NCBI GenBank assembly: GCA_003162635.1
Contig: PMNE01000043.1
Coordinates: 1-38,189 of the forward strand
Origin: Ignavibacteriota bacterium
GTDB taxonomy: Bacteria > Bacteroidota > Ignavibacteria > UBA10030 > UBA6906
DNA length: 38,189 bases
Direction of reading: 5' to 3'
Shown here: positions 1 through 38,189 of the stretch, piece after piece
Numbering within the stretch: the first letter of the stretch is position 1
Layout of the letters: each line of letters begins with the position of its first letter
Program-made: the position numbers and the translations under genes
The notes under the pieces: generated by a model
What the model was told of the DNA's origin: nothing
The model's input: only the letters and a program-made list of their open reading frames with translations
Database searches by the model: none

Positions 1-35
1 CTCCCGATATTTGTTTACATAATCTGCCGTACCCT

Positions 36-2381
36 GTGGGAATGCTGCCGGAAAAATTCCAGACCTCGCTGGAGAACATTGCCCGTTCGCAATGGTTGAC
101 GCGGAGCGCTCTGTTCAAGCTGTTGATCGCTGCCGGGCTCATCCTCGTCCTTGCGATGCTCTTTCCACGCGGCGAGTCGATCAAGCTCGACTACAAAGTC
201 GGCGCTGTCTGGGCGCAGAAGGATCTTATTGCCCCATTTTCGTTCTCCGTTTTACGCGACGAACGTGAATACGGAAAGGACGTGGATGAGGCAAAGAAAA
301 CCGTCTCCGATGTGTTTGCACGGGATACGGTCTCATCGGAGATGCAACCGGCCCGACTGGACACATTCATCGTCCGGATTGACCAAGCGCTTGCCGCCCG
401 CGCGCAGCTCCGGAGGGACGTCCACCACCGCGATCCCGCCGCGGCTGCTGATTCTTCCCGATTCAATCGTCTCGCCTCCTCGCTCGACATTCCCTTCTCC
501 GATCGGGAATGGGATGTCCTCTCCGCGCTTGCTTCCTCGGGCCGCCTTCGGGACGTGCGCAAGCTCCTTTCTACGGCGCTGCGGGGGTACATGAAAACCG
601 GCATCCTGGACCGGAGCAAGAACAGTTTCAAGCGACCGGAGGTTGCCCTGCGCAAGGGAACGCTGGAGGAGATCGTGCCGGTGGCGCGTCTGCTGGATGA
701 GAACGACGTCCACGCATTATTGGAGAAAGAGTTGATGGCGCGGTTCGGAAGGGACAACGGCGCCGTTGGCATTGCCTATAAGATCGGCGTGATGCACGTC
801 GAGCCGAACGTGAAATTCGATGCGGCTGCAACCAATCAGGCGATCGCATCGGCGATCGACGCGATCCCGCGCACGATCGGCTTTGTGCAGGAGAACGAAC
901 GAATTGTCAGCAAGCACGAACGCATTACACCCGACATCAAACTGAAGCTCGAATCCCTTCACCGTGCACGGGCGGAACGCGGTCCCGAAACCGACAGTCC
1001 GCTCCAGGTGATCGGCCCCATGCTTCACGTCGGTCTCCTCGTCATGCTCTTCGGCCTCTATCTTTTCCTCTTCCGGAAGGGAATCTTTCACAACACCCGC
1101 CGCTTGGGGTTGATCGCCTTTTTGTTCATTCTTGAAGGGGTTCTTGCCTACCTGTCGCAGGAGATCGATGCCGATGCGCCGGTGGAATTCCTCATCGCCG
1201 TCCCGGTCGCGTCGATGCTCTTCACGATCGTGTTCGATTCGCGGGTGGGATTCTATGCGACGGTGATCGTATCGTTCCTCGTCGCCGGCATCAGAGGGAA
1301 CGACTATTCCGTTGCCCTGGCTTCGCTCGTTGCGGGGGCTCTTGCGGTCTACACCGTTCGCGACATAAAAAACCGGACGCAAATCTTCCGATCGCTCGGC
1401 TTCATCTTCCTCGGGTACCTGCTCGTCATCGTTGCGCTGGGGGTCGAACGCTTCACGCCCGCGGGCGCGATGCTTGAGCAGGCAGAATATGCTCTCGTGA
1501 ACGCGGTGATTTCTCCGGTGCTGACCTATGGACTGCTGATCTTCCTGGAACGGGCGTTCCGGGTGACGACGGATCTCACGCTGCTGGAGCTGGCGCATTA
1601 CAACCACCCGCTCCTGCGCATGCTCGCGGAACAGGCGCCGGGGACGTATCACCACAGCATGACCCTGGCGAGTCTCTCCGAGGCGGCCGCGGCAGCCGTG
1701 GGGGCAAACGATGTCCTTGCGCGCGTCGGCGCGTACTTCCACGATATCGGAAAGATCGTCAAGCCCGGATACTTCGTGGAGAACCAAAAGGGGACACGGA
1801 GCCGGCACGACAAACTCTCGCCGCGGATGAGCTCCTTGATCATTGCGGCCCATGTCAAAGACGGGATGGCGCTCGCGCGCGAGTATCATCTTCCCGAGGA
1901 AGTCGTCCAATTCATCCCCATGCACCACGGCACGACGCGCATCGATTACTTTTATAACAAGGCCCTCGAACGGGCACAGAACGACCCCGATCAGACGAAG
2001 ATCGACGAGATCAAGGAAGAGGATTACCGTTATCCGGGCCCAAAGCCCCAGACCAAGGAAACGGGAATTCTGATGCTCGCCGATGCCATCGAGGCTGTCG
2101 TTCGCACGCTGGACGAACCGAACCCGCAGCGGCTTGAACAAACGATCGATGAATTGATCAGGAAGAGGTTTGAAGAGGGGGAGCTGGAAGAGTGCCCGTT
2201 GACGCTGAAGGATCTGACAAAAATCAAGTCGGCGTTCCTCGGCGTTCTCGTCGGCATTCACCACACGCGCCTGAAATACCCCGAGCCGACGCGCCGGCGG
2301 CCTCGGCGTTCCACGGAGGGGAAGATGCCCGCCGCCGATGAACAGGTTCCGACGATCATCAGGGAGATCGAACGGGAATGA
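36..2381 (+). CDS. pgpH: 7TM-HD domain phosphohydrolase, PgpH-type cyclic-di-AMP phosphodiesterase
   Basis: A 781-residue membrane protein with the 7TM-HD family layout. One N-terminal membrane segment (about residues 24-43) is followed by a large extracytoplasmic region (about 45-325), then a hydrophobic 7TM block (about 330-515), then a cytoplasmic HD domain. The HD metal site is visible as HHS at 539-540 and HDIGK with H569-D570. Family members (Listeria PgpH, Bacillus YqfF) hydrolyse cyclic di-AMP to pApA, which is the inferred reaction here. The start used is GTG at 36; ATG at 42 (third codon) is an equal alternative, and no clear ribosome binding site precedes either. The end overlaps xerD by 4 bp (ATGA), implying translational coupling. 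The C-terminal tail is basic and probably unstructured. Confidence 0.9.
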   Translation: MGMLPEKFQTSLENIARSQWLTRSALFKLLIAAGLILVLAMLFPRGESIKLDYKVGAVWAQKDLIAPFSFSVLRDEREYGKDVDEAKKTVSDVFARDTVSSEMQPARLDTFIVRIDQALAARAQLRRDVHHRDPAAAADSSRFNRLASSLDIPFSDREWDVLSALASSGRLRDVRKLLSTALRGYMKTGILDRSKNSFKRPEVALRKGTLEEIVPVARLLDENDVHALLEKELMARFGRDNGAVGIAYKIGVMHVEPNVKFDAAATNQAIASAIDAIPRTIGFVQENERIVSKHERITPDIKLKLESLHRARAERGPETDSPLQVIGPMLHVGLLVMLFGLYLFLFRKGIFHNTRRLGLIAFLFILEGVLAYLSQEIDADAPVEFLIAVPVASMLFTIVFDSRVGFYATVIVSFLVAGIRGNDYSVALASLVAGALAVYTVRDIKNRTQIFRSLGFIFLGYLLVIVALGVERFTPAGAMLEQAEYALVNAVISPVLTYGLLIFLERAFRVTTDLTLLELAHYNHPLLRMLAEQAPGTYHHSMTLASLSEAAAAAVGANDVLARVGAYFHDIGKIVKPGYFVENQKGTRSRHDKLSPRMSSLIIAAHVKDGMALAREYHLPEEVVQFIPMHHGTTRIDYFYNKALERAQNDPDQTKIDEIKEEDYRYPGPKPQTKETGILMLADAIEAVVRTLDEPNPQRLEQTIDELIRKRFEEGELEECPLTLKDLTKIKSAFLGVLVGIHHTRLKYPEPTRRRPRRSTEGKMPAADEQVPTIIREIERE

Positions 2382-3292
2382 AACAGTACTCCGGCGACTA
2401 TCTTCATTTCCTCGCATTGGAGAAGAACGCCTCCCGGAATACGATCGCGTCGTACCGCCTGGATATCGATCGCTACATTCGCTTCCTTGAGGGACACGGC
2501 ATCACACATCCGGACCGGATCAGCGAGGGACTCGTGACGGGTTTTCTCTCGACGCTGCGTGCTGCGCACCTCTCGCCCCGCTCGGTGACGCGCTGCATAT
2601 CGTCGCTCAACGGGTTCCACAAATTCCTCCTCGGCGAGGGGATCACCATCAAGAACCCGATGGAAGGGATCGATGTCCCGAAACTCCAACGCACGCTTCC
2701 GGATGTTTTGAGTCAGGCGGAGGTGGAATTGATTCTCAATCATTTCGACAAGGAACCGGCGCCGGCGAGCGATCGTACGCGCCGGCTCATCATCCGGGAC
2801 AGGACCATCCTGGAAGTTTTGTACGCAACAGGGATGCGCGTGTCGGAACTCATTATCCTGAAACAGCACGACGTCATGGAAACACAGGGGATCGTCCGCG
2901 TCTTCGGGAAGGGTTCAAAGGAACGGCTTGTTCCCATCGGGAAATCCGCACTCCGGTGGATCGACCGGTACAAGAAGGAATGCCGTGCGTTTCTCGCGGC
3001 GCGGGGCGCGGGACAGGATACGCTCTTTTTGAACGCGCGGGGAAAGGCGATGACGCGGATGGCCATCTGGAAGATCGTGCAGGCCTACACACGGAAAGCA
3101 GGGATTGCCAAAGAGGTCCATCCCCATACATTCCGGCATTCGTTTGCAACGCACCTCCTCGAGGGGGGGGCCGACCTTCGGGCCGTCCAGGAGATGCTCG
3201 GCCATTCCGACATCTCGACGACGCAGATCTACACGCACATAGACCGTGAGTACCTGAAGGAAGTCCATAGGACTTGCCATCCCCGCGGATGA
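2378..3292 (+). CDS. xerD: Site-specific tyrosine recombinase XerD
   Basis: 304 residues, the usual XerC/XerD length. The N-terminal SAM-like core-binding domain spans about 1-100 and the catalytic domain about 110-300. The full catalytic set is present: R154 (TGMRVSEL), K178 (GKGSKERL), H250 and R253 (HPHTFRH), H276 (LGHSD) and nucleophile Y285 (IYTH). The LEVLYATGMRVSEL segment and the HPRG end resemble XerD more than XerC. Family role: resolves chromosome dimers at dif together with a partner recombinase and FtsK. No integron, phage or repeat surrounds it, so a housekeeping role is favoured over a mobile-element integrase. It overlaps pgpH by 4 bp. Confidence 0.9.
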   Translation: MKQYSGDYLHFLALEKNASRNTIASYRLDIDRYIRFLEGHGITHPDRISEGLVTGFLSTLRAAHLSPRSVTRCISSLNGFHKFLLGEGITIKNPMEGIDVPKLQRTLPDVLSQAEVELILNHFDKEPAPASDRTRRLIIRDRTILEVLYATGMRVSELIILKQHDVMETQGIVRVFGKGSKERLVPIGKSALRWIDRYKKECRAFLAARGAGQDTLFLNARGKAMTRMAIWKIVQAYTRKAGIAKEVHPHTFRHSFATHLLEGGADLRAVQEMLGHSDISTTQIYTHIDREYLKEVHRTCHPRG

Positions 3293-3334
3293 ATGATGCC
3301 GGTGCCGGACCAGCATACGAGAGAGACAGTACCA

Positions 3335-4801
3335 ATGCCATTGAACGTTTCTCAACACGATGACGGCCCGTGCAGGAGCGTGGCCGACCTGCGGAAGGCA
3401 ATCGTGGGGCTTGACACCCCTGTGCCGCTCCTCGACGGCTCAGAACGGCCGTACGTGTTTCTCGACAATGCGGCAAGCACGCCCTCGTTCCGTCCGGTGC
3501 TTCGTGCGATCGAAGATTTCCTCCCATGGTACTCGGGGGTCCACAGGGGGACAGGCTTCAAGTCGCTCCTTGCGACGGAGGTTTTCGATGCGGCCCACGA
3601 TGCGGCGGGAGAATTCGTGGGGGCCGATCTGGAAACGAACGCGGTGATCTTCACAAAGAATACGACGGAATGTGTGAACAAGCTGGCGGCCCGCTACGGT
3701 TTCGGCAAGGAAGATGTGGTTCTCACAACTCTTCTCGAGCATCACTCCAACGATCTGCCGTGGCGAAAGCATGCACGCGTTGTCCACGTCGGCATGACGC
3801 ACGACGGGCATATCGACCTGGAGGCGCTGCATGCGGCGCTCCTGCGCGGGAATGGCCGCGTCCGGCTCGTTGCCGTCAGCGGTGCGTCCAACATCACGGG
3901 GCTCTGTGCGCCGATCCATCAGATCGCCCGATGGGCGCACGGCGCGGGGGCGAAGATTTTTGTCGATGCGGCGCAGCTTGCACCGCATCACGCCATCGAT
4001 ATGCTCCCCGATGATCACCCGGAACATATCGACTTCCTTGCCTTCTCGGCGCACAAGATGTACGCTCCGTTCGGCACAGGGGTGCTCATCGGCCCCCGGA
4101 CGTTTTTTGGCCAGGGGGATCCCGATGCTGTGGGAGGCGGGGTGGTGGATATTGTGACCTTGGAGAAGGCAGTGTGGAACCGTCCTCCCCAGAAGGAAGA
4201 AGCGGGGAGCCCGAATGTCATCGGTGGCATCGCGCTCGGCGCTGCGATCAAGGTCTTGCGCAGCGTGGGGATGGATGCGATTGCCGCCCACGAACTGGAT
4301 CTGCTTTCGTATGCCTACCAGCGCATGGCAACGGTGGGGAAAGTTGCATTCTACGGTCCGACGGATCATCTCGAAGAGAAGGTGGGGGTGATGGCATTCA
4401 ATGTTGACGGTTTACATCACTCGCTTGTGGCTGCGATCCTCGGAACCGAAGGAGGGTTAGGTGTGCGGGACGGATGTTTTTGCGCGCACCCGTATGTGAA
4501 GGAGCTTCTTGGTGTCAGCCCCGAGGAGGATGCCGTTCTCACGGCCGAGGTCATTGCCGGCGACAAGTCGCACATGCCGGGAATGGTGCGTGCAAGCTTC
4601 GGATGTTACAATACGCACGACGACATTGATGCGCTTGTCGATATGGTGGAACGGATCGCAAAGGGACAATACAAAGGGAACTACACGCAGAACCGGGCGA
4701 CCGGCGCCTTCACCGCGGAGGGGTTTGCCCCCGACTTCCAGCGTTACTGTCGGATTGCAGGTCCGCGTGTCCCGTCCCGTCCCCATTCTGAGGCGTCATG
4801 A
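3335..4801 (+). CDS. Class V aminotransferase, cysteine desulfurase-like PLP enzyme
   Basis: A fold-type I PLP enzyme of about 488 residues. The PLP lysine is K241 in AFSAHKMYAPFG, and the upstream DAAQLAPHH segment carries the aspartate that contacts the pyridine nitrogen. LGVRDGCFCAHPYV aligns with the catalytic-loop motif RxGxxC of SufS-type desulfurases, making C383 the candidate persulfide cysteine. The protein is longer than SufS/IscS (about 400), with a C-terminal extension after about residue 440. I chose ATG 3335, which has GAGAGA 8 nt upstream; ATG 3293, directly after the xerD stop, is also open. The gene sits between xerD and lysA with no Fe-S scaffold genes nearby, so the substrate is uncertain; cysteine or a related amino acid is inference. 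Confidence 0.8.
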   Translation: MPLNVSQHDDGPCRSVADLRKAIVGLDTPVPLLDGSERPYVFLDNAASTPSFRPVLRAIEDFLPWYSGVHRGTGFKSLLATEVFDAAHDAAGEFVGADLETNAVIFTKNTTECVNKLAARYGFGKEDVVLTTLLEHHSNDLPWRKHARVVHVGMTHDGHIDLEALHAALLRGNGRVRLVAVSGASNITGLCAPIHQIARWAHGAGAKIFVDAAQLAPHHAIDMLPDDHPEHIDFLAFSAHKMYAPFGTGVLIGPRTFFGQGDPDAVGGGVVDIVTLEKAVWNRPPQKEEAGSPNVIGGIALGAAIKVLRSVGMDAIAAHELDLLSYAYQRMATVGKVAFYGPTDHLEEKVGVMAFNVDGLHHSLVAAILGTEGGLGVRDGCFCAHPYVKELLGVSPEEDAVLTAEVIAGDKSHMPGMVRASFGCYNTHDDIDALVDMVERIAKGQYKGNYTQNRATGAFTAEGFAPDFQRYCRIAGPRVPSRPHSEAS

Positions 4802-4857
4802 AGAACATATCTATGGTGCTGCGGCGCGATCGGATGAGCGTGTGGGGGAGGGCCTGA
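4798..4857 (+). CDS. Possible 19-residue coupling or leader ORF before lysA
   Basis: A tiny ORF whose ATG overlaps the stop of the aminotransferase gene (ATGA) and whose TGA lies 3 nt before the lysA start. It reads MKNISMVLRRDRMSVWGRA. The ribosome binding site of lysA (GGGGGAGGG) lies within its 3' end. It could keep ribosomes moving from the upstream gene into lysA. It is basic but has only one lysine, so it does not look like a lysine-sensing attenuator. It may equally be chance. Confidence 0.2.
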   Translation: MKNISMVLRRDRMSVWGRA

Positions 4858-4860
4858 ACG

Positions 4861-6132
4861 ATGCAGGAGTTTGTCTATAATAATTCGCTCCTGATGGGCG
4901 AGTCTGTCCCGCTCAAGTCTGTCGCGGAGGAGTTCGGGACTCCGGTCTATGTGTATAGCCGGCGGTCCGTCCTGGACCATTGCCGCAATATCGAAAAGGC
5001 GTTTGACGGGCACCCTCACCTGTCCTGCTTTGCGGTCAAGGCAAATGCGAACCGCGATCTCCTGCGGCTGATTGGGGAAGAGGGGTTTGGTGCCGATGTC
5101 GGCTCGATCGGGGAGTTGACGATTGCCCTTGCGGCGGACATCCATCCGTCAAAAATCACGTTCAGCGGCGTCGGCAAGCGCGACGACGAAATTGTCGCGG
5201 GCATCCGTGCCGGCATCTATGCGTTTAACGTGGAGTCGACCGAGGAGATCCGCCTTCTCGACACCATCGCGGGGCAGGAGGGAAAGAAGGCCAGGATCCT
5301 TCTTCGCATCAACTTCGACATCGATGCGGGGGGGCACGCGTACGTTTCGACAAGCATGAAGCACAACAAGTTCGGAATCCCCGCGGGAAAAGCGCTGGAG
5401 GTTCTCCGATGGACACAGGGGCTCCCGAATATCGAAATCCGCGGGCTTCACAGTCATATCGGATCGCAAATCACGAAAGCCGAGACGTTCCAAAGAGCCG
5501 CCCGCGCAATCATTTCGCTCGTCCAGGACATCACGGCGGCGGGGATTCCGGTGCGCGACATTGACTTCGGCGGGGGATTCGGCGTCCAGTATCGGGGCTA
5601 TGTGACCGGTCCCGGCATACCCGCCGAGGAATCGGAAGAAGTCAATCTTTCCGCTGCGACTTTGATACGGGATGTGCTCCCTCTTCTTCGGGAGACCCAT
5701 TGCCGTCTTTCCATTCAGCCCGGACGCTCGGTCGTTGCGCATGCGGGGGTCCTCCTGGTGAAGGTGCTCTACCGCAAGGAGACCGACGACAGACTGTTCG
5801 TTGTGGTCGACGGCGGGATGAATGACCTCCTGCGGCCCAGTCTGTACGATGCCTATCATCAGATCGTGCCGGCTGAGCTTCATGGGCGCCCGTTTGAAAA
5901 GGCCGACGTCGTCGGTCCGCTCTGCGAATCGGGCGATTTCCTCGCCCTCGACCGGCAGATCCCGCGGGTCGAACGAGGTGAATACCTCGCGGTCATGTGT
6001 ACGGGAGCATACGGCTATGTTCTTTCCTCGAATTACAATTCGCGTCCCCGTCCGGCGGAAGTGCTTATCGATGGAACGAAATGCAGTCTGATCAGGAAAC
6101 GGGAAACCATCGAACAACTATTTGAAGGATAG
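4861..6132 (+). CDS. lysA: Diaminopimelate decarboxylase
   Basis: 423 residues, normal for LysA, a fold-type III PLP enzyme that decarboxylates meso-diaminopimelate to L-lysine. The PLP lysine is K60 in FAVKANAN. HSHIGSQI and the glycine-rich DFGGGFGVQY phosphate-binding loop follow. C355 in CESGDF is the active-site cysteine supplied across the dimer. An ATG start with a strong purine-rich ribosome binding site (GGGGGAGGG, 4843-4853) supports the start. The gene is followed after 3 nt by asd, giving two enzymes of the aspartate/DAP-lysine pathway in tandem. Confidence 0.95.
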   Translation: MQEFVYNNSLLMGESVPLKSVAEEFGTPVYVYSRRSVLDHCRNIEKAFDGHPHLSCFAVKANANRDLLRLIGEEGFGADVGSIGELTIALAADIHPSKITFSGVGKRDDEIVAGIRAGIYAFNVESTEEIRLLDTIAGQEGKKARILLRINFDIDAGGHAYVSTSMKHNKFGIPAGKALEVLRWTQGLPNIEIRGLHSHIGSQITKAETFQRAARAIISLVQDITAAGIPVRDIDFGGGFGVQYRGYVTGPGIPAEESEEVNLSAATLIRDVLPLLRETHCRLSIQPGRSVVAHAGVLLVKVLYRKETDDRLFVVVDGGMNDLLRPSLYDAYHQIVPAELHGRPFEKADVVGPLCESGDFLALDRQIPRVERGEYLAVMCTGAYGYVLSSNYNSRPRPAEVLIDGTKCSLIRKRETIEQLFEG

Positions 6133-6135
6133 GCG

Positions 6136-7143
6136 GTGAAACAATACACGGTGGCGGTTGTCGGTGCGACGGGACTCGTGGGCCGGAAAATGACCCAGGT
6201 ATTGGAGGAACATCACTTCCCTGTGGGCGAGTTGCGTCCCCTTGCGTCGGCCCGATCCGCGGGGAGTGAAATCTCCTTTCGCGGCGCCAAAGTGATGGTC
6301 CGCGAGCTGACGGCGTCCTCATTCAGCGGGGTGGAGATCGCGTTGTTCTCTGCCGGTGCCGCAGTGAGCAGGGAGTTCGCGCCCTGCGCTGTTCGAGCCG
6401 GGACGCTCGTGATCGACAACAGCAGCGCATTCCGGATGGACAAGGACATTCCCCTTGTCGTCCCCGAGGTGAACCCGCGCGCCGTTCACGGCTATCACGG
6501 TATCGTTGCGAACCCCAATTGTTCCACCATCCAGATGGTTGTCGCATTGAAACCTCTCCACGACATGTGGCGCATCCGGCGGATCGTCGTCTCGACGTAC
6601 CAGTCGGTCACGGGAGCGGGGAAGAAGGGACTGAATCAGCTCGAGGATGAAGTGGCGAAAAGGACCGTCGCAGAGAAGAAATTCCCGCACCAGATCGCTT
6701 TCAACATTCTTCCGCAAGTGGACGTCTTCGCGGCTGACGGCTACACGAAGGAAGAGCACAAAATGGTGGACGAAACGAAGAAAATTCTGGAAGACGACAC
6801 AATCCAGGTGAGCGCCACATGCGTGCGGGTGCCGGTCTGGGGTGGACACAGCGAGGCGATCAATGTGGAATTCGCAAAGCCGTGCTCGGTGGAGGAGGCG
6901 CGGGAAGCGCTGCGGGCAGCAGTGGGGGTAATAGTCATGGATAACCCTGCGGGATCAGAATATCCGATGCCGATTCACGCGTGGGACAGGGATGAGGTGT
7001 TTGTGGGGAGAATTCGAAAGGATGATACGGTTCCCCATGGATTGAACTTGTGGGTCGTATCGGACAATCTGCGCAAAGGGGCTGCGACGAATGCGGTGCA
7101 GATCGCCGAAGAATGGATCAAGAACGGACGGGCGTCCCGTTGA
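6136..7143 (+). CDS. asd: Aspartate-semialdehyde dehydrogenase
   Basis: 335 residues, typical length. It reduces beta-aspartyl phosphate to aspartate semialdehyde with NADPH, the branch point for lysine/DAP, threonine and methionine. It has an N-terminal Rossmann motif GATGLVG, the catalytic cysteine C129 in NPNCST, and the catalytic histidine H238 in WGGHSEAIN. The start is GTG at 6136, with GAAGGA 6 nt upstream inside the end of lysA. It is probably cotranscribed with lysA, so DAP for the cell wall and lysine are supplied together. Confidence 0.95.
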   Translation: MKQYTVAVVGATGLVGRKMTQVLEEHHFPVGELRPLASARSAGSEISFRGAKVMVRELTASSFSGVEIALFSAGAAVSREFAPCAVRAGTLVIDNSSAFRMDKDIPLVVPEVNPRAVHGYHGIVANPNCSTIQMVVALKPLHDMWRIRRIVVSTYQSVTGAGKKGLNQLEDEVAKRTVAEKKFPHQIAFNILPQVDVFAADGYTKEEHKMVDETKKILEDDTIQVSATCVRVPVWGGHSEAINVEFAKPCSVEEAREALRAAVGVIVMDNPAGSEYPMPIHAWDRDEVFVGRIRKDDTVPHGLNLWVVSDNLRKGAATNAVQIAEEWIKNGRASR

Positions 7144-7178
7144 CGCGCCGGATGAGAACCAACGAACAGAGGTCCGCT

Positions 7179-7754
7179 ATGACACACCGAACTTTTCATA
7201 ACGCTTCTGCGGCGTTTGCGATCTTCTTCGCAGCAGTGATTCTTCAGGGATGCATTCTGGTGACAGTGACGGAACACCGGATCAAGGTGAACAAGAATGG
7301 AGGGGGTGAAGCAATCCTCGTTCTCACGGACATCCGTTCGGATGCTGCCAATGACACGGGACGTGCGCGTGACTTCGGCGTGATGATGGCGTCGCTCGAT
7401 TCCGCGGGGAATCGCGGTTTCGAACATGACGGGAACAAGGTGACCGGCAAGCGGCTGTTCCTTGTGGGTGACACGCTCAGCGCCGAGATCACGTACACCT
7501 TCCCGTCGTTGGATGTGATTGAAGGAATGAGAACGAACGATAAGGAATTGTATGTGGTGGTCGGCGAGGGGAAGGAGATCCTCAAGACCAACGGGAAGAT
7601 CAAATCAGGAGACAGAAACACCCTCAGGATCGTCTGGCCGCTCGACGCGAAGCGCCTGTTCTATCAGATCCGGGAGCAACATAAGGAACCGGCCGCGTCC
7701 CTCGCGCCATGGTACCAGCGGTTCATTGCTGGGACACCCCGTGGAGGCCGATAA
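7179..7754 (+). CDS. Predicted lipoprotein of unknown function
   Basis: 191 residues from an ATG with AGAGG 6 nt upstream; an upstream extension in the same frame overlaps the end of asd and is unlikely. The N-terminus is a lipoprotein signal: a short polar stretch, the hydrophobic AAFAIFFAAVILQGC, and C25 as the lipidated cysteine (the -2 position is Q, tolerated but not classical). The mature part is soluble and mixed in character, with no motif I recognise. It ends 1 nt before the aldolase-like gene, so it is probably in the same transcript as the surrounding lysine and cell-wall genes. Confidence 0.75.
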   Translation: MTHRTFHNASAAFAIFFAAVILQGCILVTVTEHRIKVNKNGGGEAILVLTDIRSDAANDTGRARDFGVMMASLDSAGNRGFEHDGNKVTGKRLFLVGDTLSAEITYTFPSLDVIEGMRTNDKELYVVVGEGKEILKTNGKIKSGDRNTLRIVWPLDAKRLFYQIREQHKEPAASLAPWYQRFIAGTPRGGR

Positions 7755-7755
7755 C

Positions 7756-8526
7756 ATGCGAAGGATCGTGTCGCGGGAGAAGCAGACTGTCATCGCGGCT
7801 CTCGTGAATGTGTGCCACAGGATGTATGCAAAAGGGTATGTCGCCGCAACGGACGGGAATGTGAGCGTCCGTCTGCGCAATGGTAATGTCCTGACGACAC
7901 GGACCGGTGTGAACAAGGGATTGGTGAAGGCCGCCGACATCGTGGAGATCAACCCTGAAGGAATTCCCCTCACCCGAGCGGTGCATCCATCCACGGAAAT
8001 CGGCATGCATCTCTTTATCTATGGCAAACGTCCGGACATCGGAGCCGTTGTGCACGCGCACCCGCCGTTCGCAACCGGGTTTGCGACTGCCAGGGAAGCG
8101 CTCGATGGATGCGTGTTCCCCGAGGTGATTGTCGGCATGGGCGGCATTCCGCTTGCCCCCTACGCGACTCCCTCAACGGCTGAAGTCGCTGCCTCCATCG
8201 CCCCGTATGTCGGGGAAACGGAGGTGATCCTCCTGGCCAACCACGGCGTGGTGACCTATGGCAGGGACGTTGTAACGGCGTACTTTCTCCTGGAGAAAGT
8301 GGAACAGACGGCCTGTATCACGTTTGTGGCGCGTATGCTCGGAGGAGAGAAGCGGCTGACGGTAGCGGAAGTCGAGAAGCTCGGCGCGATCAGCATGAAG
8401 AGCTACGGCAAGGATTTCTCCGGCAAGTTCCGCGGGAGAACAGCAGGTCCGGACCGGGAAATGACGGAAGCGGAAATACGGGCGTACATTGACGAGCAAC
8501 TGACAGCGCGTGGACTGAAACAATGA
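7756..8526 (+). CDS. Class II aldolase/adducin family protein
   Basis: 256 residues from ATG 7756, which follows the lipoprotein stop by one base. The zinc site of the fuculose-1-phosphate aldolase/ribulose-5-phosphate epimerase family is intact: H100 and H102 in VHAHPP and H163 in ANHGVV. E81 in HPSTEIGMH matches the catalytic glutamate. The TDGNVSVR segment near the N-terminus is the phosphate-binding loop. Members cleave sugar phosphates to DHAP plus an aldehyde, or epimerise or dehydrate; the substrate cannot be read from sequence. No sugar kinase or isomerase is nearby. The TGA overlaps the ddl start by 4 bp. Confidence 0.82.
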   Translation: MRRIVSREKQTVIAALVNVCHRMYAKGYVAATDGNVSVRLRNGNVLTTRTGVNKGLVKAADIVEINPEGIPLTRAVHPSTEIGMHLFIYGKRPDIGAVVHAHPPFATGFATAREALDGCVFPEVIVGMGGIPLAPYATPSTAEVAASIAPYVGETEVILLANHGVVTYGRDVVTAYFLLEKVEQTACITFVARMLGGEKRLTVAEVEKLGAISMKSYGKDFSGKFRGRTAGPDREMTEAEIRAYIDEQLTARGLKQ

Positions 8527-9656
8527 AGAGTAAACTCAGGGTGGGGATAATATTCGGCGGCCGGTCAGGCGAGCATGAAGTGTCGCTCGTGTCCGCCGCA
8601 TCGATCATTCATGCCCTCGACCGGACAAAATATGAGATCGTCCCCATCGGCATTACACCGGAAGGGCGCTGGATCAGCTCCCCCGACGGACTGGCGCTCC
8701 TGAAAGAAAAGGCGGGCCTTGACAAGATGCCCGAACGGATCCTCCTGCCGGAGCCGCAGCGGCAGGGCCTGGTCTCAGCCCCGGAACTGCGCACGGAAGG
8801 GGAGCGGCTCGACGTCGTGTTCCCTGTCGTCCATGGAACCTACGGCGAGGATGGAACATTGCAGGGACTGCTGGAATTGGCGGATGTTCCGTATGTGGGG
8901 GCGGGTGTTCTCGCATCTGCAGTAGGGATGGACAAGATCATCCAGAAGGAACTTTTTCTCCGCGCGCGGCTGCCGATTGTCAAGTACGTCTGGTTTCTTT
9001 CACGCGATGTTACAGAGAACGCGCCCCGGGTTGCGCGAAATGTTGAGCGGGTCCTCCGTTATCCGGTGTTTACGAAACCGGCGAACACCGGGTCCAGTGT
9101 CGGCATTACCAAAGCACACGGCAGGAAGGAGCTCGTCGAAGGGCTGCTTCTGGCGGCCGAATTCGACAGGAAAGTCCTGGTGGAGCAGGGAATTGCCGGC
9201 GTGAGGGAGATCGAGTGCGGCGTTCTTGGCAACGCCGATGCCGAAGCATCGGTGCCGGGCGAGATCGTCTCCTCCAACGAGTTTTACGACTATGACGCAA
9301 AGTACGTGGATGGGAAATCCACGTCGATCATACCTGCCCGGCTTCCGGCCGCTCTCAGCCGAAAGGTCCGGGCGCTGGCGGTGAAGGCGTTTGCCGCGAT
9401 CGACTGCTCCGGAATGGCGCGCGTGGATTTCTTCGTGACGAAGGGACGGAACAGGGTGTATGTGAATGAGGTAAATACCATCCCGGGGTTTACAGCGATC
9501 AGCATGTACCCCAAGCTGTGGGAGGCGACAGGCGTACCGTACCCCGAACTTCTGGACCGGCTGATCGCTCTCGCCATTGAACGTCATCGTGAAATGTCGG
9601 CAAGGCGCACTTCGTATGCGCCGTCGAAAGACTGGTACAAAAACAACGGAATGTGA
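8523..9656 (+). CDS. ddl: D-alanine--D-alanine ligase
   Basis: 377 residues, at the long end for Ddl. This ATP-grasp enzyme joins two D-alanines for the peptidoglycan stem peptide. The N-terminal GGRSGEHEVSLVSA is the D-Ala subsite signature, with the glutamate and serine that bind the first D-Ala. KPANTGSSVGITKA belongs to the ATP-grasp nucleotide region, and the C-terminal RVDFFVT...NEVNTIPGFT holds the magnesium and second-substrate site. The start overlaps the aldolase-like gene by ATGA, and the stop shares one base with the next ATG (TGATG). Confidence 0.95.
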   Translation: MKSKLRVGIIFGGRSGEHEVSLVSAASIIHALDRTKYEIVPIGITPEGRWISSPDGLALLKEKAGLDKMPERILLPEPQRQGLVSAPELRTEGERLDVVFPVVHGTYGEDGTLQGLLELADVPYVGAGVLASAVGMDKIIQKELFLRARLPIVKYVWFLSRDVTENAPRVARNVERVLRYPVFTKPANTGSSVGITKAHGRKELVEGLLLAAEFDRKVLVEQGIAGVREIECGVLGNADAEASVPGEIVSSNEFYDYDAKYVDGKSTSIIPARLPAALSRKVRALAVKAFAAIDCSGMARVDFFVTKGRNRVYVNEVNTIPGFTAISMYPKLWEATGVPYPELLDRLIALAIERHREMSARRTSYAPSKDWYKNNGM

Positions 9657-10009
9657 TGCAGGACGGGGATTCCAGATTCTACCGGAAGGGGAAGAAGCGG
9701 CTCGATCTTCGAGCGCTTCTTCGAAAGCTGTTGAGGAACAAACGGCTGATGCTGCTCCTCCTCGTTTCCCTTCCCGTTGCCGCCTTCGTTCTGTTCGGCA
9801 ACAGGGGGGTTCTGCAACGGATCCGCCTGGAGAGGCAGAAGCAGGAGATCGAGGAGAGCATCCGTACAGCAGATGCAGAGACGAAAGCCCTCCAGTCGGA
9901 ATTGCGGGCGCTTGAGGGCGATCGGAAAACAATCGAAAAGGTCGCGCGCGAAAAGCACGGTATGATCAAGGAGGGTGAGGAAGTGTACAAAGTGAGTCCG
10001 GAACACTAA
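9656..10009 (+). CDS. FtsB/DivIC-like septum formation initiator
   Basis: 117 residues with the layout of the FtsB/DivIC family: a basic cytoplasmic N-terminus (1-30), one membrane span (about 31-47), then a periplasmic coiled coil (about 53-97) and the typical [19 protein letters not shown] end. Family role: links divisome proteins (FtsL, FtsQ) at mid-cell. ATG 9656 overlaps the ddl stop by one base; GTG 9653 is a one-codon longer alternative. Cell-wall and division genes side by side support the call. Confidence 0.85.
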
Positions 10010-10023
10010 CGGAGATCTGCCGG

Positions 10024-11349
10024 TTGACGAATGACATGGATCTATCGCTCTCGCCTGAGATCCACGCCTCCGGTGCACCTCTTGCGGAACGGGTGCGTCC
10101 GAGAACGCTTGACGATTTTGTCGGGCAGGAGCATCTCCTGGGCCCCGGCAAGCCCCTCCGCGTTCTTCTGGAAAACGACCAACTGCCGTCGATGATCCTC
10201 TGGGGGCCGCCGGGAACCGGAAAGACCACCCTTGCGCGCATCGCCGCCGGAAGGACAGAGGCGGAATTCTTTCAGTTGAACGCCGTCTCATCGGGGGTGA
10301 AGGATGTGCGGGAGGTCATCGAGAAGGCTTCAGCGAACCGCGACCGCCGTGGCCGGCGCACTGTCCTGTTTATTGACGAGATTCACCGTTTCAACAAGGC
10401 GCAGCAGGATGCGCTTCTCCACTCCGTTGAAGACGGCATTGTGACCCTTATCGGGGCCACGACGGAGAACCCGTCATTTGAAGTCATTTCCCCTCTCCTG
10501 TCCCGCTGCCGTGTGTACGTTCTGCAATCGCTGTCAGGGGAACACCTCGATGCCATCATTGATCGCGCACTCCGGTCCGATCCGCTCCTGGCAACGCGCC
10601 GCATCAGTGTCTCCGATCGCGAATCCCTGATCCTGCTCGCCGGCGGCGATGCAAGGATGCTGCTCAACGGCCTGGAGACGGCGATCGCCCTCGCTCCTGA
10701 ATCCGCCGGCGGGGAAATTCGCGTCGGCCAGAAGGAATACGAAGAGGCCTTCCAGCGGAAATATGTCCGCTACGACAAGGGTGGGGAAGAACACTACAAC
10801 ACTATTTCCGCCTTCATCAAGAGCATGCGCGGGAGCGATCCGGATGCCGCTGTGTACTGGCTTGCCAGAATGCTCGATGCGGGGGAAGATCCGACGTTTA
10901 TTGCGCGCCGGATGGTGATCCTTGCCTCAGAAGACGTAGGCAATGCCGTGCCAAACGCGTTGACCCTTGCAACGGCGGGATTCACCGCTGTGTCATATGT
11001 GGGAATGCCCGAAGCTCGGATTATACTCTCGCAAGTGGCGGTGTTCCTTGCTTCCTGTCCGAAGAGCAACGCCTCCTATACCGCGATCGAAGAGGCGATG
11101 GGGGATGTCCGCGCGAAGCCGCAGGAACCGGTGCCGCTGCACCTTCGCAACGCCCCCACGGGTCTGATGAAGGACCTCGGGTATGGCGCATCCTACAAAT
11201 ATGCCCACGGGTTCCGCCAGAATTTCGTTGAGCAGCAATACCTCCCGGATGGACTTGCAGGGAAGACCTACTACAGGCCCACGGAAAACGGCGAGGAAAA
11301 GAACATCAGGGCGCGATTGAACTCCTGGTGGAAAAAGAAACCGCGTTGA
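10024..11349 (+). CDS. rarA: Replication-associated recombination protein A (AAA+ ATPase)
   Basis: 441 residues, the standard length for RarA/MgsA. The Walker A motif is [10 protein letters not shown] (K67) and Walker B is FIDEIHRF (D118, E119). The C-terminal tetramerisation region is rich in family signatures such as SEDVGNA and [16 protein letters not shown]. It acts at stalled replication forks, interacting with SSB and separating DNA ends. The start used is TTG 10024, because GGAGA lies 8 nt upstream; ATG 10036 has no ribosome binding site. Confidence 0.93.
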
Positions 11350-11351
11350 GC

Positions 11352-13988
11352 ATGCAGAGCGTCCTGACGGTCAGTCCCCGATCATTCCTCCTGTCCGCGC
11401 TTCTTCTGTATGCGCTCGCGGCCGCTCCGCCGTGTCTGCGTGCACAGGAAGCCCCGCGAACGGACTCCACTGCCGTCGCGTTGCACAGTACCGTTGTGAC
11501 GGGTGACACCGCAGCGGCAAAGCCCGATACGATCAAACCGATCCAATCCTCCTCCGGCATTGATTCGGTCGTGACGTACACGGCCGCCGATTCCATCGTT
11601 TATGCTCTCTCCCGCAAGACGATGTATCTCTTCGGCAAGGCGGATATCCACTACAAGGATCTCGCCCTCAAAGCGCAGAAGATCGATATCAACTGGACGA
11701 CCTCGCTCCTCAATGCAGGCGGGACCATCGATACGGCCGACACCTCGGGGAAGAAACTGAAGGGAATTCCGGAATTGATCGACGGAAGTGAAGTGTATCA
11801 CGGGGAAACAATTACGTACAACTTCAAGAGCAAGAAGGGGAAGATCGATCTCGGCAAGACGGAGATTGAAAAGGGACTGTACTACGGCCAAGAGATCAAA
11901 AAGGTGGAGTCGGATGTCCTCTTCGTGGAGGACGGGATCTTCACGACGTGCGACCTGGAGCACCCGCATTACTATTTCGGCAGTCCGACGATGAAGGTGA
12001 TCGTACGCGACAAGGTGATCGCCCGGCCGGTCTTTCTCTATATCGCCGATGTTCCTGTCTTTGCGCTGCCGTTTGGCATCTTCCCGAGCGAACGGGGACG
12101 GCGTTCCGGACTGATAGCGCCTGCATTCGGGGAAAGCACACGCGGCAGATATCTGAGCCATCTCGGCTATTATTGGGCCATGAGCGATTACATGGACATG
12201 GCATTGCGCGGTGATGGATATACGAAAGGGAGTTACGTCCTTTACGGGGACTACCGGTACCGGCTTCGCTATGAGTTCAGTGGCGGGCTGAGCGCTTCGT
12301 TCGGGAAGGCCGTGACAAGCGAGGCGTCGGATCCCGATTATCAGGTGCAGAAGGTGTCGAATATCCATTGGTGGCATAACCAGTCGTTCAACCCGACGAC
12401 AAGCCTTGTTGTGGACTTTACGTTTTCGAGCGGCTCATATTATCAGCAGACGAGCAACAACCTGAGCGACCTCCTCCTCCAGAACATCGTGTCGAATGCG
12501 ACGTTGTCGAAGTCCTGGGAGGGAACCCCGAACAGCTTGACGATCAACCTCCGGCGCGATCAGAATCTGCAGACGGGGCAAACGAGCGCAACACTCCCTT
12601 CCATCAGCTTTTCGCGCACGCTCACGTATCCGTTTCGTTCTTCGACAAAAACAGGAACCGGAAGCGACCTTTCGTGGCTCGAACTGATCGGCTATTCCTA
12701 CGGGGGCCAATTCCTCGACATCCAGAACAAGACTCCGACGCGGGACAGCGCGAGCGGGCCGGTAACGGGATTTACCTATGATGAGCGACGGGGGATGGAG
12801 CACAGCTTCCGGATCAACGCGTCACCCAAGGCGGGACACATCACCATCACGCCGTTTTTCGATTATACCGAGAAGTGGTACGATAAGATAACGGAAGAAC
12901 ATGTCGATCCTGCAACGCGCCAGCTCGTCGTCGATGACCTCAAGGTGATCCGTGCCGTGCGTTACTACGACCTCGGCGTTTCGCTGCAGACAAAGCTTTA
13001 TGGGATCGTTCAACCGAACATCTTCGGAATTAAAGCGATCCGGCATCAGTTGACCCCGTCGATATCGTACACCTATCAGCCCGATTACTCGTTGCCGTCC
13101 TACGGGTATTACGGGTCATACGTCGATACCAGCGGGGTGCGGCAGCGCTATGGCCTGTTCGACCGCGGGGTGTTCGGCGGAGCCCCATCGGGGAGAAGTC
13201 AGGCGATCTCGTTCGGCCTCGGAAACGTCTTCGAGATGAAGACGGAAGGAGGAGACTCGACGGGGCAGGACAACAAGTTCCAACTCCTGAACCTGAACGC
13301 CGGCATCTCCTACAACTTCGCGGCCGACAGTCTCCGATTCAGCGAGATCTCCCTCGACTACCGGACAAGCATCGGGCAGTACCTCACGATCGGGGGAAAC
13401 AGCAGCTTCAACCTGTACAAGTTTGAGACCGATTCCACCGGCAATCCTTTCAGTGGGAGACGTGTGAACAAATTCCTTTGGAGCGAGGAACGGCGTCTGG
13501 CCGACCTGACGAATCTCACGATCAGCATCGGGACGCGTTTCAGCGGGGAGAGGAAGAAGACCACGGCCGGACCGGAACGGTCCCCCGCTGATTCCCTTGG
13601 GGGAAAGGCGAAGAGCGGCTACATCAGCATGTACGACCAGGAAACGCCGGACTTCAGCATCCCGTGGAACCTTGATCTCAATCTTAATTTCGGCCGCAGT
13701 CAGCCGAACCCGAATGTCCGCACCATCAGCTCCGGACTTTCCGCAGCCCTCAGCTTCAATCTGACGGAATTTTGGAAGATCAGCGCGACAACCAACTACG
13801 ATCTGATCAACCGGGTCTTTGTCGCCCCGCAAGTGACGGTCTACCGCGACCTTCATTGCTGGGAAATGAACTTCTCCTGGGTGCCTATCGGCACCTATCG
13901 GAATTTTAAAATCGAGATTAGGTTGAAAGCGCCGCAGCTCCAGGACATCAAGGTGACGAAACAGGGGAGTGCACGCGGCATCTACTAA
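11352..13988 (+). CDS. lptD: LptD-like outer-membrane LPS assembly protein
   Basis: 878 residues. A signal peptide (about 1-28, ending CLRA) is followed by an OstA/LptA-like beta-jellyroll (about 75-210), then a long LptD-type barrel with alternating hydrophobic and aromatic strands to the C-terminus. FTTCDLEHPHYYFGSP and the PFGIFPSERGRRSGLIAP region are characteristic of LptD in the Bacteroidota/Chlorobi lineages. Family role: inserts lipopolysaccharide into the outer leaflet with LptE. ATG 11352 is chosen because it begins the signal peptide directly; TTG 11346 and GTG 11328 are open upstream and overlap rarA. This gene is the main evidence that the organism is a diderm. Confidence 0.87.
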   Translation: MQSVLTVSPRSFLLSALLLYALAAAPPCLRAQEAPRTDSTAVALHSTVVTGDTAAAKPDTIKPIQSSSGIDSVVTYTAADSIVYALSRKTMYLFGKADIHYKDLALKAQKIDINWTTSLLNAGGTIDTADTSGKKLKGIPELIDGSEVYHGETITYNFKSKKGKIDLGKTEIEKGLYYGQEIKKVESDVLFVEDGIFTTCDLEHPHYYFGSPTMKVIVRDKVIARPVFLYIADVPVFALPFGIFPSERGRRSGLIAPAFGESTRGRYLSHLGYYWAMSDYMDMALRGDGYTKGSYVLYGDYRYRLRYEFSGGLSASFGKAVTSEASDPDYQVQKVSNIHWWHNQSFNPTTSLVVDFTFSSGSYYQQTSNNLSDLLLQNIVSNATLSKSWEGTPNSLTINLRRDQNLQTGQTSATLPSISFSRTLTYPFRSSTKTGTGSDLSWLELIGYSYGGQFLDIQNKTPTRDSASGPVTGFTYDERRGMEHSFRINASPKAGHITITPFFDYTEKWYDKITEEHVDPATRQLVVDDLKVIRAVRYYDLGVSLQTKLYGIVQPNIFGIKAIRHQLTPSISYTYQPDYSLPSYGYYGSYVDTSGVRQRYGLFDRGVFGGAPSGRSQAISFGLGNVFEMKTEGGDSTGQDNKFQLLNLNAGISYNFAADSLRFSEISLDYRTSIGQYLTIGGNSSFNLYKFETDSTGNPFSGRRVNKFLWSEERRLADLTNLTISIGTRFSGERKKTTAGPERSPADSLGGKAKSGYISMYDQETPDFSIPWNLDLNLNFGRSQPNPNVRTISSGLSAALSFNLTEFWKISATTNYDLINRVFVAPQVTVYRDLHCWEMNFSWVPIGTYRNFKIEIRLKAPQLQDIKVTKQGSARGIY

Positions 13989-14013
13989 CCATCACGCTGC
14001 AGGGAGAACGGTC

Positions 14014-14400
14014 ATGAAAAATCTATGGGCGGTCGCGGTTGCTGCGGTGTTTCTGCTGGCCTCCTGCTCCGGAGGCGCTTCAGACCTGAGTATTGTCAGC
14101 AAGTCGTTGAAGAGCGACGCCAACGTCAGCATGGCGGGGGCGCCGGATGCGGGCGTGAGTGTTCCATCATCCGGCTCGATCTACTGGGTGGAGGGGAAAG
14201 TGAAGAACACGGGGACGGAAGAGGTTCGCAGCGTGCTGATCGCATTCCGGATCACGGACGGGAACACGCGCTTCGTGCTCACAGCCCACGTGCCGGTCGT
14301 ACCCCCGGGGGGAACAGCGGATTTTCGGACCAATACGGAAGTGTCCCACGCGGCAATGCGGATCATCGACGAAGAACCGGACATCACGAGGGAACGCTGA
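14014..14400 (+). CDS. Small predicted lipoprotein downstream of lptD
   Basis: 128 residues from an ATG preceded by AGGGAG. It has a clear lipoprotein signal with lipobox LLASC and lipidated C18. The mature domain contains IYWVEGKVKNTGTEEVRSVLIAFRI-like beta strands followed by VPPGGTADFR, the pattern of FxLYD-like or other small immunoglobulin-like lipoprotein domains. The function is unknown. It lies 25 bp behind lptD, so a role near the LPS export machinery is possible but unproven. It is the last gene of the plus-strand block and converges with clpX. Confidence 0.75.
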   Translation: MKNLWAVAVAAVFLLASCSGGASDLSIVSKSLKSDANVSMAGAPDAGVSVPSSGSIYWVEGKVKNTGTEEVRSVLIAFRITDGNTRFVLTAHVPVVPPGGTADFRTNTEVSHAAMRIIDEEPDITRER

Positions 14401-14421
14401 ACGCGGGGGCGGTCCCGGGCG

Positions 14422-15681
14422 CTACGCAGATTGTTTCTGCTCCCCGAAGCGGTAGAGAGGTTCCTTCCGTTTGAGGATGACATCCCGGGTGATCGTGCAG
14501 GTCGCCAGGTTCTGCTTGTCGGGGAGCGCATACATGATTTCGAGGAACACCTCCTCGATGATGGAACGAAGCGCCCGGGCGCCCGTTCCCCTTTCGACGG
14601 CCTTCTGCACCACGGCTTTCAATGCCGCTTCCTCGAATTCCAGTTCGACCCCTTCCATCCGGAAGAGCTTCTTGTACTGTTTGACGATCGCATTGCGCGG
14701 CTCGGTCAGGATGTTCAGAAGTGCATCTTCGCCGAGCGAGTGCAGGGCCGACACCAAGGGGACGCGCCCGACGAATTCCGGGATCATGCCGAATTTGATC
14801 AGATCGTCCGGTTGGACGAGCGGAAGGAGTTGATCGGTATTGCCGTCCCGTTTTCCCTTGATATCCGCACCGAAGCCGACCGGGTTCTGATTTATCCTCC
14901 TGCCGATGATCTTGTCGAGTCCTTCGAACGCCCCCCCGCAGATAAAGAGAATGTTGCGGGTATTGATGTTGATCAGACTCTGCTCGGGATGTTTGCGTCC
15001 CCCCTTGGGCGGGACGCCGGCAACGGTTCCTTCGAGGATCTTAAGAAGCGCTTGCTGCACCCCCTCGCCTGACACGTCGCGGGTGATCGAGGCGCTTTCG
15101 CTCTTCCGTGAAATCTTATCGATCTCATCGATGTACACAATTCCGCGTTCTGCCTTCTCGATATTGTATTCCGCATTCTGCAGGAGGTGAACGAGAATGG
15201 TTTCCACGTCGTCGCCGACATAGCCCGCCTCGGTCAATGTTGTTGCGTCGGCGATGGCGAACGGCACATCAAGAATGCGGGCCAGCGTCTGAGCGAGGAG
15301 CGTCTTTCCGGTTCCCGTCGGTCCGATCAGAAGAATGTTGGTCTTCTCGATCTCGACGTCGTCGGTGTCGAAAGTCCGATCCCGCGCATCGATGCGTTTG
15401 AAGTGATTGTACACGGCGACGGCGAGGGATTTCTTCGCGTGCTCCTGGCCGATAACATAATCATCCAGCGCCGTCTTGATGCGTGAGGGGGTGAGGTTCT
15501 CGTGGGCGTTCCGTCGGGCGGAAACGGACGAAAGGTTGTTGCGGATGATGTCGACAGAGCTGGAAACGCACAGGTCGCAAATATACACGTCGGGACCTGC
15601 GATGATGCTTTGCACTTCATCCGGTGTTCTTCCGCAGAAGGAACACCGGATCTGGTCCGTTCCCTTTGATTTCTGGTTCAT
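14422..15681 (-). CDS. clpX: ATP-dependent Clp protease ATP-binding subunit ClpX
   Basis: 419 residues, the normal length. The N-terminal zinc-binding domain has C13, C16, C35 and C38 (CSFC...CDLC). The AAA+ module has Walker A GPTGTGKT (K126) and Walker B YIDEIDK (184-188). The pore loop is GYVGDD at 153-158, with aspartate where many ClpX have glutamate, and the ClpP-docking IGF-type loop reads VGF at 268-270. The C-terminal GARALRS carries sensor 2. It unfolds tagged substrates and feeds them to ClpP. It lies 13 bp after clpP. Confidence 0.96.
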
Positions 15682-15694
15682 GCCCGGGTGCCTT

Positions 15695-16318
15695 TCAGGC
15701 CGGTTTCTTCACGGGACTCTTCTTGACGAACACGGTGTCGATCAGGCCGTACGTCTTCGCGTCTTCCGACGACATGTACCGATCGCGGTCGGTGTCGCGT
15801 TCGATCACCTCGAGCGCTTGGCCGGTGTGCGACGCAAGGATCTCGTTCAGGCGTTTCTTCGTACGAAGAATCTCTTCCGCCTGGATGCTGATATCGGATG
15901 CGGTTCCCTGTGTTCCCCCCCACGGCTGATGGATCATGATGCGGGAATTCGGCAATGCGGAACGTTTCCCCTTTGCACCCCCCGCGAGGAGGACAGCCCC
16001 CATGCTGGCTGCGAGGCCTATGCAGATCGTTGCGACATCGGGACGGATGTACTGCATCGTGTCGTACATCGCAAGCCCGGAGGAGACGCTTCCTCCCGGA
16101 CTGTTGATATAGAGGTGGATGTCTTTTTCGGGATCTTCAGACTCAAGGAAGAGGAGCTGTGCGATCACGAGACTGGCAAGACCGTCATCGATTGCGGTCC
16201 CTATGAACACAATGCGTTCCTTGAGGAGCCGGGAGAAGATGTCGTAGGCTCGCTCGCCGCGCCCCGTCTGCTCCACGACCATCGGGACGAGCTGGTTGAA
16301 AATATCTGCGTGTGTCAT
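15695..16318 (-). CDS. clpP: ATP-dependent Clp protease proteolytic subunit ClpP
   Basis: 207 residues with the complete serine protease triad in family spacing: S105 (GLAASMGA), H130 (IMIHQP) and D179 ([11 protein letters not shown]). SPGGSV (73-78) forms the oxyanion region. It forms the tetradecameric chamber that degrades proteins delivered by ClpX. Only 22 bp separate it from tig upstream and 13 bp from clpX downstream, the classical tig-clpP-clpX order. Confidence 0.97.
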
Positions 16319-16340
16319 GGTGCGGATTCGATTCTTGTGA

Positions 16341-17609
16341 TTACTGTTGTGTGTCGGACTTCTCGGTGACTTTCGCGCTGCTACGGAGGAAAGCCATCAG
16401 CTTGTCGGTACGGATCCGGTCTTCCGTGCCTGCGGATTCCTTGTAGTATTGCAGCAGGCGTTCCTTTGCGATACCTGTCTTCGCCGCTTCCTCGGCCGCA
16501 AGCGCCTCCAACTCGCCCTCATGAACGGTGATGTTCTCGGCGGCGGCGATGCGTTCCTTCAGGAGGATCCACTTCCCCTGCCAGACGGCATACTCCCGGT
16601 TATTCTCCCGGAATTTTTTCTCGTCGAATCCCTTGGGGAGCTTCTGGTCCCGTGTTCTGTGGCGAACGTCCTCGACCATGCCATCGAGAAGGGTGGAGAC
16701 GAGTGCCTCGGGCACCGGGAAGTCGTGCGCGGCGACAATTGCCTTGGCAATATTGTCGTCGAGGACCTCCGTGGAGCGGGCTGCCCAGTACCGTTCAATG
16801 TCGGCGCGGAGGTTCTTCCGGAACTCCTCCTGGGATGTTGTGGCGTTGGCGGTGATTTTCTTCACGAGGTCGTCGTCGAACGACGGCAGCGTCATCTTTT
16901 CGATCTTTGTCGGTGTGATGGCGAGGTGCACGGTGTGAGCATGGTCCTCGTGTTTCGATTCAAACCGGAGGGTGGTTGTTTCCCCCGTCCGCGCGGAGAG
17001 GAGCGCCGTGCGAATCTCACTCGCCAACGTCGTGTCCCAAAGAGGGAAACGGGTATTGGAAGTCTTCTTTCCTATGAGCGGCGCGCCGGATTCGTCCAGT
17101 TCCTGGACATCGGCAATGACGATGTGATCCGCGTCAGTGACCGACGTGACGTCTGCACTCGTGCCGTTGGCTCTGCGGATGGAGGTGATTTCCGCTTCCG
17201 TCTCCTCATTATTGACGGTATGAACCGGTTTTTCAACGGCGATTCCCTTGTAGATCCCCAGAGTGATCTCCGGTTTGACTTCATAGTGAATCTTGAAGTG
17301 GAGCTGTTCCCCCCGTTTGAAGTCCATGTCGATCATGGCCGGGCGGCCCAGCGGCTTGATGTTCTTTTCGTCCATCGCCTTCCGGTACATGTCATTGGCG
17401 ATGTCGTCAAGGGCGTCGCGCTCGATCGCTTCTCCGTAGAGCTGCTTGATCATGGGCATCGGCACCCGCCCTTTACGGAAGCCCCGAAGCTCCACTTTGG
17501 GACGATAGCGCTCATACGCAAGTTGAAAATGGGTTTGGAGTTCGTCGTTCAAGACGAGGATATCCGCTTCTTGCTGGATATCCGATAGACTTGTGATGGT
17601 GACCTGCAC
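16341..17609 (-). CDS. tig: Trigger factor, ribosome-associated chaperone and prolyl isomerase
   Basis: 422 residues. The N-terminal ribosome-binding domain contains the signature GFRKG, a central FKBP-like domain (about 150-240) follows, and a long helical C-terminal chaperone region completes it. GTG 17609 is chosen because it gives the family-typical beginning MQVTI and has GAGG 9 nt upstream; TTG 17624 would add five residues. It catches nascent chains at the ribosome exit. It is first in the tig-clpP-clpX unit, 97 bp downstream of tRNA-Leu. Confidence 0.94.
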
Positions 17610-17706
17610 CTGGGGTATCCTCAAAATAGGCTGCTCTGTTCAGCCGCCGCGGGTGAACACGCGATGGCGTGCCGGTCGTTCCGTGTGCTGGCGCACAGTC
17701 CCTTCG

Positions 17707-17788
17707 TGGGTAGAGGGGGACTTGAACCCCCACGGATTTCTCCATTGGATCCTAAGTCCAACGCGTCTGCCAATTTCGCCATCTACCC
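17707..17788 (-). tRNA. tRNA-Leu (anticodon TAG)
   Basis: The minus strand folds as a leucine-type tRNA with a variable arm. The acceptor pairs GGGTAGA (17788-17782) with TCTACCC (17714-17708), with discriminator A at 17707. The anticodon arm is TTGGA-CTTAGGA-TCCAA with anticodon TAG at 17754-17752, and the T arm has GGTTCAAGTCC. CCA is not encoded. It lies upstream of tig in the same direction and probably shares its promoter. Confidence 0.95.
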
Positions 17789-17840
17789 GGGCATACATGG
17801 GGAAGACGGTCGCGCAGCAGGGCCGACAACGGCGACCATC

Positions 17841-17869
17841 AAGATAGGCAATTTCCGGGGGAGTATCAA
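17841..17869 (-). promoter_or_regulatory. Sigma70-like promoter for tRNA-Leu-tig-clpP-clpX
   Basis: On the minus strand, TTGATA (17869-17864) is separated by exactly 17 nt from TATCTT (17846-17841). Expected initiation near 17834 would give a leader of about 45 nt before the tRNA 5' end. Confidence 0.5.
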
Positions 17870-17905
17870 GGAAGAGAAAACGACACGAGCGGAGGGGAAA
17901 GGCCC

Positions 17906-17929
17906 CATCCGCGCCAATCAGCGCGGATG
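17906..17929 (-). terminator. Hairpin behind the histidine kinase gene
   Basis: A perfect 9-bp stem, CATCCGCGC (17906-17914) against GCGCGGATG (17921-17929), with a 6-nt loop. It lies between the kinase stop and the tRNA promoter. It has no U-tract, so it may be a factor-assisted terminator or an mRNA 3' end stabiliser. Confidence 0.4.
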
Positions 17930-17970
17930 CGGGTGGGGGCCGCACCCCACGGTGTGCAGGCGGACAGCGG

Positions 17971-19677
17971 TCAGGCGTTTGGGAGAAGAATGCGGATCGT
18001 ACTTCCCTTGTTGACGACGGAATCCACTTCCACCCTTCCATGGTGGTCATCAACGATCTTCATCACGATGGCGAGGCCCAGCCCGGTTCCGTGCTTTTTC
18101 CCGTGCGTAAAGAACGGCTCGAAGATCTTTGCTTTGATTTCGTCGGGAATGCCGCAGCCGGTGTCCGTGAACTCCAAGGCAAGCCGTCCGCCATAAAGGA
18201 ACGTGTGGACTGTCAACGATCCGCCGTCTTTCATGGCGTCGGCGGCATTTCCCGCAAGATTGTAGAACACACGGACCATCTTCTCGACATCCATGGTACA
18301 CTGGCCCGTGTAATCGAGTCTGCGGACGAGAGAAATGTTCCTTTTGTTGAGGTCACGTTCGATGAAGGCGAGGACGCCCTCAAAAACTTCGCCGAGCGCC
18401 ACGGTCTCGAGATGAATGTCGCTGATGCCGCGGGAGAAATCGAGGATTTCCTGCGTCATATTGACGAACCGATCGACCTGCTGGATCATCTCGTCGGCAA
18501 GGTGTGCGGATTCCGCGTCGCCCGTCTTTCTCTTGATGACCTGGGCGTACATCCGCAGCGTCCCCATGGGGTTCTTGATGTCGTGGATGATCGTGCTCGC
18601 CATCCTGCCGACGGCGGAGAGCCGTTCGCTTTGCACCATTTCCCGGGCAAGACGGGCGTTTTCAATTGCGATAGCGGCGTGAACGGACAATGCATCAATA
18701 AACCCTTCATCCTCAGGGCCGAACGGACCGTCCAGCTTGTTGAGGAACTGAAACACGCCGACAATCCTTCCCTCTTTGTCGCGCATCGGCATGCAGAGAA
18801 CGTTATGCGTCTTGTAGCCGCTCTTCATGTCGATTTCGGGATTGAAGCGGGAGTCCTTGTACGCATCCGGGATGTTGACGACCTCGCCGGTCTCTCCGAC
18901 ATAGCCCGCCAATCCCTTTCCCATCGGCAGACGTATTTCGACAACATCGTTTCCCTGAGCCACCATCGACCAAAGTTCATGGGCCTGGTGGTCCACAAGA
19001 TACAGTGTTCCGCGGTCGGCGTTGATGCTCCTGGAAGCGACATCGAGGATGAGGCGGAGAAGCTTGTCGATGTCAATGGCAGAATTCACGATCTTGCTCG
19101 CGTCGATCAGGAGGCTGAGGCGGTCGACCTGGGCCTTGGCAGACATGGCATTCCGATTGAGTTCCTGGACAAACGTCTGGTCCATGGAGCGGAGTCGGAC
19201 CGCCATATTCGTCAGAAGATTGTACGTGAACTCGATACTGGCCCCGGCGAGCGCACGGACCTCGGCGGGGGAGAGGGACACGATCGAGCAGATGTCCATC
19301 GCTTCCGCACGGGCGGAGCGGGGGAGGCTATCGATCGTTGAAAGCTCGCCGAAGAAGTCGCCCTCATGCAGGACAGCAAGAAGAGACTCTACGCCGAACC
19401 GGGTATATTTCTTGATGCGAACACGGCCGTGGGTGATGAGAAACAGATCGCGCCCCCGGGAAGATTCGTCGAAAATAATTTCATCGGGCGCGAACCGGTG
19501 TTCCCGTTTCTGTTTTACCAATCGCTTGATGACCCGGGGATCGACGTCCTTGAAGATGATGTTGCTTGTGAGTTTTTGAGCGACGGTAGATTCTTCCCGG
19601 CGTCGTTTGGGCGCGGCGCGTCCGGAAGTTTGCTTATGAACGCGTGCGGATTTCGAGGAGCGGGGAGGTTTTTTCAT
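17971..19677 (-). CDS. Soluble sensor histidine kinase with cNMP-binding and GAF domains
   Basis: 568 residues from ATG 19677. A basic N-terminal tail (1-30) is followed by a cyclic-nucleotide-binding fold (about 60-150, with GDFFGELSTIDSLPRSARA as the phosphate cassette), a GAF domain (about 195-340), a HisKA dimerisation domain with H365 in IIHDIKNP, and a HATPase_c domain (about 460-565) with N477, DTGCGI (505-510) and GTGLGL (530-535). No membrane segment is seen, so it is a cytoplasmic sensor. No response regulator is encoded in the window. An in-frame 95-residue upstream extension is rejected because it covers the promoter. Confidence 0.88.
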   Translation of the reverse strand: MKKPPRSSKSARVHKQTSGRAAPKRRREESTVAQKLTSNIIFKDVDPRVIKRLVKQKREHRFAPDEIIFDESSRGRDLFLITHGRVRIKKYTRFGVESLLAVLHEGDFFGELSTIDSLPRSARAEAMDICSIVSLSPAEVRALAGASIEFTYNLLTNMAVRLRSMDQTFVQELNRNAMSAKAQVDRLSLLIDASKIVNSAIDIDKLLRLILDVASRSINADRGTLYLVDHQAHELWSMVAQGNDVVEIRLPMGKGLAGYVGETGEVVNIPDAYKDSRFNPEIDMKSGYKTHNVLCMPMRDKEGRIVGVFQFLNKLDGPFGPEDEGFIDALSVHAAIAIENARLAREMVQSERLSAVGRMASTIIHDIKNPMGTLRMYAQVIKRKTGDAESAHLADEMIQQVDRFVNMTQEILDFSRGISDIHLETVALGEVFEGVLAFIERDLNKRNISLVRRLDYTGQCTMDVEKMVRVFYNLAGNAADAMKDGGSLTVHTFLYGGRLALEFTDTGCGIPDEIKAKIFEPFFTHGKKHGTGLGLAIVMKIVDDHHGRVEVDSVVNKGSTIRILLPNA

Positions 19678-19687
19678 GGCAAGAACC

Positions 19688-19716
19688 AAAATACGGATAA
19701 AGGTGTGGAGAGTCAA
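19688..19716 (-). promoter_or_regulatory. Sigma70-like promoter of the histidine kinase gene
   Basis: On the minus strand, TTGACT (19716-19711), a 17-nt spacer and TATTTT (19693-19688). The start codon lies only 10 nt beyond the -10 box, so the transcript would be leaderless or have a leader of a few bases. Confidence 0.5.
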
Positions 19717-19975
19717 GGCAGAGAGCGGGCGAGAGAATATCCTCCCTCGGTGTCGAGAGAAGTAAACAGGATTGTCACACGCCCGCAGAGGCTCCGAAAT
19801 GCGCCCGCACGGCGTCTGTCGATACCCAGACCGGCAGCAGCCGCATATCAGGTCCATGACAGGCGGATGCCAGATCCATGTCGCACCTCTTGCCGGTCCT
19901 TTTTCTCCCAAGGGCCGATTTTTCTGTGATTCTGCGGTTCCCCAATCACCGACGCCCCACAATCGATCACAAACA
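19717..19975. other. Divergent intergenic stretch without a recognised gene
   Basis: This is the middle of the roughly 350-bp gap between the divergent kinase and M24 peptidase genes. Open frames here are only extensions of those two genes and show no protein features. Apart from the two flanking promoters I see no RNA gene or clear repeat. Confidence 0.4.
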
Positions 19976-20004
19976 TTGGTTTTTCTCCCTCAACTTGGTA
20001 TCTT
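19976..20004 (+). promoter_or_regulatory. Candidate promoter of the M24 peptidase gene
   Basis: TTGGTT (19976-19981), a 17-nt spacer and TATCTT (19999-20004). The -10 box is identical to that proposed for the tRNA-Leu promoter. Initiation would fall near 20011, about 20 nt before the ATG. Confidence 0.35.
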
Positions 20005-20030
20005 TTCAGATCATTCCAAAGGCATCAACC

Positions 20031-21206
20031 ATGAACCTCCCGGGCATCCAAAAAGCATTGCGGGACAAGCACATAGACGGGTGGCTGTTTTGTGACTTTC
20101 GCAATCGCGACTACCTTGCCTACCGGACACTTGATCTCGATTTCGAAAAAATGTGCAGCCGACGGTGGTACTATTATATTCCCGCGAGAGGCGAACCGCG
20201 GAAGTTGGTCTCGGCGGTGGAATCGATGCGGCTGGACGGTCTTCCCGGCAAGAAAATGGTCTACCTGTCCTGGAAGGAACTCCACGCCTCGCTAAAGAGA
20301 ATGCTCGGCGCCCGAAAGACAATCGCCATGCAATACTCGCCGAAGAACAATATCCCGTATGTCTCCATGGTGGACGCAGGGACGATCGAATTGCTGAGGA
20401 GCTTCGGATACAAGATCGTGTCGTCCGCTGACCTCATTCAGATGTTTGTCTCCGTTGTTTCCGAGGACGGCTACCGGACGCACAAGGAGGCGGCCCGGGC
20501 CATGGATCTCATCCGTGCCCAGGCCTTTGACGAAGTCCGACAGCGGGTACGCACAGATGTGGGTGTCACAGAATACGACATCCAGCAGTTCATCATGAGA
20601 CGGTTTGCCGAAGAAGACCTGACCACCTACGACCCGCCCATGGTCGGCGTCAACGACCACCCCGCAGATCCCCACTTCGACCTGACAAAGGAGGACTCGC
20701 GTCCAATCAAGGAGGGGGACACGCTGCTTATCGATATGTGGGCAAAGAAGAAAGCGGCCGGAGGCATCTACTACGATATTACATGGGTGGCATACGTCGG
20801 CGCTGCACCGCCGCAGAAGTATCAGGAGATCTTCTCCGTGGCCCGCGATGGCCGCGACGCGGCTATCCGGTTCGTCCAGGAATCCTTCGCCCGGAAAAAG
20901 ACGTGTTACGGGTGGCAGGTCGATGATGCCTGCCGCGAGGTAGTGCAGAAAGCGGGATATGGCAAGTTTTTCATTCATCGGACAGGTCATTCCATCACGG
21001 AAGAGACGCACGGCAATGGCGTCAACATCGACAACCTCGAGACAAAAGACGAACGGGCTCTCCTCCCTGGTTGCTGTTTTTCCATCGAACCGGGAATCTA
21101 CTTGCCGGGCACTATGGCCGTGAGGACGGAGATCAATATGTTCATCCGTCATGACGGCGTGCCGGAAGTAACGGGAGAGGTGCAGACCGATATCGTTCTT
21201 CTATGA
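20031..21206 (+). CDS. M24 family metallopeptidase (Xaa-Pro aminopeptidase/prolidase type)
   Basis: 391 residues from ATG 20031. The N-terminal creatinase-like domain (about 1-140) is followed by a pita-bread catalytic domain (about 155-391). All five metal ligands are visible: D235 (LLIDMWAK), D249 (YYDITW), H320 (RTGHSI), E353 (SIEPGIY) and E367 (RTEINM). It probably removes or cleaves at Xaa-Pro bonds in the cytoplasm. It lacks a signal peptide once the upstream in-frame extension is excluded. A POT-like peptide transporter follows, which fits a role in using imported peptides, although a hairpin lies between the two genes. Confidence 0.87.
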   Translation: MNLPGIQKALRDKHIDGWLFCDFRNRDYLAYRTLDLDFEKMCSRRWYYYIPARGEPRKLVSAVESMRLDGLPGKKMVYLSWKELHASLKRMLGARKTIAMQYSPKNNIPYVSMVDAGTIELLRSFGYKIVSSADLIQMFVSVVSEDGYRTHKEAARAMDLIRAQAFDEVRQRVRTDVGVTEYDIQQFIMRRFAEEDLTTYDPPMVGVNDHPADPHFDLTKEDSRPIKEGDTLLIDMWAKKKAAGGIYYDITWVAYVGAAPPQKYQEIFSVARDGRDAAIRFVQESFARKKTCYGWQVDDACREVVQKAGYGKFFIHRTGHSITEETHGNGVNIDNLETKDERALLPGCCFSIEPGIYLPGTMAVRTEINMFIRHDGVPEVTGEVQTDIVLL

Positions 21207-21213
21207 CGAGAAG

Positions 21214-21241
21214 ACGGCGGAAGGAGCAGCTCCTCCGCCGT
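21214..21241 (+). terminator. Hairpin after the M24 peptidase gene
   Basis: A stem of ACGGCGG (21214-21220) with CCGCCGT (21235-21241) and AGGAG with CTCCT, a 3-nt loop and one bulged A. It starts 8 bp after the stop codon. The absence of a U-run makes it an incomplete intrinsic terminator. A second small hairpin (TCCCTC/GAGGGA, 21252-21268) follows. Confidence 0.5.
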
Positions 21242-21291
21242 TGTGCTGCAATCCCTCCTTGTGAGGGACAGGTGTACCCCCACCACTTCAC

Positions 21292-22593
21292 ATGAACACA
21301 AAATCCGCCGTGGCACATAGCGCCGGTCTTTCCCTGCTTCGCAAAGGATTCCATCCCTCCTTCTGGATTGCAAACGGGATGGAATTGTTCGAACGGCTCG
21401 CCTACTACGGTCAGGCGACTATTCTCACGATCTTTCTCCGCGACACGCTGGCGTTGACGCCGGTTGAGACGGGGATGATCGCCTCCATCTTCGGAGGCCT
21501 GATCTATTTTCTCCCCATCTTCGCCGGCGCGATTGCCGATAAGATCGGGTTTCGCAAGGCGTTTTCGATCGCATTCCTTGTCCTCGCCGTCGGCTATTTT
21601 CTTATCGGATCGACGGGAATGGGTCTCTTTGCGGGATTGTATGCCGGCGTGCCAAAGTTCTGGCTCCTCGTTCCTTTCGTCTGTCTGACGGCAATGGGCG
21701 GATCATTCATCAAGCCGTCCGTCCTTGGCACCGTTGCGGTGGCATCAACACCGGAAACGAAGTCGCTCGGTTTCGCCGTCTACTACTGGCTTGTGAATGC
21801 AGGGGCTTTCCTCGGCCCGAACATCGCACACGCTGTCAGAAGCGAGTACGGCTACCCGTATGTGTATGTTGTCTCCGCAGTCAGCTGCCTCATCATGTTT
21901 GCGGTGACCCTTCTTTTCTATCGGGATGTCCGCCCTCCTGCAGAGCAAGGAGGGGAAACGCTTGGCGCGAGGATGAAGAGTCTTGTCGTCGTCCTCGGAA
22001 ACACCCGTTTCATGCTGTTTCTCCTCATCTTCTCTCTGTATTGGATCATGTTCTGGGCGGGATTCTACATTGTTGTGCCCAACTTCGCACGCGATTTCAT
22101 CTCCCCGAAGGCGAATTATGAAGCATCCGTTTCCGTCGGCGCGCTGGCGATTTTTGCGCTCCAACTCATCGTGAACAGGGGCACGAGGAAGCTTTCGCCT
22201 TCGACGGCCGTCCTGATCGGCTTCGGCGTCTCAAGCATGAGCTGGCTTGTCGTGCTTGCAATCCCATCTCTGACAGGCGTGGCGCTGGCGATGTGTCTCT
22301 GGTCCATCGGAGAAATGATCCAGGCCCCCCGCTACTACGAACTCATCTCCGATCTCGCACCGAAGGGACAACAGGCGCTCTTCCAGGGATACGCCTTCCT
22401 TCCGATCGCCATCGCCTGGGCGATAGGCGGGACGTTCGGCGGCTGGCTGTATGCGGCCTACGGCATGGGGCGGGGGAACGCGTCGCCGGCCTGGCTCATT
22501 CTCTTCTGCATCGGCGTTGCCGGGACGGCCCTCATGTGGATCTACAACGTCGTCGTCGCCCGCCTCGCACCCAGGACATCGGCCGCGTCCTGA
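21292..22593 (+). CDS. POT-like MFS transporter, probable proton-coupled peptide uptake
   Basis: 433 residues with about 12 hydrophobic segments. E31-L-F-E34-R35-L-A-Y-Y-G40 in the first helix matches the ExxERxxYYG proton-coupling signature of the POT/PTR family. FIKPSVLGTV in helix 4 and YYWLVNAGAFLGP in helix 5 are also POT-like. It is shorter than most bacterial POTs (about 460-500), so the substrate (di- or tripeptides or a relative) is tentative. It follows a peptidase gene. No ribosome binding site is evident before the ATG, and two hairpins lie in its 85-bp upstream gap. Confidence 0.8.
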   Translation: MNTKSAVAHSAGLSLLRKGFHPSFWIANGMELFERLAYYGQATILTIFLRDTLALTPVETGMIASIFGGLIYFLPIFAGAIADKIGFRKAFSIAFLVLAVGYFLIGSTGMGLFAGLYAGVPKFWLLVPFVCLTAMGGSFIKPSVLGTVAVASTPETKSLGFAVYYWLVNAGAFLGPNIAHAVRSEYGYPYVYVVSAVSCLIMFAVTLLFYRDVRPPAEQGGETLGARMKSLVVVLGNTRFMLFLLIFSLYWIMFWAGFYIVVPNFARDFISPKANYEASVSVGALAIFALQLIVNRGTRKLSPSTAVLIGFGVSSMSWLVVLAIPSLTGVALAMCLWSIGEMIQAPRYYELISDLAPKGQQALFQGYAFLPIAIAWAIGGTFGGWLYAAYGMGRGNASPAWLILFCIGVAGTALMWIYNVVVARLAPRTSAAS

Positions 22594-22624
22594 GTCCGAA
22601 AGGCGGATCATCACGAGGAGACGC

Positions 22625-22654
22625 TTGACTTTCATGACGACAATCATTTATTTT
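22625..22654 (+). promoter_or_regulatory. Promoter of the mntR-mntH unit
   Basis: TTGACT (22625-22630), an 18-nt spacer and TATTTT (22649-22654). The hexamers are the same as those of the kinase promoter. The start codon of mntR lies 4 nt after the -10 box, implying a leaderless message or use of the later in-frame ATG at 22683. Confidence 0.5.
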
Positions 22655-22667
22655 AGACATGCCTAAA
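22652..22667. promoter_or_regulatory. DtxR/MntR-type operator palindrome over the mntR start codon
   Basis: TTTAGACATGCCTAAA is a 16-bp inverted repeat with one mismatched pair. It resembles the TTAGG-centre-CCTAA boxes bound by DtxR/MntR-family repressors. It overlaps the last three bases of the -10 box, the expected start site and the ATG, so bound repressor would block transcription. Confidence 0.6.
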
Positions 22668-23336
22668 TTTGAATCACCGGCGATGCGGAACCCATCAACG
22701 GAAGACTATATCAAGCACATTTACGCCCTTCAGCATGGAAGGGCATCTGTCTCGACCTCGGCGCTTGCCGCCACTCTCGGCATCCGCGATGCTTCGGTGA
22801 CTTCCATGGTAAAGAAACTTGCGAGCCGTGGAATTGTCAAATACCGGCGGTACCACGGCGTGGAACTGACCGGCGATGGACGCCGGCAGGCGTTGAAAAT
22901 TCTCCGCAAACATCGCCTCTGGGAAGTGTATCTCTCCCGCGTTTTTGGATTCTCGTGGGATAAGATTCATGACGAAGCCGACCGGCTGGAGCACGTGACA
23001 TCGGATGCGCTCGAGCGCCGGCTTGATGCAGCACTTGGCTTTCCGCGGATCGATCCGCATGGCGATCCGATTCCGGATGCGGCGGGGACAATGCAATCGT
23101 CGTCAGACTTCCCGCTGATGGGGTGCGCGCCGGGCCAGAGAGTCCGCGTGAAACGCGTCCGCGATGGGGACGCCGCAGTGCTGAAACGTGCCTCCCTGCT
23201 CGGCATCAATCTCGGCCGGACGATGGACGTCATAGGCCGTCGCTCCAGGAACGGGCCGCTCAAGGTGCGTATCGGGACACGACAACGGGTAGTCCGTTCC
23301 GACATCGCTGCAGCGATCTTTGTGGAACCAGGGTAA
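22659..23336 (+). CDS. mntR: DtxR/MntR family metal-dependent transcriptional repressor
   Basis: 225 residues with the DtxR family architecture. An N-terminal winged helix (about 10-75, STEDYIKHIYAL, then ASVTSMVKKLASRGIVKYRRYHGVELT) is followed by a helical dimerisation and metal-binding domain (about 76-145, including HRLWEVYL and DEADRLEHVTSDALERRLDAALGFP) and a C-terminal SH3-like FeoA domain (about 155-225). It probably senses Mn(II) or Fe(II). The NRAMP gene starts 1 nt after its stop, which argues for manganese. A palindrome at its own start suggests autoregulation of the pair. Whether translation starts at 22659 or 22683 is open. Confidence 0.87.
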   Translation: MPKFESPAMRNPSTEDYIKHIYALQHGRASVSTSALAATLGIRDASVTSMVKKLASRGIVKYRRYHGVELTGDGRRQALKILRKHRLWEVYLSRVFGFSWDKIHDEADRLEHVTSDALERRLDAALGFPRIDPHGDPIPDAAGTMQSSSDFPLMGCAPGQRVRVKRVRDGDAAVLKRASLLGINLGRTMDVIGRRSRNGPLKVRIGTRQRVVRSDIAAAIFVEPG

Positions 23337-23337
23337 G

Positions 23338-25218
23338 ATGAAAGTCTTCCGTCATACTTCTCAGGATGAGGCGTCCCTCCCGGGCAGCTACCGTAGCGTG
23401 CCGATCCCCCGCGACCTGGGCATGCTCAAGAGACTCTTTGCATTCTCGGGTCCCGCATATCTCATCAGCGTCGGCTATATGGACCCGGGAAACTGGGCCA
23501 CGGATATCGAGGGGGGCGCGCGGTTCGGCTATACCCTCATCTGGGTGCTCCTCATGTCGAACCTCATCGCCGTGCTGCTGCAGACGCTGTCCGCACGATT
23601 GGGGATCGTCTCAGGCAGAGATCTTGCTCAGGCATGCCGCGACCATTACCCGAAACCGATCCGTTATGCGCTGTGGATCCTCTGCGAGTGTGCCATCGGT
23701 GCTTGCGACCTCGCGGAGGTTCTCGGCACCGCCATCGGACTCAACCTTCTTTTCCATCTTCCGCTGCTGATCGGCGTGCTTGTGACGGGTTTGGACACTC
23801 TCCTCTTCCTTCTCGTCCAGAACTACGGCATCCGCAAACTCGAGGCATTTATCCTCGTGTTTGTGAGCACGATAGGTGTTTGCTTCCTTTTGGAGCTGGT
23901 CTTTGCCCGGCCCGAATGGGGGAATGTTGCGGCCGGTTTTGTTCCGAAGCTGTCCGTAAAAAGTCTCTTTGTCGCCGTCGGCATCATCGGGGCGACCGTC
24001 ATGCCGCACAACCTCTATCTGCATTCCGCCCTTGTGCAGACCCGGGCGGTGGATCAAAGCAACAAAGGGAAGCGGGATGCGTGCAGGTACAACCTGATCG
24101 ACACGGGGCTCGCGCTCAATGCGGCCTTCGTGGTGAATGCGGCGATTCTTATTGTTGCCGCCGCCGTATTCTTCCGTCGTGGAATCGTCGTCACGCAGAT
24201 TCAACAGGCGCACGAAATGTTGACTCCACTGTTGGGCACCGCCATGGCCGGCACACTCTTTGCCGTTGCGCTGATTGCCGCGGGTCAGAGCTCCACCTTG
24301 ACAGGGACGCTTGCAGGACAAATTGTGATGGAGGGGTTTATTAAGTTCAAGATGCGACCCGTCCTCCGCCGCCTCACCACACGCCTTATGGCTATCATCC
24401 CCGCCGTGATCGTCATCTCCTGGAAAGGTGATGCGGGATCGTATGATCTGCTCCTTGTCAGCCAGGTGATCCTGAGTTTGCAGCTCCCGTTTGCCGTTGT
24501 GCCGCTGATACGGTTCACGAGTGATCGCGGAATCATGGGGGAGTTTGCCAACCGCCGTTGGGTGACAGCGCTTTCCTGGATCGCGGCCGCGACAATCATC
24601 GGGCTGAACGCATGGCTGGTCTCCGACACCATTGGCGGATGGATTGAGAACGCCGGTGAGAACGCTGTCATCGTCTGGACAACCGCGGTACCGGCGGCTG
24701 CGGCAGTGGCGCTGCTCCTCATCTATGTCTCGCTTCCGAAGGCGCTCCTGGCCCGGTATGTGCGTCCTGTCGCTCCTGCGCTCCCTCGTGTTGCGCTTTC
24801 ATCGCCGCGATATGAACGTATCGGTGTGGCGATCGATTTCGGCGTGACAGATCCGAAAGTGCTCTCCCATGCGCAGACACTGGCATCGCACTACAATGCG
24901 GAACTCTTCCTTTTCCACATCGTGGAAGGAGTGATCGGCCAGGTATTCGGCAAGGATGCTTTCGATGATGAGGCGAGGCGGGACAGCGAACATCTTGAGG
25001 CCATCGCGCAACAACTCCGCGACGCAGGAAGCAGAGTCCACACGTCACTCGGCTTTGGCCGCGTGCCGGTCGCGCTGGTCGAACTGGCGGTCGAGAACCG
25101 CGTGAACATGCTGATCATGGGGGGACATGGACACCGGGGGGTGCAGGATCTCCTGTTCGGCACATCGATTTCGGAAGTGAGGCATCAGCTTGCCATTCCG
25201 GTTCTCGTGGTGCAATAA
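23338..25218 (+). CDS. mntH: NRAMP divalent metal transporter fused to a UspA domain
   Basis: 626 residues. The first 470 form an NRAMP transporter with the metal-binding motif DPGN (49-52) in helix 1 and MPH (222-224) in helix 6, the signature of proton-driven Mn(II)/Fe(II) importers. Residues about 491-626 form a universal stress protein domain with the ATP-binding pattern GxxG-9x-G(S/T): G595, G598, G608, T609. The cytoplasmic Usp domain may regulate transport by nucleotide, which is inference. Plain MntH proteins are about 410-450 residues. ATG 23338 lies 1 nt after the mntR stop. The gene converges with the amidase gene 18 bp away. Confidence 0.9.
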   Translation: MKVFRHTSQDEASLPGSYRSVPIPRDLGMLKRLFAFSGPAYLISVGYMDPGNWATDIEGGARFGYTLIWVLLMSNLIAVLLQTLSARLGIVSGRDLAQACRDHYPKPIRYALWILCECAIGACDLAEVLGTAIGLNLLFHLPLLIGVLVTGLDTLLFLLVQNYGIRKLEAFILVFVSTIGVCFLLELVFARPEWGNVAAGFVPKLSVKSLFVAVGIIGATVMPHNLYLHSALVQTRAVDQSNKGKRDACRYNLIDTGLALNAAFVVNAAILIVAAAVFFRRGIVVTQIQQAHEMLTPLLGTAMAGTLFAVALIAAGQSSTLTGTLAGQIVMEGFIKFKMRPVLRRLTTRLMAIIPAVIVISWKGDAGSYDLLLVSQVILSLQLPFAVVPLIRFTSDRGIMGEFANRRWVTALSWIAAATIIGLNAWLVSDTIGGWIENAGENAVIVWTTAVPAAAAVALLLIYVSLPKALLARYVRPVAPALPRVALSSPRYERIGVAIDFGVTDPKVLSHAQTLASHYNAELFLFHIVEGVIGQVFGKDAFDDEARRDSEHLEAIAQQLRDAGSRVHTSLGFGRVPVALVELAVENRVNMLIMGGHGHRGVQDLLFGTSISEVRHQLAIPVLVVQ

Positions 25219-25236
25219 ATGGTGTGGGAGGGGGAG

Positions 25237-26898
25237 TTATTCACCCGTTTGCGGATCGGTCCCTTCCAAGAGAAGTTTTTCGTATTCCTTTTTGTAACTC
25301 TTGATCGCTGAGAGCAAGGCTTCGGCGATCTTTAGCTGCCCTGCATCGCTCTTCAGGAACCTCTCGTCCTGGCGGTTTGACAGGTAGGCGGTCTCCACCA
25401 AAACATTCGGCATGGCGGCCCCCACGAGGACGTAGAATCCTGCCTGCTTGACGCCCCGGTTGGGGATGCCGGTGCGGGATGCCATCTCCTTTTGGGTCAG
25501 ATCCGCAAAGACTTCGCTTGCCTTGACGTAGGCGCTCTGCGCCATCGTCACCAGGATGAAGTTCTCCTCCGTCAGTTGTTTGTAGCGTTCCTCATACCCT
25601 TCTTCCAATGCGATGACGGAGTTCTCTCGCTCCGCGATCGCCACCGCTTCTTCGGTCCTCCCGGGACGGAGAAGATACACCTCAAACCCGCGCGTGGGAT
25701 TCGGTTTGCGGGGGAGAGAGTTGGCATGCACGCTGATGAAGAGCTTCCCCCCCGCCTCATTGGCAATCTTTCCCCTCTTGTCGAGTTCGACGAAACGATC
25801 GTCCTTTCTTGTGTAGACCACGCGAACGCCCGGCAGGTTCCTGGTGATTAGATTTCCTAATTTCAGGACAATACCCAGCGTAATCGTTTTCTCCGGCATG
25901 CCGGTGACGCCGATGCTGCCGGGATCATGGCCGCCATGGCCTGCGTCGAGCACGATGGTGTCGAGTTTCCATCGATTGCGGTGCTCCGAAGTCTCCGTTG
26001 CGTTCTCCTGTTGCCGAGGAGCCGCGGGAGTTGTGGATGGTGCCGGGGATGACATTGTGGGCTCCGGAGGCGGAACCGGCTCCGTCTTCTTCTCACGCGC
26101 CGGTGTCCTGATGACAAGCAGGAGATCGTTGGAGTTCCGGTCCTGCGTGATCTCGGTCGCTGCCGTCGCTCCCGAGAGCCTGAAAGTCAGCTGCACCGAA
26201 GCAGGAGACTGGACAGCAAGGATTTTTTTGACAATGCCCGAAGGCCTGACTGCATTGATCGTTGCCGTGTCCGCGCGTGCATTCGCGATCGTAACGTAGA
26301 GCCACCCGTCGGCACGCAGCCAGTTCTCGTACTCGGGGAGTTGTTTCCTTGCCGCGATGCGGATCACCATCCCGTTGGCCTTCTGCTGCAGGGAAACCGA
26401 CGGGATGTCGTACGAGGACACTGATGCCCCTCCCCCGAAATGGAGCACGTTTTCGGACGGACTGAAGAATCCCCGGAGACCGAACATGGAGGGAAAGAGC
26501 GGCAGCGATGCTTCAAGAGGAAGGAAGTACGCCCCGGCACCGAAGAGAACGCTGGAGGGCAATTGGGCCACCGACTGGCGGCCGCTGTTGTCGGTGAGCA
26601 CCACAAACGGACTCCCCGCCGTTATCTTGATCCGGACAGACCCGCGCACAATTTCAATTTTATGTGTTGCTTCGTTCCTGAACGGATGAGAAGGAACAAT
26701 GCGAAGAAGGTCCGATAACGAGACGTACAGGATTCCATCGTGACGAAATGCACCCGCGATCGTGGTTCGCGACGGGTCGCCGGTAAACTCGACCCGCACC
26801 GCATTCGTCTGGGCGAGAGCCCCTGCGCAGGACAGCAGGATCACGATCAGCGTCCGGAGAATGGCTGCCTGTCTCCGGTGTCGGTGAGAGGACGTCAC
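25237..26898 (-). CDS. Periplasmic N-acetylmuramoyl-L-alanine amidase (Amidase_3)
   Basis: 553 residues. Signal peptide 1-29; an N-terminal copper-amine-oxidase-N-like region (about 50-155); an AMIN-like domain (about 163-265); a Pro/Ser/Thr-rich linker (about 270-308); and a catalytic zinc amidase domain (about 312-535). Zinc ligands and catalytic residues are visible: H321 (DAGHGG), E336 (PEKTIT), H391 (SVHAN) and E502 (VETAYLSN). It cleaves the amide bond between MurNAc and the stem peptide, typically during daughter-cell separation. The start is GTG 26898, overlapping the yajQ stop by 4 bp (GTGA), so translation is probably coupled. It is the last gene of the operon that begins with the NUDIX gene. 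Confidence 0.92.
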   Translation of the reverse strand: MTSSHRHRRQAAILRTLIVILLSCAGALAQTNAVRVEFTGDPSRTTIAGAFRHDGILYVSLSDLLRIVPSHPFRNEATHKIEIVRGSVRIKITAGSPFVVLTDNSGRQSVAQLPSSVLFGAGAYFLPLEASLPLFPSMFGLRGFFSPSENVLHFGGGASVSSYDIPSVSLQQKANGMVIRIAARKQLPEYENWLRADGWLYVTIANARADTATINAVRPSGIVKKILAVQSPASVQLTFRLSGATAATEITQDRNSNDLLLVIRTPAREKKTEPVPPPEPTMSSPAPSTTPAAPRQQENATETSEHRNRWKLDTIVLDAGHGGHDPGSIGVTGMPEKTITLGIVLKLGNLITRNLPGVRVVYTRKDDRFVELDKRGKIANEAGGKLFISVHANSLPRKPNPTRGFEVYLLRPGRTEEAVAIAERENSVIALEEGYEERYKQLTEENFILVTMAQSAYVKASEVFADLTQKEMASRTGIPNRGVKQAGFYVLVGAAMPNVLVETAYLSNRQDERFLKSDAGQLKIAEALLSAIKSYKKEYEKLLLEGTDPQTGE

Positions 26899-27392
26899 CT
26901 CAGGTTGACGAATTGTACCGCAAACACGAGATCGGCATTTTTCACTTTCTGCATGACGGTCTGGAGATCGTCCTTGTTCTTCCCGCTCACGCGCACCTGC
27001 GTGTCCATGATCTGCGACTGCACTTTGAGCTTCGTCTCCTTTATCATCTTCACGAGGAGTCTGGCATTCTCCTTGTCGATGCCGACACGCAAGGACATGA
27101 CCTGCCTCACCGTCCCGGCCGTTGCCGGTTCTATGGGGCCATACGAGAGGGCTTTCACGGGAACTCCCCGCTTGATCAGTTTGGACTGCAGGATATCCAC
27201 TGCGCTCTTCAGCTTGAAGTCGTCGTCGGACGACACAGTCAGAGTCTTCGCCTTGAGGTCAAGTTCGATGGCCGTTTTCGACCCCTTGAAATCATATCTT
27301 TGCAGGATCTCCTTTGTCGCTTGATTGACCGCGTTGTCGACCTCCTGCAAATTGATTTCTGAAACGATGTCGAACGAAAATGTCTCTGGCAT
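26895..27392 (-). CDS. yajQ: YajQ family cyclic-di-GMP-binding protein
   Basis: 165 residues, exactly family length, with the recognisable start MPETFSFDIVSEIN and the segments QRYDFKGSKTAIELD and VSGKNKDDLQTVMQ. It has two ferredoxin-like folds and no membrane segment. In Xanthomonas a YajQ binds cyclic di-GMP and cooperates with a transcription factor; the role here is inferred from family. It begins 8 nt after the stop of a small ORF and overlaps the amidase gene by 4 bp. Confidence 0.93.
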   Translation of the reverse strand: MPETFSFDIVSEINLQEVDNAVNQATKEILQRYDFKGSKTAIELDLKAKTLTVSSDDDFKLKSAVDILQSKLIKRGVPVKALSYGPIEPATAGTVRQVMSLRVGIDKENARLLVKMIKETKLKVQSQIMDTQVRVSGKNKDDLQTVMQKVKNADLVFAVQFVNLR

Positions 27393-27400
27393 GGAATTCT

Positions 27401-27547
27401 CTAGGAATATTTCACTGTGAAGATGGCATGGAACAGGATGCGGACCAGCTCCCAGCGGGGATGGCGGGTCTCCACGATATACTGGTGCCGAACCTCCTGC
27501 TGCGTCGTGCTGTCACGCGTTACGATCTGTACCGACAAAGGATACAT
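27401..27547 (-). CDS. Small 48-residue ORF between ogg and yajQ
   Basis: It starts at ATG 27547 with AGGGGG about 8 nt upstream and ends 8 nt before yajQ, filling otherwise unexplained space in a tightly packed operon. The protein has a polar N-terminal half (VTRDSTTQQEVRHQYIVETR) and an amphipathic or hydrophobic C-terminal half (WELVRILFHAIFTVKYS). About three quarters of its codons end in G or C, like the neighbouring genes. I recognise no family. No transmembrane signature is certain. Confidence 0.45.
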   Translation of the reverse strand: MYPLSVQIVTRDSTTQQEVRHQYIVETRHPRWELVRILFHAIFTVKYS

Positions 27548-27562
27548 GCGCAATCCCCCTAT

Positions 27563-27652
27563 TCAACACTCCATGATGGAATCGTCGTCGACCGCGTGCT
27601 TCTGCCCTCTTTGCGGCGGACTCTCCCGGACCCGGCCGCCCCGCTCCTTCAT
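27563..27652 (-). CDS. Possible 29-residue ORF coupled to ogg
   Basis: The ATG overlaps the ogg stop codon (ATGA) and the frame ends 15 nt before the next small ORF. The product is highly charged (MKERGGRVRESPP...VDDDSIMEC) with no ribosome binding site of its own. It could be a translated linker or simply intergenic sequence; the same frame stays open upstream inside ogg. Confidence 0.2.
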   Translation of the reverse strand: MKERGGRVRESPPQRGQKHAVDDDSIMEC

Positions 27653-28287
27653 TTCAGGATTTCTCCGGTCTCTCTGCTCCAGAAGAGGAGATCGAGTTCG
27701 TCCATCGAAATATCGATCTCGCCGGCGAAACGCCGGAACTTCTCCTCGATGGCCATGTACCGCGGTGCAGTCAGCGCCCCTGGAAGGACCCTGATCACCC
27801 TGTGATAGCGGAGGTTTTTCAGGATGTGCCTGTCTAATATCGCGAGACCGCGGTATCCGACGTTCCGAAGGAAATGCGACGCTTCTTTCCAGCCGAGTCC
27901 CTTGACATGATCGACAAGCCATGCCCGCATCTCTGCAGGTTCTCCACCTGCGGAGAGTCTGAGATCGATCGCCTCCATGGCGTCTCTCGCTTCCAGCAGC
28001 CGTCGCGCTTTCGTGTTGTGGAACCTGATGTAATGGTCGCGTCGTGCAAGGATCGGAGCGGGATCAAATCCCCTCGCCTGGAACCCCTCCTGCCGGAGTC
28101 TTTCGACGACCTTTCCGGCATGCGCTGCGCTGGACTGGGGGGTCATGAGGCAGTACGCCAGCTCATAGTAATACTCTGAGTGCGGCACGGCAGCGAACTG
28201 CGCAAGACGATTCGCGATCTCCCGCCTGCGGCGCGCATACTCGCTCCTGATCACATTCAGCTCGCGATAGCGCACGGGCCGTCTCAT
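27649..28287 (-). CDS. ogg: Ogg2-type 8-oxoguanine DNA glycosylase/AP lyase
   Basis: 212 residues, the compact size of the Ogg2 family best known from archaea. A helix-hairpin-helix region, GLGWKEASHFLRNVG, carries catalytic lysine K134, and LDRHILKNL carries D152; the 18-residue spacing matches the archaeal enzymes. The lysine attacks the sugar to excise 8-oxoguanine opposite cytosine and cut the strand. The ATG overlaps the mutY stop by 4 bp. It stands in an operon with MutY and a NUDIX hydrolase, so the three activities against oxidised guanine are made together. Confidence 0.9.
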   Translation of the reverse strand: MRRPVRYRELNVIRSEYARRRREIANRLAQFAAVPHSEYYYELAYCLMTPQSSAAHAGKVVERLRQEGFQARGFDPAPILARRDHYIRFHNTKARRLLEARDAMEAIDLRLSAGGEPAEMRAWLVDHVKGLGWKEASHFLRNVGYRGLAILDRHILKNLRYHRVIRVLPGALTAPRYMAIEEKFRRFAGEIDISMDELDLLFWSRETGEILK

Positions 28288-29195
28288 GCAAGGAACACCC
28301 TCGCATTCAGCCGGTCGGTGTTCCTCACAATAACAAGACCGTCGTCCGCGAGCCGTCGCAGAAGTCCGTCAAGCCAGGAACGGTCCGAGGGGGCGAACCC
28401 GGGGCGGATCCGCCGTCCGACGGCCGTCACCGTCATCCCCTTTGCCCTTGACGCGGTACGCAATTGCTCGACGATCCGGCCGCGGTAAATCCTGTTGGGA
28501 ATCCCGCCGCGCGAGGGTTCCCACTTCCTGCGGGCCGCTGTCACCCGCTTCATGACCAGCCGCGAAGCGCACAGAAGGGAAACAGGGCACCTGTCGCACA
28601 ATGGGTTCCTCTTGGTACAGAGAGTAGATCCGATATCCATCAGAGCCTGGTTCCAATCATAGCTTCTCGAACGGGGAAGCTGCTCGGCCGCAACTGCCCA
28701 GATCTCCGCTTCCGGGCGAAGAGCATCAAGCGTTTCCATGCGGAAGAAGAACCGGGAAAAGAACCGACGCACGTTAATGTCCACGATCGGTACGCGGCGT
28801 CCGTGCACCGAGGAGAGAAGGGCATGGGCGGTGTATTTCCCGATCCCGGGGAGAGCCGTCAGCGCCTCCGCTGTCGCAGGGAGTTGCATCCCGTGCTGAC
28901 CCGCAAGCACGCGCGCCATGCTATGCAGACGGACCGCCCGGTTGTTATAGCCCATGCCGCGCCAGGCAACGATGACATCTCCCAGGGGGGCCCGAGCGAG
29001 ACTGGCCAGAGTGGGGAAACGGCGGAGAAACACCGGGTACAATTGCAGAACCCTTCCCGCCTGCGTTTGCTGAAGCATGATCTCGGAAAGAAGAATCCTG
29101 TACTGATCGGAAATGCCCCGCCAGGGAAATGTCCGGCCGTCCCGGTCATACCACCGCAGGATGCGTGCAACGATCCTATGTCTCCGGATGTGCAT
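28284..29195 (-). CDS. mutY: MutY-type A/G-specific adenine glycosylase with a non-standard C-terminus
   Basis: 303 residues from ATG 29195, which has GAGG 7 nt upstream; ATG 29201 is two codons longer but too close to it. The HhH-GPD fold has catalytic E38 (LSEIMLQQTQ), the hairpin LPGIGKYTA (about 115-123) and D139 (PIVDINVRR). The 4Fe-4S loop C193-x6-C200-x2-C203-x5-C209 is complete. It removes adenine mispaired with 8-oxoguanine. Typical MutY has a C-terminal NUDIX-like domain that recognises 8-oxoguanine; here the last 90 residues look like a short winged helix (GRIVEQL...WLDGLLRRLADDGLV). The gene overlaps the NUDIX gene by 20 bp. Confidence 0.88.
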   Translation of the reverse strand: MHIRRHRIVARILRWYDRDGRTFPWRGISDQYRILLSEIMLQQTQAGRVLQLYPVFLRRFPTLASLARAPLGDVIVAWRGMGYNNRAVRLHSMARVLAGQHGMQLPATAEALTALPGIGKYTAHALLSSVHGRRVPIVDINVRRFFSRFFFRMETLDALRPEAEIWAVAAEQLPRSRSYDWNQALMDIGSTLCTKRNPLCDRCPVSLLCASRLVMKRVTAARRKWEPSRGGIPNRIYRGRIVEQLRTASRAKGMTVTAVGRRIRPGFAPSDRSWLDGLLRRLADDGLVIVRNTDRLNARVFLA

Positions 29196-29607
29196 GCCCA
29201 TGCCTCAGGAGAATCTCCAGCGCCTCACGATTCCCTTCGAGGAAGTCAAGCTGTATCAGATTTGGAAGAGGGAGCCAGCGGATCCTCTCGAATGCCCGGT
29301 TTTTCATCTCGCCGGTGAAAGCCGTCACCCGAAAATAGAAAACGCGGAAAGAGCCATCCCCTTTGGACCTGCGCCCGCTGTCAGGGTACACCCATTCCTG
29401 CCTGTGTATCTCTTGTCCGATCTCCGCCCGGATATTAAGCTCTTCGCGCAATTCACGCCGCAGGGCCTCTTCCGGTGTCTCGCCGGGCTCCAGTTTCCCT
29501 CCGGGGAACTCCCATTTGAGAGGGTATGCCGCATCCTTGCGGCGCTGACCGGCAAGAACCTTGTCTTCCCTGAAAAGTATGCCGACAGCCACTTCCTTCA
29601 TGCACAT
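29176..29607 (-). CDS. NUDIX hydrolase, MutT-like (8-oxo-dGTP diphosphatase candidate)
   Basis: 143 residues with a complete NUDIX box: G37-x5-E43-x7-R51-E52-L-x-E55-E56-L-x-I59, with asparagine at position 58 where glycine is usual. QRRKDAAYPLKWEFPGG upstream is typical of MutT/CTP-pyrophosphohydrolase-like enzymes that sanitise the nucleotide pool. The start is ATG 29607 (ATG 29601 is also possible). It is first in the operon with mutY and ogg, which favours 8-oxo-dGTP as substrate, though this is inferred. It cannot be a split-off C-terminal domain of MutY because it lies upstream of it. Confidence 0.87.
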   Translation of the reverse strand: MCMKEVAVGILFREDKVLAGQRRKDAAYPLKWEFPGGKLEPGETPEEALRRELREELNIRAEIGQEIHRQEWVYPDSGRRSKGDGSFRVFYFRVTAFTGEMKNRAFERIRWLPLPNLIQLDFLEGNREALEILLRHGHAHPET

Positions 29608-29736
29608 AACATACGAAAAAACCGGAAAAAATAGAAATAGGGGGGCCGGAGACCGATCTTTTTCAGCGAAAGGGTGGTCTTGTCACGATTACTCTTATGG
29701 TAGGCAGCAATCTGTGACAACGACTTCATTCATACC

Positions 29737-30162
29737 ATGGAAATCAAGGAACTGCTTGTAGGCGAATATACAGGCACAATCGCACCCCGCATCGCCGGAT
29801 CCGTCCACATCCTTCGAAACAGAACGCGCATCTTCGAGTCGGACAAAGGCCATCTGGCATACGTCATTACCGAACACTCAACGGAGCGCACCAAGAGAAT
29901 CAGCAGACGGGAGACGTACGTCGGACTTGTGACGGGAGAAGCTGCGGTACTCCGGAGCGACGCGGAATTGATACGGATCCACCTCAGTCCGTTGGACAAA
30001 CCATACCGCGGCGATAGAGGGGTCCAATGCCACTTTAAGTATCAGAAGGAGTACGAATCGTACTTTCTGGTCTTTCAGTGGATGGAGGATACGGCGGAGA
30101 TACAATTTCCACTCAAGAAGAACGGGGGAAGTCGTATCTGGAACTCGGGGCGACGCGTGTGA
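29737..30162 (+). CDS. Hypothetical protein, 141 residues
   Basis: I do not recognise this protein. It has no signal peptide or membrane segment and is rich in charged residues and beta-strand-like stretches (GLVTGEAAVLRSDAELIRIHLS; YFLVFQWMEDTAEIQFPL), suggesting a small soluble beta-rich domain. ATG 29737 has no evident ribosome binding site. It is divergent from the NUDIX-mutY-ogg operon and convergent with folA (27 bp apart), so it is a single-gene unit. An inverted repeat, TTGTCAC/GTGACAA, lies just upstream (29680-29720). Confidence 0.6.
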   Translation: MEIKELLVGEYTGTIAPRIAGSVHILRNRTRIFESDKGHLAYVITEHSTERTKRISRRETYVGLVTGEAAVLRSDAELIRIHLSPLDKPYRGDRGVQCHFKYQKEYESYFLVFQWMEDTAEIQFPLKKNGGSRIWNSGRRV

Positions 30163-30189
30163 CGTGATGGACAAACTCTCCGATCTTCC

Positions 30190-30663
30190 TCAGGGATCGG
30201 GAAGCCGCGCATACTCGACGAAATCGAAATCGCCGTGCTCTTCGCGAAATCGCTCGGCGAAGCGCGTCCCGAGGAGATGTTCATAGGGAGGGAAGAAGAC
30301 GTCCCCCTTGACCTCCTGATGGACCAGCGTCAGGTAGATCTCATCGGCCATCTCGAGCACCTGCGCAAAGACATTCCCGCCTCCGATGACAAACACCCGT
30401 CCGGCATCACGAAGAGCGGCAAGTGCCTCCTCGATTGTCCTGTAAGACTCAACTCCCTCAATGGCCGTCGAACTGATGACGACATTTCGTCGGTTCGGGA
30501 GAGATCTCCCCAACGATTCCCACGTCTTGCGCCCCATAACAACAGGATGACCGGTGGTCAGCCGTTTGAAGCGCTTGAGATCCTCGGGGATGTGCCATGG
30601 CATCGCGTTCCCGTTCCCGATGATGCGATTTCCGGCGATCGCCGCTATCAAAGCAAGGATCAC
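30190..30663 (-). CDS. folA: Dihydrofolate reductase
   Basis: 157 residues, standard length. IIGNGNAMPWHIPEDLKRFK holds the Met20-type loop and the catalytic acid D28. VMGRKTWESLG and VFVIGGGNVF bind NADPH. It regenerates tetrahydrofolate from the dihydrofolate produced by ThyA. The ATG overlaps the thyA stop by 4 bp, so the two enzymes are translationally coupled. Confidence 0.95.
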   Translation of the reverse strand: MILALIAAIAGNRIIGNGNAMPWHIPEDLKRFKRLTTGHPVVMGRKTWESLGRSLPNRRNVVISSTAIEGVESYRTIEEALAALRDAGRVFVIGGGNVFAQVLEMADEIYLTLVHQEVKGDVFFPPYEHLLGTRFAERFREEHGDFDFVEYARLPDP

Positions 30664-31472
30664 ACCGCCACCTCAAACTTGATCGGCTCGTACGGCTCAT
30701 ACCCTGTCAGAGAGAAATGCTCGAACCGAAGCTGATCGATCGGCACTCTCTCGATCGCAAGGTGGGGAAGCGGCTTCGGCGTGCGCTTCATCTGTTCCTT
30801 CAAGCCGTCGATATGATTGACGTAGATGTGCGCATCCACGATGGTATGACTAAACTCCCCGAGCGCAAGCCCCGCTTCCTGGGCGAGGATCTGTGTCAGG
30901 AGCGCGTAAGCAGCCACATTGAACGGTATCCCGAGGGCGATGTCGCCCGATCGCTGCGTCAGATGGCAATGAAGGCGGCCTTGCTGGACATTGAAGGCGA
31001 ATGTGTAGTGACAGGGGGGGAGTTTGCTGCTCAGGGCGTTCCCCGGTTCCCATGCCGTCACGACCATCCGACGTGAGTTCGGATCGGTCTTGAGGAGTTC
31101 AATGACTTTGCCGATCTGGTCGACCTCCGCCACCTCATATTTTCCTGTCGCCGGATTGATCTGTGCGCTGGGGAAGCGGCGCCAGTACCGGCCATAGGCG
31201 GTTTCCAGACGGCCGTTCTCGTCCGCCCATGCGTCCCAGATCTTTGTGTGTTTCTGCAGATTGCGGATGTGGTCTTCACCGGAAAGGTACCAGAGTACCT
31301 CGTACAACATGGAGTTGAAGTTGACCCTCTTCGTGGTCAGGAGCGGATAACCGTTCTGCAGATCCACCCGGTAGTGCTCGGCGAAGCACGAAATGGTGTC
31401 GATGCCGGTTCTGTTCTTCTTCAGGGTCCCCCGTGTCAGAACACGCTCGACCAGGTCAAGGTACTCGCGCAT
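30660..31472 (-). CDS. thyA: Thymidylate synthase
   Basis: 270 residues from ATG 31472. The catalytic cysteine is C154 in LPPCHYTFAF, followed by the dUMP/folate-binding QRSGDIALGIPFNVAAYALL and the DAHIYVNH motif. It methylates dUMP to dTMP using methylene-tetrahydrofolate and yields dihydrofolate for FolA. The frame remains open upstream for 380 codons, but that part is antisense to the neighbouring repeat-protein gene and is not credible. AGGAGG lies 14 nt before the ATG, with GAGAG nearer. Confidence 0.96.
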   Translation of the reverse strand: MREYLDLVERVLTRGTLKKNRTGIDTISCFAEHYRVDLQNGYPLLTTKRVNFNSMLYEVLWYLSGEDHIRNLQKHTKIWDAWADENGRLETAYGRYWRRFPSAQINPATGKYEVAEVDQIGKVIELLKTDPNSRRMVVTAWEPGNALSSKLPPCHYTFAFNVQQGRLHCHLTQRSGDIALGIPFNVAAYALLTQILAQEAGLALGEFSHTIVDAHIYVNHIDGLKEQMKRTPKPLPHLAIERVPIDQLRFEHFSLTGYEPYEPIKFEVAV

Positions 31473-31559
31473 GGCAGCTCTCGCTCTCCTCCTGCACCAT
31501 CGATAACTCCGAACCCCGGCAGGTCTTCCCGGGCTCGTGCTCCGCTTCAATTTCCCTCC

Positions 31560-31588
31560 AATGTATTGCGAAAACCTCCGACAAGCAA
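31560..31588 (-). promoter_or_regulatory. Candidate thyA-folA promoter
   Basis: On the minus strand, TTGCTT (31588-31583), a 17-nt spacer and TACATT (31565-31560). The leader to the thyA ATG would be about 80 nt. The rest of this 240-bp divergent gap shows nothing further. Confidence 0.3.
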
Positions 31589-31712
31589 GAAAAACAAGCC
31601 AAAACACCGGATTTCCCCGCCGTTGAGAAGATGATCTCCGCAACAACCGCCTTCCCCCCCCGTATGACAGTATCAGGGAGTAGAACGAACTTCGCTGATC
31701 GAAAGTCAGACT

Positions 31713-33602
31713 ATGAACCATCCGAGTTATGTGAAGTGCCTGGGGAACCTGGTGTTCCTGATGACCGCTCTGGCATCCGGTGCGGTGGCCGGCGAGAAAG
31801 CGATCGCCTCTCTCCATGACATGTCCGACGTGGAATTGAAGGAGACCGGGTTCACGATGCAAATCGGGGCTCCTGTCCATATCAAAGCAGTCGGTGCCGG
31901 GGGCGACTACGGGTGGACATACAAGAGCGGCGACATGTTCGCCTATGCGTGGGTCATCAATGCCGATACGCGCCAGGTAGTGTGGGAGATGACGGCGGAC
32001 AAGACCTCGAAGGTGAAAAGCGATCGGACGCTCGACGGCGTCATCAATCTCCCCGCGGGATCGTATGAAGTGTATTTCAGCGCGGCTGTCTTTGCCTACC
32101 ACACTGCGTTCACCCATATTCAGGTCGACGTCGATCACCGGCAAGATCCACTTTTCGGAGCGGGACGGAGGGAGAGGAACGATTTTTTCGGCTGGCTCAA
32201 GGGCTGGTGGTCCGACGACATCGCAAACGAATGGAACAAGCGTTCGAAGCAATGGGGCATCGACCTGCTTGTCGACGAGTCCGTTCCAGTATGGAATTTT
32301 CAACCGCCGAAGCAGCGTGAGAATGTTGTCTTCGCCGCGACACCGCTGGGAGACAACGAAAACATTCGCCGTGGGTTTGCCCTCAGTGCCCCCATGACTC
32401 TGACGATCGATGCTGTCGGGGAAGGACGTACAGAGGGAGAATTGAACGATTTCGGCTGGATCGTCAACAGGGCGGACCGGCGGCGCGTATGGGAGATGTC
32501 GTTCCAGAATAGCTCTTGGGCGGGTGGGGCGCAGAAGAACATCCGGTCGAAAGCACAAATCTCTCTCCCGAAAGGGGAGTATGTGCTGTACTATGTGACC
32601 GACGGAAGTCATTCCATGACGAATTGGAACGACAATCCCCCCTACGATCCCTTCGCGTGGGGAATCACGCTCAGCGCGGCTTCGGAGAAGGAAATGAAGG
32701 CGTTCAGACTGGTCCCCTATACGGAGGACCAGAATGTCATCGTATCTCTTGTCCGTGCAAGGGACAACGACTATAAGTCATCCGGCTTCGTCCTCAGGGA
32801 AACGGCGGAGCTCCGCGTGTATGCCATCGGAGAGCTGGGTAGCTCCCGCCGCCAAATGGCGGACTATGGGACCATCCTTGACGCGAACACGCGTACCAAG
32901 GTGTGGACGATGGACTTTCACCGCACCCTGCCGGCAGGAGGAGATGTCAAGAACCGGTTCATCGATGAAGTGATCACGCTCCCGCGCGGAAGTTATCTTG
33001 TGACGTACCAAACGGACGATACCCACAGCTACGGCTCATGGAATGCGGACCCTCCCTTCGACCAGGAACATTACGGCATCACTGTCATGGGGGCGGGCGA
33101 CAACTGGGATCCCTCCATTGTCTCGCCATACACGGAAGAGAGGGAGAAGAATATCGTCGCGCAGATCATCAGGCCCGGAGACAATGTCGATGTGAGCCGT
33201 GCATTCAGTCTCGACAAGGTGACCAGACTCCGGATCTACGCAATCGGCGAAGGGCAGAACAGGGAGATGTACGACTATGGCTGGATCGAAGACGCTCGCA
33301 CAGGGAGCACGGTGTGGGAAATGACCTATGGCATGACCTTCCACGCGGGAGGGGGTCGAAAAAACCGCATGGTCAACACGACAGTCCTGCTCGATAAGGG
33401 GAATTATCGCCTGCGCTTCAAGAGTGACGATTCACATTCCTTTGGGAACTGGAATGTCGATCCGCCGGAGGACCAGCAGTTTTGGGGGATCACCGTGTAC
33501 CGTGACGACGGGACGCTCCCGCCTGTCGCGCCGCATCAACCTCGCGCGCCTCTGCCTCCAGATGCGCCGCGCGGGGAGGATCCGGCCGATGGGGAAGAAT
33601 AG
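31713..33602 (+). CDS. Secreted protein of four tandem beta-rich repeats, function unknown
   Basis: 629 residues. A signal peptide (1-26, ending AVA) leads into four related modules of about 120 residues: roughly 28-145 (the most divergent, followed by a Trp-rich insert to 185), 203-322, 340-460 and 478-597. Each module contains AIGEG-like, D(Y/F)GWI, (V)WEM, a basic RKN or QKN spot, a LPxGxYxLxY strand, T/SDDSHSxxxWNxDPPxD and WGITV. A Pro-rich, acidic tail (about 602-629) closes it. I know no family with certainty; the pattern suggests an extracellular or periplasmic beta-sandwich array. No sorting domain is seen. The 3' end overlaps the pseudouridine synthase gene on the other strand. Confidence 0.8.
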   Translation: MNHPSYVKCLGNLVFLMTALASGAVAGEKAIASLHDMSDVELKETGFTMQIGAPVHIKAVGAGGDYGWTYKSGDMFAYAWVINADTRQVVWEMTADKTSKVKSDRTLDGVINLPAGSYEVYFSAAVFAYHTAFTHIQVDVDHRQDPLFGAGRRERNDFFGWLKGWWSDDIANEWNKRSKQWGIDLLVDESVPVWNFQPPKQRENVVFAATPLGDNENIRRGFALSAPMTLTIDAVGEGRTEGELNDFGWIVNRADRRRVWEMSFQNSSWAGGAQKNIRSKAQISLPKGEYVLYYVTDGSHSMTNWNDNPPYDPFAWGITLSAASEKEMKAFRLVPYTEDQNVIVSLVRARDNDYKSSGFVLRETAELRVYAIGELGSSRRQMADYGTILDANTRTKVWTMDFHRTLPAGGDVKNRFIDEVITLPRGSYLVTYQTDDTHSYGSWNADPPFDQEHYGITVMGAGDNWDPSIVSPYTEEREKNIVAQIIRPGDNVDVSRAFSLDKVTRLRIYAIGEGQNREMYDYGWIEDARTGSTVWEMTYGMTFHAGGGRKNRMVNTTVLLDKGNYRLRFKSDDSHSFGNWNVDPPEDQQFWGITVYRDDGTLPPVAPHQPRAPLPPDAPRGEDPADGEE

Positions 33603-34192
33603 TCTATTCGCAGCTCTCTTCTGAGACGCTGGATCTCCTCGCGATTGAGTTCCCGTGATTTCCCCGGAAGAACACCGTCAAGCGTCAACGCGCCAACGGC
33701 GACGCGGATAAGCCGCAGCGTGGGATGACCCGCCGCGGCTGTCATTTTTCTCACCTGCCTGTTTCTTCCTTCCTTCAATGTGACGCGCAGCCATGCCGTC
33801 GGTATGTTCTTCCTCCGGCGAATTGGTACACGGCGCGGCAGCACAGGGGGGTCCTCTCTCAAGAGTTCCACATCGGCCGGTTTTGTCTTCTTTCCTTCGA
33901 CTCGGACACCCTTTCGGAGGAGTTCCAGCGCTTTGGGATCGGGCAGGCGTTCGACCTGGACAAGATACGTCCGGGGATGTTGATGCTGCGGATCGGTCAA
34001 TCGGTGCTTGATCCGATTGTCGTCAGTGAGAAGGAGCAATCCTTCACTGTCCGCGTCAAGCCGGCCGGCAGGGTACACGGCCTTTGGAAACGGTCCGTAG
34101 TCGGCAAGCGACTCCCACGTCCCCTCGCGGGAGAATTGCGAAAGAACGCCGTATGGCTTGTGGAAGAGTATGATCCTTGATTCCATAGCCAC
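33536..34192 (-). CDS. RsuA/RluE-type pseudouridine synthase
   Basis: 218 residues. Catalytic aspartate D46 lies in PAGRLDADSEGLLLLT, the RsuA/RluB/E/F signature, and KEGRNRQVRKM is the conserved C-terminal motif. There is no N-terminal S4 domain, as in RluE (23S rRNA) and short relatives. The last 22 residues (rich in Ser, Gly, Arg) come from DNA that on the plus strand encodes the Pro-rich tail of the repeat protein, giving a 67-bp convergent overlap. It lies 16 bp after the PP2C gene. ATG 34192 is used; ATG 34186 is possible. Confidence 0.87.
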   Translation of the reverse strand: MAMESRIILFHKPYGVLSQFSREGTWESLADYGPFPKAVYPAGRLDADSEGLLLLTDDNRIKHRLTDPQHQHPRTYLVQVERLPDPKALELLRKGVRVEGKKTKPADVELLREDPPVLPRRVPIRRRKNIPTAWLRVTLKEGRNRQVRKMTAAAGHPTLRLIRVAVGALTLDGVLPGKSRELNREEIQRLRRELRIDYSSPSAGSSPRGASGGRGARG

Positions 34193-34208
34193 AAAAGAGA
34201 AGTGTCTG

Positions 34209-35441
34209 TCAGCGGCTTCGCTTGATGACGACGAGCGTTTTGTCGTCGGAGTAATCAGTCACGCGGTCATGGATCTGGACCTCCTCGATAATGAGTTGGC
34301 AGATCTCCCGGGGTGACCTGTGCTGGTTCTCCTGAAGCTTCTGGATCAGCCGCTGTTCTCCGTACATCTCCCGGTTGTCGTTCGTCGCCTCGGAAATCCC
34401 GTCGGTGTACATCAGGAGAATGTCGCCCCGTTGCATGATCGTGAATTCCGTCCTGTATTTTTCCTGGGGAAACGGCCCGATGATCTGGCCCGTCGCGCTG
34501 AGCGTCTCGGTCTCGGTAGTTGCGGCCCGGAGCAGGATCGGATTGCTGTGGCCCGCATTGACGTAGGAAACCAATCCGTTTTCCGAATCGGTGAATTCCG
34601 CGTACACCATGGAGATGAAGTGCTCCGGCGTGAAGGTTTTTCCCACCATCCGGTTCAGCCGTCCAATGAGAGAACTCATCTTGGTCTGGAACTCAACCCC
34701 CATCCGGAGGGCGCCTGAAACATAGAGGGCTTGTGCAGCCGCAGAGAGTCCCTTGCTGGCGGCGTCTCCGATCACTACGCCAAGCCGGTCCTTGTCGTCG
34801 CTCGCCTGCAGATAATCAAAGAAATCCCCTCCGACGATCCGTTCCGAAATCGAAATCCCGTAGAGGTCGTACATGCCGAATTTCAATTCATGCGCCGGCA
34901 GAATGCTCCGTTGGATTTCGCGGGCCTTGTCGAGATCGCGCTCCAGCGCCTCTGCCTTCGTCTCGCTCCTGCGACGCGACAGCGACGATGTCAGCGCGCT
35001 GCCGATGATGTTCAGCGCGTACAACATGTCGTGCTTCAGAAAGTTGGCGTTGATGGCAAGAACGTATTGGTAGAGCCGGTAGGATTTCCAGGCGATTTTT
35101 TCCCCCACGCCCGTTGCAGAGTAATGGACGATCCCCTTCTTCCGGAGATACCGGTTGGTCTCGGTATCGACGATCGTCCCCCTTTTGTCGAGTTGAAGAA
35201 ACATCGGGTAATCATGAACCCTGATGCGGAAATTCTTTTCGATCGCCTCCATTTCGCCGTATTGCCGGAGGAGGCGGTACGTCCCGTTTGCGGCGTCAAG
35301 CTTCCAGATCCGGCCTCCGTTGATGGCGATGTCCTCGTTGACGATGATGTTTTCGAGGACGTATCCGAGGAGTTGTTCCTCCGTCCGGAATTTTGCCTCG
35401 CTGAGGAGTTTGATCGTTCGGTATAACTTATGCTGGTCCAT
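34209..35441 (-). CDS. PP2C-type (SpoIIE/RsbU) serine phosphatase with N-terminal sensor region
   Basis: 410 residues. The N-terminal part (about 1-150) is GAF-like in size and pattern, a helical linker with EIQRSILP (176-182) precedes the phosphatase as in RsbU/RsbP, and the PP2C SpoIIE domain spans about 190-408. Metal-binding aspartates are D206 (VGGDFFDY), D226 (IGDAASKG), YTDGISEA and YSDDKT. Such enzymes usually dephosphorylate anti-sigma-antagonists; no STAS or RsbW-like partner is in the window. It sits 18 bp after the DUF1684 lipoprotein gene. Confidence 0.86.
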   Translation of the reverse strand: MDQHKLYRTIKLLSEAKFRTEEQLLGYVLENIIVNEDIAINGGRIWKLDAANGTYRLLRQYGEMEAIEKNFRIRVHDYPMFLQLDKRGTIVDTETNRYLRKKGIVHYSATGVGEKIAWKSYRLYQYVLAINANFLKHDMLYALNIIGSALTSSLSRRRSETKAEALERDLDKAREIQRSILPAHELKFGMYDLYGISISERIVGGDFFDYLQASDDKDRLGVVIGDAASKGLSAAAQALYVSGALRMGVEFQTKMSSLIGRLNRMVGKTFTPEHFISMVYAEFTDSENGLVSYVNAGHSNPILLRAATTETETLSATGQIIGPFPQEKYRTEFTIMQRGDILLMYTDGISEATNDNREMYGEQRLIQKLQENQHRSPREICQLIIEEVQIHDRVTDYSDDKTLVVIKRSR

Positions 35442-35459
35442 GCAGAGTAGGGATAAGGG

Positions 35460-36137
35460 TCATTCGTGATACTTCATTTCGCCGACGCGAAGGGGAACGT
35501 CAACGCGATCTTCGGATCGGGGGATAGCGCAGGAATACATTGTACTGTACGCGCAATACGGATTGTAGGCCTTGTTCAGGTCGATGGTGTAGGAATGCGC
35601 TGCATCGTGTGCGTCGTCTCCCACATCGATGTACCGGCCAACCGCGTATGTTTCGCTCCCTGTGGTCTGATCGGTAAACCAGACGCAAAGGTTTTCCGGA
35701 AAGTTTTCATACCTATCGCGATCAGAGGGCGTGAATTTATAGACGTTGAGGCGGACCGTCGCCGCCGTCCCTTCGGTCCCCGGGAGGAGAAACTCGAAAT
35801 ATCCGTAACGAAGCTGGCGTCGTTCCTCGCCCCGCGTTCCCATGACAATGACGGTATCCGGAGAGGAGGAGGTGTGGAGCACCGAGCGGACGCAATAGAC
35901 CGGGTCGACGGGAAACCACCGCAGGCCATGGTACGCGACGCTGGTGTCCCGTACGAACGGAGAATGAGGGTCTTCCCGGAAAAACGTGTCCATTGCCGCG
36001 CGATGCGCAAGATTGTCATTGAGGATTGCAACGCTGTCGGCACCACTTTTGTGGACAAGCGAGGGAGGGGCGTGCCGGCACGAAAGCAAGACACATGCGA
36101 TGAGGAGCGACGCGAGTGAGCAGAAGCGAATCCGCAT
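35460..36137 (-). CDS. DUF1684-containing lipoprotein
   Basis: 225 residues from ATG 36137, which places a lipoprotein signal at the N-terminus with lipobox LLSC and lipidated C20. The body matches the DUF1684 pattern: RYGYFEF strands, LNVYKF, then FTDQTTGSETYAVGRYIDV and the diagnostic LNKAYNPYCAYSTMYSCAIPRSED near the end. The function of the family is not established. A 130-codon in-frame extension upstream overlaps the C39-like gene antisense-free but in another frame and is rejected. It is 67 bp downstream of the C39-like gene and 18 bp upstream of the PP2C gene. Confidence 0.83.
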   Translation of the reverse strand: MRIRFCSLASLLIACVLLSCRHAPPSLVHKSGADSVAILNDNLAHRAAMDTFFREDPHSPFVRDTSVAYHGLRWFPVDPVYCVRSVLHTSSSPDTVIVMGTRGEERRQLRYGYFEFLLPGTEGTAATVRLNVYKFTPSDRDRYENFPENLCVWFTDQTTGSETYAVGRYIDVGDDAHDAAHSYTIDLNKAYNPYCAYSTMYSCAIPRSEDRVDVPLRVGEMKYHE

Positions 36138-36204
36138 TGAGCAGTCGCGCCCCGCCTGCGTGGTGGAGAAGCGCCGGGAGAGGGTGAAAGAACGGATCAT
36201 ATCC

Positions 36205-37065
36205 TCACGCGTTGCCGTAAATCGCGTTGACGCCGTACGTGCTTGCGGCCCAGAAGGCAAGGTTGACGGTGATTGCAGCAATCGCGCGTTTCTCGTCCTC
36301 CACCCGGACGACGAAATCGTAGGTGTCTGCAACGAACTGCATGTTGCGAAGGACTTTCCCGACACGCTCCCGGGAAACCGTCCCGTGCCAGAAAGCGATC
36401 TGTTCGCGCAACATCGCGCCATGGCGGCGGAGAAGCTCCCCCATGGAGATAACCTTCTCCGCGCGGGGCGTGCGGGGAATACAGATATGAGAGAGGTCGT
36501 TGAAGTACTCGTCCCATGACTGCGCAAACGCGTTGTTCTCCGGCCGCCGCAGGTAATGGGCTCGTTTCAGGGAGAAGCGCGCTTTGGTGCGGACACGAAA
36601 CTTGGGGATGACCGGATGAAGATCGTACAATCGGCGCTGTTGGGTCGGATCCTCCGGGTCGGGTTCGGCATACACCCATCGCTTCTTCAAACTCAGCCAC
36701 GTCTCGATGCAAACAACAGGGGCCTCACGACTGTCGATCGTAATGAACTTCCCCCGTTCTGCTCCGACAACAGTGATCCAGTGGTTCCATGCATCGACGC
36801 AGAGGAGAGCCGGATAGCCCTTCTTCAGGACGAGAAGGAGTTCACGTTTTGCGCGGAGGGAATTCTTCCTCCGGATGACCTTCATTTCGCAGTTATACGC
36901 CTTTGCCGCACGTGCGAGCTTAATCTCATCCGTCCCATTCCACCAATGCGTTCCCGCAACGCGTGAAACCACGTTTTCATCGACGATTCTGCCAAGCATG
37001 ATGAGTGCGTATTTCAGTGCGAATGGACCGCACTGCCACTTGTTTGGCTGAGGATACAATCCCAT
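36205..37065 (-). CDS. C39-like papain-fold cysteine protease homologue
   Basis: 286 residues. The first 120 resemble a C39-like peptidase domain: NKWQCGPFALKYAL with Q11 and C12 as oxyanion and nucleophile, H95 in AWNHWITVVG, and D111 in FITIDSREA. The remaining 160 residues are basic and helical with no motif I recognise, ending in a mildly hydrophobic stretch (AIAAITVNLAFWAAS). There is no signal peptide and no ABC transporter, unlike bacteriocin-processing C39 domains, so it is probably cytoplasmic. Substrate unknown. It lies behind tandem terminators, so it heads a new unit with the DUF1684 gene. Confidence 0.72.
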   Translation of the reverse strand: MGLYPQPNKWQCGPFALKYALIMLGRIVDENVVSRVAGTHWWNGTDEIKLARAAKAYNCEMKVIRRKNSLRAKRELLLVLKKGYPALLCVDAWNHWITVVGAERGKFITIDSREAPVVCIETWLSLKKRWVYAEPDPEDPTQQRRLYDLHPVIPKFRVRTKARFSLKRAHYLRRPENNAFAQSWDEYFNDLSHICIPRTPRAEKVISMGELLRRHGAMLREQIAFWHGTVSRERVGKVLRNMQFVADTYDFVVRVEDEKRAIAAITVNLAFWAASTYGVNAIYGNA

Positions 37066-37097
37066 CGAATGCCGCCATCCTGTTCCGAATGCCCGAG

Positions 37098-37127
37098 AAA
37101 AAAACCGTGGCCCCTTGAGGGACCACG
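37098..37127 (-). terminator. Intrinsic terminator, minus strand
   Basis: The minus strand reads a 9-bp stem CGTGGTCCC / GGGGCCACG (one G-U pair, 37127-37106), loop TCAA, then G and a run of seven T (37104-37098). This is the second of two stops behind the DinB gene. Confidence 0.8.
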
Positions 37128-37172
37128 CTGTTCATCAAAGGTACGGAAAGGGGAGGGGAATTCCAACACCAC

Positions 37173-37207
37173 AAAAACGGCGAAATGCTGACAATTTCGC
37201 CGTTTTT
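37173..37207. terminator. Bidirectional intrinsic terminator
   Basis: A perfect 14-bp inverted repeat, AAAAACGGCGAAAT (37173-37186) against ATTTCGCCGTTTTT (37194-37207), loop of 7 nt. It gives a T-run on both strands. It is the first stop behind the DinB gene, 85 bp after its end. Confidence 0.85.
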
Positions 37208-37291
37208 ACTCATTTCGACCCCTGTCACCCTCCGCCCAGGCAGTGAGAAAGGTGCGGGAATTGCGGTTCCCCACCTGAGGAGGCGGGACTC

Positions 37292-37795
37292 CTACGCGAT
37301 CTTTGCCACCTCCCGGAAGAACAACGCCATCCCGGTCGAGGGCGGGGTATGCCCAAGCTGACGGAACAGCGCGACAACCTGGCCCCTGTGGTACGTCGAA
37401 TGATCGACCACGTGAAGAACCGATTGCCAGAGAGGAAGCGTCGTTTTCTGACCGGCAACATCGGTGTACGTCAGCGGCGCCTGGAGTTTCTGGTCTGTCA
37501 GCGTGCTGAAGAATTTTGCTCCATCATATCCCGTTTGTTCCCAAAGCCTGCGGAGTGCGGCAACTGTCGGTGCATCGGCCGCTGTCATGGGTTTGACTGC
37601 GGGGCCGCCCGTCCACCTTTGAAGCCAACGCCGCTCCGCGAGCACCTGGTGGAGAATCGTACCGTGGATGCTGGTGTGGCTGCTTTTCATGTCTTTGATG
37701 ACGTCCTCGTGCGGCAACGAAGCGACGGCGTCAAAGATTCGTGTCGTTGCCCATGCGTTGAATGCCTGGAGCAGCTTGATCTCCTGTCCTGTCAT
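37292..37795 (-). CDS. DinB/DfsB-family metal-binding protein
   Basis: 167 residues from ATG 37795, which has GGAGGAA about 4 nt upstream. It is a four-helix bundle of the DinB superfamily with the three metal ligands in family position: H49 (TILHQVLAE), H132 and H136 (HVVDHSTYHRGQ). The family includes thiol-dependent enzymes (bacillithiol or mycothiol transferases) and damage-inducible proteins; the substrate cannot be told. It follows mutS after 22 bp and may be cotranscribed with it. Two intrinsic terminators end the unit. Confidence 0.85.
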   Translation of the reverse strand: MTGQEIKLLQAFNAWATTRIFDAVASLPHEDVIKDMKSSHTSIHGTILHQVLAERRWLQRWTGGPAVKPMTAADAPTVAALRRLWEQTGYDGAKFFSTLTDQKLQAPLTYTDVAGQKTTLPLWQSVLHVVDHSTYHRGQVVALFRQLGHTPPSTGMALFFREVAKIA

Positions 37796-37817
37796 CGGTT
37801 CCTCCCCCATGTGCTGC

Positions 37818-38189
37818 CTATGGTCTCTCACCCGCTTTCTTGCGGAGCGCAGCGAGAGTTTGGAGCGCTTCGATCGGCGTCATCCCATCGATGTCCAGGG
37901 ATGCCAACTCGGCCCGCAGGGGGTCGTCCTTCATCTCGAAGAGCGTAAGCTGTACTTCGGGCGCCTGCACCCGTCCCCGCTTCTTTACAGCGCTTGTGCC
38001 GTGAACGGAGAGATCCGTTCCCTCGAGATTCTTCAGGAGCACCTGCGCCCGGTCGGTCACTTCCTGCGGCAGTCCCGCCATACGTGCGACATGGATTCCG
38101 TAGGAATGGTCGGCCACGCCGGGAGAGACCTTGTGCAGAAAAACGACCTTGCTTCCATACTCCCGCACCTCCACCTTGAGATTGATGAT
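37818..38189 (-). CDS. mutS: DNA mismatch repair protein MutS, C-terminal part (cut by window edge)
   Basis: The last 123 codons of MutS; the gene continues beyond the window. VVFLHKVSPGVADHSYGIHVARMAGLP is the conserved region after the Walker motifs of the ATPase domain, and the tail DDPLRAELASLDIDGMTPIEALQTLAALRKKAG is the typical C-terminal helix-turn-helix dimer region. MutS recognises mismatches and recruits MutL. Confidence 0.95.
   Translation of the reverse strand: MINLKVEVREYGSKVVFLHKVSPGVADHSYGIHVARMAGLPQEVTDRAQVLLKNLEGTDLSVHGTSAVKKRGRVQAPEVQLTLFEMKDDPLRAELASLDIDGMTPIEALQTLAALRKKAGERP

Follow-up and report, generated by a model that had tools for sequence, protein, structure and literature searches.

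A four-module exported protein of an Ignavibacteriota bacterium, its predicted jelly-roll module shared with Reg_prop sensors, and a possible link to SpoIIE-type signalling

The window considered here, a stretch of 38,189 nucleotides from an Ignavibacteriota bacterium (contig PMNE01000043.1), contains a gene for a 629-aa protein made of four modules, whose parts are listed in Table 1. Its signal-peptide-like N-terminus, called by eye from hydropathy, is the only hydrophobic segment of the protein. A first-pass annotation made from the letters alone had described the product as secreted, and this start agrees with export, but the protein may be periplasmic instead of extracellular. Mean column identity is 53% across 30 relatives, so this is a real gene that is held under constraint. 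At 33539-33602, its 3' end is shared with that of a convergently oriented pseudouridine synthase gene on the minus strand, which extends to 34192, and part of the Pro-rich acidic tail is therefore encoded within the overlap. Also on the minus strand, a 650-codon frame (30660-32612) runs from a thymidylate synthase gene back into the first half of the module gene; because the synthase itself starts near 31580, the rest of this frame appears to be open by chance.

Table 1. Features of the module gene and the neighbouring phosphatase gene, with positions in the window
Feature	Position	Strand	Basis
Gene for exported 629-aa protein of four modules	31713..33602	+	ORF; relatives in 46/60 sampled genomes
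Signal-peptide-like N-terminus, residues 1-26, ending ...LASGAVA, followed by GEK	31713..31790	+	hydropathy; conserved AGE junction of relatives
Module R1, residues 29-190	31797..32282	+	scaffold retained, conserved polar residues gone
Trp-rich helix in R1, residues 158-177	32184..32243	+	AlphaFold secondary structure; consensus of relatives
Module R2, residues 204-323	32322..32681	+	AlphaFold, profile, inter-module alignments
R2 loop DGSHSMTNWNDNPP, with D297, S299, H300	32601..32642	+	
R2 site residues E237, D246, N276, D297, H300			
Module R3, residues 341-460	32733..33092	+	AlphaFold, profile, inter-module alignments
R3 loop DDTHSYGSWNADPP, with D435, T437, H438	33015..33056	+	
R3 site residues E374, D384, N414, D435, H438			
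Module R4, residues 480-598	33150..33506	+	pLDDT 98 when folded alone
R4 loop DDSHSFGNWNVDPP, with D572, S574, H575	33426..33467	+	
R4 site residues E513, D521, N551, D572, H575			
Pro-rich acidic C-terminal tail, residues 599-629	33507..33599	+	pLDDT mostly <50; absent or different in relatives
Soluble SpoIIE-type phosphatase, two genes downstream	34209..35441	-	PF07228, E 9e-43

The four-repeat organization proposed in the first-pass annotation is upheld: the open reading frame lies where it had been placed, and local alignments between the modules score beyond a control of 500 shuffles. R2, R3 and R4 align with one another at scores of 201-278, against shuffled maxima of 50-65. R1 aligns with the other modules at 81-108 (shuffled maxima 57-76) and is recovered at E 1.7e-10 by a profile built without any R1; since these scores exceed the shuffled maxima, R1 is, as judged by alignment, a true but weak fourth copy of the module. 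All the motifs that had been named were found in the protein. The proposed module length of about 120 residues fits R2-R4 (about 114-120 aa) but not R1, which an insert extends to about 160. The description of the first copy as degenerate and carrying a Trp-rich insert was borne out, as R1 is devoid of the conserved polar residues and bears a Trp-rich helix (consensus among relatives FFxWLxxWFxDDxxxEWxKRS) in the place of the DDSH..WN..PP loop of the other modules.

At the structural scale, AlphaFold, supplied with 30 aligned relatives, models the whole protein at a mean pLDDT of 85, with one sandwich per module, and R4 modeled alone on an alignment of 70 modules is a jelly-roll sandwich with a pLDDT of 98.2. 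Separate beta-sandwiches, the arrangement for which a structure prediction had been suggested, are therefore what the models contain, and a single large fold was ruled out because AlphaFold folds the modules separately. Fold searches with Foldseek were made using a single module, as the full-length model gave nothing informative. The nearest PDB folds are CUB, CBM6, GOLD and PPC-type or PPC-like domains, with TM-scores of about 0.5 and none at E<1e-3; the top match is the CUB domain 1szb (TM-score 0.53), with other jelly rolls close behind. The viral fold library returned no match to the module at E<1e-3, PDB sequence searches gave no significant match, and no Pfam, NCBIfam or PHROG model scored above cut-off for the module protein. 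According to its predicted structure, the module is a jelly-roll domain without a close solved relative. The first-pass annotation had left the repeat without a family, and no searched library recognizes it.

Although absent from these libraries, the module is common across the phylum. Its profile matches 67 of 395 sampled genomes, the full-length profile matches 52 of 296, and relatives of the protein were found in 46 of the 60 genomes searched, nearly always as a single gene. The module is present in most genomes of the source organism's own order; in the source genome, it is confined to the gene described here. Named relatives come from metagenome-assembled genomes labeled Bacteroidetes/Bacteroidota, Ignavibacteriae and Chlorobiaceae, and no phage or plasmid relatives of the protein were found. 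Four modules is the usual form, and the loci of one family (f43) have three. Two genomes, G269 (loci L164 and L177) and G383 (L167 and L176), each carry two differing multi-module paralogues, only one of which is seen beside a SpoIIE phosphatase; the contig of L164 is short.

Within the phylum, large proteins (about 1250-1580 aa) also contain one copy of the module, embedded together with Reg_prop and Y_Y_Y domains. In most cases, it follows roughly the third blade of the apparent second Reg_prop propeller, as an insertion, and in P0002 it lies N-terminal of a single transmembrane or hydrophobic segment. The outputs of the module-bearing sensors that were scanned are a SpoIIE phosphatase, a HisKA/HATPase histidine kinase or a hybrid kinase-regulator-AraC assembly, and one such hybrid sensor (L042) is from the source organism's own family. 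In the tree, the embedded modules come together in one clade (support 99/89), so that a single fusion event is the simplest reading; this clade groups with a single-module protein and with module 4 of the stand-alone proteins from family f7. A small single-module protein (L084, 4916-5434, open frame of 173 aa) lies beside the propeller clade in the tree. At another locus (L078, 4975-19800, genome G274), four module-bearing Reg_prop genes follow one another, of which the locus contains three in full, as a local amplification. Given its position in the extracytoplasmic part of some bacterial sensors, the module probably serves in binding or sensing. Among the papers searched, none mentions 'two component regulator propeller' together with 'SpoIIE'. 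Altogether, the existence of the domain, its spread and its fusions to sensors are firm.

The most conserved polar residues of the module are Glu30, Asp39, Asn69, Asp90 and His93 (profile numbering). Across about 76 distinct tandem proteins and 20 propeller modules, these five are 85-100% kept in each set, that is, in modules at positions 2, 3 and 4 and in the propeller-embedded ones. All five are gone from R1, which keeps the scaffold residues Trp53, Gly81 and Tyr83. By DSSP, the site residues fall where strand C ends, where D and F begin and directly after G, all at one end of the sandwich. The Asp/Ser/His/Trp/Asn motif, earlier suspected to form a shared loop site, is indeed located there on loops with the conserved Glu, Asp and Asn, and this predicted placement fits a metal or ligand site.

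The nature of such a site is suggested by CUB domains (PF00431), which are small beta-sandwiches of about 110 aa and include the top PDB fold match of the module. Ca2+ is bound in MASP-1 by E49, D57, D102, S104 and N105 of CUB1 and by E216, D226, D263 and S265 of CUB2 (PMC5300068), and in the CUB domain of TSG-6 by E183, D191 and D232 (PMC4661386). The module spacing, E-x7-9-D and D-x-S/T-H, is similar to that of the Ca2+ ligands in the CUB domains of MASP-1, MASP-2 and TSG-6 (PMC5300068; PMC4661386), but in the module the WN..PP loop that separates the DxSH motif from the last strand is longer. By analogy, the candidate site would most likely accommodate a divalent cation, as CUB sites do, plus a ligand from the envelope or medium; the site may work like that of a CUB domain, and the module is not claimed to be one. 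It seems quite unlikely that the modules are true, highly divergent CUB domains unseen by profile libraries, a proposal that concerns family membership and not function. Fold matches to CUBs and the agreement in acidic ligand spacing speak for membership, and the only segment aligned by hhalign pairs G.Y.L.Y.SDDSHS with CUB G.L...F.SD in the expected register. However, the hhalign comparison with 13 bacterial CUB domains (probability 1.9%, score 17.0) falls within the shuffled controls (95% at 14.3, maximum 17.3), so that CUB homology by profile comparison is not significant; moreover, PPC, CBM6 and GOLD folds match about as well, and the Pfam CUB profile has no match in the protein, its relatives or the 70 modules.

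A further finding, besides the sensor fusions, concerns the gene neighborhood. At 18 loci from ten families (f23, f33, f40, f41, f43, f46, f49, f50, f54 and f55), a divergent GAF-SpoIIE phosphatase gene is found immediately upstream of the multi-module gene. The linked phosphatase has several hydrophobic segments, as expected of a membrane protein, and STAS and/or HATPase (HATPase_c_2) genes lie beyond its gene at most of these loci. Genomes counted in the linked families have 3-10 SpoIIE genes each, which makes repeated chance adjacency unlikely. Flanking housekeeping genes (ubiE, prmA, ppx and mrp) are partly kept in the linked lineages, so the linkage may partly reflect inherited gene order. 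In the window, only the soluble SpoIIE gene is near, two genes off, and it stays near the module gene in other members of the source organism's family; the membrane phosphatase has its relative on another contig (C90). Such a relative occurs in 16 of 16 module-bearing genomes tested, compared with 19 of 32 genomes in which no module was detected (Fisher p 0.002, for genomes that are related to one another). The phosphatase thus does not need the module, and co-occurrence was rejected as proof of partnership, for which it gives weak support, both for this reason and because of the relatedness of the genomes.

From the computed repeats, predicted fold, residue conservation, domain fusions and gene linkage, we infer metal binding, a ligand, a location and a direction of coupling (pathway sensor or controlled product). 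The protein would be an exported, probably periplasmic, binding protein of four jelly-roll modules, in which R2, R3 and R4 would each offer one candidate cation-dependent site and R1 would retain the fold without the site, with the Trp-rich helix instead. The three sites would sense the envelope or the medium, and the protein would feed a SpoIIE-type phosphatase pathway (Rsb-type partner switching). That an exported cation-dependent binding protein reports the state of the envelope or medium to SpoIIE-type signaling is proposed tentatively, as a reading that stops a little short of probable. An input to the SpoIIE pathway is suggested because the module is built into Reg_prop sensors with such outputs, and because the multi-module gene is paired divergently with membrane GAF-SpoIIE and STAS/HATPase genes in related lineages.

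The main rival of this sensor reading is that the protein is an effector, an envelope-protective or surface-binding protein whose gene is among those activated by the neighboring Rsb-type pathway and whose modules bind a glycan or envelope polymer. The divergent promoter arrangement suits co-regulation as well as sensing, and the jelly-roll fold matches include CBM6 domains. In families f2 and f3, an Omp85 barrel gene is found downstream instead, on the same strand and adjacent in all six f2/f3-type loci, within about 20 bp of the module gene in most of them, which points to the outer membrane. Fusion of the module into sensor ectodomains nevertheless favors sensing, and some module-bearing genomes have no SpoIIE linkage; an effector role is possible, if somewhat unlikely. 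The Omp85 neighbor could also be taken to mean that the protein is an outer-membrane structural or assembly factor working with the barrel, its conserved residues stabilizing loops through structural Ca2+ with no external ligand. The tandem architecture would suit such a factor, and the Trp-rich helix could contact the membrane or a partner, but other families are without an Omp85 neighbor and the propeller-embedded form is without an Omp85 part, so that this role is considered quite unlikely. In L088 (7375-8820) and L148 (7411-8808), which come from two families of the same taxonomic order, an Omp85-type barrel gene follows the module gene, apparently in one operon.

To our knowledge, the signals of Gram-negative SpoIIE/STAS/HATPase pathways are mostly unknown. 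If the sensing role is true, the protein would be a candidate input for these pathways in Gram-negative bacteria, and two forms of the module, one soluble and multi-site, the other fused and single-site, could be compared side by side. It could further be proposed that the module represents a sensory domain family of Bacteroidota-like bacteria that depends on Ca2+ and has not been described before. It would serve both as an ectodomain built into Reg_prop phosphatases and kinases and, as a tandem periplasmic protein in its own right, as the input to a membrane SpoIIE phosphatase that has no ectodomain; in this full form, the proposal is unlikely.

Besides CUB domains, several known families were compared with the module. 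DUF5013 (PF16405) gives a sub-threshold match to the protein (E 1.7e-5, 25.4 bits against a cut-off of 28.5), but the best stretch covers profile positions 48-88, only 41 of 149. When modules were scanned singly, 1 of 70 matched, and the single-module protein L084 reached 26.7 bits (cut-off 28.5). Among the papers searched, one names DUF5013. A scan of 148 genomes from the phylum found no DUF5013, leaving no true member for comparison, and membership was rejected because the match is below the gathering threshold and covers the profile in part. PPC (PF04151) and CBM6 domains belong to the same jelly-roll fold class as the module; for PPC there is no Pfam match and hhalign is not significant against shuffled controls, and no CBM6 model matches the protein or its modules. 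The 629-aa protein was also scanned for the propeller repeats, transmembrane segment and signaling output of Reg_prop two-component and hybrid sensors (e.g. Bacteroides HTCS), and has none of them. It differs from these sensors as a stand-alone tandem array, but the module itself is common to both, since Reg_prop sensors of related genomes embed it.
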